In this document: one piece after another, positions 1 through 64,000 of the stretch
How the letters are laid out: the number at the start of each line of letters is the position of its first letter
How positions within the stretch are numbered: the first letter of the stretch is position 1
Origin: Natronobacterium texcoconense
GTDB taxonomy: Archaea; Halobacteriota; Halobacteria; Halobacteriales; Natrialbaceae
NCBI RefSeq assembly: GCF_900104065.1
Contig: NZ_FNLC01000001.1
Coordinates: 930,001 to 994,000 of the forward strand
Length of the DNA: 64,000 bases
Direction of reading: 5' to 3'
The notes under the pieces: generated by a model
What the model was told of the DNA's origin: nothing
Database searches by the model: none
Seen by the model: only the letters and a program-made list of their open reading frames with translations
Translations under genes and position numbers: made by a program

Positions 1-57
1 AATTAATAAATTCGATTCTGGTCTCACCAGATCTAATCGTCAGAAAAGGTTCTTTAG

Positions 58-1212
58 CTAACTTTTGTCTGCTCCGTCATCTTCAGAAGTGGGACAGGGT
101 TCGTTCGGTCCGCAACTCGGCGGATCGCTGGGAATGTCCGGAATGCTTGGGGGATCGGACCGAGCTTCGCTTGCATTGCCATAACCTGGGATAAGAATAG
201 TCCATTCGTCATCATCGCCTGCGTCACCGATCCAGCTGTGTGGTTGGTCGTACGGCACGGGGCGGCCCCCTGAGTTCTGAATGTGAGAGTAGAAGGTGAC
301 TGATGCGTTCTCGCCATGGTCAACCGGAACTCGGACGAGGACGTTGTGCATGAATGCTCCGCATTCCGTAACCAATGTCCCTGAAGTCTCCTTAAGCTCG
401 TACGTCCATTCGTCACTCGTCTGATTTTCGGTATCATATTCGTCCCCGAGGGATGCTGCCATTCCTCCAACTCCCAGAGCGGCGCTCGTTCCCGTCAAGA
501 TAGCTGCGGCGCCCGCTCCGACTGGCGGTGCCGCAGCGGCGAGGCCGAAGACGATACTCGCGCCGCCTAGCACTAACGGAAGGTCGTTATTTCCAACATC
601 TATATCGGCTTCTTCCAGGTCCTCTAGATCCGTCGTCCACTCGTCGTCATCAACGTTCGGTATGTTATCCTCGAGGACGTCCTCGCCCATCTCTGCACCG
701 ATTCGCGGCGCGTTCGTGGTGACGTTGCTAACGTCGATATCAGTAGACGTAACGCCCAACTCGTGGTCGCGACCAAAGATGTTCATAGGGTGAATTCCGT
801 TGGGGAGGTCCGATTCGTTGAAATCGTCTCGAAGGGCTAGGCCAAAGGATGAAAGCCCAAATTCGAAGATGTTACGCGACCGCCCTTCGTAGACTTCGTT
901 CAAGAATAGTGTCCGGCGAATAGTTACGGAGCCATCGCCGGGATTCGTACCGCTGATTTCACCCTCCCAGTGTCGTTCGTTAATACCAAACTCCAACGGA
1001 TCAAAATCATCTTCCACGGAGAACGTCTCGTAATCCTTTGGGGCAAAATCGTCGTCCAGCGGATCATAATCGTCGTCTGTGCCGCTGACCGAAGCGCTTC
1101 CCAATAGTGGCACTGCAGCGGCTATGCCTGCTGTGCGTAGAAACGTTCGGCGACCGCTGTCGATAGAACCATTCATCGAGCTTGACTTTCCAAGATTGCG
1201 ATCGTCATGCAT
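58..1212 (-). CDS. Tat-secreted hypothetical protein
   Basis: A 384-residue protein of unknown function. The N-terminus has a twin-arginine motif (GRRTFLRTAG, residues about 20-30), a hydrophobic stretch and a small-residue cleavage region, so export by Tat is likely. The mature part is very acidic. Residues about 210-255 are strikingly different: a Gly/Ala-rich hydrophobic stretch with two apolar runs separated by a proline, resembling a hydrophobic hairpin. The tail has several Pro and Cys residues. The start at 1212 was chosen because a TATA-like box lies about 29 nt upstream, which fits a leaderless transcript; an internal ATG at 1176 is possible but would leave an untranslated leader. 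Its GC content is clearly lower than that of the metabolic genes downstream. I do not recognise the family. Confidence 0.75.
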   Translation of the reverse strand: MHDDRNLGKSSSMNGSIDSGRRTFLRTAGIAAAVPLLGSASVSGTDDDYDPLDDDFAPKDYETFSVEDDFDPLEFGINERHWEGEISGTNPGDGSVTIRRTLFLNEVYEGRSRNIFEFGLSSFGLALRDDFNESDLPNGIHPMNIFGRDHELGVTSTDIDVSNVTTNAPRIGAEMGEDVLEDNIPNVDDDEWTTDLEDLEEADIDVGNNDLPLVLGGASIVFGLAAAAPPVGAGAAAILTGTSAALGVGGMAASLGDEYDTENQTSDEWTYELKETSGTLVTECGAFMHNVLVRVPVDHGENASVTFYSHIQNSGGRPVPYDQPHSWIGDAGDDDEWTILIPGYGNASEARSDPPSIPDIPSDPPSCGPNEPCPTSEDDGADKS

Positions 1213-1527
1213 GCAAATTATCCAACCATTCTAATAATAATAAATCTATGGAACTATTCGAATTTTGTAATATGTGGTTCTATTTAGTAGTTGTTTATAA
1301 TTTATTCTGGCTTCACAATCTGTAAGAGCTAATAGACATTGTCTAGTTTAGCGCCCCACTAGTATCCATTTATTGAGGTGTTGGGGGGGGAGGTGGTCGT
1401 GTGTTATAGGCTGTGGTGGCGCGACGGCCAGCCGGGTCTCGATCCCCTCCGAAGGCGCTTTTCCTCCCGGTGAGACGCTGACATCGCCGGCTGGGCCTTG
1501 ACGGGCATTCGACCGGATAGAGCAGGT
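1213..1527. other. Intergenic region, no gene seen
   Basis: A gap between two divergent genes. Positions 1213-1375 are AT-rich and hold the promoter of the secreted-protein gene. From about 1376 the composition changes sharply to GC-rich, with a run of eight G residues. Short open frames here have no coding character. Confidence 0.6.
1231..1244 (-). promoter_or_regulatory. TATA box of the secreted-protein gene
   Basis: On the minus strand this reads TTTATTATTATTAG, centred about 29 nt upstream of the ATG at 1212. That is the archaeal TATA spacing for a leaderless or nearly leaderless mRNA. Confidence 0.5.
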
Positions 1528-2274
1528 ATGGGCTCTCTCGAGGACAGATCGGCACTAGTTACCGGCGCATCGAAAAGTATCGGACGAGGAATCGCGGAGG
1601 CGTTCGCCCGCGAGGGTGCCGACGTGGTGGTGAACTACCACTCGGACGAAGAAGCGGCCGAGGAGACGGTCGAGACGATTGAGGACGACGGCGGGACTGC
1701 GATCGCCGTCCAGGCGGACGTGAGCGACGAGGACGAGGCCCGGCAACTCGTCGAGCGGACCACGGCGGAGTTCGGCGGCGTCGACGTACTCGTGAACAAC
1801 GCGGGCATCCTGGAACCGGCGACGATCGACGAGATGGACGTCGAGACCTGGGACAGGACGATCTCGGTCGATCTCCGTGGAACATTCCTGGTGACGCGGT
1901 TCGCTATCGAGGGGATGCTCGAGCGGGGGAGTGGCCGCATTATCAACGTCGCGTCGCAACTGGGAATCAAGGGGGCCGAAGAGCTCACCCACTACTCGGC
2001 TGCCAAAGGCGGCGTCATCGCGTTCACCCGTGCGCTCGCTCGAGAGGTCGCGCCCGATATACAGGTCAACGCCATCGCGCCGGGCCCCATCGAGACGGAC
2101 ATGCTCGACGATACGACCGAGGAGTGGCGCGAGAACAAGAAGGCGGAGGTGCCGCTCGATCGGATCGGGACCGTCGACGACGTCGTGCCGACGGCGGTGC
2201 TGCTCGCCGGGGACGGCGGCGATTACTACACGGGGCAGACGCTCAGTCCCGACGGCGGGGACGCGATGCACTGA
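1528..2274 (+). CDS. SDR family NAD(P)-dependent oxidoreductase (FabG-like)
   Basis: A 248-residue classical short-chain dehydrogenase/reductase, the usual length for the family. The Rossmann cofactor motif TGASKSIG is near residue 12, the NNAG motif is about 80 residues later, and the catalytic YSAAK (Tyr-x3-Lys) is preceded by a serine (VASQ). The PG motif after the active site and the C-terminal GGD are typical of the 3-oxoacyl-ACP reductase/glucose dehydrogenase branch. Substrate cannot be assigned; haloarchaeal members often act on acyl-CoA or sugar substrates. The ATG at 1528 was chosen over an upstream GTG at 1498 because the protein then begins just before the Rossmann strand. It is convergent with the metal ATPase gene; the two stops abut. 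Confidence 0.85.
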   Translation: MGSLEDRSALVTGASKSIGRGIAEAFAREGADVVVNYHSDEEAAEETVETIEDDGGTAIAVQADVSDEDEARQLVERTTAEFGGVDVLVNNAGILEPATIDEMDVETWDRTISVDLRGTFLVTRFAIEGMLERGSGRIINVASQLGIKGAEELTHYSAAKGGVIAFTRALAREVAPDIQVNAIAPGPIETDMLDDTTEEWRENKKAEVPLDRIGTVDDVVPTAVLLAGDGGDYYTGQTLSPDGGDAMH

Positions 2275-4806
2275 TTATCGATCCCGGCTCTCGAGTTCGG
2301 GCGTCTCCGGTTCGACGTTCGCGAGTCGCATCGCGTTACCCGTCACGCCGAGACTCATTCCCATGTCGCCGATGACGACCGCGTGGATCACCGTGACGAT
2401 GCCGAACGGCGCGCCCGCGGCGAGCACCGCCTTCACCGCGAGGCTCGACCAGATGTTCTGCCGGATGACGCCGTTTGCCTTCCCCGAGAGTTCGTAGAGG
2501 TACGGAAGGCGGGTGAGGTCGTCGCCTATCAACGCCACGTCCGCCGTCTCGAGTGCCGTGTCGGTCCCCGCAGCCCCCATCGCGACGCCGACAGTGGCAG
2601 TCGCGAGGGCGGGCGCGTCGTTGATACCGTCGCCGACCATGGCGACGTGGGCTGGCTCGTCACCCTCTCCGTACTCTTCCTCGAGTCGATCGATCCACTC
2701 GAGTTTCTCCTCGGGGAGCAGTTCGGCGTGGTACTCGTTGATTCCGACCTCGTTCGCGATCGCTCGCGCGGTTCCCTCGTTGTCGCCGGTGAGCATCACG
2801 ACGCGGACGCCCTGGTCTTGCAGTTCCGAGACAGCCCACTTCGCCTCGGGTCGGACGCGGTCCGCGACGCCGACGACGCCCAGCAGTCGGTCCGCAGTGC
2901 CGACGATCACGACCGTCTTCCCCTCGGCCTCGAGTTTCGGGACGACCTCCGCGAGCACGTCGAGACAGCCCGGCCGGTCGCACTTCGACGAGGTCTCGTA
3001 CCCCATCGACTCGAGGCCAGTCCCGCCGTCGGTCGTCGCGTGGACGTGCTCGAGGTCCGCGAGTCCCTCGAACAGGTCCGGCTTGCCGACGTAGTGGGTC
3101 TCGCCGTCGATCTCCGCCCGGACGCCCTTACCCGCGAGCGCCTCGAACTCCGAGACCTCGAGGTCGAAATCGACCTCCTGCTCGTCGGCATAACCGACGA
3201 TGGCCTGGCCGATCGGGTGTTCGCTCCGTCGCTCCGCGGCACTCGCGCGCTGGAGGACGTCTTCCTCGTCTGCGCCCTCGAGCGGGATCACGTCGGTCAC
3301 CGAGAGGTCGCCCTCGGTCAGCGTTCCCGTCTTGTCCACCGCGAGGACGTCGCTGTCGCCGACCGCCTCGAGGTGTTTGCCGCCCTTGATCAGGACGCCG
3401 TTGCGTGCGGCGCTCGTGATCCCCGAGACGACGCTGACCGGCGTCGAGATGACCAGCGCACAGGGACATGAGATCACGAGCAGCGTCAGGCCGACGACGA
3501 ACCAGTAGCTCCAGGACGCACCGAAGGCAAGCGGAGGGACGACTGCGGCCGCGACCGCGATCACGACCACGATCGGCGTGTAGACGCTCGCGAAGCGATC
3601 GATGAACTGCTCTCGCTCGGTCTTCTCGCGCTCGGCGTCCTCGACCATTCGGATGATCCGGGCGAGCGTCGAGTCGTCGGCCGCGCGTTCGACCTCGACC
3701 TCGAGATAGCCCGACTCGGAAATCGTTCCGGCGTAGACCTCGTCGCCGTCACTCTTGTCCTCGGGGACGCTCTCGCCCGTGATCGGCGACTGGTCGACTG
3801 CACTCTGGCCCTCGCGGACGGCGCCGTCGGCGGGAATCTTCTCCCCCGGTCGGACGACGACGGTGTCACCGATCGAGAGATCGTCCGCAGGGATCGTTTC
3901 CTCGCTGCCGTCCTCGCGCTTGACGGTCGCGGTGTCCGGCGAGAGGTCCATCAATTCCCGGAGGGAATCGCGGGCGCGGTCCATCGAGAACCGCTCGAGC
4001 AGTTCCGCGACCGAGAACAGCACGGCGAGCAACGCCCCCTCGAAGGGGTGGTGAGCCGCGACGGAGGCGACGATGCCGACGCTCATCAGGAAGTCGATGT
4101 CGAGGCTCCGGTTTCGCGCCGAGTAGTAGCCGTTGCGCAGGATCGGCGTCCCGGCGACCGCGACTGCCGCGATAAAGAGGAGATGCGAGAGTGCGTACTC
4201 CCGGCCCACGATCGTTCCCACCAGCGGGTTGGATTCGGGGACGACGAACGCGAGGGCCATCCCGACCGTCACGAGGACGGCACCGACCGCAGTACCGATA
4301 GCCCGGCGACTCCGCCAGACGGCTTGTTTCTCGGAGAGCGGGTCGGTGTCGTCCGACAGCGGCGTCGCCTCGTAGCCTGCGCTTTCGATGGCCTCGACGA
4401 CCGTCTCCGCGTCGGTTCCGTCGGCAACCGCTACCGTCACGCGACCGGACGTCGGCCGAGTCTCGATCCCGGCGACGCCCTCGAGGTCGCCGAGCGCGTT
4501 CTCGACCTTGCCGGCACAGGAGGGACAGTCCATCTCGGGGACCGACAGCGTAAGTTCGCCGCTCGCGTCCTCGATCCCGTAGCCCGCGGCTCGAACGCGC
4601 TCGCGGATCTCCTCGGGGGCTGTGACCGTCGAATCGTACTCGACGATCAGCCGACCGCTCGTTACCCGCGGCTCTATCTCGCCGATGCCCTCGAGCGTCT
4701 CGACGCTCTTTCGTACCTTGCCAGCACAGGACGGACAATCCATATCGGGTACCAGAAGCTCGAGTTGGCGACTCGAGTCCGGCGATTCGGAAGGCGACTC
4801 GCTCAT
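2275..4806 (-). CDS. P1B-type heavy-metal ATPase, Zn/Cd/Pb type
   Basis: An 843-residue metal-exporting P-type ATPase. Two N-terminal HMA domains each carry MDCPSCAGK (Cys24/27 and Cys94/97). These are followed by transmembrane helices, the actuator motif TGES, the metal-binding SCPCALVIS in TM6, the phosphorylation motif DKTGTLT, and TGDN and GDGINDAPAL. The sequence after CPC (ISTPVSVVSG) and the IGDMG motif in the last helix match the ZntA/CadA (P1B-2) group rather than copper pumps. An unusual insert in the nucleotide-binding domain holds a KCDRPGC cysteine pair. The ATG at 4806 was preferred to a GTG at 4857, which would begin within the upstream palindrome. It lies 69 nt downstream of a Bat-type regulator gene in the same orientation. 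The metal is inferred from motifs only. Confidence 0.9.
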   Translation of the reverse strand: MSESPSESPDSSRQLELLVPDMDCPSCAGKVRKSVETLEGIGEIEPRVTSGRLIVEYDSTVTAPEEIRERVRAAGYGIEDASGELTLSVPEMDCPSCAGKVENALGDLEGVAGIETRPTSGRVTVAVADGTDAETVVEAIESAGYEATPLSDDTDPLSEKQAVWRSRRAIGTAVGAVLVTVGMALAFVVPESNPLVGTIVGREYALSHLLFIAAVAVAGTPILRNGYYSARNRSLDIDFLMSVGIVASVAAHHPFEGALLAVLFSVAELLERFSMDRARDSLRELMDLSPDTATVKREDGSEETIPADDLSIGDTVVVRPGEKIPADGAVREGQSAVDQSPITGESVPEDKSDGDEVYAGTISESGYLEVEVERAADDSTLARIIRMVEDAEREKTEREQFIDRFASVYTPIVVVIAVAAAVVPPLAFGASWSYWFVVGLTLLVISCPCALVISTPVSVVSGITSAARNGVLIKGGKHLEAVGDSDVLAVDKTGTLTEGDLSVTDVIPLEGADEEDVLQRASAAERRSEHPIGQAIVGYADEQEVDFDLEVSEFEALAGKGVRAEIDGETHYVGKPDLFEGLADLEHVHATTDGGTGLESMGYETSSKCDRPGCLDVLAEVVPKLEAEGKTVVIVGTADRLLGVVGVADRVRPEAKWAVSELQDQGVRVVMLTGDNEGTARAIANEVGINEYHAELLPEEKLEWIDRLEEEYGEGDEPAHVAMVGDGINDAPALATATVGVAMGAAGTDTALETADVALIGDDLTRLPYLYELSGKANGVIRQNIWSSLAVKAVLAAGAPFGIVTVIHAVVIGDMGMSLGVTGNAMRLANVEPETPELESRDR

Positions 4807-4841
4807 CACTCTCCGGTAGTCACCGCGGAACCATACCGGTT

Positions 4842-4859
4842 GTTTGGCGCACGCCAAAC
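4842..4859. promoter_or_regulatory. 18-bp inverted repeat before the metal ATPase
   Basis: A perfect inverted repeat, GTTTGGCG-CA-CGCCAAAC, lies in the 69-nt gap between the regulator stop and the ATPase start, 36-53 nt upstream of the ATPase ATG. That is where a promoter-proximal operator would sit. No poly-T follows, so an operator is more likely than a terminator. Function is inferred. Confidence 0.5.
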
Positions 4860-4875
4860 GAGGTGTCGGTCCGCG

Positions 4876-5619
4876 CTAGAGTCGCGCCAGTTGCTCGAGC
4901 GAGTCGTCGGTCGCGGCAAACGCCGTCGCGAGTTCGGCCTCGGCGCGTCGGAGTCGGTAGGAGAGCGTCGACCGGGGAATTCCGAGTTCCTCGGCCAGTT
5001 CCGAGAGTTCGACCTTTCGGGGCGTCTCGTAGTAGCCGCGTTCGACGGCCGCGTGCAGTGCCTCGCGCTGTTCGTCCGGAAGCGACTGCTCTACGTCCGG
5101 GGTGGTACGTTCGGGATCGAGTTCCGTCAGTCGAAGCATCTCCATCCCAGTACAGTCGCCGACCTCGTCGCCCAGTCCATCGAAGAAGTCGTGAATCGGC
5201 GCGTCGTTTCCGAGGACGATCCGCCACCGGTAACGGCGACCCTCGCGATAAGTCTCGAACAGCAAACCTTCGCCGAGTTCCTCGAGCGCGACGTGTGGAA
5301 CCGACGTGCAGACGTCGGTCCGATCCCAGTAGGTGTAGACCACGAGCGTCCCGTTCGACCGGTCGAGTATCTGGACCTCACACTCGGCACCGCAATCGTC
5401 CTTGACAAGACAGTCCGCGAAGAAATCGGCGTCCTCGTAGGCGTGCTCGAGTTCCGCGAGCGCCTCGTCGGGCCCCTCAGCGTGGTCGACACGCCAGAGA
5501 CTGTCTTCCGTGACGTGACACGACAGCGACCGGATCGAAGCATCGGGATACGCCGCGAGTACGTCCGCGACGGGATTCGTCCCGGCTTCGTACTCGAGGG
5601 CGAAGACGAATTCTCTCAT
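4876..5619 (-). CDS. Bat-type HTH regulator, probable metal sensor
   Basis: A 247-residue protein with a C-terminal HTH_10 (bacterio-opsin activator type) domain at about residues 185-240, with the LSELAEELGIPRSTLSYRLRRAE recognition-helix region. The N-terminal sensor part is unusually rich in cysteine for a haloarchaeal protein (Cys34, 70, 76, 80, 104 and 156), including a CxxxxxCxxxC cluster and a Cys-His pair at 34-35. Thiolate binding of a soft metal would fit. It sits immediately upstream of, and in line with, the heavy-metal ATPase gene and probably controls it. Metal sensing is inference from the cysteines and the neighbour. Confidence 0.8.
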   Translation of the reverse strand: MREFVFALEYEAGTNPVADVLAAYPDASIRSLSCHVTEDSLWRVDHAEGPDEALAELEHAYEDADFFADCLVKDDCGAECEVQILDRSNGTLVVYTYWDRTDVCTSVPHVALEELGEGLLFETYREGRRYRWRIVLGNDAPIHDFFDGLGDEVGDCTGMEMLRLTELDPERTTPDVEQSLPDEQREALHAAVERGYYETPRKVELSELAEELGIPRSTLSYRLRRAEAELATAFAATDDSLEQLARL

Positions 5620-5729
5620 TGACTCGTCGTACGGTTCGGCGAGACAAAACGCTCCCGGCGTCGCGGCGGGGCGACGTGGACGACGAGCAGTGCAGTGGCG
5701 GCTTTCGTTATCGTTCAGTCCACAAACTG

Positions 5730-5739
5730 TTTATATTTT
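5730..5739 (+). promoter_or_regulatory. TATA box for the lipoprotein operon
   Basis: TTTATATTTT is centred about 25 nt before the ATG at 5759, which predicts a leaderless transcript. Confidence 0.6.
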
Positions 5740-5758
5740 ATCTTGGAATGGTCGTTAA

Positions 5759-6139
5759 ATGAATCGTCGAGCGTTCCTCGCAACCCTGCCAGCTGTCCTC
5801 GCTGGCTGCAATGCTGTCCAGCGAGCGCCAGATCGCCGTCCCGACGCACCGGAGGTGAAAGCGATCGCCAGCGCAGACCACGACACGGACGTCGTCACGT
5901 TCACCGTCGAGCAGGCCACCGGTTTTCGTCCGACCGTCGTCGACACGGTGTACGTGGAATCGCCCGGCGAACAGCGACACGTGTGGATCGACGCCGGAGA
6001 CGCCGAAGGAGACGAGTCCCTCGTCGACGATGGGGACTCGTTCGCCGTCGACGCCGAGGACGCCGGTCAGTACCGCCTCACCGTCGACTACGTGGACGGC
6101 AGGACGATCTCACTCGCACAACTCGAGGTGGAGCCGTGA
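5759..6139 (+). CDS. Small Tat-dependent lipoprotein, hypothetical
   Basis: A 126-residue protein beginning MNRRAF with a twin-arginine motif and a lipobox-like LAGC (Cys17). It is therefore probably Tat-exported and lipid-anchored on the outside of the membrane. The remaining part of about 100 residues is predicted beta-rich and acidic, with no family I recognise. A TATA box directly upstream supports the start. Its stop overlaps the GTG start of the next gene (GTGA), so the two are translationally coupled and probably work together. Confidence 0.7.
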   Translation: MNRRAFLATLPAVLAGCNAVQRAPDRRPDAPEVKAIASADHDTDVVTFTVEQATGFRPTVVDTVYVESPGEQRHVWIDAGDAEGDESLVDDGDSFAVDAEDAGQYRLTVDYVDGRTISLAQLEVEP

Positions 6140-7110
6140 CGGAACGCGGTCTCGACCGTCGTCGTCTCGTCCTCGTCGCCGTCGTACTGGTCTTGCTCGT
6201 CGGCGTCGCCATCGTGGGTGTGCGACTCGCGGATCAGCGCGTGATGCTCGACCGCGGCGAACCCGCTGTCGACACTGACGGCGATCCCGAGGCGATGGTT
6301 GTCGACGCGGCCCAGCGATTCCACACGACGGAATTCACCGCCGAGCGTACCACGACTGTCCGCGACGTAGAGACGACGAACTCGACCCACGAACTTCCCG
6401 CTGACCCTGAATCGACGCTCCCCGACGACGGCGTCGTACTCGACCAGGAACTGACGGTTCACCACGAGACGCGCCAGGTCCGCGTTGACTACCGGACCGA
6501 CCACGAGCGGAACGTCGACGACACCCTCGTCCACGTCGGGCCTCCAGGTGGCTCCTTCTGGGAGCTCATGGAGTTGCTCCTGGGAGCGGGCCTGGACACC
6601 ACCGGCGAGGCGACGCTGTACGCCGACGACGCGGGTATCGTTGTCGACGGACCGCTATACACCGATCCGGTTCGCGAAGCGGCCGACGACGGCATCACCT
6701 ACGAAGAGAACTACGACGACGTGGTCTACCAGTTCCACGACCCGCGCCAGCCGTGGGAGGTCACCGACCGTGCCGACGGTGCCGTCGTCCTCGAACTGAC
6801 CGATCCCGACGACTACTACGACGCAGTGCGGATGTCCCCACTAGAACGACACGTCGAGATCCACGACGAGAGCGCTGTCCGCGTGCACATCGACGAGGAC
6901 AGCGGATACATCACGACGGTCGAAGAGGACCGCGTCGTCACTCAGGAGGACGCTGACCGCATTCGCGGGGAGGACGACCACGAACTCGAGCAGCGAATCC
7001 ACTACCGTATCGTCACCGAGTACGAGTACGGCGTCGATTCGCCGTCACCACCCGCAGACGCCCCGAGCAGGTCGTGGGCGGAGTGGCTGCTGGACCTCGT
7101 GCGCTACTAG
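6136..7110 (+). CDS. Membrane-anchored extracellular protein, hypothetical
   Basis: A 324-residue protein with one N-terminal transmembrane helix (residues about 10-30, VLVAVVLVLLVGVAIVGV) and a large acidic exterior domain. The order of strands and the phrase YADDAGIVVDGPLY resemble haloarchaeal LolA-like/DUF7537-type envelope proteins, but this is a loose impression. The GTG start at 6136 overlaps the lipoprotein stop by 4 nt. The open frame extends further upstream, but that part only shadows the lipoprotein gene. Confidence 0.65.
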   Translation: MTERGLDRRRLVLVAVVLVLLVGVAIVGVRLADQRVMLDRGEPAVDTDGDPEAMVVDAAQRFHTTEFTAERTTTVRDVETTNSTHELPADPESTLPDDGVVLDQELTVHHETRQVRVDYRTDHERNVDDTLVHVGPPGGSFWELMELLLGAGLDTTGEATLYADDAGIVVDGPLYTDPVREAADDGITYEENYDDVVYQFHDPRQPWEVTDRADGAVVLELTDPDDYYDAVRMSPLERHVEIHDESAVRVHIDEDSGYITTVEEDRVVTQEDADRIRGEDDHELEQRIHYRIVTEYEYGVDSPSPPADAPSRSWAEWLLDLVRY

Positions 7111-7286
7111 TCGACTCTGCCCGTCCCGGGATCGCGGCTTCGCCAGTTCTCATCGTTCGAACGGGCCAGGATCGGGACGCTGCCAGTATCCGGTACCTCG
7201 ACCAGTAGCCACAGGATAGATGGTTGTCTCTCGAGTGGACTGGTGGGGCGACAGATGGTTTTCGCTCGGCCTCGTACACGGTAGCG

Positions 7287-7745
7287 ATGGCACGCCCGGA
7301 AGTCGTCCGGTGGCTCCGCGGCCTGTGGTCGTTCTACCGGAGCTACACGAACACGGCCGTCCACACGGCAGCGACCGCTGCACTCGCAATCTTCGGCATT
7401 CTCGTCTTCGTCGACCCCTGGTTCGCGGTGGTCGCGATCGCCTGTTACGTCCTGCCGCCCGTCGTGCTGTACGTCCGTATTGGTGAGCGCTCGTCTCTCG
7501 AGGACGAACACCAGTCGACGCAGGCCGATCAGGATACCGAATCCGATCCGCTCGAGTCGACGGACGATGGCTCGAGGGAAAGAGATCACTCGAGGACGAT
7601 ACCGGACACGGCTGTCGGCAACGGCGACACCGACAGTGATGCTGGCGATGGTGACACAGATTCGGACAGCGATTTTGATGACGGAGACACTGATTCGGAT
7701 AGCGACGGTAACGATGGTGACACCGACTCGGACAGTGACAGTTGA
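7287..7745 (+). CDS. Small membrane protein with acidic Asp-Ser repeat tail
   Basis: A 152-residue protein. The first 30 residues are basic/aromatic, and two adjacent transmembrane segments follow (about 30-70). The rest is a low-complexity acidic tail ending in GDTDSDSD-type repeats. The ATG at 7287 gives a plausible N-in topology; an upstream start at 7224 would add residues with no coding signal. Function is unknown. The tail is probably disordered at high salt. Confidence 0.6.
   Translation: MARPEVVRWLRGLWSFYRSYTNTAVHTAATAALAIFGILVFVDPWFAVVAIACYVLPPVVLYVRIGERSSLEDEHQSTQADQDTESDPLESTDDGSRERDHSRTIPDTAVGNGDTDSDAGDGDTDSDSDFDDGDTDSDSDGNDGDTDSDSDS
7623..7742 (+). repeat. In-frame tandem repeat coding GDTDSD
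   Basis: Four in-frame units of 27, 33, 33 and 27 nt each begin with codons for Gly-Asp-Thr-Asp and encode Asp-Ser runs. Third-codon positions differ between copies, so selection appears to keep the protein repeat rather than the DNA being recently duplicated. Confidence 0.7.
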
Positions 7746-8040
7746 AGGAGTTGAACCCGAGCGTCACAGAAAATTGGCCGGGAGCGCATCCGAACGAAAG
7801 TGAGGGTGCGCGACCCGGGGAAGGGCAGGCTATTCGCCGAGAAGTCACCGCGAGCGACTGTAAGGAGTGAGCGAAGCGAGGCGGTAACGCCGCCTCGGAA
7901 CCGCGAACGGCGAAGCCGTGAGCGGGCCGACGACTGACCCGGAAGCCGCGTTCACGCGGCTGGAGGGGAAGGAGGAGTGCTTTTCATCAAAGTTTTGCCG
8001 AGTGTGGTCGCTTTGCGACCACACGCAGAGCAAAAGTTTG
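7746..8040. other. Palindrome-rich intergenic region
   Basis: No coding sequence is seen between the convergent ends of the repeat-tail gene and the acyl-CoA dehydrogenase. The region contains several short complementary pairs (for example GGCGGT/ACCGCC-like and GCCGCG...CGCGGC arms) and ends in a strong stem-loop. It may yield a structured 3' end or be an old repeat element. Confidence 0.4.
7988..8040. terminator. Nested stem-loop after acyl-CoA dehydrogenase
   Basis: The inner perfect 10-bp stem with a TTT loop (GTGTGGTCGC/GCGACCACAC) is at 8002-8024. Outer 11-nt arms (7988-7998 and 8030-8040) pair with one mismatch. On the minus strand the structure begins directly after the stop codon and is followed by T-rich sequence, so a 3'-end or termination role is plausible. 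Confidence 0.5.
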
Positions 8041-9198
8041 TTAGAAGCCCTTACCGAGCATTTCGCGGGCGATGACGTTCTTCTGGATCTCGCTGGTGCC
8101 CTCGTAGATCTGGGTGATCTTGGCGTCGCGGTAGAACCGTTCGACGGGGAAGTCGTCGACGTAGCCGGCGCCGCCGTGGATCTGGACGGCTTCGTTGGCG
8201 ACGTCGACGGCGACGCGGGAGGCGTACTCTTTGGCCATCGACGCGAGCTTGGTGATGTCTTCGCCCTGGTCGACGTTCCAGGCGGCCTTGTACGTCAGGT
8301 TGCGGGCGGCCTCGGTGTCGGTCGCCATCTCCGCGAGCTTGTGCTGGATGGCCTGGAACTCCGAGATCGACTGGCCGAACTGTTCGCGGTCCTGTGCGTA
8401 CTCGAGGGCGGCGCGCGTGGCACCTTTCGCGATACCGACGCCCTGTGCGGCGACGGCGGTTCGGGTTTCGTCGAAGAACTGCATCTGCTGCATGAACGCG
8501 GCGTCTTTGGTTCCGACGAGGTTCTCCTCGGGGACGCGGACGTTGTCGAAGATGACCTCGGCGGTGTCGGACGAGCGGATACCCAGTTTGCCGGTGATCT
8601 TCTCGGTTTTGACGCCGTCGCGGTCGGTTTCGACGACGATCTGGCTGAAGCCGTTGTAGCGGCCCTCGGCGTCGGGGTTGGTCTTTGCGAGGACGACGAG
8701 GAAGTCGGCGACGGTGCCGTTGGTGATCCACATCTTGTTGCCGTTGAGCACCCACTCGTCGCCGTCTTTCTCGGCGCGCGTCGAGACCGAGGAGACGTCC
8801 GAGCCGGTGTCGGGTTCGGAGATCGCGGCACCCGAGATCTTCTCGCCCAGTGCGACGGGCTCGAGGAAGCGTTCCTTCTGGTCTTCGGTACCGAAGTTCA
8901 TGATCGCCTCACAGCCGAAGGAGGTGGAGACGATCGACAGCGCGATACCGGGGTCGTAGGAGAACAGTTCCTCGGTGATGATCGCGGTGTCGAGGATCGA
9001 GTAGCCAGCACCGCCGTACTCCATCGGGATGTACGACCCGGTCAGACCCATCTCGGCGGCCTTGTCGATGACGTCGTGGGGATATTTCTCTTCCTCGTCG
9101 TACTCGCCGGCGACGGGGACGATTTCGTTCTCCGCGAATCGCTGTACTTCTTCGCGAATCTGTTGCTGTTCTTCGGTGAGTCCGAATTCCATAGACAT
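8041..9198 (-). CDS. Acyl-CoA dehydrogenase
   Basis: A 385-residue FAD-dependent acyl-CoA dehydrogenase, full length for the family, catalysing the first alpha,beta-dehydrogenation in fatty-acid or branched-acid beta-oxidation. The helical N-terminal domain begins FGLTEEQQ. The middle domain holds the SEPDTGSD and WITNG signatures. The C-terminal helical domain ends with YEGTSEIQ, whose glutamate (about 366) is the usual catalytic base. It is divergent from the hydroxyacyl-CoA dehydrogenase/enoyl-CoA hydratase gene across a shared promoter region, so the two steps are likely co-regulated. Chain-length preference cannot be read from the sequence. Confidence 0.92.
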
Positions 9199-9307
9199 TA
9201 CTTACCGAGCGATCGATAAAGACCTTTGTAACCAGATATAAACTGAATTGTAGTTTGGTTTACGAAATAGGGAAACGTTCAAACCGGTGCCCATCGCATG
9301 TTTGCCC

Positions 9308-11281
9308 ATGGAGCTCGAAGACATCAACACCGTCGCAGTTCTCGGTGCTGGAAACATGGGCCACGGTATCGCGGAAGTCGCCGCGATGGCTGGCTACGAC
9401 GTGAACATGCGCGACATCAAAGAGGAGTTCGTCCAGGACGGCTACGACCAGATCGAGTGGTCGCTGGGCAAACTCGCCGAAAACGACCAGCTCAGCGAGG
9501 ACGAAGCTGACGCCGCTCTCGAGCGCGTCACGCCGCTGGTCGACATGGAGGAAGCGGTCTCGGACGCCGACGTCATCATCGAGGCCGTCCCCGAGAAGAT
9601 GGAGATCAAGAAGGACGTCTACGGCGACGTCGAGGAGCACGCCCCCGACCGCGCCATCTTCGCGACGAACACTTCGAGCCTCTCGATCACGGAACTCGCG
9701 GACGTCACGGACCGCCCCGAGCAGTTCTGTGGTATGCACTTCTTTAACCCGCCGGTCCGGATGCCGCTCGTCGAGGTCATCTCCGGTGCCGAAAGCGCCG
9801 AGGAGACCCTCGACGTGATCGAGGATCTCGCCGATGACTTCGGCAAGTCGCCGGTTCGCGTCCACAAGGACGCGCCCGGTTTCATCGTCAACCGCATCCT
9901 CGTTCCCCTGATGAACGAGGCCTCCTGGCTCGTCTCCGAGGACGAGGCGACCATCGCCGAGGTCGACTCGACCACGAAGTACGGCATGGGACTGCCGATG
10001 GGGAGCTTCGAACTCGGTGACCAGGTCGGCAACGACGTCAGCTACCACGTCCTCGAGTACATGCACGAGGTACTCGGCGACGCCTACGAGCCCGCGCCCC
10101 TGCTCGAGGAGAAAGTCGAGAACGAGGAACTCGGCAAGAAGACCGGCAAGGGCTTCTACGACTACGAGGACGGCGAGGGCGTCGACATCCCGACCGACGA
10201 GCAGTCCGAACTCGTCGAGGAGCGTCTGCTGGCTTCGATGGCAAACGAGGTCGCCAAGCTGATCGGCGGCGATGTCGCCCCGCCCGAATCGATCGACGAG
10301 GCCGTCCAGCTCGGTGCCGGCTTCCCCGACGGTCCCGTCAAGCAGGTCGACGAGTACGGCCTCGACGACTTGCTCTCCGTGCTCGAGGAGGCCTACGAGG
10401 AGACGGGCCACGAGCGCTACGAGCCCGCCGACTTCCTCGCGGAACGCGCCGACGAGGGTGGCTTCTACGAGAGCGACGAAGGCGACGACGGCGTCGACTT
10501 CGAGGCAATCCGCATCGAGTACCCCGGTGACATGGTGGGCCACATCGTCCTCGACCGCCCACACCGCATGAACACCATCAGCGACGAACTGCTCGAGGAG
10601 CTCTCGGCTGCGGTCGACCTGCTCGAGGAGGACGACGAGATTCGCTCGATCCTCGTCACCGGCGAGGGCGACAAGGCCTTCTCCGCTGGCGCTGACGTCC
10701 AGAGCATGGCCGGCAGCGGCGCCGACCCGATCGAGGGCCAGGAGCTCTCCCGTGCGGGCCAGCAGGCCTTCGGCGAACTCGAGTCCTGTGAGATGCCCGT
10801 CGTCGCCGGGATCGACGGCTACTGTCTCGGTGGCGGGATGGAACTGGCGACCTGTGCGGACATGCGCGTCGCCAGCGAGCGGTCGGAGTTCGGCCAGCCC
10901 GAACTCGACCTCGGCCTGATTCCGGGCTGGGGCGGCACCCAGCGACTCAAGCACATCGTCGGTGAAGGCCGCGCGAAGGAGATCATCCTCACCGCGGAGC
11001 GCTACGAGGCCGAGACGATGGCAGACTACGGCTTCGTCAACGAAATCGTCGACAACGACGACCTCGAGGACCGCGCGCTCGAACTGGCGACCGACCTCGC
11101 CGGCGGCCCGCCGATCGCCCAGAAGTTCACCAAGCGCGCCTTCCTCGCCGGCCGCGACGACACCGACGCCGGCCTCGAGTACGAGGCTTCCGCGTTCGGT
11201 CACCTGATGGCGACCGACGACCTCATGGAGGGTATCACGGCCTTCATGGGTGACGGCGAGCCGAACTTCGAGGGGAAGTGA
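9308..11281 (+). CDS. 3-hydroxyacyl-CoA dehydrogenase / enoyl-CoA hydratase fusion
   Basis: A 657-residue bifunctional beta-oxidation protein. The N-terminal 3-hydroxyacyl-CoA dehydrogenase NAD domain has VLGAGNMG (Gly13/15/18) and HFFNPPV. Its C-terminal domains run to about residue 385. A crotonase (enoyl-CoA hydratase/isomerase) domain follows from about 400 to the end, with FSAGAD, GGGMELA and QPELDLGLIPGWGGTQ. The order dehydrogenase-then-crotonase is the reverse of bacterial FadB, as in other archaeal fusions. The ATG at 9308 was chosen over an upstream GTG at 9287 because the Rossmann strand begins directly after it. With the divergent acyl-CoA dehydrogenase this covers three consecutive steps. 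Confidence 0.93.
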   Translation: MELEDINTVAVLGAGNMGHGIAEVAAMAGYDVNMRDIKEEFVQDGYDQIEWSLGKLAENDQLSEDEADAALERVTPLVDMEEAVSDADVIIEAVPEKMEIKKDVYGDVEEHAPDRAIFATNTSSLSITELADVTDRPEQFCGMHFFNPPVRMPLVEVISGAESAEETLDVIEDLADDFGKSPVRVHKDAPGFIVNRILVPLMNEASWLVSEDEATIAEVDSTTKYGMGLPMGSFELGDQVGNDVSYHVLEYMHEVLGDAYEPAPLLEEKVENEELGKKTGKGFYDYEDGEGVDIPTDEQSELVEERLLASMANEVAKLIGGDVAPPESIDEAVQLGAGFPDGPVKQVDEYGLDDLLSVLEEAYEETGHERYEPADFLAERADEGGFYESDEGDDGVDFEAIRIEYPGDMVGHIVLDRPHRMNTISDELLEELSAAVDLLEEDDEIRSILVTGEGDKAFSAGADVQSMAGSGADPIEGQELSRAGQQAFGELESCEMPVVAGIDGYCLGGGMELATCADMRVASERSEFGQPELDLGLIPGWGGTQRLKHIVGEGRAKEIILTAERYEAETMADYGFVNEIVDNDDLEDRALELATDLAGGPPIAQKFTKRAFLAGRDDTDAGLEYEASAFGHLMATDDLMEGITAFMGDGEPNFEGK

Positions 11282-11346
11282 GGCGAGCGTCGAAAGACGA
11301 GCGCAGCGAGTCTTTCGGAAGGGAGCCGGAGTTCGAAGGCAAGTAA
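11258..11346 (+). repeat. Duplicated 3' gene end flanking a stem-loop
   Basis: The last seven codons and stop of the fusion gene (EPNFEGK-stop, 11258-11281) recur as EPEFEGK-stop at 11323-11346, 65 nt downstream and out of frame with the gene. Between the copies lies a hairpin (CGAAAGAC/GTCTTTCG arms, 11291-11317). This looks like an insertion with duplication of the gene end. It could also supply a terminator. Confidence 0.55.
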
Positions 11347-11397
11347 GCGACTCGACCGAGGATCGGACAGTCGCTCAATTTCCCGTTTTGTTCCCTT

Positions 11398-12171
11398 TCA
11401 GTCGCGTTTTCGGGCACTTAGCGAGATGCTTTTCACGCCGTACTTCTGACAGGCGTTCGCCGCTCGCTCGGAGGTGAACTCGTAGTCTGTGTTTTCCTGG
11501 ACCATGGAGACGTCGAAGCTGGCCGTCTCGACCATGTCGGTGTAGCGATCGACCTGTTCGGCACCACCGATGCAGGCCGCCCACAGGTCCGCATCGCTCT
11601 TGATGCTCTCCGGCAACTGTTCGGCGCTGATGATATCCGAAACGGCGAGTCGGCCTCCGGGACGCAGCACTCGAGCGGCCTCCTCGAAGACTCGCTCTTT
11701 CTCGGCGGAGAGGTTGATCACGCCGTTCGAGATCACGACGTCGAACGATTCGTCTTCGAACGGGAGGTCTTCGATGTATCCCTGGCGGAACTCGACGTTG
11801 TGAAATCCGTTCTCCGCCGCGAGGGTTCTGGCCTTCTCGACCTGTTCTGGAGTCATGTCCACGCCGGTGACCGTTCCGGTCTCGGTTACGTGCAGGCCCG
11901 CGACGAACGCGTCCATCCCCGATCCGCTCCCGAGGTCGAGCACCGTCTCGCGCGGTTCGAGGCTCGCCAGTTCGAAGGGATAGCCGACGCCCGCGAACGA
12001 CTCGATCGCCGCGTCCGGAACGTAGTACAGGTCGTCGGGGTCGTAGCCGAGGCGTTCGGCGAGTTTCCGACCGGTCTCGAAGTGAAACTCCGCGTCGGCG
12101 GTTTCTGCGACGTCGCGATACATCGACTTGACCTCGTGTTCGAGTTTCTCCGTGTCGAGTGATTCGTTCAT
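11398..12171 (-). CDS. ArsM-like SAM-dependent methyltransferase
   Basis: A 257-residue class I methyltransferase related to arsenite methyltransferases. SAM motif I is VLDLGSGSGMD (about 77-87), followed by GVDMTPEQVEKA and later motifs including SNGVINL and RVLRPGGRLAVSDI. ArsM enzymes need cysteines in a CYGCG-like motif before motif I, but here that site reads FAGVG. Only Cys200 (WAACIGGAE) and Cys241 remain, so arsenic methylation is doubtful. The ATG at 12171 follows a GGTGA Shine-Dalgarno-like sequence; a GTG at 12180 is the alternative. It follows the OsmC gene by about 12 nt and is surely in its operon. Confidence 0.75.
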   Translation of the reverse strand: MNESLDTEKLEHEVKSMYRDVAETADAEFHFETGRKLAERLGYDPDDLYYVPDAAIESFAGVGYPFELASLEPRETVLDLGSGSGMDAFVAGLHVTETGTVTGVDMTPEQVEKARTLAAENGFHNVEFRQGYIEDLPFEDESFDVVISNGVINLSAEKERVFEEAARVLRPGGRLAVSDIISAEQLPESIKSDADLWAACIGGAEQVDRYTDMVETASFDVSMVQENTDYEFTSERAANACQKYGVKSISLSARKRD

Positions 12172-12183
12172 CGAACTCACCGG

Positions 12184-12789
12184 TTAGTCGTCGCCCGTCA
12201 CCTGAGCGGGCGTATTGATGGTCATTTCGACGTCTTGATCGAACGAGAGGAGTGTGTAGACGGGTGCTCGGCGCGCCCACTCGTCGATCAGTTCTTCGTC
12301 GAGGTCCGCACCGTCGATCTCGATTTCGGCAGTCAGATTCTCGAAGACCGAGTCGGACGCTTCGAGCCCTTCGAGACTGAACAGCACCGCCGGATCGAAA
12401 TCAGTCCGGACGCGCGTTCGGAGGTCGTCGATCTCGACGTTGTTGGCGGCGGCGTTGATGCTGATACCGACGTTGATACAGGCAGCGAGGGCCGACAGCG
12501 CGACTTCGATCGGTTCCATCCGGTCTGTCGCGCCGATCCATCCGCCAGCGTCCAGTACTTCCTTCCAGCCGCCGTATAGAAGCGTGTACTCGCGGGTTTC
12601 GCGACTGATCGTCTCGCCACCGAGGTCGTAGCTGTCGATCTTTGCCAGGCTGTGTGCGGCCGTCCCCTCGTAGGTTGCGGACGCTCCGAGGCCAAACTGG
12701 ACCGCTTCTGGCTCGTTCGCTGCATGTTCGGCGAACCCCTCGAGCGTTTCGAGGTCGATACCGTGTGCAGTTTGTTGATCGTTAGTCAT
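12184..12789 (-). CDS. OsmC family protein
   Basis: A 201-residue OsmC/Ohr-fold protein. The core helix carries LSALAACINVGIS with Cys104, matching the first peroxidatic cysteine of the family. The position of the second family cysteine appears as RAPVY, so the protein has only one cysteine and cannot form the usual intramolecular disulfide. A thiol-dependent or non-peroxidatic role is possible. It is the first gene of a two-gene operon with the methyltransferase and lies downstream of a FilR1-like regulator gene, on the same strand. Confidence 0.82.
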   Translation of the reverse strand: MTNDQQTAHGIDLETLEGFAEHAANEPEAVQFGLGASATYEGTAAHSLAKIDSYDLGGETISRETREYTLLYGGWKEVLDAGGWIGATDRMEPIEVALSALAACINVGISINAAANNVEIDDLRTRVRTDFDPAVLFSLEGLEASDSVFENLTAEIEIDGADLDEELIDEWARRAPVYTLLSFDQDVEMTINTPAQVTGDD

Positions 12790-12854
12790 TCTCGTATCAC
12801 TTCCCGGCGAAAGAAGCTACGAATCCGACAGTGTTGTAGCTATTTTGTGACGTT

Positions 12855-12871
12855 TCGGCAGTCACTGCCGA
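12855..12871. promoter_or_regulatory. 17-bp palindrome upstream of the OsmC operon
   Basis: TCGGCAGT-C-ACTGCCGA is a perfect palindrome about 66-82 nt upstream of the OsmC start and just upstream of an AT-rich TATA-like element (minus strand CAAAATAG, near 12845). The position suits binding by the neighbouring HTH regulator. This is an inference. Confidence 0.45.
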
Positions 12872-13018
12872 TCTTGCACCCCCTGCAACCGAATCGACGG
12901 TTTCCAGTCGATACACCGAACTCCCTTCTCGTGGACTCGTCCGGTCTGCTGTACCGATTTTCCGGAGAACTGCGACTCGTTCTGCGGTTGCGCCGTCGGT
13001 GACTGACAGCAGTCCGTA

Positions 13019-13843
13019 CTACTCGACGATCTGTTGTGGGTCGACCGGCCGAGCGTCGGACGTGTAGCTCTCGTATACCGACTCCGCCCACTCGCGGACC
13101 ACCGGTACGTCGGTATCGATCACTGCCTGAACCGTGCCGCTGTCCTGCTCGTAACAGCTGATAGCGACGCGCTCGTCGAGGAGACCGGTTCCGTACTGTG
13201 GCAGTTTGTCGTGCTCCAGAACCGTGAAATTGTCCTGTTGCAGCATCTCCGAACTGCGATCCGGGTACGTCGAGAGAAAGTACGTATGGCAGTTCGGCCG
13301 GTCGATCAACGTGACGTCCACGCCGTCGTCGATCAGTCGATACAGGAGGTCGAGACAGGGCTCCATCAGCGCGACCTCTGGTCGAAGAAATCGTAACGTG
13401 GTCGTCGTCCGGAGAAGCGACTCGAATCGGTTCACCGGACGATACGGAGCATCGGGCTCGGCAGTGGTTACGGTTAGATCCGCCCACGCCTCGGTCGAAA
13501 GCTCGCTGATCTCGTCGGGGAGCCAGTCCCAGACGTCACGCAACTTGCGCTCGGTCTCGACCCGTTCGATCAGGTCCTCCATTCCGGCCGCGATAGCCTC
13601 TCCCAGCCGAGTCGCCAGATACTGGTAGCCGTCCTTGCGGATCCAGACACGATCATCGAACTCGTCCAGCGTCCGACGCATCGTCGACGAGGAGACGCCA
13701 GTCAACTCGCAGAGCTCGGAGCGACTCCGGGGCCGTTCCGTCAGTGCGACGAGCGCCGGGATGCGGTGTTCGGACCGTGCGAGATACGCGATATCACCGG
13801 TTGGCGAGTCGCTAGGATAGTGGCGTGCGTTATCAACGCCCAT
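13019..13843 (-). CDS. Winged-HTH transcriptional regulator, FilR1-like
   Basis: A 274-residue haloarchaeal regulator. An N-terminal winged HTH (about residues 25-80, with LCELTGVSSSTMRRTLDEF) is followed by an alpha/beta domain of the type found in methanogenesis regulatory protein FilR1 and many haloarchaeal regulators (LRFLRPEVALMEP...VTLIDRPNCHTYFLS). The second domain probably senses a small ligand. The gene lies 229 nt upstream of the OsmC/methyltransferase operon on the same strand and is the best candidate for its control. Confidence 0.8.
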   Translation of the reverse strand: MGVDNARHYPSDSPTGDIAYLARSEHRIPALVALTERPRSRSELCELTGVSSSTMRRTLDEFDDRVWIRKDGYQYLATRLGEAIAAGMEDLIERVETERKLRDVWDWLPDEISELSTEAWADLTVTTAEPDAPYRPVNRFESLLRTTTTLRFLRPEVALMEPCLDLLYRLIDDGVDVTLIDRPNCHTYFLSTYPDRSSEMLQQDNFTVLEHDKLPQYGTGLLDERVAISCYEQDSGTVQAVIDTDVPVVREWAESVYESYTSDARPVDPQQIVE

Positions 13844-13949
13844 GTTACTCGTACGCGGAGAAGTACGAAAACTATTGGGCTAACTCTTGTGGCGGTCGAT
13901 GGATAAAGCCGTGAAACCGGTCGATGGAATCCAGCGAGCGACGTATCGT

Positions 13950-14027
13950 ACGGACCGCTGTCAGTCATCGTCGATGCAACCGCAGGACTGTTCGCGGTTG
14001 CATCCGCAAATCGCTACAGCAATCCGT
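13950..14027. repeat. 78-nt palindromic intergenic repeat, copy A
   Basis: A 78-nt imperfect palindrome. The perfect inner hairpin with 11-bp arms (GATGCAACCGC, 13973-14004) sits exactly at its centre, and the outer ends read ACGGA-YY-GCTGT inward from both sides. The length equals copy B (40938-41015), with which it shares the 13-mer ACGGATTGCTGTA. It lies just downstream of the second acyl-CoA dehydrogenase and could also act as its terminator. Confidence 0.65.
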
Positions 14028-14047
14028 CTCAGCACGCCCGACACGTG

Positions 14048-15199
14048 CTACGGCGCCTGCCCGTAGATCAGGTTCCGCTGGATCTCGTTTGCCCCTTCGT
14101 AGATGACCGGAATGCGGGCGTCGCGATAGGTGCGAGCGATCCGTCGCTCGTCGAGAACGGAGCGGCCACCGTGGAACTGCATCCCTTGCTCGGAGACGCC
14201 GACGGCAGTCTCGGTCGCCTTCGTCTTCGCCATCGCAGCCCAGTAGCCGGCGTTCTCGCCCTCCTGAACTTTCTCGCAGGCACGCCAGGCCAGCGCTCGA
14301 GCGCTCTCGAACTCGAGTAACATATCGGCGAGACCGTGCTGGACGGCCTGGAACTCGTTTATCGTCCGGCCGAACTCCTCGCGGTCGTGGGTGAACTCCC
14401 AGGCTTCCTCGAGGGCGGCCGCGGCGATGCCGAGTCCGTGGCCGGCGACGACGACTCGGCCGTGGTTGAAAAACTCCGCGAGCATCCAGAACCCCGCGCC
14501 CTCGGTGCCGATCAGGTTCTCCTCGGGGATCCGGCAGTCGTCGAACTCGACGTGGGCCTGCTTCGAGGCGCGCATCGCCATCTTCTCGGGGATGTGTTCG
14601 GCCTCGTAGCCGTCGGCGTCGGTCGGGACGATGAACATCGAGTGGTTGCCGTACCGGTTCTCCTCGTCGTCGCCCGTGCGGGCGTAGAGGGTGATCCAGT
14701 CGGCCTCGACGCCGTTGCCGATCCAGTACTTCTCGCCGTTGATGACCCACTCGTCTCCCTCCTTTTCGGCGCGCGTTTGCATCCCCGCGAGGTCGCTTCC
14801 GGTGTCGGGTTCCGAGACGGCCAGTCCCGAGAGCTGGTCGCCCTCTGCGACCGGCCGGAGGTACTCCTCGCACTGCTCGTCGCTGCCGTACTCGTAGGTG
14901 ATCTCACAGCCGAAACTCGCGAGTTGCAGCGTCAGCGCGATACCGGCGTCGGCCCGGTAGAACTCTTCGGTGATTGCGAGCAACTGGGGGAGGTCGAGCC
15001 CGCGGCCGCCCCATTTCTCGGGGATGTCCTGGGCGACGAGGTTCGCCTCCTGGCCGGCTTCGAGGATCTCGTGGGGGTACTCACCCGAACTGAAATACTC
15101 CTCGGCGTTCGGACGGATGTGCTCGTCGGCGAATTCGCGGGCTTCGGCCTTTATCTCGTGTGCGTTCTCCGGGACGATGCTGTCGTCGAGTGGCTCCAT
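14048..15199 (-). CDS. Acyl-CoA dehydrogenase, second paralog
   Basis: A 383-residue acyl-CoA dehydrogenase of the same architecture as the enzyme at 8041-9198 but clearly diverged. It has the SEPDTGSD and WIGNGVEADW middle-domain signatures and a C-terminal YEGANEIQ, whose glutamate (about 368) is the likely catalytic base. It probably oxidises a different acyl-CoA. No other beta-oxidation gene is adjacent. A palindromic repeat follows the stop codon. Confidence 0.9.
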   Translation of the reverse strand: MEPLDDSIVPENAHEIKAEAREFADEHIRPNAEEYFSSGEYPHEILEAGQEANLVAQDIPEKWGGRGLDLPQLLAITEEFYRADAGIALTLQLASFGCEITYEYGSDEQCEEYLRPVAEGDQLSGLAVSEPDTGSDLAGMQTRAEKEGDEWVINGEKYWIGNGVEADWITLYARTGDDEENRYGNHSMFIVPTDADGYEAEHIPEKMAMRASKQAHVEFDDCRIPEENLIGTEGAGFWMLAEFFNHGRVVVAGHGLGIAAAALEEAWEFTHDREEFGRTINEFQAVQHGLADMLLEFESARALAWRACEKVQEGENAGYWAAMAKTKATETAVGVSEQGMQFHGGRSVLDERRIARTYRDARIPVIYEGANEIQRNLIYGQAP

Positions 15200-15297
15200 A
15201 CCTCTCGGACCACGTCCAGCCGAAAATAGTCGGGGCCGTCATTGAAAGCCGTGAGAATCGGGACACTCGAGTTGACTCTTCGATGTACGAATCGACG

Positions 15298-15678
15298 TCA
15301 CCGGAGCAACTGGATTAGTTCCTCTTCGTCGGCGGACGCGTCGATCTGTCGGTCGAGTCGATGAATGTCCCAGGCGACGTCGCTGACGAGATGGACGTAG
15401 AGAACGACACCGGTAAGGATCGCGAGGGAGACGCTCGCGACGGCGAGGAAGGCAACGAAGACGCCAGCGATCAGGAGGTGGCTCAACAGCCTCGAGAGGA
15501 CGCCGACGTCGCCCCGGCCGAAGATTCGACTCTGGTCCGCGACGGCGGCGGTCGGGTTCTGGAGACAGAATCGGACCGCGTCCCAGCGACCGGTCTTGTA
15601 GCGTGCGATCAGGAAGTGATCGAGGTCGATCAGGACGCCGACTGCAATGCCGTAGCCGACGAGAACGACGGTCGGCAC
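15298..15678 (-). CDS. Membrane protein with DLDH motif, DUF457-like, start uncertain
   Basis: From the GTG at 15678 this gives 126 residues with four hydrophobic segments and the motif GVLIDLDHFL, reminiscent of membrane-bound YdjM/DUF457-type putative metal hydrolases. In-frame coding-like sequence continues upstream to 15774 and would add PIYSKHHAVAS plus a further apolar helix. Such histidines are expected at the N-terminus of this family. That extension has no ATG, GTG or TTG: it begins with GTA right after an in-frame TGA. Either an unusual start codon is used or the 5' end is damaged. Confidence 0.5.
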   Translation of the reverse strand: MPTVVLVGYGIAVGVLIDLDHFLIARYKTGRWDAVRFCLQNPTAAVADQSRIFGRGDVGVLSRLLSHLLIAGVFVAFLAVASVSLAILTGVVLYVHLVSDVAWDIHRLDRQIDASADEEELIQLLR

Positions 15679-15839
15679 GGTGTAGCCCAGGACGGTAATC
15701 GGCGACAGAACGACGGCGAGCGCGGCCGCGACGACGAGGGACGCGACTGCGTGGTGTTTCGAATAGATCGGTACTCACCTGTGCTCGAGGTCGACGTCGA
15801 CGTACTAAATCGTCCCGCCGTCTCTCACGGCAGTTCCCC

Positions 15840-16214
15840 TCACCCTGCAAAGCCCGAGAGCAACCACTCGTCGCCCTCCTCGTCGTCCGCGATACTCGGT
15901 GCGCTGACGAGGACGAACGCGCTCTCTTCGTCGCCGTTGCGGATCTGTCGGGTCGACTCCGGCGGAATCGAGAGCGCGTCGCCGGTCTCCATCTCGACGG
16001 GTTCGTCGTCGACGACGACCGTCGCCTCGCCCTCGATGAGGACGTAGACCTCCTCGTGGTCGTTGTCGGTGTGGTCGTGCGGTTTGCTCTTCCAGCCCGG
16101 GTCACAGCGAGCGACGGTCACGCCGACCTGATCGGTCTCGAGTGGGTCCGACAGGAAGTGCATCGCGCTCGAGACCTGGTCGACGTCCTCGTAGTTGACC
16201 TTTCGATAGCTCAT
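15840..16214 (-). CDS. Cupin domain protein
   Basis: A 124-residue single-domain cupin. Motif 1 is HDHTDNDHEEVYVLIEG and motif 2 is GDALSIPPESTRQIRN. The second metal-binding histidine of motif 2 is replaced, so metal binding relies on motif 1. Small cupins of this type bind or modify small molecules; the substrate cannot be inferred. It is separated from the neighbouring genes by short gaps and is on the same strand as NikR. Confidence 0.8.
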   Translation of the reverse strand: MSYRKVNYEDVDQVSSAMHFLSDPLETDQVGVTVARCDPGWKSKPHDHTDNDHEEVYVLIEGEATVVVDDEPVEMETGDALSIPPESTRQIRNGDEESAFVLVSAPSIADDEEGDEWLLSGFAG

Positions 16215-16286
16215 ACCACTACTTCGGCAGGAGGGCAGTAAAACTAGGCTCTCGCGTCAGACGTTACCGAGGGTTCGACGAACGGA

Positions 16287-16715
16287 TTATCGGCCCTGTG
16301 CGATCGGATCGAACTCGTCGACCGGGATGACCGAGTAGTCGACCGTCAGCGCGTCCTGGGTCGCGCGGATCTTGCCGACGAACGTCGAGATGTCCTCGAG
16401 TTCACCCTCGAGCACGAACAGTTCCATACAGTAGTGGTCGCCGACGTGGCTGTGGAAGTTCGAGGCGACGAGGTCCTCGTGTTCGTGGCGCAGGTGCATC
16501 ATGCGCTCTTCGACGCTGGTGGTCTCGTAGTCGAACAGGACCGTGACGATCCCCATCAGTTCTCGATCCTCGAGTCGGGTGTCCTCGAACTCGCCGAGCA
16601 GGTTCCGGGAGGCCTCGCGGACGACCTCGCTGCGGCCGGTGTAGCCGTGTTCGTCGGCGAACTGGTCGAGTCGCTCGAGGAGTTCGTCGGGCATCGAGAC
16701 GCTTACGACTGCCAT
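16287..16715 (-). CDS. nikR: NikR-type nickel-responsive regulator
   Basis: A 142-residue protein. The N-terminal ribbon-helix-helix DNA-binding domain ([22 protein letters not shown], then GRSEVVREA) is followed by the NikR ACT-like nickel-binding domain. The metal ligands are visible: a histidine in LRHEHEDL, then HSHVGDHYC, which matches the His-x-His...Cys site of NikR. It represses nickel uptake in other organisms, but no nickel transporter is in this window. The ATG at 16715 begins the RHH strand; a longer frame to 16829 is not needed. Divergent from the creatininase-family gene. Confidence 0.88.
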
Positions 16716-16859
16716 ATAATAACTCGGCCGCCATCGACTATTAACCTTTACTATCTTTTTCGTCTTCGCAGGGTGAACGGTCCGGGAACCGGGCCGAGAA
16801 CGGCTTCGACGAGCGATCGGAGCACACAACGTTTTGCGGCTTCATCGAGAGATGGGAGT

Positions 16860-17645
16860 ATGTACCTGGCAGATCGGACCTGGCCGGAACTCGCGGAGAC
16901 GTCCGAGCAGTCACTCGCCGTCGTTCCGCTGGGATCGACTGAACAACACGGTCCACACCTCCCGGAGGGGACCGACCACATGATCGCCGAGGCGCTCGCA
17001 CGCGAAGCGACCGACAGGGCCGGCGTCCTCTGTACCCCGCCGATCCCGATCGGCGTCAGTTCCCACCATCGGCAGTTCCACGGCACGCTGTGGGTCGACG
17101 CACCAGTCTTCCGGGACTACGTCGAGAGCCTCTCGCGGAACCTCACCTACCACGGAATCGACCGCATCGTCTACGTCAACGCCCATGGTGGCAACGTCGC
17201 CCACCTCCGCGAGGTCGGCCGCAGGCTGCACGAGGACCGGACGGCCTACGCGGTCGAGTGGATGTGGAACGAGTCGATCCCCGACCTGATCGACGAGGTC
17301 TTCGAGACCCCCGGCCCCCACGGCGGCCCCAAGGAGACCGCGATGATCATGCACATCGCCCGCGAACTCGTCCGCGAGGACCGCCTCGAGGACGCTCGCG
17401 ACGGTGGCGTCGTCTTCGACTACGACGCCGAGCGTGTTCACGGCGCAACCACGTTCTACGACGCCATCGAGAACAGTCCAAACGGCGTCTTCGGCGACCA
17501 GACAGAAGCGACGCCCGAGATCGGAAAGCGGCTGTTCGAGGCCGCGACCGACCAACTGGTAGCCCTGCTCGAGTGGCTCGAGGCCCAGCCGCTCGAGGAC
17601 CTCCTGCCGGAGCCACACGTCGAGTCGCGGGCCGGGAAGCGATAG
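16860..17645 (+). CDS. Creatininase family amidohydrolase
   Basis: A 261-residue member of the creatininase/formamide hydrolase fold. Signature residues are present: GSTEQHGPHLPEGTDH (metal-binding Glu, His and Asp), NAHGGN, and PHGGPKETAMIMH with a catalytic glutamate region. Archaeal relatives include ArfB, which deformylates FAPy in F420/riboflavin synthesis, and a role of that kind is possible but not provable here. The ATG at 16860 starts exactly where homology-like sequence begins. Confidence 0.82.
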   Translation: MYLADRTWPELAETSEQSLAVVPLGSTEQHGPHLPEGTDHMIAEALAREATDRAGVLCTPPIPIGVSSHHRQFHGTLWVDAPVFRDYVESLSRNLTYHGIDRIVYVNAHGGNVAHLREVGRRLHEDRTAYAVEWMWNESIPDLIDEVFETPGPHGGPKETAMIMHIARELVREDRLEDARDGGVVFDYDAERVHGATTFYDAIENSPNGVFGDQTEATPEIGKRLFEAATDQLVALLEWLEAQPLEDLLPEPHVESRAGKR

Positions 17646-17744
17646 GGCGGCCGTCAGTTCGAAACTCCGTAAATTCTCGTCGATTCCTGTAAATTACTGC
17701 CGTCCGACGGTGGACTTATCCGCTCGAGAGCCGTGATACGGCCA

Positions 17745-20444
17745 ATGAGCGAACGGACGGAGCCGTCCGATACGGAGTCGGGATTCTGGACGGCCGGGGA
17801 CGAGGAGACCGTACTCCAGTCGTTCCGGACGCTCGTCGAGACGATCGACGGTGGTGTCTTCCAGCTAGACGAAACCGACCGACTCGTTGCAGTCGACGAT
17901 ACCCTTCTCGAGGCGACGGCCTACGCCCGCGAGGAGTTACTCGGGGAGCACGTTTCGACGCTGCTGACGGAGCCGAAACGACTCGAGCAAGTGCCGGCAG
18001 CGGGAGTCAACGAGGCCGCGTCACTCGAGGTCACGATACTGACCGCTGCGGGGGAGCCGATCTCCGCGACGCTTCGGTTGAAGGATCTGGACGGCGAAGG
18101 GGTCGACGGCGCTATCGGCGTGGTGCGAGACCTCGCGGAGTCTAACGAGCGAGCGGGATCGATCCCCCCGATCGAAGCCGCGACGACGGTACTGGACGAG
18201 GCGGACGTCGGCGTCTTCGTTCTCGACGCGTCGTTCGACGTCGCGTGGATCAACGAGCCGACCGAACGGTACTTCGGTCTCGAGCGATCGGCCGTACTCG
18301 GCCGGGACAAGCGTCGGCTGATCGAGGAGACGATACAGGAGCGGGTCGCGGAGCCGGACGCGTTCGCCGAGACCGTCACGGCCACCTACGACGACAACAG
18401 CTACGTCGAACGCTTCGAGTGTCGCGTCACACCCGACGAGGACCGCGAGGAACGATGGCTCGAGCACTGGAGCAAGCCGATCGAGCACGGCCGCTATGCC
18501 GGCGGCCGGATCGAACTCTACTACGACGTCACCGACCAGCACGAACGGTTCGTCCAGTTACGACGGCTGAACGAGGCCATCCGTACGTGGCTGGACCGGG
18601 ATTCCCGGGAGGCAGTCGCGGACGTCGCGAGCCGACACGTGCGAAATATCCTCGGACTTGAGATCAACGCGATCTACCTCTACGACGAGGAGACGGCGAC
18701 ACTCGAACCGGCGGGCTGGTCGGATCCGGCCGAGGAACTGATCGGCGACCATCCGAGGTTTTCAGAAGGTGAGGGGATTGCCTGGCGCGTCTTCGAGTCC
18801 GGCGAGTCACGGATTTACGACGACGTCACGGCCGACGCTAGCGTGTTCAACCCCGAGACGGTGATTCGAAGCGAGATCTGTCTCCCAATCGGAGAGCAGG
18901 GGGTCCTCCTCGCCGGATCGCCGGAACCGGCCGTGTTCGACGAGGGCGACCTCTCGCTTGCGAACCTCGCCGCCTCGACCCTCGAGGCGATTTTCGATCG
19001 GATTCGGAACGAACGCATGCTCGAATACGAACGCGACCGGGTGGAGGAACTGCTCGAGACCGAGGTGAGCGAGGTGTTCGGCCGCATTTCGGACGGTTTC
19101 TACGCGCTCGACGAGGACTGGCGATTTACCTACGTCAACGAGCGCGCCGAGGAGTTGCTCGGCCACTCGAGCGAGGAACTCGTCGGGAACGTCATCTGGG
19201 ACGTCTTCCCGGGTGCAACCCGGTCCGATCTCATGGGGCGATACCACGAGGCGATGGCGAGCCAGGAACCCGTCTCCTGGGAACGCTACTCGCAGACTCT
19301 CGACATCTGGATGGAGATCCAGGCGTACCCCTCCGAGAGCGGACTGTCGGTGTACTTCCGTGATATAACCGAACGCAAGGAGAATCGGCGCAGACTCGAG
19401 GCCAGCGAGGAGCGCTACCGGACGCTCGTCGAGAACTTCCCCGACGGCGTCGTCACCCTGTTCGACGACGAGTTGCGGTATACGGCCGCGGGCGGCGAAC
19501 TCCTCGACGAACTCCAAATCGGCGACGGGGTGACGGTCGGCCAGACGATCTACGAACAGTACCCCGACGAGTTCGCCGCGGAGATCGAACCACAGTTCAG
19601 GGCCGCACTCGAGGGCGAGGAACGGTCGTTCGAGGTCAACTATCGCGGCCGGGTGCTGTCGGCCCACACGCTTCCGATCACGATCGGCGGATCGGTCGAC
19701 GCGGGCATGCTCGTCGTCCAGGACGTCACCGAGCGCCACGACTACCACCGACAGCTCGAGGCGTCCAACGAACGACTCGAGCAGTTCGCCTACGCCGCCT
19801 CCCACGACCTCCAGGAGCCCCTGCGGATGGTCTCGAGCTACCTCCAGTTGATCGAGCGCCGATACGAGAACGACCTCGACGACGATGGACAGGAGTTCCT
19901 CGAGTACGCCGTCGACGGCGCCGAGCGCATGAAAGAGATGATCGACGGCCTGCTCGAATACTCCCGGGTCGAGAGTCGCGGTAAGCCACTCGAGCCGGTC
20001 GATCTCGAGTGTGTTCTCGAAGATATCCGGGAAGACCTCGCGTTACAGATCGAGGACGCGGACGCCGACGTGACGGTCGAGTCGTTGCCCCGGGTGCTCG
20101 GTGACGCCGGTCAGCTCCGGCGACTGTTCCAGAACCTGTTGTCGAACGCGATCGTTTACAGCGGTGACGAACCGCCAGTGATCCAGGTCTCGGCCGAACG
20201 GGTTGGCGACGACTGGGCAATTACAGTCCGCGACGAGGGGATCGGTATCGACCTCGACCAGCAAGAACGGATCTTCGAGGTGTTCCAGCGACTCCACAGT
20301 CAGGAAGAGCAGCCGGGAACTGGAATCGGGCTGGCGCTGTGTCGACGGATCGTCGAGCGTCACGGCGGCGAGATCCGCGTCGACTCCGAACCCGGCGAGG
20401 GATCGGCGTTCGTGGTGACGTTGCCCGCGGTAGATGGGGTGTAG
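17745..20444 (+). CDS. Multi-PAS/GAF sensor histidine kinase
   Basis: An 899-residue soluble sensor kinase. Two N-terminal PAS-like domains (about 20-130 and 140-270) are followed by a GAF domain (about 280-430), two more PAS domains (about 445-550 and 555-670), a HisKA domain with the phospho-acceptor His687 in AASHDLQEPLRM, and a HATPase domain with NLLSNAI, DEGIGID and GTGIGLAL. No transmembrane helix is seen, so it likely senses cytoplasmic signals. No response regulator is adjacent. The ATG at 17745 was preferred over a GTG at 17733. Its kinase core is nearly the same as in the kinases at 37409 and 56907. Confidence 0.9.
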   Translation: MSERTEPSDTESGFWTAGDEETVLQSFRTLVETIDGGVFQLDETDRLVAVDDTLLEATAYAREELLGEHVSTLLTEPKRLEQVPAAGVNEAASLEVTILTAAGEPISATLRLKDLDGEGVDGAIGVVRDLAESNERAGSIPPIEAATTVLDEADVGVFVLDASFDVAWINEPTERYFGLERSAVLGRDKRRLIEETIQERVAEPDAFAETVTATYDDNSYVERFECRVTPDEDREERWLEHWSKPIEHGRYAGGRIELYYDVTDQHERFVQLRRLNEAIRTWLDRDSREAVADVASRHVRNILGLEINAIYLYDEETATLEPAGWSDPAEELIGDHPRFSEGEGIAWRVFESGESRIYDDVTADASVFNPETVIRSEICLPIGEQGVLLAGSPEPAVFDEGDLSLANLAASTLEAIFDRIRNERMLEYERDRVEELLETEVSEVFGRISDGFYALDEDWRFTYVNERAEELLGHSSEELVGNVIWDVFPGATRSDLMGRYHEAMASQEPVSWERYSQTLDIWMEIQAYPSESGLSVYFRDITERKENRRRLEASEERYRTLVENFPDGVVTLFDDELRYTAAGGELLDELQIGDGVTVGQTIYEQYPDEFAAEIEPQFRAALEGEERSFEVNYRGRVLSAHTLPITIGGSVDAGMLVVQDVTERHDYHRQLEASNERLEQFAYAASHDLQEPLRMVSSYLQLIERRYENDLDDDGQEFLEYAVDGAERMKEMIDGLLEYSRVESRGKPLEPVDLECVLEDIREDLALQIEDADADVTVESLPRVLGDAGQLRRLFQNLLSNAIVYSGDEPPVIQVSAERVGDDWAITVRDEGIGIDLDQQERIFEVFQRLHSQEEQPGTGIGLALCRRIVERHGGEIRVDSEPGEGSAFVVTLPAVDGV

Positions 20445-20484
20445 CGTGCCCTCCTCTTTCACACCTGTTCGCTGTGCCGACAAG

Positions 20485-20490
20485 TATATA
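20485..20490 (+). promoter_or_regulatory. TATA box for small membrane protein gene
   Basis: TATATA is about 32 nt before the GTG at 20520 and about 41 nt before the next GTG at 20529. The expected transcript start near 20513 allows either. Confidence 0.45.
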
Positions 20491-20519
20491 CCCGATCGCC
20501 TATATGTCCCGCCAAGGCG

Positions 20520-20981
20520 GTGCACGTCGTGATCCAGGCCACACACAGTTCGGATCGACTCCCGCTCGCCGTATCGTTCGCCTGCTTCGTCGTCGCGGGC
20601 GGTACGACCGCAACTACCGATGCGACCGTTCCGACCCTCGGAGCGACGGCGGTCGCGATCGGGGCGGTCTACGCGCTCGCGCTGTACGCGAAAGCGGTCA
20701 CCCGGCGAACGCTCGCACAGCTATCGATCGCGTTCTGGATCGCGTTCATCGCGGTTGCGGGGCTTCACGCAGTCGGCCTCGGGACCGTCGGCGCGACCGT
20801 TCCCGGCCCAGCCGAGACGATCGCGTTCTCGCTGTCTGCGATCACGTGGGGAACGTTCCTGACGGCCTGTGGCTCGACCGCGTTCCTCGCGGCCCGCGAG
20901 TACGGTGCCTCGGCCGGATCCCACGTCGAGGCCGACGAACAGGTTCTCGAGGGTGAAACCTCCGACTACTCCACGCGGTAA
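20520..20981 (+). CDS. Four-helix membrane protein, hypothetical
   Basis: A 153-residue protein with four transmembrane segments (about 15-32, 40-60, 65-90 and 100-125) and a short acidic C-terminus. The family is not recognised. Starts at GTG 20520 or 20529 are both possible. Its last 16 nt overlap the convergent O-methyltransferase gene. Confidence 0.6.
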   Translation: MHVVIQATHSSDRLPLAVSFACFVVAGGTTATTDATVPTLGATAVAIGAVYALALYAKAVTRRTLAQLSIAFWIAFIAVAGLHAVGLGTVGATVPGPAETIAFSLSAITWGTFLTACGSTAFLAAREYGASAGSHVEADEQVLEGETSDYSTR

Positions 20982-21643
20982 CTGACTGCGATCCCTTCTC
21001 CGAGCGGTAACAGGACAGTCTCGAACGCCGGATCCGTCGTGACGTGTTCGAGGTAGTCGGCGATCCCTTCCGTATGTTCGTTGGCGTCGATTTCTGCTGC
21101 CGTGGCGTCGGTCTCGATCAGTTCCTGCAGTTTGTCGAACTCGATGATCCCCGCAGCGATAGCGTTGTCCGCGACGACGACGCCACCCGTCGGAACCTTC
21201 TCCCGGACGGCCTCGAACGCTTCGACGTACCGGTGTTTCTGGTGGTCGATCAACGTCACGTCGAACGGACCGTCGTATCGATCGATCGCCTCGAGCGCGT
21301 CGCCGAGTTCGTACTGCGCGAGGTCGTCGTAGCCGCCCTGGGCCATGTAGTCGCGGGCCATCTCGAGTTCGTCCTCGTCGACTTCGGTGAGGACGATCTC
21401 GCCGTTTTCGGGCAACGCCTCGGCGAACCAGTACGCGGAGTAGCCGTAGCCGGAACCGAACTCGAAGATCCGCTCGGCGTCGGTCAGCCGGGCCAGCAGT
21501 CGGAGGACGCCGCCAACTTCGGGCCCGACGTGGGGGAATCCCTCCTCGCGAGCGTACTCGTCCATCTCGGCGAGCGTCTCGTCGGGGTCGGGTCCGACGG
21601 TCCGTACGAACTGCTCGATCTCGTCGCTGAGGACGTCGACCAT
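20966..21643 (-). CDS. Class I O-methyltransferase (YrrM/CCoAMT-like)
   Basis: A 225-residue SAM-dependent methyltransferase. Motif I is IFEFGSGYGYSAYWFA, followed by IVLTEVDEDELEMA, LGDALEAI and DVTLIDHQKHRYVEAF. The last matches the catechol-O-methyltransferase-like fold, in which an aspartate binds the divalent cation. GGVVVADNAI follows. The substrate is unknown. The ATG at 21643 was selected; a longer frame to 21748 overlaps the upstream control region and lacks coding character. Confidence 0.85.
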   Translation of the reverse strand: MVDVLSDEIEQFVRTVGPDPDETLAEMDEYAREEGFPHVGPEVGGVLRLLARLTDAERIFEFGSGYGYSAYWFAEALPENGEIVLTEVDEDELEMARDYMAQGGYDDLAQYELGDALEAIDRYDGPFDVTLIDHQKHRYVEAFEAVREKVPTGGVVVADNAIAAGIIEFDKLQELIETDATAAEIDANEHTEGIADYLEHVTTDPAFETVLLPLGEGIAVSYRVE

Positions 21644-21722
21644 ACGTGAGGATAGACGGGGCGGCGTATCAAGTTCCGGGACGAGAACGACTCGAGGGGA
21701 TGGCCTCCCGTCCGACGTTGGT

Positions 21723-21744
21723 CGGTCAAAACTCGTTTTGACCG
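21723..21744. promoter_or_regulatory. Operator-like inverted repeat 1 (own regulator promoter)
   Basis: CGGTCAAAA-CTCG-TTTTGACCG is a perfect 9-4-9 inverted repeat 35 nt before the start of the ArsR-like regulator. It sits where the TATA box should be, so binding would block TBP/TFB. The same architecture is found at 24997 and 25861. Confidence 0.65.
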
Positions 21745-21778
21745 TCACGACCCTCTAAGTTCGATCGGGTATAAAGCC

Positions 21779-22243
21779 ATGCCAGAGATGGGACGTCTCC
21801 TGCCGACGACACCCGACGCGACGATCGAGCGCAGCGAGGAGCCACGGTTGCTGTGTATCGACGACGAGCAATCGACGCAGGTTCTCCAGGCGCTTTCCTC
21901 GGATACCAGCCAGCGGATATTCCGAACGCTCAACGAGGAACCCATGACGCCGCGGGACGTCGCCGACGAACTCGACAGTTCACTGCAAAGCGTCGGCTAC
22001 CACCTCGAGAACCTGGAGGAAGCAGGACTCATCACGGTACTTGACACCTGTTACTCGGAGAAAGGCCAGGAGATGAAGGTGTACGGCCCACCCAGGGAGC
22101 CACTGGTGCTCTTTTTCGGTCCGTCGGACGATCAGCCAGGACTGACTGCGGCGTTCGAGCGGTTTGCTGGCGCGATCGGACTTACGGCTGTCCCGCTGGC
22201 CATCGGTCAGGCGCTCGCGCGGCTGTTCGGTGCCGACGAGTGA
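21779..22243 (+). CDS. ArsR-like winged-HTH regulator
   Basis: A 154-residue regulator. The winged HTH is at about residues 35-105 (ALSSDTSQRIFRTLNEEPMTPRDVADELDSSLQSVGYHLENLEEAGLI) and is followed by a short C-terminal segment with an apolar/amphipathic helix (AGAIGLTAVPLAIGQALARL) that may dimerise or touch the membrane. A perfect inverted repeat lies in its own promoter, suggesting autoregulation. Near-copies lie upstream of the ABC exporter and CPBP genes, so this is the likely regulator of the whole cluster up to 25.9 kb. Confidence 0.8.
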   Translation: MPEMGRLLPTTPDATIERSEEPRLLCIDDEQSTQVLQALSSDTSQRIFRTLNEEPMTPRDVADELDSSLQSVGYHLENLEEAGLITVLDTCYSEKGQEMKVYGPPREPLVLFFGPSDDQPGLTAAFERFAGAIGLTAVPLAIGQALARLFGADE

Positions 22244-22321
22244 GTTCGAACCAGTCGATCACTCGACGCACGGATCGGTAGAAACAGTGAACTGAATTGA
22301 CGCCGGAGCTACAGGTATTCC

Positions 22322-23197
22322 GTGCAGCCAGTCAAATGCGCCGAGGACGTCGACGGGTGCGATTGTCTCCGGTGTCGAGACCTCGAGGGGGACGTCGTCC
22401 GTCGATCGGTCGGCGACGACGCTCTCTGGGGGAGCAGACTCCTTCGTTCGTATCCATCGCTCGTCGCGTTCGCCGCTGTCCTCGCGGCCGCAGAGAGCGC
22501 CCGACAGCTGTTCGATCTCACACTCTCGGTCCCCGTCGTCGGAGAGTTGTTCGAAATCCCGCTCTTGCTCGTCGGCCCGTTCCTGGTGTTCCGTGGCTAC
22601 ATCGTGGCGGTAACGGTCAGCGCACTGAGAGGGGAGTCGTCGCCGGCGAGCGGGTCGATTCTAGGGTATACGGTCTACCGACTCCCGGCACTCGTCGGTG
22701 CGACGCTGATTCAGGCCGCTATCGCACTCGTCGCGGTCGCCGTGGCGGTACTCGGTGTGATCGTTCTCGGCTCGATCGCCATCGGCATCAGCGAAGCGTT
22801 CGCCCTCGATTTCGTCGACGGGACCGTGTTCGGGCCCCTGTTCTCGGGTGTCTCGGGCACTCTTCTCTTCGGTTCCGTCGGGTCCGCGTTCCTGTTCAAG
22901 TTCTGGCTCGCACCGGACATCTGCGTCGCCGGCGGCTACGGTCCGGAGCGGGCGCTCCGACTGAGCTGGGCGATCACCGCTAGCCACACCCGTCGGCTCC
23001 TGCTCGTCGTCGCCGGGTTCGCACTGACCATCTTCATCCCGCTCGTGATCGGGCGAGGACTCACGACACTCACCAGTCAGCACCTCCTCGAGACGCCGGG
23101 AATAAGCGGCCTCGGGCTGTTCGCACAGTCGATCCTGTACGTTCTCTGGTTCTCGATCGGAACCCAGATTTACGTTCGTAGCGTCCTCGAGCGGTGA
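22322..23197 (+). CDS. Multi-pass membrane protein with Cys-rich N-terminus
   Basis: A 291-residue protein. The cytoplasmic N-terminus has four cysteines in a short stretch (Cys6, Cys13, Cys15 and Cys18), which could form a zinc site. About six transmembrane helices follow (from residue 45 to the end), rich in Val, Ala and Leu. The family is not recognised; the layout recalls haloarchaeal DUF4013-like membrane proteins. The only reasonable start is GTG at 22322. It follows the ArsR-like gene by 78 nt on the same strand and is convergent with the ABC exporter, so it may belong to the same functional unit. Confidence 0.65.
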   Translation: MQPVKCAEDVDGCDCLRCRDLEGDVVRRSVGDDALWGSRLLRSYPSLVAFAAVLAAAESARQLFDLTLSVPVVGELFEIPLLLVGPFLVFRGYIVAVTVSALRGESSPASGSILGYTVYRLPALVGATLIQAAIALVAVAVAVLGVIVLGSIAIGISEAFALDFVDGTVFGPLFSGVSGTLLFGSVGSAFLFKFWLAPDICVAGGYGPERALRLSWAITASHTRRLLLVVAGFALTIFIPLVIGRGLTTLTSQHLLETPGISGLGLFAQSILYVLWFSIGTQIYVRSVLER

Positions 23198-23224
23198 TTC
23201 GGACGGTCCGAAACGAGGTTCGAA

Positions 23225-24112
23225 CTACTGGGTTCGCTCGGATCGGTTCTCGCTCCGGACGTGAGCGTAATAGTTGAACAGGTCGGTGTAGGTCGACCGA
23301 TCGCGCTCTCCGAGCGCTCCATCACCGATCTCGAGGTCGTCGACGCTGGTCTCCGGCGGCAGGAACGCACGCTGTTCGTCGCCGTTTCCGAACGTCTGTC
23401 CCTCGAGGAGCCGCTCTGTCGGGAGCGACGTTCCACGCGCCCGAACGACCGTCGGAAGCGTCGACAGCAGTTCGTCGGGCGGGCCGCTGGCGACGACGCT
23501 GCCGTCGGTGAGAAAGACGAGTCGGTCGGCGACGTCGGCGTCGAGCGGTGCGTGACTCGAGAGGACGACGGTCCGCCCCTCGTCGGTCAGTTCTCGAATC
23601 GTCTCGTGGATCGTCTGGACGACGGAGAGGTCGAGTTCAGCGGTCGGTTCGTCCAGCAGGTACAGCGGGACGTCGGCCGAGAGCGCGATCGTCGCCTCCA
23701 GTCGCCGTACCATCCCGCCGGAGTACTCCTGAACCGGTCGATCGAGGTCGTCCGCGATCCCGAACCGATCCGCGAGTTCTCGCCATCGGTTCCCGGCCGA
23801 CGGGTGGAGATCCCGGTAGAACGCGATGTTTTCGCGACCGGTGAGACCCGGATCGGCGATTCCACCCTGTAACGTGACGCTCGTCCGCCCCTTCGCCGCG
23901 GGATCGGTGGGTCCACAGCCGTCGAACAGGCTGATCGTTCCATCGTCGGGAGTTGCGCTCCCTGCGAGACACGACAGCAGTACCGACTTCCCTGCCCCAT
24001 TGGGCCCCATGAGTACGACGAGTTCGCCGGCCTCGACGGCGAGATCGACGCCCTCGAGGACGCGCCGGTCGTCGAAGCGTTTCCGAACGTCGCTGGTCTC
24101 GAGCAGGCTCAT
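23225..24112 (-). CDS. ABC transporter ATP-binding protein
   Basis: A 295-residue ATPase subunit. Walker A is GPNGAGKS (about 34-41), the signature YSGGMVRR, Walker B LYLLDEP, and a switch histidine in SSHAPLD. A C-terminal extension of about 80 residues follows the ATPase core, as in CcmA-type exporters. The start at 24112 has a GAGGTGAG ribosome-binding sequence and lies 1 nt after the permease stop, so the two are an operon with the permease first. Confidence 0.9.
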   Translation of the reverse strand: MSLLETSDVRKRFDDRRVLEGVDLAVEAGELVVLMGPNGAGKSVLLSCLAGSATPDDGTISLFDGCGPTDPAAKGRTSVTLQGGIADPGLTGRENIAFYRDLHPSAGNRWRELADRFGIADDLDRPVQEYSGGMVRRLEATIALSADVPLYLLDEPTAELDLSVVQTIHETIRELTDEGRTVVLSSHAPLDADVADRLVFLTDGSVVASGPPDELLSTLPTVVRARGTSLPTERLLEGQTFGNGDEQRAFLPPETSVDDLEIGDGALGERDRSTYTDLFNYYAHVRSENRSERTQ

Positions 24113-24113
24113 C

Positions 24114-24956
24114 TCACTCACCTCCGTACGCGACGCGACTGACGAGCGCGACCGAGACGGCGACGAGTCCAACTCCGTATCCCGCCAGCAACGCGACGTG
24201 TTCCGGCAGGGACGGGGGATCGGGCGGCGTCATGAACCCGACGTTCTCGGGGCCAGCCCAGGCGACGAGCTGGAGTCGGGTCGCGAGCGAATTGGGTGCG
24301 AAATTCACGATCTCGGGCGAACCGGCGATCATGTGGGGGACGATCCCATTCTGGCCGGTGAGATAGAACGCGACCAGGACGGTGACGACGGCGATCGTCG
24401 TCATGTACTCCGGTTTCGGAACTGCGACGGCCAGCAACAGTGCGAGTGCCATCGCGATCAGGCAGAACGTCACCAGCGTCAGCACGAGAACCACTATCGT
24501 CGTCGGCGTGATCGCTTCGAATCGAGCGCCGGTGGCGACGGCAGCGACGATCGTCGCGACGTACGAACCGGTTCCGATCGCCACCCCTGCGGTGAACCGA
24601 CCGGCGAGATCGGCCGTCGGCGAGATCGGCATCGCCCTGAGTTTTCGGTACCGATCGGTCTCCAGATCGCGCGCGAACTCCCCGGCGAAGACCGCGACGG
24701 TGACGGTGAACGCACCGAAGAGGCCGAACGTCATCCCGAGTGCCGCTCTCGTGAGCGCGTCCGCGTCGTCGACGAACAGGACCAGCGTCAGCGCGTACCA
24801 ACAGATCGGCCACGCGATCGTCAGGGCTGCGATCGTCTTTCGCCGGACGAGTTGCTGCAGGTGCCTGCGCGCGAACGCCCAGGCCTGTCGCGTCCAGGGA
24901 ACGGTTCCTGTCTCCCGGCGAAGGGAGACGCCGTCCGCATGCGTCGCATCCGTCAT
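24114..24956 (-). CDS. ABC-2 type transporter permease
   Basis: A 280-residue membrane subunit with about six transmembrane helices and the amphipathic PISPTADLAGRF segment between TM2 and TM3, typical of ABC-2 exporters. The N-terminal 35 residues are cytoplasmic. It is the first gene of the exporter operon. An inverted repeat of the cluster type lies 41 nt upstream of its ATG. The substrate is unknown; ABC-2 systems of this kind export lipids, peptides or small hydrophobic compounds. Confidence 0.85.
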   Translation of the reverse strand: MTDATHADGVSLRRETGTVPWTRQAWAFARRHLQQLVRRKTIAALTIAWPICWYALTLVLFVDDADALTRAALGMTFGLFGAFTVTVAVFAGEFARDLETDRYRKLRAMPISPTADLAGRFTAGVAIGTGSYVATIVAAVATGARFEAITPTTIVVLVLTLVTFCLIAMALALLLAVAVPKPEYMTTIAVVTVLVAFYLTGQNGIVPHMIAGSPEIVNFAPNSLATRLQLVAWAGPENVGFMTPPDPPSLPEHVALLAGYGVGLVAVSVALVSRVAYGGE

Positions 24957-24996
24957 CGTCGAAGCCTTCGGGAAGGTGTGAAAAAGGATCGAGGTA

Positions 24997-25018
24997 CGGT
25001 CAAAATCAGTTTTTAGCG
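24997..25018. promoter_or_regulatory. Operator-like inverted repeat 2 (ABC exporter promoter)
   Basis: CGGTCAAAA-TCAG-TTTTTAGCG is a 9-4-9 inverted repeat with seven of nine positions paired, 41 nt upstream of the permease start. One half is identical to the perfect site before the ArsR-like gene. Confidence 0.6.
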
Positions 25019-25047
25019 CACCGGGACGAGTGGCCGGAAGCGGAGCG

Positions 25048-25821
25048 TCACCAGAGCACGGGAACGACGCCGACCGTGACGAGAAGCCCCCAGACGTTGA
25101 TCGAGAGGTGCATCAGCCACGCACCGACGAGGTTGTCGTACCACAGCCGCAGCACCGTCAGCAGGGCACCGAGCAGTCCGGTGACGACGATGCTCACCAC
25201 GCCAGCCATGAATACGTGGACGAGCGCGAACAGCAGTACCGAGAGGATGCTCGCGGCCACGATTCCGTATCCGCGAGCAACGAGGTGACCGAGAACCAGT
25301 CCCCGGAAGAGGATCTCCTCGGCGATCGGGGCGACGACGACGGTGCCGAAAACCAGCGCCGCGATCCCTGCGCCACTCGTCACCAGCCCACGATCGTGCG
25401 GTGCGAGTCCGACCGTCTCCGCGGCGTTGTTCCCGACGACGACGATCGCGATTCCGACGAGTGTCGCGAGGAGCGCAGCACCGATCTCGTCCGTCGAGGG
25501 CTTACGAACGACTACGGCGGCCCGCCACGTCGCGCGATCCCACTCCCGGTACAGCCAGTAGACGATGGCGGCGTACGCGACGCCGAGCGGAACGATCAGG
25601 GCCCACTGTGGCCACCCCGGATCAGCACCCTGGTTGGCGGTTATCCCCGCCGTCATCACGAATGCCGTGAACGCGATCGGGACGAACGGCAGTGCGAGTA
25701 CCCACTCGAGCGAGCAGTCGACGAGCGGTTCGACCGTCCGCTCGAGTCGCCGTCGCCGTCTCGCCCACGAACCGGCGGAACCCGGTTCGACTCGGTCGGT
25801 CGTTGGTGTATCGGGAGCCAT
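25048..25821 (-). CDS. CPBP family intramembrane metalloprotease
   Basis: A 257-residue type II CAAX/CPBP (Abi) protease-like protein. Motif 1 has Glu168-Glu169 and FRG (EEILFRG), motif 2 has His202 (FALVHVF), and motif 3 has His238 and Asn242 (LMHLSIN). All catalytic-type residues are present, within about eight transmembrane helices. Members cleave prenylated proteins or process and resist peptides, and in bacteria often sit with bacteriocin exporters. The ATG at 25821 was chosen; a GTG at 25845 is the alternative. The promoter carries an inverted repeat shared with the ArsR-like regulator and the exporter. Confidence 0.85.
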   Translation of the reverse strand: MAPDTPTTDRVEPGSAGSWARRRRRLERTVEPLVDCSLEWVLALPFVPIAFTAFVMTAGITANQGADPGWPQWALIVPLGVAYAAIVYWLYREWDRATWRAAVVVRKPSTDEIGAALLATLVGIAIVVVGNNAAETVGLAPHDRGLVTSGAGIAALVFGTVVVAPIAEEILFRGLVLGHLVARGYGIVAASILSVLLFALVHVFMAGVVSIVVTGLLGALLTVLRLWYDNLVGAWLMHLSINVWGLLVTVGVVPVLW

Positions 25822-25860
25822 AGCTGGCCGTACGGGGAGAGTCACAAAACCGATCGGGTA

Positions 25861-25882
25861 CGGTTAAAACGGCTTTTTACCG
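25861..25882. promoter_or_regulatory. Operator-like inverted repeat 3 (CPBP protease promoter)
   Basis: CGGTTAAAA-CGGC-TTTTTACCG is a 9-4-9 inverted repeat with eight of nine positions paired, 40 nt upstream of the CPBP ATG. Spacing and half-sites match the sites at 21723 and 24997. Confidence 0.6.
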
Positions 25883-25944
25883 TTCGAAAGCCGTAACGGT
25901 TGAAATCCTGTGACCGCACGACCAGATCGAAGCCGTCCGTCCGT

Positions 25945-27234
25945 TCACTCACTCGCGAGACGTCGGATCGCTTCCGCCAGGACTCGAGCACCGGTCGCGC
26001 AGTCTTCCCAGTCAGTCCATTCGCGGGGCGTGTGCGAGAGCCCGTCCCGCGACGGTGCAAAGAGCATGCCGGCGTCGGTCACCCGCGAGACGTACATCGC
26101 GTCGTGGGCCGCACCCGAGTGAAGCGAGAGCGACTCGACACCTGCGTCCGCGACACTCTGCTGGAGAGCGTTCCGACACCGGTCGGTCATCGGTGCCGGC
26201 TCAACCTCGAGTTCGATCTCGAGTTCCGTTTCGACGCCGCGGTCGGCCTCGAGGGCGTCGAGGCAGTCCCGCGCCCGCTCGAGGAGCCGATCCATCGTCT
26301 CGGCCTCGACGTCCCTGATATCGACGCCGAGTTCGACCTCGCCGGGGACGACGTTGGTTGCGTTCGGCCGGACGTGACTCTTTCCGACGGTCGCGACGGC
26401 GGTTCCTGGACCGTCTTCGCCGACGCCTGCGAACTCCCGGCCCGCCCGCTCGAGTTCGAGGACGAACTCGCTGGCGGCTACCAGGGCGTCCGTCCGGTCC
26501 TTCATTCCGGTGGTCCCCGCGTGATCTGCCTCGCCGACGAACCGAGCGTTCGCGTGGACGATACCCGTGATCGTCGTGACGACGCCGGCCGGGACCGCAC
26601 GCTCCTCGAGGCGCGTGTCCTGCTCGACGTGCAACTCGAGGAAGGCGTCCCAGTCGGCCGGCTCGAGACGCCCCTCGCCGCGGTAGCCGATCGACTCGAG
26701 TGCCGCCTCGAGGGTCGTCCCTTCGTCGTCGGTCAGTGCGAGCGCGTCCTCGACCGTGCGGTGGCCCGTGGCGACGCTGGATCCGAGCAGGCCGCCGCCA
26801 AAACGGGTCCCTTCCTCCTCGGTGAACGAGACGACGGCGATCGGTCGTGCCGGTTCCACGCCGGCTTCCTGCAGGGCGCGGACGGCCTCGAGCGCCGCGT
26901 AGACGCCCAGCGGCCCGTCGAAGATACCGCCCTCGGGAACCGAATCGAGGTGGCTCCCGGCGACGACCGGCGCAGCGTCGGGGTCGGCTGAGGCTGGCGT
27001 CCACGTCCCGAAGATGTTGCCGACGGTGTCTATCGCGACCGAGAGGCCGGCGTCCTCGAGTCGTTCGACGAGGTAGTCGCGAGCACGACGGTTCGCCTCG
27101 GTTCCGGACAGGACCGTTCGACCGTGTCCTTGTGCCTTCAGTGCCTCGGTCGCGCCGAACTCGGCGTTTCGCTCGATGTCGGACCGAAGCCGGTCCCGGT
27201 CGATCAGGACGTTTCCGTTCGCGTTCGCACTCAT
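25945..27234 (-). CDS. M20 family Zn-dependent amidohydrolase (carbamoylase type)
   Basis: A 429-residue M20-fold hydrolase of the N-carbamoyl-amino-acid/allantoate amidohydrolase branch. Metal ligands and catalytic motifs are visible: GSHLDSVPEGGIFDGPLGV, the catalytic pair TEEEG, LELHVEQ, HAGTTGM and SGAAHD, with SHTPREW near the end. The lid/dimer domain lies at about residues 225-340. The likely reaction is hydrolysis of an N-carbamoyl, ureido or hydantoin-derived substrate; no hydantoinase or other purine/pyrimidine gene is adjacent, so the substrate remains open. Confidence 0.88.
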   Translation of the reverse strand: MSANANGNVLIDRDRLRSDIERNAEFGATEALKAQGHGRTVLSGTEANRRARDYLVERLEDAGLSVAIDTVGNIFGTWTPASADPDAAPVVAGSHLDSVPEGGIFDGPLGVYAALEAVRALQEAGVEPARPIAVVSFTEEEGTRFGGGLLGSSVATGHRTVEDALALTDDEGTTLEAALESIGYRGEGRLEPADWDAFLELHVEQDTRLEERAVPAGVVTTITGIVHANARFVGEADHAGTTGMKDRTDALVAASEFVLELERAGREFAGVGEDGPGTAVATVGKSHVRPNATNVVPGEVELGVDIRDVEAETMDRLLERARDCLDALEADRGVETELEIELEVEPAPMTDRCRNALQQSVADAGVESLSLHSGAAHDAMYVSRVTDAGMLFAPSRDGLSHTPREWTDWEDCATGARVLAEAIRRLASE

Positions 27235-27331
27235 ACGGACTCGTTCGTAAGCCGGCCGGATACGGTTTCGTCTCGCGGCAGTGGTGACGTCAGTACGTTT
27301 TTTGTCGTCTCGAACCGTCAGTTCACACCGA

Positions 27332-27793
27332 ATGTCAGCCGATCATCCGCTCGCCGACTACGTCGACAACCTGGTGTACGAACCCGCACAGGCACACGAC
27401 CACGGAATCGATCTGACGGCGAGTGCGATCTACGAAGTCGCCGGTCCCGGCCGCATCGACTTCGGCGGCGACGAACTCGAGGACGCCGACCTCGAGCCAG
27501 TCGAGACCGAACTCCGCGATCCCGACGACGAGTTCGGCTGGTGGCACCTCGAGGGCGGCCAGTACGTCCTCCAGCACAACGAGTTCCTGACCGACCTCGA
27601 GGAACCGCTCTATCTCCAGCCACGCACCGAGTTGCTCGCTCGCGGCGTCTCCCATCCGTCGATGCAGGTGGTCTCGCATCTGCCGCTGATCCCGCTTACC
27701 GTCGCCGACGGCGGCGTTCGGATCAAGGAGAACGCTCGTGTCTCGACGCTGCTGCCGGTCGGCGCTCGAAAGACAGCGGCCGACCCCCGATAG
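27332..27793 (+). CDS. dUTPase / dCTP deaminase family protein
   Basis: A 153-residue protein of the trimeric dUTPase/DCD fold. Recognisable parts are HGIDLTASAIYEV near the N-terminus and LQPRTELLARGVSHP with a following VRIKENARVSTLLP core. Such enzymes clean up dUTP or deaminate dCTP for thymidylate synthesis. The usual dUTPase C-terminal P-loop-like motif is not evident, so dCTP deaminase-like or regulatory function cannot be excluded. The ATG at 27332 was chosen over a longer upstream frame. Confidence 0.75.
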   Translation: MSADHPLADYVDNLVYEPAQAHDHGIDLTASAIYEVAGPGRIDFGGDELEDADLEPVETELRDPDDEFGWWHLEGGQYVLQHNEFLTDLEEPLYLQPRTELLARGVSHPSMQVVSHLPLIPLTVADGGVRIKENARVSTLLPVGARKTAADPR

Positions 27794-27830
27794 ACGGCCT
27801 CCTCGCTTCCGAAATACTGCGCCGACGTGA

Positions 27831-27839
27831 ATACTTAAG
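27831..27839 (+). promoter_or_regulatory. TATA box for UspA gene
   Basis: ATACTTAAG is centred about 30 nt before the ATG at 27865, a common haloarchaeal promoter form. Confidence 0.5.
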
Positions 27840-27864
27840 CGGCTAGCAGTATCTATGTTGATTA

Positions 27865-28329
27865 ATGGCGATAGATACGATTTTGCTGGCCGTCGGCCCG
27901 ATGGACACCGTTCGTGCGGACGGACTCGCAGAGACCGTCCTCGAGATCGCGGAGCCACTCGACGCGACGGTCGTAATCGGTCACGCGTTTACCAAGCGGG
28001 AATACGAGGAGTTCCGGGACGAGCTCGGACTCGAGGAGCGCGTGGAGAACGTCGATCCAGACGCGGTCGCCGAAAAGCGGCCGCCGGTCGGTGATCTCGC
28101 GGAGATGTTCGAGGAGGAAGGTGTCGATCACGAGGTTCGGGGCTCGCTTGGCGACGTCGGCGACGAGGTCGTCGACATGGCCAGAGACGTCGACGCCGAC
28201 CGCATGGTCCTGGGTGGCCGTCGTCGCTCGCCGGCCGAAAAAGCCGTTCTCGGCTCGGTTTCTCAGGACATCATCCTGCAGGCACCCTGTCCCGTCACCT
28301 ACTACCGGGATCTGGACGTCATGGAGTGA
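27865..28329 (+). CDS. Universal stress protein (UspA family)
   Basis: A 154-residue single-domain UspA-fold protein. The C-terminal GGRRRSPAEKAVLGSVSQDI keeps the ATP-binding pattern G-x2-G/R-x9-G-S. The N-terminal strand is IDTILLAVGPMD, with G in place of the usual aspartate-rich loop. It is monocistronic with its own TATA box. The role is probably stress or nucleotide sensing. A second UspA is truncated at the right end of the window. Confidence 0.85.
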   Translation: MAIDTILLAVGPMDTVRADGLAETVLEIAEPLDATVVIGHAFTKREYEEFRDELGLEERVENVDPDAVAEKRPPVGDLAEMFEEEGVDHEVRGSLGDVGDEVVDMARDVDADRMVLGGRRRSPAEKAVLGSVSQDIILQAPCPVTYYRDLDVME

Positions 28330-28490
28330 CGGGTGATCGCCGGGGTGTTTCCGTGCTGTCGCCGAACTTGCTCTCGAGCGGATAGCCGACGTCGACGACC
28401 CGGGAGACGACGTAATTGTTGTGGAAAGCTACTCGCTCCCGAGTCGTATCTTGGTAGTTAAGTACGCAGGCGGTCTGTCCTCAAGACAGG

Positions 28491-29468
28491 ATGGTCTACT
28501 ACGCCGGCGTCGACCTCGGCGCGACCAACGTACGGGCCGCCGTCGCCGACGACGATGGCACGACGATCGGTGTCAGCCGCAACGGAACTCCTCGCGGGCC
28601 GACGGGAATCGACGTGACGGAAGGCGTCCTGCGAACGCTCCGCCAGGCCTGTGACGCCGCCGGGATCGATTCGGACGAAATCGACGCTGCGGGGATCGGC
28701 TCGATCGGCCCTTTCGACCTCGCGGAGGGTGCCGTGATCGACCCGGCGAACCTGCCGGACTCGATCGACCGGATTCCGCTCACCGGCCCCATCGAGAAAC
28801 TGATCGACAGCGAGGAAGTCTATCTCCACAACGACACGAACGCGGGCGTCATCGGCGAACGGTTCCACGCCGACCGCAACCCCGACGACATGGTCTACAT
28901 CACCATCTCCTCGGGGATCGGCGCTGGCGTCTGCTGTGACGGCAAGATCCTCGACGGCTGGGACGGTAACGCGGGCGAGGTCGGCCACACCGTCGTCGAC
29001 CCGCGGGGTCGGTTGACCTGTGGCTGTGGACACGACGGTCACTGGGAAGCCTACTGTTCGGGGAACGGTATCCCCGAGTACACGCGACTGCTCGCCGAGG
29101 ACGACCCGACGATCGAGACCGTACTGCCGCTCGAGGATCCCGACTTCACGGCGAAAGACGTCTTCGACCTCGCCGGCGAGGACGAACTGGCCGACTACAC
29201 GATTGAGCAACTCACTCACTGGAACGTGATCGGTGTCACCAACATCGTCCAGTCGTTCGCGCCGCTCGTCGTCTCCTTCGGGGGTGCCGTTGCGCTCCAC
29301 AACGAGGAACTGGTCGTCGACCCGATCCGCGAACGCGTCTCCGAGATGTTGCTGAACAACGTTCCCGAATTCCGGGTTACTGATCACGGCGACGACGTCG
29401 TCCTCGAGGGCGCACTGGCAAGCGCTATGACCGGCGGGACCGGCGACCGACGCCAGTTCGAGAACTGA
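28491..29468 (+). CDS. ROK family sugar kinase (glucokinase-like)
   Basis: A 325-residue ROK protein without an HTH domain, hence a kinase rather than a repressor. The phosphate-binding loop is AGVDLGATNVRAAVAD, the catalytic aspartate region is LHNDTNAGVIGE, and a zinc-binding module reads GHTVVDP...CGCGHDGHWEAYC, with the usual last cysteine of CxCGxxGC replaced by histidine. ATP-dependent phosphorylation of glucose or a related hexose or amino sugar is likely. A TTAAGTA element about 30 nt upstream may be its promoter. Confidence 0.87.
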   Translation: MVYYAGVDLGATNVRAAVADDDGTTIGVSRNGTPRGPTGIDVTEGVLRTLRQACDAAGIDSDEIDAAGIGSIGPFDLAEGAVIDPANLPDSIDRIPLTGPIEKLIDSEEVYLHNDTNAGVIGERFHADRNPDDMVYITISSGIGAGVCCDGKILDGWDGNAGEVGHTVVDPRGRLTCGCGHDGHWEAYCSGNGIPEYTRLLAEDDPTIETVLPLEDPDFTAKDVFDLAGEDELADYTIEQLTHWNVIGVTNIVQSFAPLVVSFGGAVALHNEELVVDPIRERVSEMLLNNVPEFRVTDHGDDVVLEGALASAMTGGTGDRRQFEN

Positions 29469-29585
29469 TACTGACGGACGAAACGAGACACAGACCGATC
29501 GCACTCGAGAGTTCCCTGCTTTTGTCGGTACTCTGATCTGGGAACTGCCCGACCCTATTTGGTCGTCCATCTCGTGGGGGGCAGT

Positions 29586-31067
29586 ATGCAGCGGAGAACG
29601 CTCCTTCGTCGGAGTGGCACCCTCGCGTTTGCCCTCCCCGTTTCCGGTTCGACGGCCGCAGGTGCGGCATCGGTCACGGGTTCCTCTGTCGCGACAGCCG
29701 TCAGTGACGAACCGTACGAACCGCTCGGCCGAATCGCAGTCGACGGAACCGCCGAAGCCGTCGTGGGCGACGACGGCGAGACTGCCTATCTCGCTACCAC
29801 GACCGGATTCGCTATCGTCGACGTCAGCGATCCGTTCGACCCCTCCCTTCTCTTCGAGGAGACCAGTCTCGAGGTCGACGGCGACCCGCTACTCGAGATT
29901 CTCGACATCAAAGTCGACGGCGACCGACTGGTCGTTCCCGGCCCGGCAAACGCGAGTTCGAGCTATCCCTTCCACGGGTTCATCTGCTACGACGTGAGCG
30001 ATCCCAGCGATCCAGCAGTGATCGACGAACCCTACGAGACCGGCTTTCACATCCACAACTGCTATCTCGAGGGCGAACACCTCTACGTCGTCGCGAACAG
30101 CGAGGCCGAGAATCCGCTGGTCGTCTACGACGTCGCCGACGGAATCGAGGAGATCGGCCGCTGGTCGCTCATGGAGCGCGAACCCGGCTGGGAGGAGGTC
30201 GGCTGGCTCACCCGATACCTCCACGACGTCTACGTCCACGACGATATCGCCTATCTCGCCCACTGGAACGCCGGCACCTACCTGCTGGACGTCTCCGACC
30301 CCGCGTCACCGGAGTACCTCTCACACGTTTCGGAGACGTCCCTCGAGGAGACCCGCGAACTCGAGGCGGTCGACGATACTAGCCTCGGACTGCCCGGCAA
30401 CGACCACTACTCGGCGGTCGACGAGACGGGGGATCTCCTCGCGGTCGGCCGGGAGGCGTGGGAGACAGGCGGCGAGGAACCGGACGGTCCGGGTGGGATC
30501 GACCTCTACGACGTGAGCGACCCGACTGATCCCGTTCCTCGTGGCTCGATCGATGCCCCGCTCGCAGCCGACGAGAGCTACCAGGCTGGGTTGTGGACGA
30601 CGGCACACAACTTCGAACTCCGCGACGAGATGCTGTTCTCGTCGTGGTACCGTGGTGGAGTAAAGATCCACGACGTGAGCGATCCCGAATCGCCCGAGCA
30701 ACTCGCGTGGTGGCGCGACCCCGATGAGGCAGGGTTCTGGACCGCCCGCGTCGCCGAACCGGGCGAAACGTTCGTCGCGAGCAGTACGCCCGTGATCCCC
30801 AACGCGCCGACCGAAGGGGCGCTGTACACGTTCCGAATCAGGGCCGGCGACCAGTCCGATCCGCCGTCGCTCACCGATCCCACGGCGGTCAGATCCGACG
30901 ACAGGGACGAAGACGGACCGCCGAACGGAACCAAGGGTACCGGCACCGGCATGACCGACAGGTCTGGAGACGAAGACGATGATCCGACACCAGGGTTTAC
31001 CACGACTGCCGTCGGCATCGGGGCTGGCGGCGTAGCCACACTCGAGTGGGTCCGTCGGCGCCAGTAG
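29586..31067 (+). CDS. LVIVD repeat surface protein, Tat signal and PGF-CTERM-like tail
   Basis: A 493-residue exported protein. A twin-arginine signal (RRTLLRRSG) is followed by a beta-propeller of LVIVD-type repeats, recognisable by repeated Y/VDVSDPSDP elements at about 85, 145, 250, 320 and 370. The last 70 residues are a Ser/Thr/Asp/Gly-rich spacer, then PGF and an apolar helix ending in basic residues (RRRQ). This tripartite tail resembles the PGF-CTERM signal processed by archaeosortase A, so the protein is probably lipid-anchored at the cell surface. The ligand is unknown. Confidence 0.85.
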   Translation: MQRRTLLRRSGTLAFALPVSGSTAAGAASVTGSSVATAVSDEPYEPLGRIAVDGTAEAVVGDDGETAYLATTTGFAIVDVSDPFDPSLLFEETSLEVDGDPLLEILDIKVDGDRLVVPGPANASSSYPFHGFICYDVSDPSDPAVIDEPYETGFHIHNCYLEGEHLYVVANSEAENPLVVYDVADGIEEIGRWSLMEREPGWEEVGWLTRYLHDVYVHDDIAYLAHWNAGTYLLDVSDPASPEYLSHVSETSLEETRELEAVDDTSLGLPGNDHYSAVDETGDLLAVGREAWETGGEEPDGPGGIDLYDVSDPTDPVPRGSIDAPLAADESYQAGLWTTAHNFELRDEMLFSSWYRGGVKIHDVSDPESPEQLAWWRDPDEAGFWTARVAEPGETFVASSTPVIPNAPTEGALYTFRIRAGDQSDPPSLTDPTAVRSDDRDEDGPPNGTKGTGTGMTDRSGDEDDDPTPGFTTTAVGIGAGGVATLEWVRRRQ

Positions 31068-31108
31068 CGGTGATAGGGCCGAAATCCTGCACGTGACCGA
31101 ACAATGAT

Positions 31109-33805
31109 ATGGCCGGCACGCCCAGTGAGAACAACGACCGTACCGCAATGACACACTACGATCACGCGCAGGTACAGGAGTTCTGGCAGTACGTCTGGGA
31201 GCGCGAGGACGTCTACGAACTATCGGACGACGCGACGGACCCGACCTACGTCCTCGGAATGTTTCCCTACACGTCGGGGACGCTCCACATGGGACACGTC
31301 CGAAACTACGCAATCACGGACGCCTACGCCCGCTATCGGCGCATGCAGGGTGACGACGTTCTCCACCCGATGGGGTGGGACGCGTTCGGCCTCCCGGCAG
31401 AAAACGCCGCCTACGAACGGGCGAGCGATCCGAACTCCTGGACCCAGGCGTGTATCCGCCGGATGCGGGAGGAACTCGAGACGATGGGCTTTGGCTACGA
31501 CTGGTCCCGCGAGATCACCACTTGCGAACCGGCGTACTACCGCTGGAACCAGTGGCTGTTCGCACGCCTCTACGAGGCCGGTCTCGTCGAGTACGAGGCT
31601 GCGACCGTCAACTGGTGTCCGGACTGCGAGACGGTGCTTGCCGACGCACAGGTGACAGAGCGCGAGGGCGAACGCAGTGAGCCCTCGGAAGAAACGAGCG
31701 CCGAACGCGTCTGCTGGCGCTGCGAGACGCCCGTCGGCCGGCGGGAACTCGACCAGTGGTTCTTCACCATCACCGACTACGCCGACCAACTCCACGAGGG
31801 ACTCGACGACCTCGAGGGGTGGCCCGACGGCGTCCGGGAGATCCAGCGCAACTGGATCGGTCGCCAGGAGGGAACGAGGATCGAGTTCGACCTCGAGGAT
31901 CACGGAGGCGTCGACGTCTTCAGCACGCGCTCCGATACGATCTACGGGGCGACCTATCTCGCGGTCTCGCCCGGTCACGACCTGACGCGGACGCTGGCCG
32001 AAAGCGACGATGCCGTGGCCAAGTACGTCGACGACGTCCGCGAACGCGGCCCCGACGAGGTCGGTTTCTCGGGGATCGAGACCGACGCGGTCGCCGTCCA
32101 CCCGTTGACTGGAGAGGAACTGCCAGTTTACGTCGCCGGCTACGTCCTCGAGGACGTCGGCACCGGTGCGGTGATGGGCGTTCCCGCACACAACGAACGC
32201 GACCACGCGTTCGCTCGAGAGCACGACCTGCCGGTCGAACGCGTGATCGAATCGGAAGACGGCGACGCGGACGAACCCTACACCGGTGAGGGAACGCTAG
32301 TCGAAAGCGGCGAGTACGATGGGCTCGAGACCGCCGAGGCACGCCAGCGACTCGTCGACGACCACGACGCACTCGAGGAGGACGTCACCTACCGCCTGCG
32401 GGACTGGCTGATCTCCCGGCAGCGCTACTGGGGGACGCCGATTCCGATCGTTCACTGTGACGACTGTGGTCCCGTTCTCGTTCCCGAGGACGACCTTCCG
32501 GTCGAACTCCCCGAGTTCGTCCGGACGACGGGGAACCCGCTCGAGGAACACGAGACGTTCCGCGAGACGACGTGTCCGGAGTGTGGCGGCCCAGCCGAGC
32601 GCGAGACGGACACGATGGACACGTTCGTCGACTCCTCGTGGTACTTCCTGCGATTCCTCTCGCCGAACCTCGAGGACGCTCCCTTCGACACCGAACGCGC
32701 CGAGGAGTGGCTACCGGTCGACGTCTACGTCGGCGGCGACGAACACGCCACGCTACACCTGCTTTACACGCGCTTTTTCACGCGGGCGCTGGCCGACCTC
32801 GGACTGCTGGATCGGCGCGAACCGATTCGGGAACTCAGAAGTCAGGGGACGGTGCTGTACGACGGCGAAAAGATGTCCAGTTCGAAGGGGAACGTCGTCG
32901 AGCCCCACGAGTACGGCGCGGAGACGACCCGGCTGTTCGTCCTCTCGGCCGCTCACCCCGAACAGGACTTCGAGTGGACCGCGAACGACGTCCGTGGTGC
33001 CTACGAACTCCAGCAGACGCTGTACGAGATGGCGACGTCGTTCGTCGAGGAGACCGACACCCGCGTGCGACGTCGTGCTCACGACGAGTACGTCGCCCGC
33101 GAGATCGACCGGACGCTCGCCGCGGCCACCGAGGAGTACGAACGGTTCCGGTTCCACCGCGCCGCCACAGAGATCCAGGAGCTCACCCAGCTACTGCGGC
33201 GCTACCGCGAGTTCGACCGGATCAACGAGACCGTCTACCGCCGCGGCCTGCTAACGCTCGCGGCACTGATCGCGCCGATGGCACCCCATCTCGGCGAGGA
33301 ACTGTGGAACAAACTCCGCGGCGAAGGACTGGTCGTCGACGCCGACTGGCCCACACCCGAATCCGAGGTCTCCGACTACCGCCTCGAGCGCCGACTCGTC
33401 GAGACCACCCTCGAGGACGTCCGCGACATCGTCGAGACCGCGTCGATCGACGACCCCGAACGGATCGAACTGGTCGTCGCCGAGGACTGGAAGTACCGGA
33501 CCGTCGAGTCGCTGCGAGCGGGCGAGGAGTCGGTCGTCGATCGAGTGCTCGAGGGCGACGTCGACGCGCCGGACCGGGAAACCGTCGGTGCGTTCGTCGG
33601 CGACGTCGCCTCGCGCGGGGAACAATCGGGGATCGACCGCGCCCTCGATCCCGAACGGGAACGCGAGGTGCTCGAGCGGGCGGGCTGGCTGATAACCGAC
33701 GAGTTCGACGCCGAGGTAGGGGTTCGGAGAGCGACCGATGACGACGATCTGGGGGAGAAAGCCCGTCCCGGGAAGCCGGCGATCCGGATCGATCGAGACG
33801 GCTAA
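31109..33805 (+). CDS. leuS: Leucyl-tRNA synthetase, bacterial-type core
   Basis: An 898-residue class I aminoacyl-tRNA synthetase. The HIGH motif appears as HMGHVRNY and KMSKS as KMSSSKGN. The catalytic core signatures (GWDAFGLPAENAA) are of bacterial LeuRS type, and zinc-binding cysteines are seen in WCPDCE...CWRC and CDDC...CPEC. The editing domain holds STRSDTIYGATYLAV and VPAHNERDHAFA; the catalytic aspartate after the arginine is kept, while an aspartate usual earlier in that loop is Asn. Haloarchaeal chimeric LeuRSs (bacterial core, archaeal tRNA binding), often in two copies, are documented in Natrialba magadii. An internal ATG at 31148 is an alternative start. Confidence 0.93.
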   Translation: MAGTPSENNDRTAMTHYDHAQVQEFWQYVWEREDVYELSDDATDPTYVLGMFPYTSGTLHMGHVRNYAITDAYARYRRMQGDDVLHPMGWDAFGLPAENAAYERASDPNSWTQACIRRMREELETMGFGYDWSREITTCEPAYYRWNQWLFARLYEAGLVEYEAATVNWCPDCETVLADAQVTEREGERSEPSEETSAERVCWRCETPVGRRELDQWFFTITDYADQLHEGLDDLEGWPDGVREIQRNWIGRQEGTRIEFDLEDHGGVDVFSTRSDTIYGATYLAVSPGHDLTRTLAESDDAVAKYVDDVRERGPDEVGFSGIETDAVAVHPLTGEELPVYVAGYVLEDVGTGAVMGVPAHNERDHAFAREHDLPVERVIESEDGDADEPYTGEGTLVESGEYDGLETAEARQRLVDDHDALEEDVTYRLRDWLISRQRYWGTPIPIVHCDDCGPVLVPEDDLPVELPEFVRTTGNPLEEHETFRETTCPECGGPAERETDTMDTFVDSSWYFLRFLSPNLEDAPFDTERAEEWLPVDVYVGGDEHATLHLLYTRFFTRALADLGLLDRREPIRELRSQGTVLYDGEKMSSSKGNVVEPHEYGAETTRLFVLSAAHPEQDFEWTANDVRGAYELQQTLYEMATSFVEETDTRVRRRAHDEYVAREIDRTLAAATEEYERFRFHRAATEIQELTQLLRRYREFDRINETVYRRGLLTLAALIAPMAPHLGEELWNKLRGEGLVVDADWPTPESEVSDYRLERRLVETTLEDVRDIVETASIDDPERIELVVAEDWKYRTVESLRAGEESVVDRVLEGDVDAPDRETVGAFVGDVASRGEQSGIDRALDPEREREVLERAGWLITDEFDAEVGVRRATDDDDLGEKARPGKPAIRIDRDG

Positions 33806-33889
33806 CTGTTCGTCGGAGTGAACTCGAGGTTCGAGCGCTCGTCGAGGACGAGAAAGCCTATGTGTTCGTACTCGACAGCCGGAATCGTA

Positions 33890-34105
33890 ATGGACGAAAA
33901 TCGGACCGTCGCCGACATCCTCGAGCGGGTACGGGAATCCCGGCGTCGCAAACGCTGTCCCGACTGTGACGACGTCGTGGCGATCCGTGGGTTCAGGGGC
34001 GAGTACCAGTGGAAGTGTGTCGACTGTGACGCGGTCGGGTTCGGGTACACGAGCCGGTCGGCTGCGCTCGAGGCGCTCCAGCGGCGGCGTCATCGATCGG
34101 AATAA
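33890..34105 (+). CDS. Small zinc-finger protein, hypothetical
   Basis: A 71-residue protein with two knuckles, CPDC and CVDC, about 24 residues apart, forming a probable zinc ribbon, and a basic helical flank on each side. Small zinc-finger proteins are common in haloarchaea and often regulatory; the partner is unknown. The ATG at 33890 fits the compact domain. Confidence 0.7.
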   Translation: MDENRTVADILERVRESRRRKRCPDCDDVVAIRGFRGEYQWKCVDCDAVGFGYTSRSAALEALQRRRHRSE

Positions 34106-34204
34106 AAACAGCACATCACCGATCGCAGCAGATCGCCGATCGCTGCCCGCTCGAAACTACCCGGAACAGCAAGACAGATACATCCACTCTCCTAACGGTC
34201 GACA

Positions 34205-34807
34205 ATGGCAACTGCGGACGCGAAACGTCGGCTCCGGGAGCGACCGATCGGTGCGACGATCCTCCTGACGATCGTCGGCTACGTACTGGTTATCGGGACG
34301 TTCCTTCTCGACGTGCCGATCTATCCCGACCTGACGAACGCACAGGTAACCATGTTCACGCACGCAATCGCCGTCATCAACGCGGCCACGACGGTCCTGC
34401 TGGTCGCCGGCTGGTACTGGATCCGTGTGGGCGAGGTCGAGAAACACCGGTTCGCGATGGTCGGTGCGTTCGCGCTGATCCTGCTGTTCCTGGTGGTCTA
34501 CCTGATCCGGGTCGGCGGTGGCGGCGAGAAGCTATTTGACGGGCCCCAGACGGTCTACTACGCCTATCTGCTCATGCTGGCGATCCACATCGTGCTCTCG
34601 ATCGTGGCGGTGCCGGTCGTGCTCTACGCGCTGTTGCTCGGGTTGACACACACCCCGACGGAACTGCGCGAGACCGCACACGCACGGGTCGGGCGCATCG
34701 CCGCCGCGTCGTGGATCCTGAGTCTCGTCCTCGGCGTCGTCACGTACGTGATGTTGAATCACTGGTACGGCTACGAGTTCGCGGCGATACTCGTCCCGCT
34801 GTTGTAA
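34205..34807 (+). CDS. DUF420 family membrane protein
   Basis: A 200-residue protein with five transmembrane segments and conserved histidines near helix ends (FTHAIAVINA, AIHIVLS and LNHWYG). DUF420 proteins include CtaM, needed for maturation of heme-copper oxidase. A respiratory role is therefore plausible, though the heme o synthase gene lies some 17 kb away. The start at ATG 34205 gives a short basic cytoplasmic N-terminus. Confidence 0.82.
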   Translation: MATADAKRRLRERPIGATILLTIVGYVLVIGTFLLDVPIYPDLTNAQVTMFTHAIAVINAATTVLLVAGWYWIRVGEVEKHRFAMVGAFALILLFLVVYLIRVGGGGEKLFDGPQTVYYAYLLMLAIHIVLSIVAVPVVLYALLLGLTHTPTELRETAHARVGRIAAASWILSLVLGVVTYVMLNHWYGYEFAAILVPLL

Positions 34808-34808
34808 C

Positions 34809-34961
34809 CTACCGTTCTCGTTTTCGTATCTGGTCGACGAGTCGTTCGTTCCAACGGGATTCCTGCTCCGGCCGGTCGCTCCAGACCCACTTGCAGTATC
34901 GCAAGTGCTCGAGACAGTTTTCGTGGGATAGCTGCTGTCTGCAGCCCGGACAGGTTGGCAT
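34809..34961 (-). CDS. Small zinc-finger protein
   Basis: A 50-residue protein, MPTCPGC at the start, then CLEHLRYC. Two cysteine pairs with a histidine suggest one zinc-binding module, followed by an Arg/Glu-rich helical tail. It is convergent with the DUF420 gene with one base between the ends. The frame extends upstream to 35114, but the added residues lack character and the short ORF begins right at the zinc motif. Moderately sure. Confidence 0.5.
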   Translation of the reverse strand: MPTCPGCRQQLSHENCLEHLRYCKWVWSDRPEQESRWNERLVDQIRKRER

Positions 34962-35108
34962 AGCGAAACGGACGCTAGCCAGGAGAGAGTAGCTTCCGGT
35001 GGCGGCCATCGGCCGTCGTTCGGAAAGAAAGAACGTCTCGTCGTGGTAACGGTCATCGTAACCGACCGTCGGGAAAGCGCTTTTCGGGCCTGACATGGCG
35101 GCTAGCGT

Positions 35109-36140
35109 ATGCAATTCGGTGCAGCCGCGATCGGGCTCGGTGGGCTCGGCCAGCTATCGCTCGAGGTGCTCGCGGCCCTCGAGGACGTCGAGATCGTCGC
35201 AGGAGCCGACGTTTCCGCCGACGCGAGGGAGGTCTTCGAACGTACGTTCGATGCGCCGGCCTACGCGGAATACGAGCGGATGCTCGCGGACCGTTGCGAG
35301 GAGATCGACCTCGCGTTGATCGTCACGCCACACACGCTCCACTACGAGCAGGCGCTTGCGTGTCTCGAGTCCGGCGTCCACGTTTACCTCGAGAAACCGA
35401 TGGTGACCGACGTCGGCGACGCGGTCGACCTGCTCGAGGCGGCCGACCGGAACGACTGCGAGTTACAGGTCGGCTACCAGCGACACTTCCATCCCGGCTT
35501 TCTCGAGATCAAGCGACTGGTCGACACCGGACGGATCGGCGACCTCCACACCGCGGACGCCTATCTCGGGCAGAACTGGATCGACCTCCACGAGGGGACC
35601 TGGCGGGTCGATCCGTCGCTCTCAGGCGGTGGTCAGCTGTACGACACCGGCTCGCACCTGCTCGACGCGCTGCTGTGGATGACCGGGGCGAAACCGGTCA
35701 CCGTCTCGGCTCACGTGAGCTACGCGTCCCCGAGAGTCGACGTCAACAGCGCGCTTTCGCTGCGTCTCGAGCGCGAGGCTGACGATCGATCTATACTGGC
35801 GAGCGTTACGATCAGCGGCGACGGCGTCAACCTGTCCCCGTCGGAAGGGTACGCGATCTGGGGGAGCGACGGCCGGGTCGCGTTCGACGGCGAGGTGATC
35901 CGACTCGAAGAACGCGGTGGGACGGTCTACGAGAGCACGATCGACGCGTCGACGGACTTCTCGACGCTGACAGCGGCGAAGTTGACGAACTTTCTCGAGT
36001 CGATCGAGGGGGAAGTAGATCCGGCGGTCCCGGGCGAGGTCGGTCTCCAGGTGACTGCACTGACCGAGGCGACCTACCTGGCGGACGAAGAGGAGCGTCG
36101 AGTCGACGTTCAGTCGGTGATCGGCGACGCTCGCGAGTGA
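35109..36140 (+). CDS. Gfo/Idh/MocA family oxidoreductase
   Basis: A 343-residue NAD(P)-dependent dehydrogenase. The N-terminal Rossmann fold (AAIGLGGLGQLSLEVLAAL, then an aspartate in AGADVS) and the signature LEKPMV with Lys96 are followed by the C-terminal alpha/beta domain, with GGGQLYDTGSHLLDALLWMTG holding the His of the catalytic triad. The usual family role is oxidation or epimerisation of sugars or inositols; the substrate is unknown. The last 15 nt take part in a 41-bp tandem repeat that continues downstream. Confidence 0.87.
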   Translation: MQFGAAAIGLGGLGQLSLEVLAALEDVEIVAGADVSADAREVFERTFDAPAYAEYERMLADRCEEIDLALIVTPHTLHYEQALACLESGVHVYLEKPMVTDVGDAVDLLEAADRNDCELQVGYQRHFHPGFLEIKRLVDTGRIGDLHTADAYLGQNWIDLHEGTWRVDPSLSGGGQLYDTGSHLLDALLWMTGAKPVTVSAHVSYASPRVDVNSALSLRLEREADDRSILASVTISGDGVNLSPSEGYAIWGSDGRVAFDGEVIRLEERGGTVYESTIDASTDFSTLTAAKLTNFLESIEGEVDPAVPGEVGLQVTALTEATYLADEEERRVDVQSVIGDARE

Positions 36141-36223
36141 CCGTCGGCAGTGAGACCGGGTGTGACGACGCTTGCGAGCGTTCGTCTGCAATGGGACCGG
36201 GTGTTATGACGCTCGCGAGCGTC
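36126..36223. repeat. 41-bp degenerate tandem repeat
   Basis: Three GACGCTYGCGAG blocks start at 36126, 36167 and 36208, exactly 41 bp apart. Units 1 and 2 match over most of their length (both also contain GACCGGGTGT); unit 3 is partial. Copy 3 carries the 16-bp palindrome GACGCTCGCGAGCGTC. The array runs from the 3' end of the oxidoreductase gene into the leader of the next gene. Confidence 0.65.
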
Positions 36224-36231
36224 GAGGTCGT

Positions 36232-36702
36232 ATGAACGTTCGCGGTTCACTCACCGAGGAACAGGTCGTCGAGTTCCTCGAGAGCCAGACGGTTCCGATC
36301 AGAGTCGCCTGCCGGACGCCGTCCGGCCACCTCTGGATGCTGTCGCTGTGGTACCGCCGTCGGGACGAAGCCGACAGCTGGACGCTCGCGTGTGCTACGT
36401 CGGCGAACGCGACCGTCGTCGACTACCTGACCCACGACGCGAAACCGGCGGTTGCCTTCGAGGTTTCGACGAACCATCCGCCCTACCGTGGCGTTCGCGG
36501 TCGTGGTACGGCATCCGTCGCGCCCGACCCGGAGAAAGAGACGCTCCGTGCGCTCCTCGAGCGATACCTCGATGGGACGGAGTCGGAACTGGCACGGACG
36601 TTGCTACGGGAGGAGCGTGAGGAAGTGACGATCACGATCGACCCTGTTACCGTGTACGGCTGGGATTTCTCGGAGCGAATGCGCGAGCGGAAAGAGCAGT
36701 GA
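36232..36702 (+). CDS. Pyridoxamine 5'-phosphate oxidase-like flavin-binding protein
   Basis: A 156-residue split-barrel protein. The N-terminal helix-strand pattern (LTEEQVVEFLESQTVPIRVACRTPSGHLWMLSLWYRR) and the later AVAFEVSTNHPPYRGVRGRG are typical of PNPOx-like/F420-binding small oxidoreductases. It may use FMN, heme or F420. The ATG at 36232 lies 9 nt after the repeat array and was preferred to an upstream start at 36172 lying inside the repeats. Confidence 0.8.
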   Translation: MNVRGSLTEEQVVEFLESQTVPIRVACRTPSGHLWMLSLWYRRRDEADSWTLACATSANATVVDYLTHDAKPAVAFEVSTNHPPYRGVRGRGTASVAPDPEKETLRALLERYLDGTESELARTLLREEREEVTITIDPVTVYGWDFSERMRERKEQ

Positions 36703-36754
36703 CTGGTGTTCGAAGTCGCGGGTGTCGTGTTCTCCCGTAATCGAGCCACTCTCC

Positions 36755-37207
36755 TCACGCAGGCATCGGTGGGTGCTGTACCGAATCGATCCAGAACCGT
36801 TCGATCGCTTTCGCCATCGACGAGAACTCGTCGGGGCTGTTAGGTTTGGTGAGATACGCGTTTGCAGCGCGCTCGTAACTTCTGGCGACGTCCGATTCGT
36901 CTCGCGAACTCGAGAGGACGAGTACTGGCGGTGGCGGGTACTCGAGATCGTTGTTGATCGTCTCGAGGATCGTGAACCCGTCGACGCGGGGGAGATTGAG
37001 ATCCAGAAGTATCACGTCGGGAGTCGTTTCCGATCCGTCTACCCCACAGTGCTCGAGGTACTCGAGTGCCTCGTTACCGTCGGTGGCGGTGTGAAATCGT
37101 ATCTCGGCGTCGGTCGTCCTGAACGCCTCCTGGGTGAGCCGAACGTCACCTGGGTTGTCTTCGACGAGGAGTACGTCGATGGGTTCGTCGGGAGAGTGAT
37201 CGGTCAT
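36755..37207 (-). CDS. Single-domain response regulator (Rcp1-like)
   Basis: A 150-residue receiver domain with no output domain. The acidic pocket is in VLLVEDNPGD, the phospho-acceptor is Asp69 (ILLDLNLPRVDG), and the conserved T/S and K are in LVLSSSRDESD and YLTKPNS. Rcp1-type regulators usually pass phosphate from PAS/GAF kinases. Here it is divergent from the 1175-residue GAF/PAS kinase with 201 nt between the starts, so they are the natural pair. Confidence 0.87.
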   Translation of the reverse strand: MTDHSPDEPIDVLLVEDNPGDVRLTQEAFRTTDAEIRFHTATDGNEALEYLEHCGVDGSETTPDVILLDLNLPRVDGFTILETINNDLEYPPPPVLVLSSSRDESDVARSYERAANAYLTKPNSPDEFSSMAKAIERFWIDSVQHPPMPA

Positions 37208-37408
37208 AGATACTCCTACTTGATCGCCGAGGTGCCTAAGGCTGCTACCAAAGTACGTGGGTATCGGCGTCTTCGTGTCGATTTCGAGCGTCTCGGAACG
37301 GTCCGATCACGTATCGACTGTAACAGTGCCCGGTCGTCGGAACAGACGGACTGCCGATGGTCGGCGCGACAGTGCCTTTACGGTCTACCGGCACCTACTG
37401 GATCCGAA

Positions 37409-40400
37409 ATGGATCCGTCCCCCTCCAGCCCCGAGACGGAACGCGGCCACTGCGTCCGCCAGCAGCGCGTCCTCGCCGACCTCGGTGACCGCGCACTCGA
37501 GAGCGACGGTCTCGACGACCTGTTTCGTGACGTGACGCGGACGGTAGCCGAGACGCTGGACGCGGATTCGTGCAAGCTGTTAGAGCTATCGTCGGACGAG
37601 AGCCGATTTCGCTTGCGTGCTGGGGTTGGCTGGGACGACGGCCACGTCGGGAACGCGACGGTCCCTGCCGATCACGATTCACAGGCGGGATACACGCTGG
37701 CCGCGAGCGAACCTGTGATTGTCGAGGATCTCCGAACCGAAGACCGGTTCGAGGGCCCTGAACTCCTTCGCGAACACGACATCGTGAGCGGGATCAGCGT
37801 CGTTATCGGGACGAAAGCGAAGCCGTGGGGTGTTCTCGGCGCCCACGCGACGACTGTCGGCGCGTTCACTGACGGGGACCTGCTCTTCCTCAGGGGCGTG
37901 GCGAACGTCCTCGCGTCGGCGATCGAACGCGACCGTGCGGAACGGCGCCGGAACGTCGAACGGACGCTCAAGGAAGGTATCGTCGAGACGAGTCCGATCG
38001 GTATCACGATCGTCGGCATAGACGGAGAGATGCGGTTCGCAAACGATCGTGCCGAGGAGATATTCGGCCGGAGCAAAGAACAGATCGACGAACTCCGGTT
38101 CGACGATCCGGAGTGGGACGAGATCGGCGTCGACGGCGAGCCACTCGAGCGCGAGGAACTGCCCTTCCCGCGGATCGTCGACGCCGAAGAACCACTGTAC
38201 GATCAGGTCAGTGGCGTGTTGCGATCAGACGGGGAACGAATCTGGATCTCGGTCAACGGCGCACCGCTCTACGACGCCCGTGGTGAGCTAGACGGCGTCG
38301 TCTTCGCGATCGAAGACGTTACGGAGCGGTTTCACCGGGACCGCGAACTCGAGCGCTACGAAACCGCCGTCGAGACGGCTCAAGACGGTATTTACGTACT
38401 CGACGACGAACGGCGATTCGAACTGGTTAACGACTCGTTCGCCGAGTTGACGGGGTTTTCCCGCGAGGAACTTCGGGGCAGAGAGGCCACGGACGTGTTC
38501 GGGAAGGACTTCGATGCCGTCGAAGCCGAGATACGGGCGGCCACCGACGACGACAGGAGCCCGATGTTCGAGGAGACGATCCAGGCAGGGACGGACGAGT
38601 TCCGGACGATCGAGAGCCGGTTTACCATCCTGACCGGCGAAGACGGCCGCGAAAAACGTGTTGGCGTCGCCCGGGACGTCACCGAGCGCAACCGTCTCGA
38701 AGAACAGCTACGTGCCGAACGAGACCTGAAAAACGAGATTCTCGCGACGAGTCCGGTCGGTATCACGCTGCTCGACGCCGACGGCATGAACGTGTACGCG
38801 AACGATCGTGCCGAGGAGTTGTTCGGCCGACCGCTCGAGGAAGTACAGGACTACGTCCACGGCGACGATCGCTGGAACCTCGTCGACGAAGACGGCGAAC
38901 CGCTGTCCGGCGAGGAACTACCGTTCAGTACCGTCCGGGAGACCGGTGAACCGGTCTACGATGAAGTGCTCGGAATCGACCAGCCGGACGGAACCCGGGT
39001 GTGGCTCTCCGCACACTGTGCACCGCTTACCGACGCCGACGGCGAGTTCGACGGCGCAGTGTACGCGTTGCGAGATATCACCGAACGCAGACGACTCGAG
39101 AGCGAGCTCGAGGAGATGTTCGGGCGCATCACGGACGCATTCTACGCGCTCGACGAGGACTGGCGGTTCACCCACGTCAACGGCCGCGCCGAGGAACTGA
39201 TCGACTTCACCGGTGAGGGGCTGGTCGGGGAACACATCTGGGAGACCTTCGAGTGGGCTGCCGACTCGAAACTCCGCAAGGAGTACGAGCAGGCGATGGA
39301 GACTCAGGGGTCTACCTCGTTCGAGTTCTACTACCCCGAACCCCTCGAGACGTGGTTCGAGATCAATGCCTACCCATCCGAGACCGGACTGTCGGTGTAC
39401 TTCCACGACGTGACCGAGCGCAAGGAGATGGAGACCGAACTCCGCGAGCGCGAACAGGTCCTGCGCGACGCCAAGGAACGACTCGAGGCGGCGACCGAAG
39501 CCGGGACGGTCGGCACCTGGGAGTGGAACCTTCCAGAAGACGAGTTCGTCACCGGGCCGGCCTTCGCCAAGACGTTCGGAGTCGATCCGGCCGACGCACG
39601 CGAGGGGATCTCGGCCGAACGACTGCTCTCGTCCGTCTACGAAGCCGACCGCGAGCACGTCAGAGCCAAAATAAAAAACGCTGTCGACAGCTGCGGCGAG
39701 TACGAGGCCGAGTACCGCGTCTGGGACGCAGACGAGGAGCTTCGGTGGGTGATCGCCCGCGGTCACGTCGAGTGCGACGAGGAAGGGAATCCCCAGACGT
39801 TCCCCGGCGCGTTGACCGACATCACCGAACGCAAGCAGGCCGAACTCGAGGCCGAGCAACAGCGAACCCAGCTCGAGACGCTGTTCGACGTGTTACCTGT
39901 CGGCGTCATCGTCGCGGACGCCGACGGCGCGATACTGCGGGCGAACGATACGGCACGGGAGATCTGGGGTGGTGACGTCTTCGACGACGAAAGCGTCGCG
40001 GAGTACGAAAAGTACGACGCGGTCTGGGCCGACTCGGGCGACCCCGTCGAACCCGGGGAGTGGACGATATCGAAGGTGGTCCGTGGCGACGCAGTCGTCG
40101 ACCCCGATATTTACGAAATCACGTCGTTCGACGGCAGCCAGCGGATCATCATGGAACACGGAATGCCCGTCAGGGACGAGCAGGGGGACGTGACCCGGGC
40201 CGTCGTCGTCCTGACCGACATCACCGAGCGCCGGGAGTACCAGCGCCGACTCGAAGAGTCGAACGAACGACTCGAGCAGTTCGCATACGCTGCCAGTCAC
40301 GACCTCCAGGAACCGCTGCGGATGGTCTCGAGCTACCTCCAGTTGCTCGAGAGCCGGTACGCCGACGAACTGGACGACGACGCGGTGGAGTTCATCGACT

Positions 40401-40936
40401 ACGCCGTCGACGGCGCCGAGCGCATGAAAGAGATGATCGACGGCCTGCTCGAGTACTCGCGGGTCGACACGGGGGGTGAGCCGCTCGAGCCGCTGGCCCT
40501 CGAGGACGTGTTCGCGGACGCCTGCAGGGACCTCGAGGTCCGGATCGAGGAGGCCAACGCCGAGATTCGCGCCGAATCGTTGCCGCGCGTCGAGGGCGAT
40601 GGCAATCAGCTCCGGCAGGTGTTCCAGAACCTGATCTCGAACGCGATCGAGTACAGCGACGGCGAGTCGACACGGGTCGATATCTCGGCCGAGCGTGCGG
40701 GCGACGAGTGGGTGATCGCCGTCGAAGACGAGGGGATCGGAATCGATCCCGACGACGCCGAGCGGGTCTTCGGGCTGTTCGAACGGCTGCACGCTGTGGA
40801 CGACCATGCCGGCAGCGGCATCGGGCTCGCACTCTGTGAGCGCATCGTCGAACGTCACGACGGCGAGATATGGGTCGAGTCCGAACCCGGAGAAGGATCG
40901 ACGTTCTACTTCACGCTACCGGCAGCGGACGAGTGA
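37409..40936 (+). CDS. Large GAF/multi-PAS sensor histidine kinase
   Basis: A 1175-residue soluble histidine kinase. A GAF domain (about 20-185) is followed by about six PAS domains with repeated PAC-type endings (DVTERF, DVTERN, DITERR, DVTERK, DITERK and DITERR) and short coiled linkers. Next are HisKA with His964 (AASHDLQEPLRM) and a HATPase domain with NLISNAIEYS, DEGIGIDPD and GSGIGLAL. Two PAS domains share a near-repeated start (ETSPIGITIV and ATSPVGITLL), indicating internal duplication. The open frame extends 229 codons upstream, antisense to the response regulator, but the real start is the ATG at 37409. No membrane segment is seen. Confidence 0.9.
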   Translation: MDPSPSSPETERGHCVRQQRVLADLGDRALESDGLDDLFRDVTRTVAETLDADSCKLLELSSDESRFRLRAGVGWDDGHVGNATVPADHDSQAGYTLAASEPVIVEDLRTEDRFEGPELLREHDIVSGISVVIGTKAKPWGVLGAHATTVGAFTDGDLLFLRGVANVLASAIERDRAERRRNVERTLKEGIVETSPIGITIVGIDGEMRFANDRAEEIFGRSKEQIDELRFDDPEWDEIGVDGEPLEREELPFPRIVDAEEPLYDQVSGVLRSDGERIWISVNGAPLYDARGELDGVVFAIEDVTERFHRDRELERYETAVETAQDGIYVLDDERRFELVNDSFAELTGFSREELRGREATDVFGKDFDAVEAEIRAATDDDRSPMFEETIQAGTDEFRTIESRFTILTGEDGREKRVGVARDVTERNRLEEQLRAERDLKNEILATSPVGITLLDADGMNVYANDRAEELFGRPLEEVQDYVHGDDRWNLVDEDGEPLSGEELPFSTVRETGEPVYDEVLGIDQPDGTRVWLSAHCAPLTDADGEFDGAVYALRDITERRRLESELEEMFGRITDAFYALDEDWRFTHVNGRAEELIDFTGEGLVGEHIWETFEWAADSKLRKEYEQAMETQGSTSFEFYYPEPLETWFEINAYPSETGLSVYFHDVTERKEMETELREREQVLRDAKERLEAATEAGTVGTWEWNLPEDEFVTGPAFAKTFGVDPADAREGISAERLLSSVYEADREHVRAKIKNAVDSCGEYEAEYRVWDADEELRWVIARGHVECDEEGNPQTFPGALTDITERKQAELEAEQQRTQLETLFDVLPVGVIVADADGAILRANDTAREIWGGDVFDDESVAEYEKYDAVWADSGDPVEPGEWTISKVVRGDAVVDPDIYEITSFDGSQRIIMEHGMPVRDEQGDVTRAVVVLTDITERREYQRRLEESNERLEQFAYAASHDLQEPLRMVSSYLQLLESRYADELDDDAVEFIDYAVDGAERMKEMIDGLLEYSRVDTGGEPLEPLALEDVFADACRDLEVRIEEANAEIRAESLPRVEGDGNQLRQVFQNLISNAIEYSDGESTRVDISAERAGDEWVIAVEDEGIGIDPDDAERVFGLFERLHAVDDHAGSGIGLALCERIVERHDGEIWVESEPGEGSTFYFTLPAADE

Positions 40937-40937
40937 T

Positions 40938-41015
40938 ACGGATTGCTGTAACGATGTACCGGCACAACCGCCGCCCGGGTCGCGGTTGCGGCGGAAATGA
41001 CTTGCAGTAAACCGT
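40938..41015. repeat. 78-nt palindromic intergenic repeat, copy B
   Basis: A 78-nt imperfect palindrome between the convergent kinase and ABC permease genes, symmetric about 40976. Its left end matches copy A over ACGGATTGCTGTA and its right end matches copy C over AATGACTTGCAGT. The GC-rich interior pairs as CAACCGC/GCGGTTG. Confidence 0.65.
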
Positions 41016-41020
41016 ACGAG

Positions 41021-41794
41021 TCAGTCAGTCCGAGGGATCGACCGCGCACCGAGCGCGAACGCGACGACCGCCAGGACGGTCAAGATTCCGAGGTTCGCGA
41101 TCGTCGGATCGACGCCGGCCACGGCGGGCGTTCCGGCGTCGGGATAGGTCGCTGCCCGGACACCACGGGCGAAGTACGTCAGCGGCGAGAGATTGACGAG
41201 CGGTTCGAACCAGCCGGGCAGTTGCTCGAGCGTGACGAACGTGTCCGAGAGGAAGAGAAGCGGGAGCGCGATCGTGTTGCTGGCCGCGACAGCACCGTCA
41301 CGCGAGTCGGTGTAACTGCCGAGCATCGCGCCGATCCCACAGAAACAGATCACGCCCACGAGGACGTACGGCACCAGCATCGCTGAGAAGACGATCTCTG
41401 CACCGGTCAGTGCGAGCACGAGCACGAGAATCAGCAGGCTCGCGATACTGATGATGACCGCGTTGACGACGGTCTGGGCCAGGAGCCACTCGCGTCTGGA
41501 CAGCGGCGTCGTCGCGAGTTTCTCGAAGCGGTTCCCCTCGCGGTGGCGTGCGACCTCGCTTCCCATCCGGGACAGTGGCGTAAAGAGGACGACAGTAGCC
41601 AGGTAGCCCGGGACGTAGTAGGCTGCCGGCTCTGCGAACAACCCGCCACCCGTCGGATCCGTCCGAACGAGCGCGCCGAAGATGACGATCAGGATGACGG
41701 GGAAGAAGAACGTAAAGAAGACTGCCGTCCGCCGGCGGACGAACGACCGCCAGCCGGCGTCGGCTTCCGCTCGGACGCGTCCGAGCGTGCTCAC
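41021..41794 (-). CDS. ABC-2 type transporter permease
   Basis: A 257-residue permease with six transmembrane helices, an N-terminal amphipathic start (RRRTAVFFTFFFPVILIVIFG) and the ABC-2 signature region near LPLLFLSDTFVTLEQLPGWF and LSPLTYFARGVR, as in drug/NodJ-type exporters. Its start overlaps the upstream ATPase gene by 4 nt, so the pair is translationally coupled. The substrate is unknown. Confidence 0.87.
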   Translation of the reverse strand: MSTLGRVRAEADAGWRSFVRRRTAVFFTFFFPVILIVIFGALVRTDPTGGGLFAEPAAYYVPGYLATVVLFTPLSRMGSEVARHREGNRFEKLATTPLSRREWLLAQTVVNAVIISIASLLILVLVLALTGAEIVFSAMLVPYVLVGVICFCGIGAMLGSYTDSRDGAVAASNTIALPLLFLSDTFVTLEQLPGWFEPLVNLSPLTYFARGVRAATYPDAGTPAVAGVDPTIANLGILTVLAVVAFALGARSIPRTD

Positions 41795-42768
41795 GCCGTC
41801 TCACCCGCGGTCGCGGTCTCGGTAGGTGTTCGATCGTCGGCGCTTGTCGTCCGCTCCCGTTCCGCATCGTCGGCCAGTGCGAGGTAGACGTCCTCGAGGT
41901 CGGGTTCCGCCCACGTCAGTCCCGTATACTCGAGGTCACGGGCCTCGAGGTAGTCGACGACGGTACCGATCTCTGCGGGCGTGACGTCCCGGACGATGAC
42001 GGCGTCCGTGTTCGTCGACCGGCGGCGCGTCGCTGCACGTTCGACGGGGTACTCGAGGTCCGCGAAGGCGTCGGGATCAGCGGTCGTCTCGATGGTGAGT
42101 CGGCTCGAGCCGCCGTGGGTGGCGACGAGTTCCTCGGGCGAGCCCTGGGCGACGATCTGTCCGTCCGCGAGCAGGCCGACGCGGTCGGCGAGGTGTTCGG
42201 CCTCGGCCATGTCGTGGGTGGTGAGGACGACCGTCGTCCCCTCGGCGGCGAGATCCTCGACGAGAGTCCAGATAGTCCGTCGACCGGCAGGATCGATGCC
42301 CGTCGTCGGCTCGTCCAGGAAGAGGACGTCGGGATCGTTGACCAGGATCGAGCCGACGCAGGCCCGTCGCTGCTGGCCGCCCGAAAGGTTCTCGTACCAC
42401 GTATCGTCCGCGTCGGCGAGACCGACCGCGGCGAGGACGTCGTCGGGGTCGCGGGCGTCGTCGTACAGCCCCGCGTAGTAGTCGATCAGTTCGCGGGCGG
42501 TGAGTCTGTCCGGTGGCGAGAAGTCCTGTGGGAGTACACCGAGTCGATCTCGGTCGACCGCGCTCGGCTCCGTCCCGAGGACGCGTGCCGACCCCGCGTC
42601 GGGTTCGGTCGTCCCCGTCAGCGCACGGACGAGAGTCGTCTTCCCGGCACCGTTCGGACCGATCAGTCCGAACACCTCGCCCCGCTCGACGGTCAGTGAC
42701 GCCCTCGCCAGTGCGACGGTCTCCCCGTAGGTCCGTTCGAGATCCGTCGCCTCGACCACGGCTTCCAT
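41791..42768 (-). CDS. ABC transporter ATP-binding protein (DrrA-like)
   Basis: A 325-residue ATPase. Walker A is GPNGAGKTT, the signature LSGGQQRR, Walker B DVLFLDEPTTGID and the switch histidine in LTTHDM. The C-terminal 100 residues form the DUF4162-like accessory region of daunorubicin-type exporters. It is the first gene of an operon with the ABC-2 permease. Confidence 0.9.
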   Translation of the reverse strand: MEAVVEATDLERTYGETVALARASLTVERGEVFGLIGPNGAGKTTLVRALTGTTEPDAGSARVLGTEPSAVDRDRLGVLPQDFSPPDRLTARELIDYYAGLYDDARDPDDVLAAVGLADADDTWYENLSGGQQRRACVGSILVNDPDVLFLDEPTTGIDPAGRRTIWTLVEDLAAEGTTVVLTTHDMAEAEHLADRVGLLADGQIVAQGSPEELVATHGGSSRLTIETTADPDAFADLEYPVERAATRRRSTNTDAVIVRDVTPAEIGTVVDYLEARDLEYTGLTWAEPDLEDVYLALADDAERERTTSADDRTPTETATAGETA

Positions 42769-42871
42769 ACTGGCCGGTATCGGCCGACCGGGGGTAAGGG
42801 GTTCGGTTTCTGGCCAGTTCTTGCCCTCGCAGGCTCAACCGTTACCCCCCTGATCGTGATAGCTCTCCCGG

Positions 42872-43828
42872 ATGACGAAACTCGGTTACACCCTCTCGAG
42901 CGAGGAACACGGCCCGAACCGACTGGTCGAGATCGCACAGCGTGCCGAGGAAGCAGGGTTCGACTTTCTCTCGATTTCGGATCACTTCCACCCGTGGGTG
43001 CCGGAACAGGGGGAGTCGCCGTTCGTCTGGTCGACCCTGGGGGCAATCGCACAGGCAACGGACGAAATCGAGGTCGGCGTCGGCGTCACCTGCCCGACGA
43101 TCCGGATCCACCCGGTCAACGTCGCCCACGCCGTCGCGACCGTCGACGAGATGTTCGGCGACCGCTTCACGTTCGGCGTCGGCACCGGCGAGAACCTGAA
43201 CGAACACGTCACTGGCGAACGCTGGCCGGAACACGACGTTCGACTCGAGATGCTAGACGAAGCGATGGAAGTCATGCGGGACCTGTGGACGGGTGAGACG
43301 GTCAGTCACCACGGCGAGCACTACACGGTCGAGAACGCACGCCTGTACACCTGTCCCGACGAACAGCCGACGACGATCGGCAGCGCCTTCGGGCCGCAGA
43401 CGGCTGGGTGGGTCGCCGAGCGAACGGAGGGGCTGTGGTGTTCCGGGCCGAAGGAAGAGCCCGTCGAGGCCTACGAGGACGCCGGCGGCGACGGGCCCAG
43501 GTACACTCAGCTTCACGGCTGCTATGCCGAGACCGAAGAGGAAGCGGTCGAGACGGTCTACGAGATCTGGCCGAACGGCTCGGTCCCCGGCGAACTCGGC
43601 CAGGAGCTTCCAATGCCCGCTCACTTCAAGCAGGCCGCCCAGATGGTCGAAAAAGAGGACGTCGCCGAGTCCTCGACTTTGACCGCTTCCGATCCACAGG
43701 CCCACATCGACAGTTTCGAGCAGGCGATCGACGCTGGTTACGACCACGTCTACTTCCACCAGATCGGCGACGAGCAGGAACTGGCGATCGAGTTCTACGA
43801 GGAGGAAGTGTTGCCGTCGTTCCGGTAA
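42872..43828 (+). CDS. LLM-class oxidoreductase, probably F420-dependent
   Basis: A 318-residue TIM-barrel luciferase-like monooxygenase family protein. The start KLGYTLSSEEHGPNRLVEIAQRAEEAGFDFLSISDHFHPW and the segment FGVGTGENLNEHV are typical of the F420-dependent glucose-6-phosphate dehydrogenase-like (TIGR03557-type) group common in haloarchaea. A hydride transfer with F420 is likely; the substrate is unknown. It is divergent from the ABC ATPase gene. Confidence 0.85.
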   Translation: MTKLGYTLSSEEHGPNRLVEIAQRAEEAGFDFLSISDHFHPWVPEQGESPFVWSTLGAIAQATDEIEVGVGVTCPTIRIHPVNVAHAVATVDEMFGDRFTFGVGTGENLNEHVTGERWPEHDVRLEMLDEAMEVMRDLWTGETVSHHGEHYTVENARLYTCPDEQPTTIGSAFGPQTAGWVAERTEGLWCSGPKEEPVEAYEDAGGDGPRYTQLHGCYAETEEEAVETVYEIWPNGSVPGELGQELPMPAHFKQAAQMVEKEDVAESSTLTASDPQAHIDSFEQAIDAGYDHVYFHQIGDEQELAIEFYEEEVLPSFR

Positions 43829-43904
43829 CCGAACTCGAGATACCGACGTACACCGTCTTTTCGCGGACAAAACTATCAAGTATTCGACGACCGTCCGCGA
43901 AACA

Positions 43905-44474
43905 ATGGACATCGCGAACGACGATCCGATCGAACTCGTTCCGTCCAGATACGACGCGTGGCGCGAGCGGTTCGCCGCCGAACGCGATCGCGTGGAGACT
44001 GCGCTCGCCGATGCCGGCCTCGAGACCGCCGTCGAACGGATCGAACACGTCGGCTCGACCGCCGTTCCCGACCTCGCGGCGAAAGACATCGTCGACCTCG
44101 ATATCGTGGTCCGAGACGACGCTGTCGCGGACATCTCGAGGGCGCTGGAGGCCGAACTCGGCGGCGAGCGCATCGAGAACTCCGAGGAGTGGCATCCCGT
44201 CTTTCGCCGCGAGAACGGCCAACGGTTCAACGACCACGTCTTCGCGGCCTCGAGCGACGGCTGGAAGGTGAGCGTCGTCACCCGCGACGTCCTCGCGAAC
44301 TCGCCCGCGCTCCGCCGGGAGTACGAATCGCTGAAACGCGAACTGGCCGCCGACCACGACGATATCGTCGCCTACTCAGAGGGGAAGACGGCGTTTCTCG
44401 AGCGAGTGCTCGAGAGTGCGCACTCGGACGAGGATCTCTCGTTCGAATTCACGGTTCCGGTTCTGGAGCCGTAG
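43905..44474 (+). CDS. GrpB family (UPF0157) protein
   Basis: A 189-residue protein of the nucleotidyltransferase-like GrpB family, recognised by EHVGSTAVPDLAAKDIVDLDIVV, where the glycine-serine and two aspartates form the nucleotidyltransferase-type site, and FNDHVF in the middle. Its cellular role is not established. Some family members are fused to dephospho-CoA kinase, so nucleotide metabolism is possible. Confidence 0.85.
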   Translation: MDIANDDPIELVPSRYDAWRERFAAERDRVETALADAGLETAVERIEHVGSTAVPDLAAKDIVDLDIVVRDDAVADISRALEAELGGERIENSEEWHPVFRRENGQRFNDHVFAASSDGWKVSVVTRDVLANSPALRREYESLKRELAADHDDIVAYSEGKTAFLERVLESAHSDEDLSFEFTVPVLEP

Positions 44475-44554
44475 CTCGAACGGGCCGTTAGGGTAGCGTT
44501 GACCGGTGTGACGACGACCTTGATTTTTGGGCCTCGCCGTGGTGGAGTGGATTC

Positions 44555-45448
44555 ATGTCGACGATCAGGATAGCCGGTCTCACCAAGCGTTACGGTGACG
44601 TCGTCGCGAACGACGAGGTCACCTTCGACGTCGAATCTGGCGAGATATTCGGCTATCTCGGTCCGAACGGCGCAGGAAAGACGACCACCATCCGGCTGTT
44701 GCTCGGACTCATCAAACCGACCTCGGGCACTGCTGAACTGCTCGGCGCGGACGTTCGTGATCGACGGGCGCTCACCGAGGCGAAAGCGAACGTCGGCTAC
44801 CTGCCGGACACGCTGGGATTCGAGGAGCGACTCACCGGCCGGCGGGCCCTCGACTACTTCGCCCGGATGCGCGGCGACGAACGCCGGGAAGAACTGCTGG
44901 AGCTGTTTACCCCGCCACTCGAGAAACCAATCGAGACGTACTCGGCGGGGAATCGACGGATGCTCGGCATCGTCCAGGCGTTCATGCACGACCCGGACCT
45001 CGTCATCCTGGACGAACCGACGTCCGGGCTGGATCCGCTCAAGCAGGACCGAATGCACGCCTTTCTCGAGGCAGAACGCGACGCCGGCAAGACGATCTTC
45101 TTCTCGTCACACGTCCTCAGCGAGGTCCAGCGCGTCTGCGATCGCGTGGGGATCATCCGGGAGGGGAAACTGGTCGCCTTAGAAGAGATCGACGACTTGC
45201 TGCAACGCGGCGGGAAGCAGGTCCGGGTGCAACTGGTGGAGTCGGTAGAAGCGGACGGGTTCGTTACACCGGAGATGATCGACGTCGAGACAGTCGACAC
45301 GACGGTACGGTTCACCTACACCGGCGAGTCGGCCGAACTGCTCGAGCATCTCGTCCGGTACGAGGTCGAAGACGTCGACATCGGGGATCCCCAACTCGAC
45401 GACATCTTCAAACACTACTACGGGGACGAGCCCGTGGAGGCAGGATGA
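44555..45448 (+). CDS. ABC transporter ATP-binding protein
   Basis: A 297-residue ATPase. Walker A is GPNGAGKTTT, Walker B LVILDEPTSGLD, and the switch histidine is in FSSHVLSE. The signature motif is atypical, YSAGNRR in place of the normal LSGGQ form. A C-terminal domain of about 80 residues ends near EPVEAG. It is the first of three genes with 4-nt overlaps (ATGA), followed by two permease paralogs, so one ATPase may serve a heterodimeric membrane part. Confidence 0.9.
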   Translation: MSTIRIAGLTKRYGDVVANDEVTFDVESGEIFGYLGPNGAGKTTTIRLLLGLIKPTSGTAELLGADVRDRRALTEAKANVGYLPDTLGFEERLTGRRALDYFARMRGDERREELLELFTPPLEKPIETYSAGNRRMLGIVQAFMHDPDLVILDEPTSGLDPLKQDRMHAFLEAERDAGKTIFFSSHVLSEVQRVCDRVGIIREGKLVALEEIDDLLQRGGKQVRVQLVESVEADGFVTPEMIDVETVDTTVRFTYTGESAELLEHLVRYEVEDVDIGDPQLDDIFKHYYGDEPVEAG

Positions 45449-46227
45449 CGGCTATCTTGCGCGTCGAGTCGCGGAAACTGGTTCGGGGAACGGCACTCCT
45501 GACCGGGTTGCTCGTCGTGCTCTCGGCGTTTTTCTTCGTCGTCTTCCCGAGTATCCAGGAGGAGGCAGAGCTGTTCGAGGAGGTGTATCCGGAGTACTTG
45601 CTCAACCTCCTGGGAATCGAGGAACTCCATACGATCGAGGGGTTCGTCGGCGGCTACATCTTCCCGTTCATCTGGATCCTGCTGGCCGGGATCTACTTCG
45701 CCTACGTCAGTGCGGGCATGATCTCGCGTGACGTCCGTACCCGACGGATGGATCTCCTGCTCTCGAACCCGGTCTCTCGCGAGTCGGTCGTCCTCCAGAA
45801 GGTCGCCGCCCTCTGGGTCCCCCTGGTCGCGTTGACCGGCGGGATGGTAGCCGTGTTACTCGCCGGTGCAACCGTCCTCGGGGAACCGATCGATCCGATC
45901 GCACTCGCGATGGTCCACCTGCTCGGGATTCCCTACCTGCTGGTCTGTGCCGGGATCGGGATCCTCCTCTCGGTCGTCGTCGACCGCGTCGAAACTGCAC
46001 AGGCCACGGCGCTGGTACTGGTGTTCGCGCTCTGGCTGGTCGACGGCCTCTCCCAGATGAACCCCGACTTCGAGTGGGTCGGCGAACTCACCCCGAGTCG
46101 GTACTACGATCCATCGGCGATCCTCGTCCACGAGGAGTACGCGCTCCTCGACGCCGCGATCCTCCTCGTGGCGTTTCTCGTCCTGCTGGGCGTCGCCGTC
46201 CTCGTCTTCGTACGGAGGGACATATGA
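45445..46227 (+). CDS. ABC-2 type permease, first of a tandem pair
   Basis: A 260-residue permease with six transmembrane helices, the ABC-2_3 (NosY-like) type with VSRESVVLQKVAALWVPLVAL in the helix after the cytoplasmic loop. It overlaps both neighbours by 4 nt. It equals the next gene in length and is plainly its paralog. It probably forms a heterodimer with it, driven by the upstream ATPase. Confidence 0.87.
   Translation: MTAILRVESRKLVRGTALLTGLLVVLSAFFFVVFPSIQEEAELFEEVYPEYLLNLLGIEELHTIEGFVGGYIFPFIWILLAGIYFAYVSAGMISRDVRTRRMDLLLSNPVSRESVVLQKVAALWVPLVALTGGMVAVLLAGATVLGEPIDPIALAMVHLLGIPYLLVCAGIGILLSVVVDRVETAQATALVLVFALWLVDGLSQMNPDFEWVGELTPSRYYDPSAILVHEEYALLDAAILLVAFLVLLGVAVLVFVRRDI
45759..45835 (+). 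repeat. 77-nt tract identical to 46538-46614 (copy 1)
   Basis: This run in the first permease gene is base-for-base identical, third codon positions included, to the same region of the second permease gene, while flanking sequence is diverged. This suggests local gene conversion or a very recent exchange. Confidence 0.75.
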
Positions 46228-47006
46228 CGGCCATCCTCCGACTCGAGTCGAGAAAGCGCGTCCGAGGTTCGGTCCTCCTGGTCGTCGTGTTCGGCGTGCT
46301 GTCGGCGCTGTACTTCTCGATGTTTCCCGGCATCCAGGAGGAGATGGACGTCTTCGAGGAGGCGTTTCCGGACTACATGTTCGACATATTCGGGATCGAG
46401 GAACTTCACACGATCGAGGGGTTCATCGCCGCCGAGATCCACTCGTTCTTCTGGAGCCTCCTGCTCGCCATCTACTTCGCCTACGTCGGGGCCGGACTGA
46501 TCGCGAGCGACGTCCAGGACCGGACGATGGACCTCACGCTCTCGAACCCGGTCTCTCGCGAGTCGGTCGTCCTCCAGAAGGTCGCCGCCCTCTGGGTCCC
46601 CCTGGTCGCGTTGAACGTCGGCGTTCCGATCATCGTCTACGTCGGCGCGCTCGGTATCGGCGAGTCGTTCGATCCCATCGCGCTCGCGATGGTCCACCTG
46701 CTCTCGATCCCCTACCTGCTGGTCTGTGCCGGAATCGGACTCGTGCTGTCCGTCGTCGTCGATCACGTGAGACGCGCCAGGGCGACGGCGCTGACCCTGG
46801 TGTTCGTCCTCTGGCTGGTCGACGGCGTCTCCCGGGTCGACCCGGACTACGAGTGGATCGGCGCGTTCACCCCGAGCCGGTACTACGAGGAGACGGACAT
46901 CCTCGTCCACCAGGAGTACGCGTTCGCCGACGCCGCGCTCCTTCTGGTGGTCTTTCTCCTCTTGTTCGCCGTCGCGGTCGTCGTCTTCGTCCGCCGGGAT
47001 ATCTGA
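46224..47006 (+). CDS. ABC-2 type permease, second of a tandem pair
   Basis: A 260-residue permease, paralog of the preceding gene, with the same six-helix layout, the same N-terminal MTAILRLESRK and the same C-terminal FVRRDI. It starts by a 4-nt overlap with that gene. It differs mainly in the two outer helices and in the loops, so the two subunits may have distinct roles in one transporter. Confidence 0.87.
   Translation: MTAILRLESRKRVRGSVLLVVVFGVLSALYFSMFPGIQEEMDVFEEAFPDYMFDIFGIEELHTIEGFIAAEIHSFFWSLLLAIYFAYVGAGLIASDVQDRTMDLTLSNPVSRESVVLQKVAALWVPLVALNVGVPIIVYVGALGIGESFDPIALAMVHLLSIPYLLVCAGIGLVLSVVVDHVRRARATALTLVFVLWLVDGVSRVDPDYEWIGAFTPSRYYEETDILVHQEYAFADAALLLVVFLLLFAVAVVVFVRRDI
46538..46614 (+). 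repeat. 77-nt tract identical to 45759-45835 (copy 2)
   Basis: The second copy of the tract shared by the tandem permease genes, exactly 779 nt from the first. Confidence 0.75.
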
Positions 47007-47076
47007 CTGCCGAACGTTCACTGCGAGGTGAACGAAGGCAGGGGCTATTTCGGCGCCGGAAGCGTGCTACGGACGA

Positions 47077-48051
47077 ATGACTCCGAGTCGACGGGAACTG
47101 CTCGCGATCGCAGGAACGACGGCGACGATGACGGCGGTCGGCGGCTGGCAGACCGTCGCTGCACAGGAGACAGACGACCTCCCGGAATACAGCCAGTGGC
47201 TCACCATCGACGACGACGGCCTCGAGTTCGTCTACGTCGACTGGGCGAACATCGGCGACGAGGTGATCACCGACCTCGAGGAGGCAGAACCGGACGAGGA
47301 GGTGCCGGAAGAGTACGAGGAGGATCCGATGGTCGCACCTGCCTCGGAAGGGCTGCTCGAGGCGTACTTCTTTCTCGGCGTCGACCTCGCTCAGTACAGG
47401 CTCGGCAGACTCCTCGACGCCGAGGGCGACTTCGAATCGACGGTCGAGGGACTGCTCCGGACGACCGACGCGTTCGTCGTCACCGGCGATATCCAGCCCG
47501 AGGAGATCGACGACCAGCTAACTGCCGAGGCGGAGATCGAGTTCTTCAGGCAACTCGAGCGGACCGACGAGATCGGCGAGTTCGACGTCTACACGCCGGT
47601 CGAAGGCAACGACGCCGCGGTCGCCGTCAGTACCGACGCACTCGTCGTCGCCAACGGGGAGGACGACGCACCGGAGGCGACCCTCGAGACGCTCGTGGAC
47701 GCGTGGGAGGGCGACCTCGAGCAGGCGACCGAGGAGTCGGAGTCGTTCGCGTGGCTGCTCGAGACCGCCGGCGACGGCGACGTCGTGGTTGGCCAGTACG
47801 GGGACCGCGTCGCCGCCACCGACGACGCGCTGGTCGACATGGCGTTCGCCGAACTCGAGGACGCCGAAGGGATCGTCTCCTCGATTACTGCCGAGAACGA
47901 GGACACTGCGAGTGGGGAGTTCGCGGCGATAATAGACGGCCCGGACGAGGACGCACTCGGCGAACGACTCGGCGCGTCGGCCGACCAGCGGTCGATCACG
48001 ATCGTGAACGATCAGGTCGTCGCGGCGGGAACCTGGCGCGAAGTGGAGTAA
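47077..48051 (+). CDS. Tat-exported acidic protein, hypothetical
   Basis: A 324-residue protein beginning MTPSRRELLAIAG with a twin-arginine motif and cleavage near AQE. The mature part is very acidic, predicted alpha/beta, with no recognised domain and no C-terminal anchor. It lies 70 nt after the tandem-permease operon on the same strand and may be co-transcribed, but no functional link is shown. Confidence 0.7.
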   Translation: MTPSRRELLAIAGTTATMTAVGGWQTVAAQETDDLPEYSQWLTIDDDGLEFVYVDWANIGDEVITDLEEAEPDEEVPEEYEEDPMVAPASEGLLEAYFFLGVDLAQYRLGRLLDAEGDFESTVEGLLRTTDAFVVTGDIQPEEIDDQLTAEAEIEFFRQLERTDEIGEFDVYTPVEGNDAAVAVSTDALVVANGEDDAPEATLETLVDAWEGDLEQATEESESFAWLLETAGDGDVVVGQYGDRVAATDDALVDMAFAELEDAEGIVSSITAENEDTASGEFAAIIDGPDEDALGERLGASADQRSITIVNDQVVAAGTWREVE

Positions 48052-48156
48052 CGGGTTCTGTTGAAACCCTCAGAATGTGATCGAAAAAGCCTGCTGAATC
48101 CAGAGAAAGGGCGCAGCACGGTCGTCTACTTTATGCCGCCCAGCCGACGTGCCGTA
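48052..48156. other. Intergenic stretch with possible IS end
   Basis: It begins GGGTTCTGTTGAAACCC just after the preceding stop codon, which recalls the terminal repeat of IS6-family elements. No matching opposite end or transposase is seen in the window, so at best it is a solo relic. Composition is AT-richer than the flanks. Confidence 0.3.
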
Positions 48157-48645
48157 CTATTGCCCCTGTTGTTCGCGTGCTCTGGTTCTTCCTTTCTCTC
48201 CGCCCTTCGCCTGGTCATCTGCCCTGCTTATGCCTTTGTCGCCCGGAATCGGATCTGGCTCCTGAGTGGGTTCAACGACCGTTACTGTTCCTCTAAGGGT
48301 TTCCCGTTGTGTTCCCCAAGGACACTTTTCGTAGACAACTACGCCTACCGTATATGTTCCCGCAGCAGTATACGTGTGTGTTGCCGTATCTCCTGCCCAA
48401 ACCATGGGGGTAGAATCGCCCCAGTAGTACTCCTTGTCCGAATGTATGAAGCACTCGCGTGACGCTTCCGCGGTTACAGACGCCATCACTGGCTCACCGA
48501 CGTTTGCTGTCTCGGGAGTGAGGGTCAGTGTCCCAGTCAATGCAGCAGCGCGCCCTGTAGTCAACGGGAGTCCGATTGCACTCCCCGCGACCACGAGGGT
48601 TCCTGCCCGCAAGACGTCTCGTCGTAAAACTCCCTGCTCTCTCAC
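48157..48645 (-). CDS. Tat-exported PKD-like protein, hypothetical
   Basis: A 162-residue protein with a twin-arginine signal (RRDVLRAGTLVVAG). A single Ig/PKD-like beta-sandwich of about 85 residues follows (LTPETANVGEPVMASVTA...GTYTVGVVVYE), then a polar tail rich in Lys/Arg/Gly, unusual in this acidic proteome. Two cysteines could form a disulfide. The start is GTG at 48645. GC content is lower than in the neighbours, suggesting later acquisition. Confidence 0.65.
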   Translation of the reverse strand: MREQGVLRRDVLRAGTLVVAGSAIGLPLTTGRAAALTGTLTLTPETANVGEPVMASVTAEASRECFIHSDKEYYWGDSTPMVWAGDTATHTYTAAGTYTVGVVVYEKCPWGTQRETLRGTVTVVEPTQEPDPIPGDKGISRADDQAKGGEKGRTRAREQQGQ

Positions 48646-48693
48646 TGTAATCCCCGTACTCTTATACGATCTACAAACGGTTAAAGTGGGTGT

Positions 48694-48703
48694 AATTTTA
48701 TAT
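48694..48703 (-). promoter_or_regulatory. TATA box of the PKD-like protein gene
   Basis: On the minus strand this reads CATATAAAAT, about 53 nt upstream of the GTG at 48645, predicting a leader of about 27 nt. A second TATAAG lies closer to the start. Confidence 0.4.
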
Positions 48704-48866
48704 GATCGGTCGGTGATTGGACCGTACAGTTTGCGGACCTGTGGCGACGAAAACCGGAATTACGAACGCTGGCACCGAGCAAAGGCTTCGACCGAGCCGA
48801 CGACAGCACCGTCGATCGATCACCGGTTCCCCATCCGTTTTGACGCTCGCAGGTGAACCCACGGCT

Positions 48867-49865
48867 ATGGAGTACACGACACTTGGAAACACTGGCACGA
48901 CCGTCTCGAGGCTCTGTTTCGGCACCTGGCGGTTCGGCAAGCGACACGGCGACACGGTCGAGACCGACCGCGAGGAGGCCCACGAGTTGCTCGACGCCTG
49001 CTGGGAGCAGGGGGTCAACTTCATCGACACCGCCAACGTCTACGGCGACCCCGACGGCACCAGCGAGGAGTGGATCGGCGAGTGGCTCGAGGATCACGAC
49101 CGCGAGGACTTCGTCATCGCCTCGAAGGTCTACTTCCCGTTCGACGGCTGGGGCGAACCCGGGCCGAACGACTCCGGCCTCGGACGCAAGCACATTCGGG
49201 CACAGATCGAGGGCACGCTCGAGCGACTGGGGACGGACTACCTCGATCTCTACTACATCCATCGCTGGGACGACGACACGCCGATCCGCGAGACGATGTC
49301 CGTGCTGACGGAACTCGTCCGCGAGGGGAAGGTCAACTACCTCGGTGCGAGTACGATGGCCGCCTGGAAACTCACGAAGGCGCTGTGGACCAGCGACGTG
49401 GAGGGCCTCGAGCGGTTCGACGTCACTCAGCCGATGGTCAACGCCGCTCACTACGACGCGGTCGGCGACTATCTCGACGTCTGCGCCGATCAGGATCTGG
49501 CGGTCTGTCCGTACTCGCCGCTCGCGGGCGGCTTCCTGACCGGGAAATACGACCGCGCAGAGGACGGCACCGTCGAGGCACCCGACGGGTCCCGGGGGAC
49601 ACTCACCGAAACGTTCGGCGACCGCTACGCGACCGATCGGGCGTGGGACGTCCTCGAGGCCGTCGAGGGGGTCGCCGACGAGGTCGACGCGACGCCAGCC
49701 CAGGTGTCGCTGCGGTGGCTGATGGAACAGGATCGCTTTACCTGCGTCCCGATCGTCGGTGCGCGGTCGACCGATCAACTCGAGGAGAACGTCGGTGCGG
49801 TAGAGATCGATCTCACGGACGGGCAGTTCGAGCGGATCGACGAGGCTCGCGCTGGCGAACAGTAG
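48867..49865 (+). CDS. Aldo/keto reductase
   Basis: A 332-residue AKR-family TIM-barrel protein. The catalytic tetrad regions are visible: FIDTANVYG (Asp and Tyr), SKVYFP (Lys) and YIHRWD (His). The C-terminal IVGARSTDQLEENVGA forms the NADPH-phosphate site. It is of the Kv-beta/Tas-like group; the substrate is unknown. The ATG at 48867 gives the standard N-terminus; a longer frame to 48717 shadows the intergenic region. Confidence 0.9.
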   Translation: MEYTTLGNTGTTVSRLCFGTWRFGKRHGDTVETDREEAHELLDACWEQGVNFIDTANVYGDPDGTSEEWIGEWLEDHDREDFVIASKVYFPFDGWGEPGPNDSGLGRKHIRAQIEGTLERLGTDYLDLYYIHRWDDDTPIRETMSVLTELVREGKVNYLGASTMAAWKLTKALWTSDVEGLERFDVTQPMVNAAHYDAVGDYLDVCADQDLAVCPYSPLAGGFLTGKYDRAEDGTVEAPDGSRGTLTETFGDRYATDRAWDVLEAVEGVADEVDATPAQVSLRWLMEQDRFTCVPIVGARSTDQLEENVGAVEIDLTDGQFERIDEARAGEQ

Positions 49866-49947
49866 AACGTCGATAGAACTGCGCCATCGCTCTCGAGTCG
49901 CGTAGTTACACTCGCAAGAAACGAAAACCGGTCAGTCGTTCAGCCGT

Positions 49948-50142
49948 CTACAGACGGGTGACGTTGGTTGCCCGGGGGCCCTTGGGGGCCTGTTCGATGT
50001 CGAATTCGATGTCTGTGCCTTCTTCGAGGTCCGGACCGCCAACGTCTTCCATGTGGAAGAAAACGTCATCGTCCGCGTCGTCCGTCGAAATGAAACCGTA
50101 ACCGCCTGTGTCGTTGAAGAAATCAACGTTGCCTTCTGCCAT
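49948..50142 (-). CDS. cspA: Cold-shock domain protein
   Basis: A 64-residue single cold-shock (OB-fold) domain. RNP1-like GYGFIS and RNP2-like DVFFHME are intact, as are the glycine and proline turns. It binds single-stranded RNA or DNA and probably acts as an RNA chaperone. The ATG at 50142 is the standard family start, and a TATA box 30 nt upstream supports it. Confidence 0.95.
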   Translation of the reverse strand: MAEGNVDFFNDTGGYGFISTDDADDDVFFHMEDVGGPDLEEGTDIEFDIEQAPKGPRATNVTRL

Positions 50143-50168
50143 TGCTTCTGAACACAGACGAGCCACCC

Positions 50169-50174
50169 ATATAA
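50169..50174 (-). promoter_or_regulatory. TATA box of the cold-shock gene
   Basis: On the minus strand TTATAT is centred about 30 nt before the ATG at 50142. A second AT-rich element (ATAATTATAT) lies a little further upstream. Confidence 0.5.
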
Positions 50175-50347
50175 CAGTGGCGATATAATTATCCAGTCGG
50201 CACCGTTACACACGATTAGAGAATAAGGACCTTAGACGTGTATAGGGCGTATCTAAAGAAATCTATGAGTAGACATCTATCTGAGAAATCGATTCTCGGC
50301 ACGGCGAGAATTCGGAATCGGCGCCGTCGGGCTACAACGTTGCCTGC

Positions 50348-50995
50348 CTATGCTGACTCGATACTCGAGACCACCGCGTCGGAATCGAGCGGATCATCGA
50401 CGATCGTCCCGTCGACGATGACCGTCGGTGTCCCTTCGACACCGGCTTCCTCGCCACGTTCGCGGTCGGCGACGATCGTCGGGTAGTAGGTCTCGTCTTC
50501 GAGTGCGCTCGAGACGACGTCGGGATCGACGTCGACGACGCCGGCCAACTCCGCGAGCGCGTCGTCGCTCCAGTCGTCGCTGGCGATCACTGCAGACTTG
50601 TAGCCGAAGAACTGGCCGTTCGGGTCGTCCTCGCCGTCGTGGGTTTCGGACTGGACTGCTCGAGCGGCGTTTGCCATCCCGACCGACTCGTCGGCCGCGC
50701 CGACGGGGAAGTCGTAGTGGCGATACGAAATCTCGTCCGACTCGATATACTCCTCCGCGAGCACGGGGAAGACTTCGGCCTGGAACTGGTGACAGGCGGG
50801 ACAGCCCAGGTCCTCGTAGACGTCGACCGTGACGTCGCCGTCGCCGAGCGTCGGGACGGGGAGCTGGCGGTCCGGTTGGACTTCGTCGAGATCCTCGAGA
50901 GCGGACGATTGCAGGGCGTTACAGCCGGCGAGAGAGACGGTTAGAGCGGTTCCAGTTCCGGCAGCGACGGTCGTCAGGAACGAACGGCGGTTCAT
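50348..50995 (-). CDS. DsbA-like thioredoxin-fold lipoprotein
   Basis: A 215-residue exported thiol-disulfide protein. A twin-arginine motif (NRRSF) and lipobox-like LAGC (Cys25) give a Tat lipoprotein signal. The thioredoxin fold follows with CPAC at Cys65/68 and the cis-proline in EGTPTVIVDG. A helical insertion lies between, as in DsbA/DsbG. It probably makes or isomerises disulfides outside the cell, possibly for the CtaA-CtaB gene beside it on the same strand. The ATG at 50995 was chosen over 51037. Confidence 0.88.
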   Translation of the reverse strand: MNRRSFLTTVAAGTGTALTVSLAGCNALQSSALEDLDEVQPDRQLPVPTLGDGDVTVDVYEDLGCPACHQFQAEVFPVLAEEYIESDEISYRHYDFPVGAADESVGMANAARAVQSETHDGEDDPNGQFFGYKSAVIASDDWSDDALAELAGVVDVDPDVVSSALEDETYYPTIVADRERGEEAGVEGTPTVIVDGTIVDDPLDSDAVVSSIESA

Positions 50996-51041
50996 GCCCG
51001 GACGTAGTCGCTGGTCGCGGTTAGGCGTTCGGAACAACAGT

Positions 51042-52478
51042 CTACAGTACCAGCGCGTCGACGACGACGGCCACGAGGACGGCCCCGAGGAAGGCGTTCG
51101 ACGCGTGGAACGACCGGAACGCTGCGCGCTCGGTCTGCTCGAAGTGGAGGGAAACGGCGGTCCAGAGGAAGATGCCGCCGAAGATCACGACTGCGGCTGC
51201 GTACAGCGCGCCGAGGCCGGTAATCCAGGCGAGTACGACCGTCGAGACCAGCGTCGCGGCGATGTAGTAGACGATGTGTTTCCGGGTGACGGTCTCGCCG
51301 CGGACGACCGGCATCATCGGGAAGCCGCCGCGAGCGTAGTCGTCGCGGTAAGCCAGCGCGAGGTTGTAGAAGTGTGCCGGCGTCCACAGGAAGATGACGC
51401 CCGCGAGCGCGAGCGCCGGTAGGCCGATCTCGTTCGTGACGGCAGCCCAGCCGATCAGCGCCGGGAGCGCACCTGCGGCGCCGCCGATGACCGTGTTCTG
51501 GACCGTGTTGGGCTTGAGCAACAGCGTGTAGACGACGCTGTAAAACAGGATCGCGGCCAGCCCGAGCGCGGCCGCGAGCGCGTTGATCGTCAGGAAGACG
51601 GCGATCGACGCGACCGTCAGGAGGCCGCCGAACGCGAGCGCGTTCCGGACCGGAATCAGATCCGTCGCAAGCGGTCGGTCGGACGTCCGGGACATCCGCC
51701 GGTCGACGTCGCGCTCTAAGACGTGGTTGAACGTTCCGGAGGCACCGATCGCGAGGACGCCGCCGCCGAGCGTGGCGACGATCGTGTAGGCGTCGAGTGC
51801 GGGGCCGGCAGCCAGTGCCATCCCCGCGGCGGCGACGAGACAGAGCAGCCACATCAGGCGTGGCTTCATCATCTTGAAGTAGGCGAAGGCGGTGAGCCGT
51901 ACGCGAGCGAGCCGACTCGAGGGGAGCGTCCGTTCGACTCCAGCGGTCGGCTCCGCCGGTTCCGGTGCGGGTTCGGGTGCCTCGATGGTGTCGTCGTCGG
52001 TGCCCGTCGCGGCCTCGAGATCCCAGGCCAGTGCGAGGACGATCGTCGAGAAGACGAGGACGCCGAGCGCGAGGTGCAGTCCCGGCACGATCGCAGCGGA
52101 TCCGAGCGTCGCGACGGCTGCGCCGACGCCGACCTGAACGAGGTAAAGGGCAGCGGCGACGAGGAGCGTCGCTCGAACGCGTCCCGGCAGTTCACCGAGG
52201 ACGGCGGCGACTGTGGTCGCAGCGACCAGTAGGCCGACGAGGACGGCGGCGATGCGGTGGCCCCAGGCGATCACCAGTTCGGTCTGACTCAGCGGATCCG
52301 TCGGTGCGTGACAGCCCGGCCACGTCGAACACGCTGCGGCCGCGTCCGTCAGCGACGTCGTCGCGCCGACGATAAGCAGGAGGTAGACGCCGAGCGCGGT
52401 CGCTGCGAGCAGTGCCGAAAAGCGTCGTCTGGTTCCGATCGGGCGAGGAAAGGCCCCGGATTCGGTTGCTGTCACCAC
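51042..52478 (-). CDS. ctaB: Heme o synthase with CtaA-like N-terminal half
   Basis: A 478-residue fusion. Residues 1-155 resemble the first half of heme A synthase CtaA: four helices, the ACSTWPGC cysteine pair and a conserved His (WGHRIAAVLVG). An acidic linker (156-185) leads into a full UbiA-type protoheme farnesyltransferase with NHVLERDVDRRMSRTSDRPL and DYARGGFPMMP, the two Asp-rich substrate motifs, and about nine helices. It makes heme o for the terminal oxidase, and the extra half may bind heme. GTG starts at 52478 and 52475 are both possible, with a TATA-like ATAAATA about 30 nt upstream. Confidence 0.9.
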   Translation of the reverse strand: MVTATESGAFPRPIGTRRRFSALLAATALGVYLLLIVGATTSLTDAAAACSTWPGCHAPTDPLSQTELVIAWGHRIAAVLVGLLVAATTVAAVLGELPGRVRATLLVAAALYLVQVGVGAAVATLGSAAIVPGLHLALGVLVFSTIVLALAWDLEAATGTDDDTIEAPEPAPEPAEPTAGVERTLPSSRLARVRLTAFAYFKMMKPRLMWLLCLVAAAGMALAAGPALDAYTIVATLGGGVLAIGASGTFNHVLERDVDRRMSRTSDRPLATDLIPVRNALAFGGLLTVASIAVFLTINALAAALGLAAILFYSVVYTLLLKPNTVQNTVIGGAAGALPALIGWAAVTNEIGLPALALAGVIFLWTPAHFYNLALAYRDDYARGGFPMMPVVRGETVTRKHIVYYIAATLVSTVVLAWITGLGALYAAAVVIFGGIFLWTAVSLHFEQTERAAFRSFHASNAFLGAVLVAVVVDALVL

Positions 52479-52557
52479 GGCTATTCTCGTCTGAACCTTC
52501 GACTCCGCGTATTTATGATTCCCGCTTTTTCCCGTTAGCGTCGGCGAACGATACGGT

Positions 52558-52851
52558 TCACATTCCCATATCGTCGGCGGCCGACGGCACCGGAAGCGCG
52601 GTCGGCGAGACGCCCAGCAGTTCCCCGGCGTGATCCAGCGCCATGTCGAACCCGTAGTAACGCTCGAGTTCGTCGCCCTCCGGTGTCGACCGAACCTTCA
52701 ACATTGCGTATCCCTCGCGGTTCTGGGCGATGGTGGCGGTTCCGCCGTGTCCGTCCGCGCGCTCGAACGTGAGCAGCCGTTCGCTCTCGGTTTCGTCGTA
52801 GGTCGCGACGACGTCGTCCGTCGTCGCCGTGCGTTCGTCACCCTCGGTCAT
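52558..52851 (-). CDS. Conserved small acidic protein, hypothetical
   Basis: A 97-residue acidic soluble protein with a predicted beta-sheet core (RLLTFERADGHGGTATIAQNREGYAMLKV) and no cysteine. The family is not recognised. The ATG at 52851 overlaps no gene and was preferred to a GTG at 52860. Divergent from the DUF3267-like protease gene. Confidence 0.65.
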   Translation of the reverse strand: MTEGDERTATTDDVVATYDETESERLLTFERADGHGGTATIAQNREGYAMLKVRSTPEGDELERYYGFDMALDHAGELLGVSPTALPVPSAADDMGM

Positions 52852-52951
52852 GGGAGACACTCCCGGCGCGACGACCGGGAAACTATCGGTTCCGGTCGGC
52901 GACCTGTCGCGAACCGATACCGATTTTTCACCTCGGTCGGGAGTAGGTGTC

Positions 52952-53857
52952 GTGACCGAGACGACGGCAACGACGTCGCGTCGGCCGCTCGCGACGTTCC
53001 GACTGACTCGGCAGGTCGCACTCGCCTGGATCGTCGTCGCCGTCGTCGGCTTCTTCGCGTTCGCCTACGCCTTCGGGCACGTACTCGCGGCGTTCCGGGG
53101 CGTCCCGCTCGAGCCGATCGTCCTGGGCCCGTCGCCGCCACCGGCCGCAGCCGCGTGGGGTCTCGTCTCGCTGGCACTGGTCGCACTGGTCGTCGTCGCC
53201 CACGAGTGGCTTCACGGGCTCTTCATGGCCCGATACGGCGGTTCGCCGACGTTCGGCGTCGGCAGTTCGTACTTCCTCTTTCCGTACGCCTACGCCGAAA
53301 CCGAGGTGACGAGCTACACCCGTACCGAGATGCTGGTCGTCCTGCTTGCCCCCTTCGTCGGGATCACGTCGGGAGGGCTGGTTTTGCTTGCAGTCTACCC
53401 GTCGCCGATACTCGTCGTGGCACTGGCTGCGAACGCCGCAGGGTCGATCGGCGACCTCTGGATGGCCGCGGCGCTGTTGCAGTATCCGCGAGACGTCCGC
53501 GTGGCCGGCCTCCCGGACGAGGCCGCCCAGGGGTTTGCGGTCTACGGACCAGCGACGAGCGAGACACCTCGAGTGGAGCGTCCCGGACAGCCAGTCCTTT
53601 CGAGCGTCGTCGTCGGCACAGTCGGGACGTTCGCGCTGCTCGCGAGCGGACTGCTCGTCGGCGTCCTCGGTTCGCTCGCGTTTGGTTCCGGAACGGTTTT
53701 CGTCGGTGAGGGGAGCTGGTTGCTCTTCCGTCACGAGCGACAGTCCGACGGCAGCGTCCACCTCGAGCTCGGGGCCACGCTCGTGCTCGTGCTGTCGATG
53801 GCTGGCGGCGTCCTCTGGGCTGGTCTGCAGCGCGTCCGCGGGACGCTCGAACCGTAA
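52952..53857 (+). CDS. DUF3267-like membrane zinc metalloprotease
   Basis: A 301-residue protein with about six transmembrane helices. The third helix holds HEWLH (His84, Glu85 and His88), a site-2-protease-like zinc motif, followed by the glycine-rich ARYGGSPTFGVG, as in DUF3267 membrane proteins. A putative third ligand may be Asp in SIGDLWMA. The GTG at 52952 starts just before the first helix; an ATG at 52850 would overlap the divergent gene. Confidence 0.78.
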   Translation: MTETTATTSRRPLATFRLTRQVALAWIVVAVVGFFAFAYAFGHVLAAFRGVPLEPIVLGPSPPPAAAAWGLVSLALVALVVVAHEWLHGLFMARYGGSPTFGVGSSYFLFPYAYAETEVTSYTRTEMLVVLLAPFVGITSGGLVLLAVYPSPILVVALAANAAGSIGDLWMAAALLQYPRDVRVAGLPDEAAQGFAVYGPATSETPRVERPGQPVLSSVVVGTVGTFALLASGLLVGVLGSLAFGSGTVFVGEGSWLLFRHERQSDGSVHLELGATLVLVLSMAGGVLWAGLQRVRGTLEP

Positions 53858-53889
53858 CGTTCGAGCGACCGCCCGCCCGAAACCGACGC

Positions 53890-54192
53890 ATGAGCAAGTG
53901 GTTACAGAGCGGCCGCCGCCGCGACGTCTGCTTCCTCCTCGCTGCCGAGGGCGAAGACGGTCACCTACGCGGCCAGCAACTCAAGTCTCGCCTCGAGTCA
54001 CACTACGACGAGCGCCTCGAGCCGAAGGCGTTCTACGGCTCGCTGTCGGCGCTGGTCGAGGCGGGGTTCGTCGAGAAACGGACCGAAGGGATACACGACG
54101 TCTACGCGCTGACCGAGGGCGGACGGCGGCGAGTTCGCGAGCACTACGAGTGGGTTAGCGAGTGTTGTGAGGGTGGTGATTCGGCGGAGTAG
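53890..54192 (+). CDS. PadR-like winged-HTH regulator
   Basis: A 100-residue one-domain regulator. The arrangement RRRDVCFLLAAEG, LRGQQLKSRLESHYDERLEPKAFYGSLSALVEAGFVEKR and a beta-wing ending in YALTEGGRRRVREHYEW is that of PadR/PhdYeFM-type winged helices in haloarchaea. It follows the protease gene by 32 nt and may be in its operon. Confidence 0.8.
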   Translation: MSKWLQSGRRRDVCFLLAAEGEDGHLRGQQLKSRLESHYDERLEPKAFYGSLSALVEAGFVEKRTEGIHDVYALTEGGRRRVREHYEWVSECCEGGDSAE

Positions 54193-54206
54193 GCGTCTGA
54201 GACGTT

Positions 54207-55532
54207 TCAGTCCTCGAGAACGGCCGAAATATCTCGCTCGAGTTCTTCGATCCGGTCGTCGATCGTCTCGACTTTCGAGGACTGTTCCTCGGCTGCAGCG
54301 GCGACGTCGGCGACTGATTCCGACACCTCTTCGCTCTGGTCGACGATCGCGTCGACCGTGCTCGCGATCTCTTCGGCGCTCGAGGCCTGATCGTCGGTCG
54401 CACTCGCGATTTCGTCGATGCCGCTCGAGACGTCGGCGGTTGCTGCCGCGATCGCTTCCTGATCGTCGACGACGGTCTCGACGCGGTCGACGGCGGCTTT
54501 CGTCCGGTCGTTCGCGGTTTCGACGGCATCGGCCGTATCGTCGACGTTGTCGAGGAGCTGGTCGACGATCGCTTCGATCTCCGCGACTTCGTTCTGGGCT
54601 CGCTCGGCGAGCGATTTGACTTCGCTGGCCACGACTGCGAACCCCTCGCCGTCACCGCCGGCACGTGCGGCCTCGATCGAGGCGTTCAGCGCGAGCAGGT
54701 TCGTCTGGTCGGCGACGTCGTTTATCACGTCGACGACCTCCTCGATCTCGTCGACGTGATCGCGCAGTTCCTCGCTGCGTTCGCCGACCGTCCGCCCAGC
54801 AGTTGCGACCTCGTCCATGATCTCGTAGAGTTCCTTCCCGGACTCGCGGGAGCGTTCGGCCAGTCGCTCGGCTTCCTGGCTCCGGTTGCTGATCTCGTCG
54901 GCACTCGAGGCGATCTCCTCGATCGTCGCGCTGAACGACGATACCTCCGACTGGATCTCGCTGACGCTGTCGGTCTGGTCCTGGGCGTAATCGCTGATCG
55001 TACTCGAGCGGTCGGCGACGTCTGCGGTCGTCGTCCGGAGGTCTTCGACTGCGCTCTCGACGTCTTCGGACATCTGCTGTTGGAGGTTCCGGATCGCCTC
55101 GCGCTGTTCGACGAGTTCGGTAACCGAGACGAGGATTTCGACCCCACCGGCGACGTCGCCGTCTCGATCGGTGATCGGGACGGCCATCGCCCGGGCGTGG
55201 ATCGTCTCGCCGTCCGCGTTGGCCGCCGTCCGGATCGACTCCTCGCGAATGACCTCGCCGGTCCGGATCGACGTCTCGACGAGCGTCTCCGACTCGCCTT
55301 CGGTCTGGAAAATTTCGTACGCTGGCGTGCCGACGGCCGAACTGCGTTCGTAGCCGGTAAGCGCTTCGGCGCCCTCGTTCCACAGCGTGACCGTGCCGTC
55401 GACGTCGACGGCGAACGCTGGCTCCGGAAACAGTTCGATGAAGGCGGCAAACGACTCCCGCCAGAACGCAGCGTGATCCGTCTCGCCTTCGGGCACAGTC
55501 GAATCAGCAAATCTAGATTTCTGGGCTCCCAT
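54207..55532 (-). CDS. Soluble PAS methyl-accepting transducer (Htr type)
   Basis: A 441-residue cytoplasmic chemotaxis-type transducer. A PAS domain occupies about 25-145 ([28 protein letters not shown]), then a long coiled coil with methylation-like Glu/Gln pairs. The signalling tip is [38 protein letters not shown]. There is no transmembrane helix or HAMP domain, so it senses an internal signal, perhaps redox or energy state, and relays to CheA. No che genes are nearby. Confidence 0.9.
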
Positions 55533-55845
55533 TATCCGTTAGGTGCCCGTACAGACGAACACGAAATAGCAGTTTTGGCCTACGTATAGCTTCACGTAAC
55601 CTTTTTCTGTCGTTACAATCCTGGTTTCCTGCTACTATATTTCTGTTTCATATCTGAACTTATTATGGATTTTTGACTCTATTCTGTGGCGCCTGTTACG
55701 GCGAGAGAGTGGTTATTTTCGATACCAGTATGTCTGGTCGGAAGGTGTTCCGAGAGTCTGTGAGAGAAGGGTGTGTCACTGCCGGTCCGAAACCGGCCGG
55801 GACCGCGGCGTTTTTCCGGGATGCGCTCAAAACTACTCCGAGTAG
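55533..55845. other. AT-rich intergenic region
   Basis: A gap of 313 nt between the divergent transducer and squalene/phytoene synthase genes, with many TATA-like stretches around 55600-55680. Both promoters likely lie here. No ORF or RNA gene is recognised. Confidence 0.55.
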
Positions 55846-56892
55846 ATGACCTCCGGCCAGCCCGAATACGAAACTGACGCCGATCTAGAGTGGTGTTACG
55901 ACGCGGTACACGGCGTTTCGCGGACTTTTTCGATCACTATCGATCGACTCGAGGAACCGATGGCGAGACACATCTGTCTCGGTTACTTACTCTGTAGGGT
56001 CGCAGACACGATCGAAGATGCGGGACATATCCCGCCGGAGACCCAGACCGAGTTACTCGTCGAGTACGATCGACTGCTCGATCCGGAGACCGACGCGTCG
56101 GTCTCGGCGTTCATGGACGAGGTCGAACCCTGGATCCCCGACGACCCTAACGACGACTGGAAGGTCGTCGCTGAGACGCCTCGCGTGTTGCGAACGTTCG
56201 AATCTCTGGACGAAGAACCCCGCGAGATCATGCGCGAACCCGTCCGGGAACTCGTCGACGGGATGGCCATGTTCACCGACCGGTACGCCGACGAAGGCGG
56301 CCTTCGACTGCAGACCCTCGAGGAACTCGAGGAGTACTGCTGGTACGCTGCCGGAACGGTCGGCACTCTCATCACCGGGCTGGTCGCACGCGGTGCTTCG
56401 GAGGAGCGAGCGCGGGAGATGCGGGACAACGCCCGATCGTTCGCGCTCCTGTTGCAACTGGTCAACATCGCCAAGGACGTCGAGAACGATTACCACGAGG
56501 AGAACAACGTCTACCTGCCCGCCGAGTGGCTCGAGGAGGAAAACGTCCCCGTCGATGCGGTCACCGACGAGGAAAACCACGGCGCCGTCACGAACGTCAT
56601 CCAGCGGGTCACCAGCCGTGCCGAGACCTACGTCGACGACGCACACCGCTATCTCGAGGTCGTCCCGGAACGACACGGGAACCGGCTTTCGGCGTGGGCG
56701 ATCCCGTACCTGCTCGCGGTCGGAACGATGCGCGAACTGCGGGAACGGCCCGAAGACGTCGTCCAGGAGGGCGACGTGAAGGTGCCCCGTGCGGAAGTGT
56801 ACGCGCTGATCCAGCAGTTCGAGGACGACATCTCGCGCTCCCGGCTGGAGGATCTCCGCCAGAAGATGGCCGAAGAGCCGCTTCACCGGTAA
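55846..56892 (+). CDS. Squalene/phytoene synthase family protein
   Basis: A 348-residue trans-isoprenyl head-to-head synthase. The first Asp-rich motif is DTIED (in LCRVADTIED), the second is NIAKDVENDY, and SRTFSITI and the helix YLLCRVADTIEDAG follow the squalene synthase rather than the haloarchaeal CrtB pattern. Farnesyl diphosphate condensation to squalene, the precursor of haloarchaeal neutral membrane lipids, is therefore the likely reaction. There are no other isoprenoid genes nearby. Confidence 0.85.
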   Translation: MTSGQPEYETDADLEWCYDAVHGVSRTFSITIDRLEEPMARHICLGYLLCRVADTIEDAGHIPPETQTELLVEYDRLLDPETDASVSAFMDEVEPWIPDDPNDDWKVVAETPRVLRTFESLDEEPREIMREPVRELVDGMAMFTDRYADEGGLRLQTLEELEEYCWYAAGTVGTLITGLVARGASEERAREMRDNARSFALLLQLVNIAKDVENDYHEENNVYLPAEWLEEENVPVDAVTDEENHGAVTNVIQRVTSRAETYVDDAHRYLEVVPERHGNRLSAWAIPYLLAVGTMRELRERPEDVVQEGDVKVPRAEVYALIQQFEDDISRSRLEDLRQKMAEEPLHR

Positions 56893-56906
56893 TCTCTCTT
56901 CTATAC

Positions 56907-58094
56907 TCACTCTGCCGGCGGCCCGATTCGGCCCGTCCGAGCGAGCGAATCGTCACTCGCGGCCGGCAACGAGACCGAAAACGTCGACCCCTCGCCGGGA
57001 TCGGAGTCGACCCATATCTCGCCGCCGTGACGTTCGGCGATCCGATCACAGAGTGCGAGCCCAATTCCAGTCCCTGGCCGCTCTTCGTGGCTGTGTAGCC
57101 GCCGGAACACCTCGAAGATCCGTTCCTGCTGGTCGGGGTCGATACCGATCCCCTCGTCCTCGACCGAGATCACCCACTCCGTGCCGTCCCGTTCGGCCGA
57201 GACCGCGATTCGTGCCGGTTCGTCGCCGCTGTACTCGACCGCGTTCGAGACGAGGTTCTGGAACAGCTGTCGGAGCTGGTTCGGATCACCCTCGACGCGT
57301 GGCAGGTCGCCGACCTCGAGTTCGGTGTCCGTTTCCTCGATCCGAATTTCGAGGTTCTTCCGGACGTCGTCGAGAACACACTCGAGGTCGACGGCTTCGA
57401 ACTGGTCTCCCTGTGTTTCGACGCGAGAGTACTCGAGCAGTGCGTCGATCATCGCTTTCATCCGTTCGGCGCCGTCGATCGCGTACTCGAGGAACTCCTC
57501 GCCGTCCTCGTCGAAGTCGTCGCCGTACTCCTGGTCGATCAGCTGGAGGTAACTCGAGACCATCCGTAACGGCTCCTGGAGGTCGTGGGAGGCAGCGGAG
57601 GCGAACTGCTCGAGTCGTTCGTTCGACTCCTCGAGTTGTCGCTGGGTTCGCTCGAGCAGTTCGTTCTGTCGTTCCAGCCGGTGGGCGTGGGTTTTCGCCT
57701 GTGCGTCGTAGACGCCGACGCCGAAGCCGGCGACCGAACTGAATCCGGTGAGGATCGCGATCGAACGCACCGGTTCAGAAAGACCGGTGTCCGGCTGGAG
57801 GTGATAGAGCCCGAGAATGACGAGCATCGCCGCGATTCCGGTGAGACACCACACCGAGATAACGGGGTGGAACTGGGAGTCGATGTCCGTGTGAGGAAGC
57901 CGATAACCGCCGATCAGGAGTACGAGCCCGGAGCCACTGATAAAGCTCAGGACGACGAGAACGGTGATGAGCGACTCGTTGTGAGAGGTTGGCACGAGCG
58001 CCGTTCCAAAACCGAGAGCAAGATAGAGAGCACCGAGAGCAACGACTGTGTCTCTCCCGCCGACGAGGGGTAGCAGTCGGTTCTGACGCTCCAT
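56907..58094 (-). CDS. Membrane-bound sensor histidine kinase
   Basis: A 395-residue histidine kinase. The N-terminus has four transmembrane helices (about 15-130) in the style of MASE-type sensor regions. A short coiled linker leads to HisKA with His170 (ASHDLQEPLRM) and a HATPase domain with NLVSNAVEYS, DEGIGIDPD and GTGIGLALC. Its kinase core is highly similar to those of the two soluble PAS kinases. It is convergent with the synthase gene. Confidence 0.88.
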   Translation of the reverse strand: MERQNRLLPLVGGRDTVVALGALYLALGFGTALVPTSHNESLITVLVVLSFISGSGLVLLIGGYRLPHTDIDSQFHPVISVWCLTGIAAMLVILGLYHLQPDTGLSEPVRSIAILTGFSSVAGFGVGVYDAQAKTHAHRLERQNELLERTQRQLEESNERLEQFASAASHDLQEPLRMVSSYLQLIDQEYGDDFDEDGEEFLEYAIDGAERMKAMIDALLEYSRVETQGDQFEAVDLECVLDDVRKNLEIRIEETDTELEVGDLPRVEGDPNQLRQLFQNLVSNAVEYSGDEPARIAVSAERDGTEWVISVEDEGIGIDPDQQERIFEVFRRLHSHEERPGTGIGLALCDRIAERHGGEIWVDSDPGEGSTFSVSLPAASDDSLARTGRIGPPAE

Positions 58095-58133
58095 CGTTTC
58101 TTCTGGGAGAGACAGCCCAATAGTTGTTTGGCA

Positions 58134-59345
58134 TCAAGTGTCGTGTTGGGCGACAGTTCTCCCGACGCGTCGACCGACCAGCGAGAGAACGTATCCGCCG
58201 AGGCAGGCACCGACCGCCCACGGCACGAAGAGGAGGCCGGCGACGAGTGGGCCGAATCCGAGTACGTAGTATGGCGCGAAGGCAGTCGTCGCGACGAACG
58301 GTACGGTCACGGCCAGGAGGCCGACCGGCCACGTCGAACTACCCGACTCGAGTCCGTGACCCAGCAGGAGAAACGACGTCCCGGCGACGCCAAACGTCCC
58401 CAACAGGATCGCAGGCCCCGTGCCGAAGAGGAGCCAGCCACCGACCCCGAGCAGGATCGACATTCCGACGACGATGCCGAGGAGCGTGCGGCGTTCGAGC
58501 GGCAAGCCGGACCGGGAACAGACACGCTCGAGGACGTTTTCGCCGCGTTCGCCGATAGCTCGCCTGCGAGTGCTCTGTCGATCGAACCGGCCGACTACGA
58601 TGGCTGCGACACCGATGGTGGCGGCCGGGACGAGACCCGCGACGACCCCGTGTGACAGCAGGAGCGGACCGAAGACGACTCCCACGGAGGCCCACGAAGC
58701 CAGCGAACCGGCGATTCCGTCCGGGCCGTAGGCGACGTACGTCCGGGACGAGAACCCATCGTCGGCCGTCCACGTGAGGGAACCGTCCTCCTGGTCGGCG
58801 TTCGGAGGGTCGTTCGCTACCTGCATTTCCTCGGGAAGGTGGATCGTGACGCGTTCGGCCCGAACGTCGTACCGGTACTGGGTTCCGCCGGCGTAGAAGT
58901 AGTCGAGAACCCGGCCGTCGCCGACGGCGGAGTCGGCGACCTCGGGGACGTCGTACTCGACGGTGACGACGCCGTCGTCGATCGAGGACTCGATATTTCG
59001 TGCGTCGTCGATCGCGACGTCATGTCGATACCAGCCGTCGTCGACGGCGGCCTCGAGTGCGGCGGAATCGCTCCCGTAGCGTTCGGCGGTGCTTTCGTTG
59101 ACGGGGACGCGGGCAACCCAGCGGGAGTCGCCGTCCTCGTCGACGTGGACGTCGAGCGTTCCGGGATCGGTCGCGCCGTCGACCGAATCACAGACGCCAC
59201 AGATCGACAGCGGGGGATGGGCGGCGACGACGAGTCCGGAACTCGCGGCGACGACCGCAACGACTGCCACGAGCGAGAGGAGGCCAAAAATGACGAACTT
59301 CCGGGGACGGTTGAACTGTCGGCGTGGAGAGGAGGTACAGGGCAC
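58134..59345 (-). CDS. Multi-pass membrane protein with exterior domain, hypothetical
   Basis: A 403-residue protein. One N-terminal helix (about 15-40) is followed by a predicted exterior beta-rich domain of about 160 residues, with CGVCDS at its start and VTVEYDVPEVADSAVGDG in the middle. About six transmembrane helices (about 215-390) follow and a basic loop in between (RFDRQSTRRRAIGERGENV). I do not recognise the family. The GTG at 59345 was chosen because a TATA box lies 26 nt upstream; a longer frame to 59450 would read through it. Confidence 0.65.
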   Translation of the reverse strand: MPCTSSPRRQFNRPRKFVIFGLLSLVAVVAVVAASSGLVVAAHPPLSICGVCDSVDGATDPGTLDVHVDEDGDSRWVARVPVNESTAERYGSDSAALEAAVDDGWYRHDVAIDDARNIESSIDDGVVTVEYDVPEVADSAVGDGRVLDYFYAGGTQYRYDVRAERVTIHLPEEMQVANDPPNADQEDGSLTWTADDGFSSRTYVAYGPDGIAGSLASWASVGVVFGPLLLSHGVVAGLVPAATIGVAAIVVGRFDRQSTRRRAIGERGENVLERVCSRSGLPLERRTLLGIVVGMSILLGVGGWLLFGTGPAILLGTFGVAGTSFLLLGHGLESGSSTWPVGLLAVTVPFVATTAFAPYYVLGFGPLVAGLLFVPWAVGACLGGYVLSLVGRRVGRTVAQHDT

Positions 59346-59367
59346 GTCTCGCCCAACTGTTGGAAGG

Positions 59368-59375
59368 TAAATAAA
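59368..59375 (-). promoter_or_regulatory. TATA box fixing the start of the 403-residue membrane protein
   Basis: On the minus strand TTTATTTA is centred 26 nt from the GTG at 59345, which predicts a leaderless transcript starting on that codon. Confidence 0.5.
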
Positions 59376-59522
59376 TGTACGTCTACAACTCGAGCGGTGA
59401 TCGGTCCGTAGAACGCCCTGAACGCCGTCGTCAGACTCGAGAAGAGCCACTCACGACGGTGGAAGATGTCGGCTGTGCTGGGGTAAAATTCAAGGCCAAA
59501 CAGTGTGAGCTACTGATGACTG

Positions 59523-60083
59523 GTGAATCGCGTGGAAGAGGAATACGTCGACGACGTGGCGGAAGGGGAGAGCCTCACCGACGAGGAACGGGACGCACTC
59601 GAGGCCGCGGACCTCGATCCCGAGGGCGTGCCGGAGAAACAGTACTCCTACCGGGCGCTGCTGGACGAGGACATCGACGAGTCTCTCGCGGACGAGCTCC
59701 GGCGTCGGTTCTCGCTTCCCTGGTCGTACGAGAGCGACGGCGACCTCGATCGACGCTCGAGCGAGGTACGCGGTCTCGCCGATAGCGAACGGGAGTGGAT
59801 CGCCGTCAGCGGGGACGAGGACTGGCAATCGTTCGACTACGAGACCGAGGACGTCGACGTCGTCCCACGGGAGAAGCCGGACGAACGACCGTACCCGAAG
59901 CCGACACCCGTGACGGCCGTGACTGGTGTCGGTCCCGACGACGCGGAGAAGTTGGCCGAAGCTGGAATACTCTCGGCCGAACGGCTGGCGACTGTCAACG
60001 CGTTCGAGGTCGCCAGCGCGCTCGATCTGGACGTTCTCCACGTTCGGACGTGGCGCCACAACGCGCGGGAACTGCTCCCCTAA
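59523..60083 (+). CDS. Helix-hairpin-helix protein, hypothetical
   Basis: A 186-residue acidic protein. The last 60 residues form a helix-hairpin-helix/SAM-like DNA-binding fold (VTAVTGVGPDDAEKLAEAGILSAERLATV). The N-terminal 120 residues are acidic and of unknown type. It is a probable haloarchaeal DNA- or RNA-related protein. A GTG at 59532 is an alternative start. Confidence 0.7.
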   Translation: MNRVEEEYVDDVAEGESLTDEERDALEAADLDPEGVPEKQYSYRALLDEDIDESLADELRRRFSLPWSYESDGDLDRRSSEVRGLADSEREWIAVSGDEDWQSFDYETEDVDVVPREKPDERPYPKPTPVTAVTGVGPDDAEKLAEAGILSAERLATVNAFEVASALDLDVLHVRTWRHNARELLP

Positions 60084-60147
60084 CTGACCGTAATCGGCCG
60101 CCAATTACTACAGAAGTACGTAATTTAGATAATTAGGACCATCAGAG

Positions 60148-60154
60148 ATATATA
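60148..60154 (+). promoter_or_regulatory. TATA box of the aldolase operon
   Basis: ATATATA is centred 28 nt before the aldolase ATG at 60179, which predicts a leaderless mRNA covering the aldolase and FBPase genes. Confidence 0.6.
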
Positions 60155-60178
60155 CCGCACTGTAGGACCATCTACCAG

Positions 60179-60973
60179 ATGATTCCGATCGACGACTCTC
60201 CGATCGTCCGCGATGGCAAGTCACTGATTCTCGCGATGGACCACGGCCTCGAGCACGGTCCGGTCGACTTCGAGGAGGTACCGGAAAAGCTGGACCCATC
60301 GACGGTGTTCGAGACGGCGACCCACGACGCCGTCACCTGTATGGCGGTCCAGAAGGGGATCGCCGAGGGGTACTACCCCAGCTACGAGGACGACGTCAAC
60401 CTCCTGTTGAAGATAAACGGCACCTCGAACCTCTGGATGGGCGAGTACGATTCGGCGGTCAACTGTTCGGTCGACTACGCGGCCGAAATCGGTGCCGACG
60501 CCGTTGGCTTTACGCTCTACGGTGGCTCGAACCACGAGGTCGAGATGGCAGAGGAGTTCCGCGACGTCCAGGAAGACGCCCGCGAGCACGACCTCCCCGT
60601 CGTCATGTGGTCGTACCCCCGCGGCCAGGGACTCAAGAACGACACCAAGCCGGAGGTTATCTCCTACGCGACCCGGCTCGGCCTCGAGCTGGGTGCCGAC
60701 ATCGCGAAGGTCAAGTACCCCGGCAGCCCCGAAGCGATGGAACACGCCTGCAAGTGCGCCGGTGACATGAAGGTCGTCATGAGCGGCGGCTCGAAGACGT
60801 CGGACTACGAGTTCCTCTCGACCGTCGAAGCCGCCGTCAGCGCCGGCGCGAAAGGACTGGCCGTCGGCCGCAACGTCTGGCAGCGCGAGGATCCGACTCG
60901 CATTCTGGACGCCCTCGAGAAAGTAATCTACGAGGAAGAGACCGCAGACGCCGCACTCGAGGCTACCGAGTAG
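60179..60973 (+). CDS. fba: Class I fructose-bisphosphate aldolase (archaeal type)
   Basis: A 264-residue archaeal (DhnA-type) class I aldolase, interconverting fructose 1,6-bisphosphate with glyceraldehyde 3-phosphate and dihydroxyacetone phosphate. It begins near LILAMDHGLEHGP. The Schiff-base lysine lies in IAKVKYPG (Lys177 or Lys179), and VVMSGGSKTSD and GLAVGRNVWQ form the phosphate site. The next gene, FBPase, starts immediately after the stop codon, so the operon is built for gluconeogenesis. Confidence 0.93.
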   Translation: MIPIDDSPIVRDGKSLILAMDHGLEHGPVDFEEVPEKLDPSTVFETATHDAVTCMAVQKGIAEGYYPSYEDDVNLLLKINGTSNLWMGEYDSAVNCSVDYAAEIGADAVGFTLYGGSNHEVEMAEEFRDVQEDAREHDLPVVMWSYPRGQGLKNDTKPEVISYATRLGLELGADIAKVKYPGSPEAMEHACKCAGDMKVVMSGGSKTSDYEFLSTVEAAVSAGAKGLAVGRNVWQREDPTRILDALEKVIYEEETADAALEATE

Positions 60974-61831
60974 ATGACCGTGTCCGATCCAGTCGACGAA
61001 GTCGTCGCCACGATCGCCCGCTCCGCAGCAGAGGTACGCCAGGGGCTGGTCGGCCGCCGAGGGAAAGCCGACGAGGAGAATCCGAGCGGCGAAACCCAGG
61101 CCGAGGCGGACGTGTGGGCAGACGAGTTGCTCGCCGACCGGTTGACGTCGATCGACGGCGTCGGTCAGTACGCGAGCGAGGAGCGCTCGGAGATCATCGA
61201 CGGCGGAGACGAGAAGGTGTACGTCGCCGTCGACCCGCTCGATGGCTCGTCGAACCTGAAGTCGAACAACACGATGGGGACGGTGTTTGGCATCTACGAG
61301 GAGCCGCTTCCTGCTCCCGGATCCGCGCTGGTCGCCTCCGGCTGGATCCTCTACGGCCCGATCACGACCATGGCGTGTGCTCGCGACGGAACGGTCACGA
61401 AGTACGAACTCACCGGTGGCGAACGGACCGTCGTCGAGCGCGACGTCACCCTACCTGACGATCCGCTCGTCTACGGCTTCGGCGGCCGCGTCCCCCACTG
61501 GCTCGACGAGTTCAGGGAGTACGCCCGCGAGATCGAGTCCGACCCGAGCAACAAACTCCGCTACGGCGGCGCGATGATCGGCGACGTCAACCAGGTGCTG
61601 ACCTACGGCGGGATCTTCGCCTACCCCGCCCTCGAGGACAGCCCCCGCGGAAAGCTCCGTCTGCAGTTCGAGGGGAACCCGATCGCGTACCTCGTCGAGG
61701 CCGCCGGCGGCCGCTCCTCCGACGGGACCCAGTCGATCCTCGAGGTGGAACCGAACGACCTCCACGACCGGGTTCCGCTGCACGTCGGCAATACTGAGCT
61801 GATCGAGCGCCTCGAGGACGCGCTCGCCTAG
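60974..61831 (+). CDS. fbp: Fructose-1,6-bisphosphatase class I
   Basis: A 285-residue inositol-monophosphatase-fold FBPase. Metal-binding motifs are visible: YASEE (Glu), VDPLDGSSN and a C-terminal acidic turn near EVEPND. It hydrolyses fructose 1,6-bisphosphate to fructose 6-phosphate in gluconeogenesis. The ATG follows the aldolase stop codon with no gap. Confidence 0.92.
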   Translation: MTVSDPVDEVVATIARSAAEVRQGLVGRRGKADEENPSGETQAEADVWADELLADRLTSIDGVGQYASEERSEIIDGGDEKVYVAVDPLDGSSNLKSNNTMGTVFGIYEEPLPAPGSALVASGWILYGPITTMACARDGTVTKYELTGGERTVVERDVTLPDDPLVYGFGGRVPHWLDEFREYAREIESDPSNKLRYGGAMIGDVNQVLTYGGIFAYPALEDSPRGKLRLQFEGNPIAYLVEAAGGRSSDGTQSILEVEPNDLHDRVPLHVGNTELIERLEDALA

Positions 61832-62128
61832 GGATTCCCCACTGTCGGGGCGTCTCCGACCGTCGGCGAGACCAAAACTGAGGCGGCGTCCGCCCCGGGA
61901 CCGCCACCGACTTCTTCAGCGGCGTCCGTGTCGCCGTCGACCCGCTGGTCACCGGACGAACGCATCTCGAGACGTTGGTCTGTCTCAGACGACGGGCTAT
62001 AGTAACTCCTGCAACTATTCACACACTGATCGCACGCTGTCGTGCGATCAGGTATGCAATGACTTGCAGTGGCTACTATACACGGAAACCCCAGGATTAT
62101 CCCACTGCGTCTGGGAGGGAGCCCTGCC
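61832..62128. other. Intergenic region with palindromic repeat C
   Basis: A gap between FBPase and the ADP-dependent kinase. The first 165 nt show no gene. The right part contains the palindromic repeat (61998-62080). An open frame into this region from the kinase has no coding character. Confidence 0.5.
61998..62080. repeat. Palindromic intergenic repeat, copy C (83 nt)
   Basis: The ends read TATAGTA...CCTGCAA inward from both sides (CTGCAA at 62009 pairs with TTGCAG at 62064). The interior has a perfect 11-bp hairpin CTGATCGCACG with a CTGT loop (62026-62051). It shares AATGACTTGCAGT with copy B. Confidence 0.6.
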
Positions 62129-63502
62129 ATGCAGGACGCCCACGCCCAACTGGAGGCGGACATCGCCGAACTCGAGGACCTGCCGGTGTTCGTCGCCTAC
62201 AACGCGAACGTCGACGCGATCGTTCGGGTCGACGGGGAACTCGAGTCGTTCCTCGAGCGGCCTTCCGATCCCGGCTCCGAACTGCCGTCGAGTCCGCTGG
62301 AGTCGAAACGGGAACTCGCGGCGGCGATCGCACACACGATGGCCGCCGGCCGGGGCGACGAGATCGCGATGGCCGACGAGTTCGCCGCGACACTCGAGTC
62401 CGAACTGGCGCCCGATAGCCAGCAGATGGGCGGCCAGGCGGGGATCATGACGAACCTGCTCACCGCACTGGGAACCGCACCGATCACGTACACGTACCTG
62501 GTTTCGGAGCGACAGCTCTCGATGTTCGACCACCCCGGCGAGGTGCGGTATCCGACCGTCGAGGACGGTCAGGTGAGCTACGTGCCCCTCCCCGAAGCGG
62601 TCAACACGGATCGGACGAAGATCAACTGGGTATTCGAGTTCAGAGAAGGCGACGAGTTCTTCGGCGTGACCGCACCCGAAGACACTCGGTTCATCGCGGC
62701 CTCGAGGCCGCCGGAGTTCGACCTCTCTGCGGGGGAACTCGACGAGGCGATCGATCAGGTGGGCGAAGCCGTCGACGGAGCCCTCCTCGCAGGGTATCAC
62801 AACCTCACGCCCGACCACGTCGAGGAGGGGTACGAGGAGACTCACAAACACGCACGCGACGTTCTCCGTCGACTCCGGTCGGAAAGCGACGTCGACGTCC
62901 ACGTCGAGTACGCCGTCACCCACGACGACGATCTCAGAGACAGCATGTACGAGTGGATTCTGCCGGAGGCGAACGTCGTGGGGGCGGATACGCACGAGCT
63001 GACGATGTTGCACGACGACGCGGGTATCGACGCCGTCGAGGAGCCACCGTCGGAGGCGACTCCGTTCGAACCCGGGGAGATCCTCGACCACTACCGGATG
63101 CTCGAGGCGGTCCGCGAGGAACTCGGCGTCGACTGTCTGCAGTTACACGCCATGGAGTATCACCTCGCCGTGATGGAGTCGTACCACTCGCCGGAGGCGC
63201 TTCGACGGGGCCTCGAGTTCTCCGCCGTCAACGCCGCGACGAAGGCGGCGCTGGGACACATCTCCGAGCCCGGGGACCTCGAGACCGGGCTGGAGTACGA
63301 GCCCTCGGAGATGGGGCGAGAAGCGATCGAACTGCTGGCCGATCACCTCGGCGAGTCGGCCGAGGATGGCGTCCTCGCCACGCCCTCGGTCGCTGCCTGC
63401 CCCAATCGCGTCGTCGACGAGCCGGCTGGGACGGTCGGCATCGGCGACATCGTCTCCTCCTCGAGTTTCGTCCTGGAACTCGCGGTAGCCAACGATCAGT
63501 AA
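62129..63502 (+). CDS. ADP-dependent sugar kinase (phosphofructokinase/glucokinase family)
   Basis: A 457-residue member of the ADP-dependent PFK/glucokinase family (ribokinase-like fold). NANVDAI near the N-terminus and GGQAGIM form the sugar site. HEL, AMEYHLAV and the catalytic GIGDIVSSSSFV near the C-terminus hold the GxGD catalytic aspartate. Fructose 6-phosphate or glucose would be phosphorylated using ADP. It stands beside fba and fbp, pointing to F6P. The ATG at 62129 was preferred over an ORF start at 62069 lying inside the repeat. Confidence 0.88.
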   Translation: MQDAHAQLEADIAELEDLPVFVAYNANVDAIVRVDGELESFLERPSDPGSELPSSPLESKRELAAAIAHTMAAGRGDEIAMADEFAATLESELAPDSQQMGGQAGIMTNLLTALGTAPITYTYLVSERQLSMFDHPGEVRYPTVEDGQVSYVPLPEAVNTDRTKINWVFEFREGDEFFGVTAPEDTRFIAASRPPEFDLSAGELDEAIDQVGEAVDGALLAGYHNLTPDHVEEGYEETHKHARDVLRRLRSESDVDVHVEYAVTHDDDLRDSMYEWILPEANVVGADTHELTMLHDDAGIDAVEEPPSEATPFEPGEILDHYRMLEAVREELGVDCLQLHAMEYHLAVMESYHSPEALRRGLEFSAVNAATKAALGHISEPGDLETGLEYEPSEMGREAIELLADHLGESAEDGVLATPSVAACPNRVVDEPAGTVGIGDIVSSSSFVLELAVANDQ

Positions 63503-63529
63503 GCGGGAGCACGGTATCGGCGAGTGTCG

Positions 63530-64000
63530 TCACGGATGCTCGGCACTGACCGGCACGCAAAACACCGGCACCTCGGCCTGGCGGACGACGTTTTCGGTGA
63601 CGCTTCCGAGAAACCACTGTCCGATCCCCGTCCGGCCGTGCGTTCCCATGACGATCAGGTCGACGTCGTTCTCGGTCGCGTACGTGGGAACCTCCCTCAC
63701 CGGAGAGCCGGTCACGGTCGATCCCGAGACGTCCACTCCGGCGTCTTCACCGTGTTCCCGGACCGCGTCGAGTGCCGCTTCGCCCCTGTTCTCGAGCACC
63801 TCGAGGAGATCGTCACTCGCTCTATCGGCGTCGAACGGACTCGTGTCGATCGAGTAGAGCGCATGCAGTGATGACTCGAGCCGACTCGCGAGTTCGATTC
63901 CCCACTCGGTCGCGATCGTCGCACCGTCGCTGCCGTCCGTCGGAAGGAGGAGTCGCTCGAACGGGACGTCGGCGATTGCGGGTTCGTCGGCGTTCGGTGG
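63530..64000 (-). CDS. Universal stress protein, N-terminus beyond the window
   Basis: An open frame of 156 residues running off the right edge, so the 5' end is missing. The visible part has FERLLLPTDGSDGA at the start of a UspA domain and GTHGRTGIGQWFLGSVTENVVR at the end, with the intact ATP-binding pattern. Residues before FERLLLPTDG look like a linker, so it may be the second domain of a tandem UspA protein. Confidence 0.8.
   Translation of the reverse strand, partial: PPNADEPAIADVPFERLLLPTDGSDGATIATEWGIELASRLESSLHALYSIDTSPFDADRASDDLLEVLENRGEAALDAVREHGEDAGVDVSGSTVTGSPVREVPTYATENDVDLIVMGTHGRTGIGQWFLGSVTENVVRQAEVPVFCVPVSAEHP

Follow-up and report, generated by a model that had tools for sequence, protein, structure and literature searches.

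An ArsM-like methyltransferase of the FAGVG family and its one-cysteine OsmC partner in haloarchaea: a candidate module for reactive sulfur

OsmC and Ohr proteins are known as thiol peroxidases, the second redox site of which is a cysteine in a CPV motif, and UbiE-like enzymes methylate tellurium and selenium. ArsM (AS3MT) enzymes methylate arsenite. The arsenite-binding cysteines of CmArsM are residues 44, 72, 174 and 224, and a published survey of ArsM demanded three of these four (PMC5552862, available part). TtArsM, which has one cysteine, was reported to methylate arsenite (PMC8649762, available part), and the same has been reported, by its title, for a two-cysteine ArsM. Arsenite methyltransferase is also listed among selenoproteins, with a UxxG motif, in a review table (PMC13188914, table entry). 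Methylation of H2S and MeSH by MddM1 and MddM2 has been tied to sulfide and oxidative stress, and ArsM and OsmC are unmentioned in the main text of that report (PMC12904073). In the literature on OsmC with ArsM, haloarchaea, DsrE-methyltransferase combinations and selenoproteins, which consisted mostly of titles and listings together with open-licence text, no description of an OsmC-methyltransferase pair was found. The available parts of PMC6620896 and PMC6305408 do not describe it either, and a search for OsmC with persulfide or sulfane sulfur returned nothing.

In this study, we analyzed a three-gene operon of Natronobacterium texcoconense in which such a pair occurs. The window, that is, the whole stretch of DNA analyzed, comprises 64,000 nucleotides, and the genes run on its minus strand in the order regulator, OsmC protein and methyltransferase (MT). 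The features are as follows.

13019..13843, minus strand: transcription regulator with an HVO_A0261_N winged helix and a FilR1_middle sensor domain
12855..12871, no strand: 17-bp odd palindrome TCGGCAGTCACTGCCGA, the central dyad of the promoter element
12797..12899, minus strand: conserved promoter element before the operon, from multi-locus comparison
12184..12789, minus strand: OsmC-family protein whose only cysteine is C104 (OsmC domain match)
11398..12180, minus strand: SAM-dependent MT of the FAGVG family, ArsM-fold, GTG start
11572..11574, minus strand: codon of MT C203 (equivalent to CmArsM C224), placed by hand from the reading frame; the invariant cysteine of the family

The three genes were confirmed at the coordinates of the original prediction, which had also read FAGVG in the MT, where ArsM has xxGCG, and a single cysteine at position 104 of OsmC; both readings held. 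The regulator matched HVO_A0261_N with 94.4 bits (cut-off 35) and FilR1_middle with 85.7 bits (cut-off 27), the OsmC protein matched PF02566 with 39.9 bits (cut-off 27.5), and the domain match of the MT was Methyltransf_31. Only 3 bp separate the OsmC stop from the MT's GTG codon; translation of the MT more probably begins at the ATG at 12171, as it does in many relatives. Numbered from the GTG, the only cysteines of the window MT are C203 and C244; they were originally called C200 and C241, the count having begun at the ATG, three codons further in.

The ArsM fold that had been proposed for the MT was well supported. The AlphaFold model (mean pLDDT 89.8, from 56 sequences) found CmArsM as its best structure match (6cx6, Z 25.8, rmsd 2.2 over 224 residues), followed by 4fr0 (Z 25.5) and 5evj (Z 24.9). 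Other class I methyltransferases came at Z 22.7 and below, and more ArsM entries at a Z of about 20, so that the fold by itself says little about the substrate. The closest NCBIfam model was likewise that of arsenite methyltransferase (NF008823, PRK11873), with 247.5 bits, below its cut-off of 263; the next were NF041537, NF041536 and NF047649, with 206, 197 and 195 bits (cut-offs 510, 575 and 460, respectively). PHROGs matches were to generic methyltransferases only, and the same search with the window OsmC gave no match. With scores this near the arsenite methyltransferase model, FAGVG genes could be counted as arsM in loose searches.

The cysteine pattern separates the MT from ArsM. In a phmmer alignment with CmArsM, V65 stands at C72, G153 at C174 and C203 at C224; of the four cysteines, at least three of which the published survey demanded, only the C224 equivalent is thus kept. 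We then aligned 79 relatives, 52 of them haloarchaeal-type and 27 bacterial, together with seven ArsMs of annotated plasmid records. At position 65 the relatives had V (79/79) and the ArsM rows C (7/7), position 153 was G in 79/79 and C in 7/7, and position 203 was C in 79/79 relatives and in 6/7 ArsM rows, the seventh of which (arsM of locus L123) has an in-frame TGA at the position equivalent to C203. The window MT has no in-frame TGA and lacks the upstream CC pair that is present in all seven ArsM rows. Among 94 aligned family MTs, C203 occurred in every one and FAGVG was exact in 93, the remaining one being YAGVG. The place of a second cysteine differed by lineage: C244 was found in 52/54 haloarchaeal-type and 2/40 bacterial rows, and C195 in 34/40 bacterial and 0/54 haloarchaeal-type rows. 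Members of the FAGVG family thus retain a single ArsM cysteine, in most cases together with another one whose position depends on the lineage. The reported loss of the arsenic-binding cysteines accordingly stands for C72 and C174, but not for C224, and a loss of all of them was rejected. The premise that ArsM needs three cysteines was too strong, as the two-cysteine ArsM and TtArsM were both reported to be active; since the one-cysteine TtArsM is reported to methylate arsenite (PMC8649762), cysteine loss alone is no proof against arsenic.

A quick tree of 97 rows was built, from which L069 and L102b (in-frame stops) and L098 and L103 (partial) had been dropped, and 20 rows thinned by choice. 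The FAGVG MTs formed a clade of 71 rows (SH-aLRT 91) outside a separate ArsM clade of 15 rows (SH-aLRT 84), a comparison that the original prediction had called for; both values are under the tool's mark of 95, and long deep and outgroup branches leave the root unsure. The haloarchaeal-type members made up one clade of 35 rows (SH-aLRT 99) nested among bacterial rows, which suggests one transfer into haloarchaea. This clade includes L064, a metagenome-assembled genome labelled Halanaerobiaceae, which was counted as haloarchaeal in the tree and in the 52-row and 54-row alignments and left out of the 51-locus context counts.

As for OsmC, C104 was invariant in 32/32 aligned relatives; it is replaced by Tyr in one locus (L022), and an extra cysteine at position 43 occurs in part of the relatives. 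At the second redox site of the thiol peroxidases the window protein reads A-P-V, and it lacks the second of the two redox cysteines of OsmC/Ohr. Its best solved sequence match, the OsmC-like protein GSU2788 (2opl, E 0.00024), reads S-P-V there. Because the quality of the AlphaFold model for OsmC was low (pLDDT 60.4), its structure matches were not used for residues.

The OsmC-MT pair was searched for in 293 genomes of the order (OsmC at 65% identity or more, MT at 58% or more), which yielded 40 OsmC genes from 39 genomes and 51 family MTs from 44 genomes, three of the MTs being partial. The two genes adjoined in 27 cases (27/40 OsmC genes and 27/51 MTs, counting OsmC of the same type), the two matches lying 6-32 bp apart except in one case (203 bp). 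Eleven genomes carried OsmC without MT and 16 carried MT without OsmC of this type, some of the latter having another OsmC type (L148, L150). A strict operon partnership was rejected on these counts. Confinement of the pair to the N. texcoconense genome, which the original prediction had named as its own refutation, was rejected as well, as the pair recurs in other haloarchaea and in Actinomycetota. At loci of named genomes, OsmC was found within 1.5 kb of the MT in 33/51 haloarchaeal and 5/13 Actinomycetota cases. The source genome itself holds a second pair (C1:836134-837230), beside VKOR and CBS-domain genes, whose MT is 67% identical to that of the window. At E 1e-80 nothing in this genome matched Halobacterium ArsM, and its third-best match to the window MT scored only 53 bits.

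At the 30 best-scoring OsmC loci, which are not a random sample, the regulator was within 1.5 kb in all 30, and 22 had a full MT, one an MT remnant and seven no MT. At haloarchaeal MT loci of named genomes the regulator was present, at any distance, in 41/51. The order at locus L078 is regulator, DUF1059, OsmC, MT and a membrane protein (F03), whose gene was seen at 15/51 haloarchaeal and 3/40 bacterial loci and which matched no curated family above cut-off; at L022 a different methyltransferase follows OsmC. The FAGVG family is rare in both bacterial samples, occurring, query genomes counted, in 7/300 genomes of the order that contains Ramlibacter (E 1e-75) and in 7/396 genomes of Actinomycetota (E 1e-70).

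A conserved element precedes the first gene of the operon, which, as judged by inspection, may be OsmC, DUF1059 or MT. It was derived from 61 pattern rows reduced to 50, at loci chosen by inspection, and contains a TTGCA..TGCAA dyad, a CGGCAG-N3-CTGCCG dyad and CAC-N4-TAGCTAC...CGTAG. The rows were anchored on the CAC-N4-TA.CTA columns, whose conservation therefore follows from the way in which the set was built. In the CGGCAG/CTGCCG dyad, 64% of pairs were complementary over the 50 related rows, versus about 25% for random bases. The element core had one exact match and one site with three mismatches in the 4.0 Mb genome, and the reversed core, used as a control, had none there. The palindrome at 12855 had been described as a perfect 17-bp one; its location and arms are right, and as it is odd-length (8+1+8) the word perfect leaves out the central base. 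It is not striking by itself, the window holding two odd palindromes with arms of at least 8 against a mean of 2.0 in 20 triplet shuffles, and its meaning comes from its place in the conserved element, of whose central dyad it is the longest uninterrupted copy among the loci listed. We infer that the FilR1-type regulator binds this dyad element and switches the operon through it.

For comparison, true ArsM loci were collected, namely the best-scoring 30 (not random) from 146 genomes of the same order and seven plasmid ArsM loci. Flanks of 1.5 kb were taken for the control genome loci and of up to 5 kb for the named FAGVG loci, and all OsmC and DsrE proximity counts use 1.5 kb. An ArsR gene was present in 29/30 haloarchaeal ArsM loci, and OsmC, DsrE and the FilR1-type regulator in none of the 37. 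A homologue of haloarchaeal ArsR was found at none of the FAGVG loci searched at E 1e-5. Gene context sets the FAGVG MTs apart from ArsM. The ArsR-rhodanese fusions of bacteria came up with a profile made for them rather than with the haloarchaeal ArsR query; this profile also touched the plain ArsR at several ArsM loci (E values from 1e-5 to 1e-12), as a sigma profile did one ArsM plasmid locus (L122).

In bacteria, whose homologues are 52-59% identical, DsrE takes up the position beside the MT at 2/13 Actinomycetota and 13/27 other bacterial loci (within 1.5 kb). OsmC and DsrE occurred together in 0/40 bacterial loci, 20/40 had neither within 1.5 kb, and all ten DsrE proteins aligned carry CxxC. 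ArsR-rhodanese fusion genes were found at 10/40 bacterial loci at any distance (5/40 within 1.5 kb), and an MBL-fold hydrolase matching the Blh and GloB models below cut-offs at 6/40 (1/40 within 1.5 kb). DUF6691/Sulf_transp genes were present at L096 and L101, the protein of the latter matching the TsuA (thiosulfate) and YedE (selenium) transporter models, both far below cut-off. An ECF sigma factor was found in 12/40 bacterial loci, in many cases accompanied by a zf-HC2 gene and another MT of a related type. Around haloarchaeal copies, the sulfur-type genes seen were VKOR at L002 and, at the plasmid locus L126, DsbA, redoxin and glutaredoxin-like genes, so that the link to sulfur comes mainly from the bacterial homologues.

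The FAGVG MTs are a sister family that can be told apart from ArsM and that repeatedly has a thiol protein as its partner. S-methylation is the most economical reading, because the arsenic site is down to one cysteine, this cysteine is kept in all relatives aligned, and a thiol protein is often adjacent. We therefore favor, at somewhat less than an even chance, the operon as a putative S-methyltransferase module for reactive sulfur (sulfide, persulfide-level sulfur or a small thiol) with a thiol partner, rather than a classical arsenite methyltransferase. SAM would be held by the Rossmann core of the MT. C203, the arsenic ligand in ArsM, may hold or activate sulfur, or accept it from C104 of OsmC or from DsrE, before methylation, and the second cysteine, C244 or C195 depending on the lineage, might then resolve the intermediate. 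The one-cysteine OsmC would be the thiol partner of the MT, with CxxC DsrE in that role in many other bacteria, and the FilR1-type regulator would turn the operon on and off through the dyad element. In a narrower form, which we hold to be a good deal less probable, the one-cysteine OsmC (or DsrE) would bear sulfane sulfur or sulfide in the form of a protein persulfide, to be passed to C203 for methylation by the ArsM-fold enzyme. The original prediction, that the pair acts on another thiophilic or sulfur substrate and not on arsenite, thus gains from the loss of two cysteines in 79/79 relatives, the pairing elsewhere, the DsrE and other sulfur-type neighbours and the lack of a haloarchaeal ArsR homologue; its three-cysteine rule fell, and the pairing is not obligatory.

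Several other readings have to be weighed against this module. The ArsM structures as closest folds (Z 25.8, 25.5 and 24.9), PRK11873 as closest model and C203 in an arsenic-ligand position would all suit a divergent arsenic methyltransferase with fewer cysteines, the substrate of which might be, for instance, methylarsenite or thiol-bound arsenic and for which OsmC would be the thiol reductant, and the activity reported for TtArsM indicates that one cysteine can be enough. Such an enzyme is nevertheless unlikely here, as the MT scores under the NF008823 cut-off and fails the three-of-four rule of the ArsM survey, and as OsmC or DsrE often stands where ArsR would be, no haloarchaeal ArsR homologue having been found at the FAGVG loci searched versus 29/30 ArsM loci. 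An ordinary class I O-, N- or C-methyltransferase acting on a small organic molecule, beside an OsmC that is an unrelated stress protein sharing the promoter, we consider rather improbable. The same fold does serve many class I enzymes (AtmM, geranyl diphosphate methyltransferase and MitM, Z 21 to 23), OsmC and regulator persist without MT in seven of the best 30 loci, with an MT remnant in one more, and in L022 another methyltransferase comes after OsmC; against such an enzyme stand the presence of C203 in 94/94 family members, the recurrence of the OsmC-MT order in Archaea and Actinomycetota, and the DsrE that adjoins the MT elsewhere.

Methylation of selenide or telluride, derived from selenite or tellurite, which would yield volatile products while the chalcogen is held by OsmC, draws on the activity of UbiE-like enzymes on both elements, on the in-frame TGA at the C203 position of the L123 arsM, and on the UxxG motif of the ArsM selenoproteins in the review table, which fits C203-x-x-G. 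Beside the FAGVG genes examined, however, no selenium gene scored above a curated cut-off, the L101 Sulf_transp protein is far below the cut-offs of TsuA and YedE alike, and DsrE and rhodanese suit sulfur at least as well; we regard this chemistry as improbable.

For surveys of arsenic methylation, FAGVG together with missing C72 and C174 and missing ArsR makes a simple discriminator. If the sulfur reading is true, the S-methyltransferase module would offer haloarchaea and several bacterial phyla an additional way of making methylated sulfur and would give the one-cysteine OsmC a testable role; its carrier-dependent form would mean a new job for OsmC proteins and further chemistry for the ArsM fold in the same organisms.

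Among described systems, ArsM/AS3MT (CmArsM; NF008823) shares with the MT its fold, SAM core and C224-equivalent cysteine, and the window MT is 45% identical to Halobacterium pNRC100 ArsM over 86% of the protein; the differences are V for C72, G for C174, no upstream CC, a separate clade, no ArsR, and OsmC or DsrE often adjacent. The ArsM-type selenoproteins (NF041537, NF041536 and NF047649) are the next-best models, and their listed UxxG fits the C203 site, but the MT is far under their cut-offs and without an in-frame TGA. The window OsmC shares the OsmC domain of the OsmC/Ohr family, including GSU2788 (2opl), without the second redox cysteine of the peroxidases. MddH, MddM1 and MddM2 are, like the MT, class I SAM methyltransferases, with a proposed role in sulfide and MeSH detoxification, but according to PMC12904073 MddM1 (210 aa) belongs to the UbiG family and MddM2 (204 aa) and MddH to the UbiE family.

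A second OsmC-methyltransferase pair is encoded in the N. texcoconense genome beyond the window, at G000:C1:836134-837230 (locus L002), where it lies beside one gene of the VKOR family and one encoding a CBS-domain protein. In the 3.8 kb L002 locus, the FilR1-type regulator of the window operon was not seen.

Some operons of the haloarchaeal type contain additional genes, as at locus L078:
L078:4204-4377, gene for a small DUF1059 protein, after the regulator gene and before that of OsmC
L078:5774-6277, F03 membrane protein, directly 3' of the methyltransferase gene
The DUF1059 protein occupies this position in one haloarchaeal subgroup. The F03 protein, for which no curated-family match was above cut-off, is encoded directly downstream of the methyltransferase in 15 of the 51 haloarchaeal loci and in three Kribbella loci.

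Within the window, the operon is flanked by genes for acyl-CoA dehydrogenases and a fused hydroxyacyl-CoA dehydrogenase/enoyl-CoA hydratase (8041-9198, 9287-11281 and 14048-15199; identified by eye), which are probably unrelated fatty-acid oxidation genes. A NikR-like protein with RHH_1 and NikR_C domains is encoded at 16287-16829; it narrowly passed one NikR equivalog cut-off (84.7 vs 83) and reached none of the others tested. Besides the operon's own palindrome at 12855-12871, the window contains only one other odd palindrome of this kind:
36311-36327, arms of 8, GCCGGACGCCGTCCGGC

Ten bacterial methyltransferase loci (L092, L094, L095, L097, L100, L102, L106, L111, L114 and L115) include an ECF sigma factor gene and a zf-HC2 (anti-sigma-like) gene nearby, and they usually also encode another methyltransferase related in type.

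At L022:1501-3202, tyrosine replaces the sole cysteine of OsmC, and the position of the usual methyltransferase after OsmC is taken by another one, judged by eye to be of the F07 type. The MAG contig of L064, labelled Halanaerobiaceae (Bacillota), carries a haloarchaeal-type methyltransferase (70% identity) and is probably misbinned. Among the ArsM compared, the Paraclostridium plasmid arsM (L123:2980-3738) has an in-frame TGA at the position equivalent to C203, likely a selenocysteine codon.

Follow-up and report, generated by a model that had tools for sequence, protein, structure and literature searches.

ArsR proteins are mostly repressors. In Bacillus, SdpR and SdpI constitute an immunity-signalling pair, an autorepressor with an adjacent immunity-type membrane partner, whose logic is likely one of membrane sequestration. 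A different arrangement is described for the TFB-RF1 (PF1088) regulon of Pyrococcus and Thermococcales, which comprises a self-activating operon including a membrane protein of unknown function and, as second target, an ABC-2 drug-export operon; the TFB-RF1 palindrome directly precedes a weak BRE and TATA box, at conserved distance (PMC5937170). In haloarchaea, OxsR of Haloferax volcanii is a single winged-helix protein in which one cysteine is required for function and which activates from a site upstream of BRE/TATA (PMC9426492), and for phaRP a repressor site (negative element) just upstream of the BRE is cited in PMC6085418.

We analysed a stretch of Natronobacterium texcoconense DNA (GCF_900104065.1, NZ_FNLC01000001.1, positions 930,001-994,000, forward strand), 64,000 nt in length and hereafter called the window, position 1 being its first letter. 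The locus of interest spans positions 21,723-25,882. It was compared with the whole genome (4,009,868 bases; 4.0 Mb), with 125 genomes of the family (Natrialbaceae) and with 391 genomes of the class. We consider it rather probable that the locus represents a local self-regulated envelope-response regulon, driven by a winged-helix regulator (REG) with a membrane protein (MEM) as its membrane partner.

Genes of the locus

An earlier note on this DNA had named an ArsR-like regulator, a Cys-rich six-helix membrane protein, an ABC-2 permease and a CPBP protease, and all four assignments were confirmed. REG (21779..22243, + strand; 154 aa) is a winged-helix protein that exceeds the cut-offs of Pfam HTH_20 (50.8 against 27 bits) and HTH_5 (ArsR; 25.5 against 22 bits), and its closest folds are PH1932, Phr, ArsR and CzrA. 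It stays below the cut-offs for ArsR/SmtB metalloregulators (NF033788, 31.4 against 55 bits) and for the SdpR autorepressor family (NF033789, 31.6 against 100 bits). A cysteine, Cys91, is located in its wing strand (DTCYSEKG).

MEM (22322..23197, + strand; 291 aa) carries an N-terminal D-x-D-G-C-x-C-L-x-C-R motif (Cys13, 15, 18) and consists of six long helices in its AlphaFold model; fold models of both REG and MEM are of single chains. Fold search of MEM against PDB gave nothing significant (best E 0.15), Pfam yielded no SdpI match, and the score against GPDPase_memb (14.6 bits) is below the cut-off of 29.6. Among MEM orthologs, 11 of 22 weakly match DUF7847 (best E 1.2e-6), which falls short of family membership. 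A second REG-MEM locus, overlooked in the earlier note, is found in the same genome (C2:482-484 kb) and has a variant operator.

The exporter operon lies on the minus strand. Its first gene (24114..24956) encodes the ABC-2 type permease (ABC2_membrane, 43.8 bits, cut-off 26.9) and its second gene (23225..24112), previously overlooked, the ATPase (ABC_tran, 85.9 bits, cut-off 25), so that both subunits qualify as those of an ABC-2 exporter. The best NCBIfam match of the ATPase is DrrA-like, under the cut-off of that model. The CPBP/Rce1-like intramembrane protease (25048..25821, - strand) scores 59.4 bits against PF02517 (cut-off 22.4), and its EEILFR(G), ALVH and HLSIN motifs fit the EExxxR / H / HxxxN pattern. 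Halocin C8 self-immunity was considered and rejected: its domain TIGR04449 is absent from this genome and unlinked to REG-MEM loci. The divergent O-methyltransferase gene (20966-21643) was also excluded from the regulon, since it starts 80 nt from the nearest operator, has a TATA-like element of its own (by eye) and is not found beside REG in relatives.

Operators and promoter geometry

Three inverted repeats were confirmed where the earlier note had placed them. Operator 1 (21723..21744), CGGTCAAAA-CTCG-TTTTGACCG, precedes REG and is a perfect 9-4-9 palindrome (9/9 paired) with the core TCAAAA-N4-TTTTGA at 21726-21741. Operator 2 (24997..25018, 7/9 paired) precedes the ABC exporter operon and operator 3 (25861..25882, 8/9 paired) the CPBP protease gene. 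Reported distances to the start codons (35, 41 and 40 nt) are correct within 1 nt. With up to three mismatches allowed, a sequence scan for CGGTCAAAA-N4-TTTTGACCG detected just these three operators in the window, and dinucleotide shuffles of the window gave no match (mean 0.00, maximum 0). Genome-wide, only the same three are within two mismatches of CGGTNAAAA-N4-TTTTNACCG; the remaining six genome matches all have three mismatches. By their uniqueness and by the shuffle control, the three operators are real sites.

All three are followed, at identical spacing, by promoter elements overlooked in the earlier note. The TATA-like element of the REG promoter (TAAGTTCG, 21756..21763, + strand) begins 14 nt past the operator core and has a WW dinucleotide (AA) at 21773-21774. 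On the minus strand, the corresponding elements are TTTTTCAC (24978..24985) with AA at 24967-24968 for the exporter, and TTTTGTGA (25842..25849) with TA at 25831-25832 for the protease. This geometry extends to a set of 23 operator promoters. In 22 of the 23, exactly 14 nt separate the operator from a weak TATA element, T(A/T), downstream of it (shuffle maximum 10). AA/WW follows another 17 nt on, in 22/23 as well (shuffle maximum 14), and the operator-TATA spacing is invariant over five gene types. The operator overlaps neither the TATA element nor the start site; the operator promoters have weak TATA elements and show no strong BRE. Because the operator-TATA-WW spacing is fixed, an activator is likelier than a plain autorepressor, and by analogy with the Pyrococcus TFB-RF1 regulon the promoter geometry favours activation.

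Conservation of the operator and of the REG-MEM pair

The exact core TCAAAA-N4-TTTTGA occurs 25 times in the 125 family genomes, and a reversed control motif once. Eighteen of the 25 sites fall in 13 family genomes with REG-MEM, and 17 of these 18 precede REG, ABC exporter, DUF7847 or LolA-like lipoprotein genes. Family genomes without MEM, about 100 in number, contain seven sites together. In three relatives, and also in one genome from another family, REG-MEM is likewise accompanied by an ABC-2 operon with an operator in front of it. An automatic tally of ABC neighbours missed ATPases that lack SGG signatures and was left out of any rate. These comparisons indicate that the operators belong to a conserved regulon, in line with the proposal that one operator is shared by the regulator itself, the exporter and the protease.

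It had been anticipated that the motif would be conserved upstream of orthologs and not scattered at random. Scattering was not observed, as operators are placed before REG/MEM orthologs and client genes. Conservation was found before REG/MEM, exporter, DUF7847 and lipoprotein genes in the 13 family genomes and does not extend to REG promoters of Halorubrum/Natrinema-type loci, where the palindrome is unrecognisable and the TATA element and WW are retained. A degenerate palindrome at the latter promoters was rejected, as an offset scan gave no higher value there than at adjacent offsets. Orthologs of exporter and protease occur elsewhere without REG-MEM or operator, and these two are thus swapped in and not conserved members. 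The conserved core, as judged from sequence comparison, is REG together with the Cys-motif membrane protein, exporter and protease being exchangeable clients.

The REG-MEM gene pair is present in 65 of 391 class genomes. At almost all loci MEM adjoins REG, the two genes being arranged in tandem, divergently or convergently. MEM is the conserved partner of REG, here probably encoded in one operon with it. The CxCxxC motif is invariant in every inspected MEM with intact N-terminus. The wing cysteine is found in 28/28 MEM-linked family REGs and in 0/29 REG paralogs without MEM, a correlation that represents at most a few evolutionary events (two label changes). One divergent REG-MEM pair has histidine in place of this cysteine; REGs of four loci (L195, L196, L199, L201), read by eye, carry it.

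Proposed circuit and described counterparts

REG is the presumptive operator-binding protein and activation the presumptive sign of regulation. A REG dimer would occupy the palindrome that directly precedes each weak core promoter. From this position it would most likely aid TFB/TBP assembly and activate three units together: the REG-MEM operon to which it belongs, the operon of the ABC-2 exporter and the gene of the CPBP protease. MEM would act as a likely membrane sensor or brake through a supposed contact with REG. Its CxCxxC, presumably cytoplasmic, and the wing cysteine of REG are retained together and may jointly make up a metal or thiol site, which may keep REG off DNA until a membrane signal frees it. 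As for signal and cargo, we infer an amphipathic or peptide toxin, lipid disturbance, metal or oxidant as candidate triggers; once induced, exporter and protease would remove the harmful molecule or process it. The stricter version, in which three MEM cysteines and the one of REG make up a single metal (or thiol) site, by which MEM grips the DNA-reading wing and keeps an archaeal activator membrane-bound as long as no signal arrives, is tentative and seems to us rather doubtful. If true, this shared site would be a two-protein membrane switch so far undescribed, with the attached exporters, proteases and lipoproteins differing from lineage to lineage.

The same regulon can be read with the opposite sign: REG would be an autorepressor of SdpR/ArsR kind that blocks TFB from beside the BRE, and its removal by MEM (like SdpI) or by a ligand would derepress exporter and protease. 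REG is ArsR-like, most such proteins repress, and SdpRI combines autorepression with an immunity-type membrane partner. Because the phaRP negative element cited in PMC6085418 sets a haloarchaeal precedent directly upstream of the BRE, operator position alone leaves the sign unfixed. However, the operator is clear of TATA element and start site, the spacing invariant across five gene types is as expected for TFB/TBP contact, the weak TATA elements would make a poor promoter without regulator, and the SdpR model score of REG falls well short of its cut-off (31.6 against 100 bits). Autorepression is possible, though on this evidence unlikely.

Two further readings concern the sites themselves. 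Another winged-helix paralog, longer and near-universal in the family, might read the operator with REG merely nearby, and REG homologs, mostly this paralog, are indeed present in 125/125 family genomes; yet the operator is enriched just in REG-MEM genomes and is located at REG-MEM loci, which makes this quite improbable. Inverted repeats with T-runs can also look like transcription terminators. The three palindromes are nevertheless unique in the genome, conserved, upstream of start codons at fixed TATA distance and free of shuffle matches; conservation and spacing already refute a chance or terminator origin, to which we give practically no credence.

An activating REG regulon with MEM as partner is small and testable, with exact sites, and for few archaeal regulators are the operator, a fixed geometry of the promoter and a defined set of targets known together. 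It suggests a way for an archaeon to sense membrane trouble, by means of a winged-helix activator and a cysteine-motif membrane protein. One switch driving non-orthologous exporters would mean that the regulatory core is retained and effectors exchanged. Relatives exchange the pumps and retain the switch together with its membrane partner, and the arrangement thus has the appearance of a genuine membrane-response circuit that has not been described to date; our search of open-access papers found none on the REG-MEM-exporter-protease set.

Of the systems compared, CPBP (Rce1-like) proteases and DrrAB-type ABC-2 exporters resemble the window proteins by Pfam matches above cut-offs; here they are clients of the REG-MEM operator, which their orthologs elsewhere lack. 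SdpR/SdpI likewise combines the gene of an ArsR-like regulator with a neighbouring gene for a multi-helix membrane protein, but differs in the REG score and missing SdpI match given above, CxCxxC and wing cysteine belonging to REG-MEM. Besides the redox ArsR proteins SurR and MsvR, OxsR was compared as a haloarchaeal winged-helix protein with one cysteine; its C24 is N-terminal, at the modelled dimer interface, whereas Cys91 of REG is in the wing and paired with the CxCxxC of a membrane protein. TFB-RF1 differs in its 13-nt palindrome TCTGAANTTCAGA, distinct from TCAAAA-N4-TTTTGA, and in PF1089 with four predicted TM segments, and its account mentions neither Cys motif nor protease (PMC5937170). 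The parallel to this Pyrococcus circuit, itself of unknown signal and function, lies in the small regulator, the membrane-protein operon, the ABC-2 operon target and the layout, a palindrome at fixed spacing before weak BRE/TATA that is common to the regulator promoter and the ABC-2 operon.

Operators and promoter geometry of the window locus

The palindromic operator (core TCAAAA-N4-TTTTGA) is present at 21723-21744, 24997-25018 and 25861-25882. Reading of the sequence confirmed these three inverted repeats, and gene positions bear out the claim of an earlier note that they precede a regulator, an ABC-2 permease and a CPBP protease. They are the sole matches in the window at up to three mismatches (none in shuffled sequence) and the sole matches in the whole 4.0 Mb genome at up to two mismatches to the generalised palindrome. 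Downstream of them lie the gene for REG, a 154-aa ArsR-like winged-helix protein (21779-22243, + strand), an ABC-2 permease and ATPase operon (24956-23225, - strand) and the CPBP protease gene (25821-25048, - strand). REG is directly followed by MEM (22322-23197, + strand), a six-helix membrane protein with a Cys motif, for which Pfam profile search returned no family. An O-methyltransferase gene (20966-21643, - strand) is divergent from REG and starts 80 nt from the first operator; at the window locus, no evidence for its regulon membership was found. The same genome harbours a second locus, REG2-MEM2, which includes DUF7847 and carries variants of the operator at C2:482122 and C2:483011.

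Alignment of 23 promoters (REG, ABC, CPBP, DUF7847 and lipoprotein genes) on the operator, with 2000 shuffles as control, revealed T(A/T) at +15 and WW at +32/+33, each in 22 promoters (best shuffle columns 10 and 14, respectively). These signals match the TATA and WW elements named for haloarchaea (PMC6085418). All three window promoters conform to the pattern; their TATA elements are weak (TAAGTTCG, TTTTTCAC, TTTTGTGA). Since start codons lie 37-43 nt downstream of the operator core, window transcripts are probably leaderless or nearly so. With this spacing, the operator abuts the BRE region, leaving TATA and start uncovered. Because repression from a position directly ahead of BRE is also documented, for phaRP (cited in PMC6085418), activation is only about twice as probable as repression.

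Operators and client genes in relatives

MEM was found in 25 of 125 family genomes and in 65 of 391 class genomes (25 of 86 genera), hosts including Natrinema, Natrialba, Natrarchaeobius, Halopiger, Salinadaptatus, Halorubrum, Halobellus, Halopenitus and Haloarcula. It adjoins REG in tandem, divergent and convergent arrangements, a variety suggesting that the two are linked in function and not by co-transcription alone.

Conservation of the motif, which the earlier note proposed to check, held upstream of REG and MEM in relatives and failed at the permease and CPBP orthologs that were read. The core also precedes the ABC-2 operon in G046, G106 (2-mismatch variants) and G031. Exact cores number 25 across the 125 family genomes, seven of them in MEM-less genomes, and 18 in 13 REG-MEM genomes (reversed control 0). 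Fourteen of these 18 are situated at REG-MEM loci, three lie 42-45 nt upstream of a DUF7847 membrane-protein gene, and the last is within a coding region. DUF7847 genes also precede REG at other REG-MEM loci, and LolA-like lipoprotein genes adjoining MEM have the operator upstream in two cases. Beyond the family, the operator was detected in G149 (divergent REG/MEM pair and adjacent ABC-2 operon), G231, G348 and G411. In the Halorubrum/Natrinema-type branch, the palindrome is unrecognisable at the REG promoter, though the core promoter is retained. At six such loci (Halorubrum, Halopenitus, Halobellus), a lipoprotein gene some 5 kb upstream of REG-MEM is preceded by an exact core, typically TTTCTCAAAACAGATTTTGAACGT (L092 3233, L093 3786, L096 3111, L097 3034, L098 3135, L100 786), and followed further on by a gene for a DUF6159 membrane protein. 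In G040 (L045, about 7880-7945), a tandem duplication of the stretch GAGGGTCGTGAGTTACTCAA, which lies ahead of the REG operator, has left a second, degenerate half-operator.

Orthologs of the window permease, 50-65% identical, occur in 11 genomes and those of the CPBP protease, 54-66% identical, in 7; both sets are located elsewhere. ABC-2 permeases adjoining REG-MEM in G046, G031 and G149 belong to another Pfam family, ABC2_membrane_2, a MacB-type ABC neighbours the pair in G409, and CPBP genes occur nearby in G041 (CPBP-DUF7847-REG-MEM) and G131 (two genes). Judged by these sequence comparisons, client genes are exchangeable.

REG, MEM and ABC are near-identical at L041 (G106:C51) and L189 (G231:C15), in genomes of two different families, suggesting recent horizontal transfer. 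Both loci also share a near-identical 639-aa beta-lactamase-like membrane protein; at L041, a transposase-like gene (8674-9846) is inserted between REG and MEM.

Cysteines and paralogs of REG

The foremost invariant residues of MEM are C13, C15, L16, C18 and R19. A wing-position Cys (DTCYSEKG) is present in all 28 MEM-adjoining REGs of the family set; within the divergent set, the REGs checked carry Cys, apart from one with His (L192). The 29 family paralogs unlinked to MEM have Trp, Val or Ala at this position. The Cys/MEM label changes twice on the tree, and the association thus reflects few events, not many. In the structure model, residue 91 of REG is at the end of the wing's first strand (86-92). 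As a hypothesis, a shared site that grips the wing would combine three cysteines of MEM with one of REG.

REG homologs occur in all 125 family genomes, close orthologs being fewer than longer paralogs. The near-universal longer paralog (e.g. L159-L178; about 290 aa, wing DTWYSSRG) looks like a membrane-anchored winged-helix regulator because of its C-terminal hydrophobic segment (PPGLLFFLGGLVVLL...). A third REG-like branch (L058, L060, L062, L068, L070; HETVYSEKG, ending in DWL) is found without MEM and carries a similar upstream sequence of its own, for example ACTTCGAACTGCGTCTCCGTTACCAGTG.

Relation to known regulons

The regulon is real and conserved, with REG as its putative binder. New are the Cys-matched REG-MEM pair and the strict operator-TATA-WW module, together with the exchange of client genes. 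TFB-RF1 of Pyrococcus (PF1088; PMC5937170) offers a parallel at the level of function; since its operator is unlike that of the window, we do not class the two regulons in one family.
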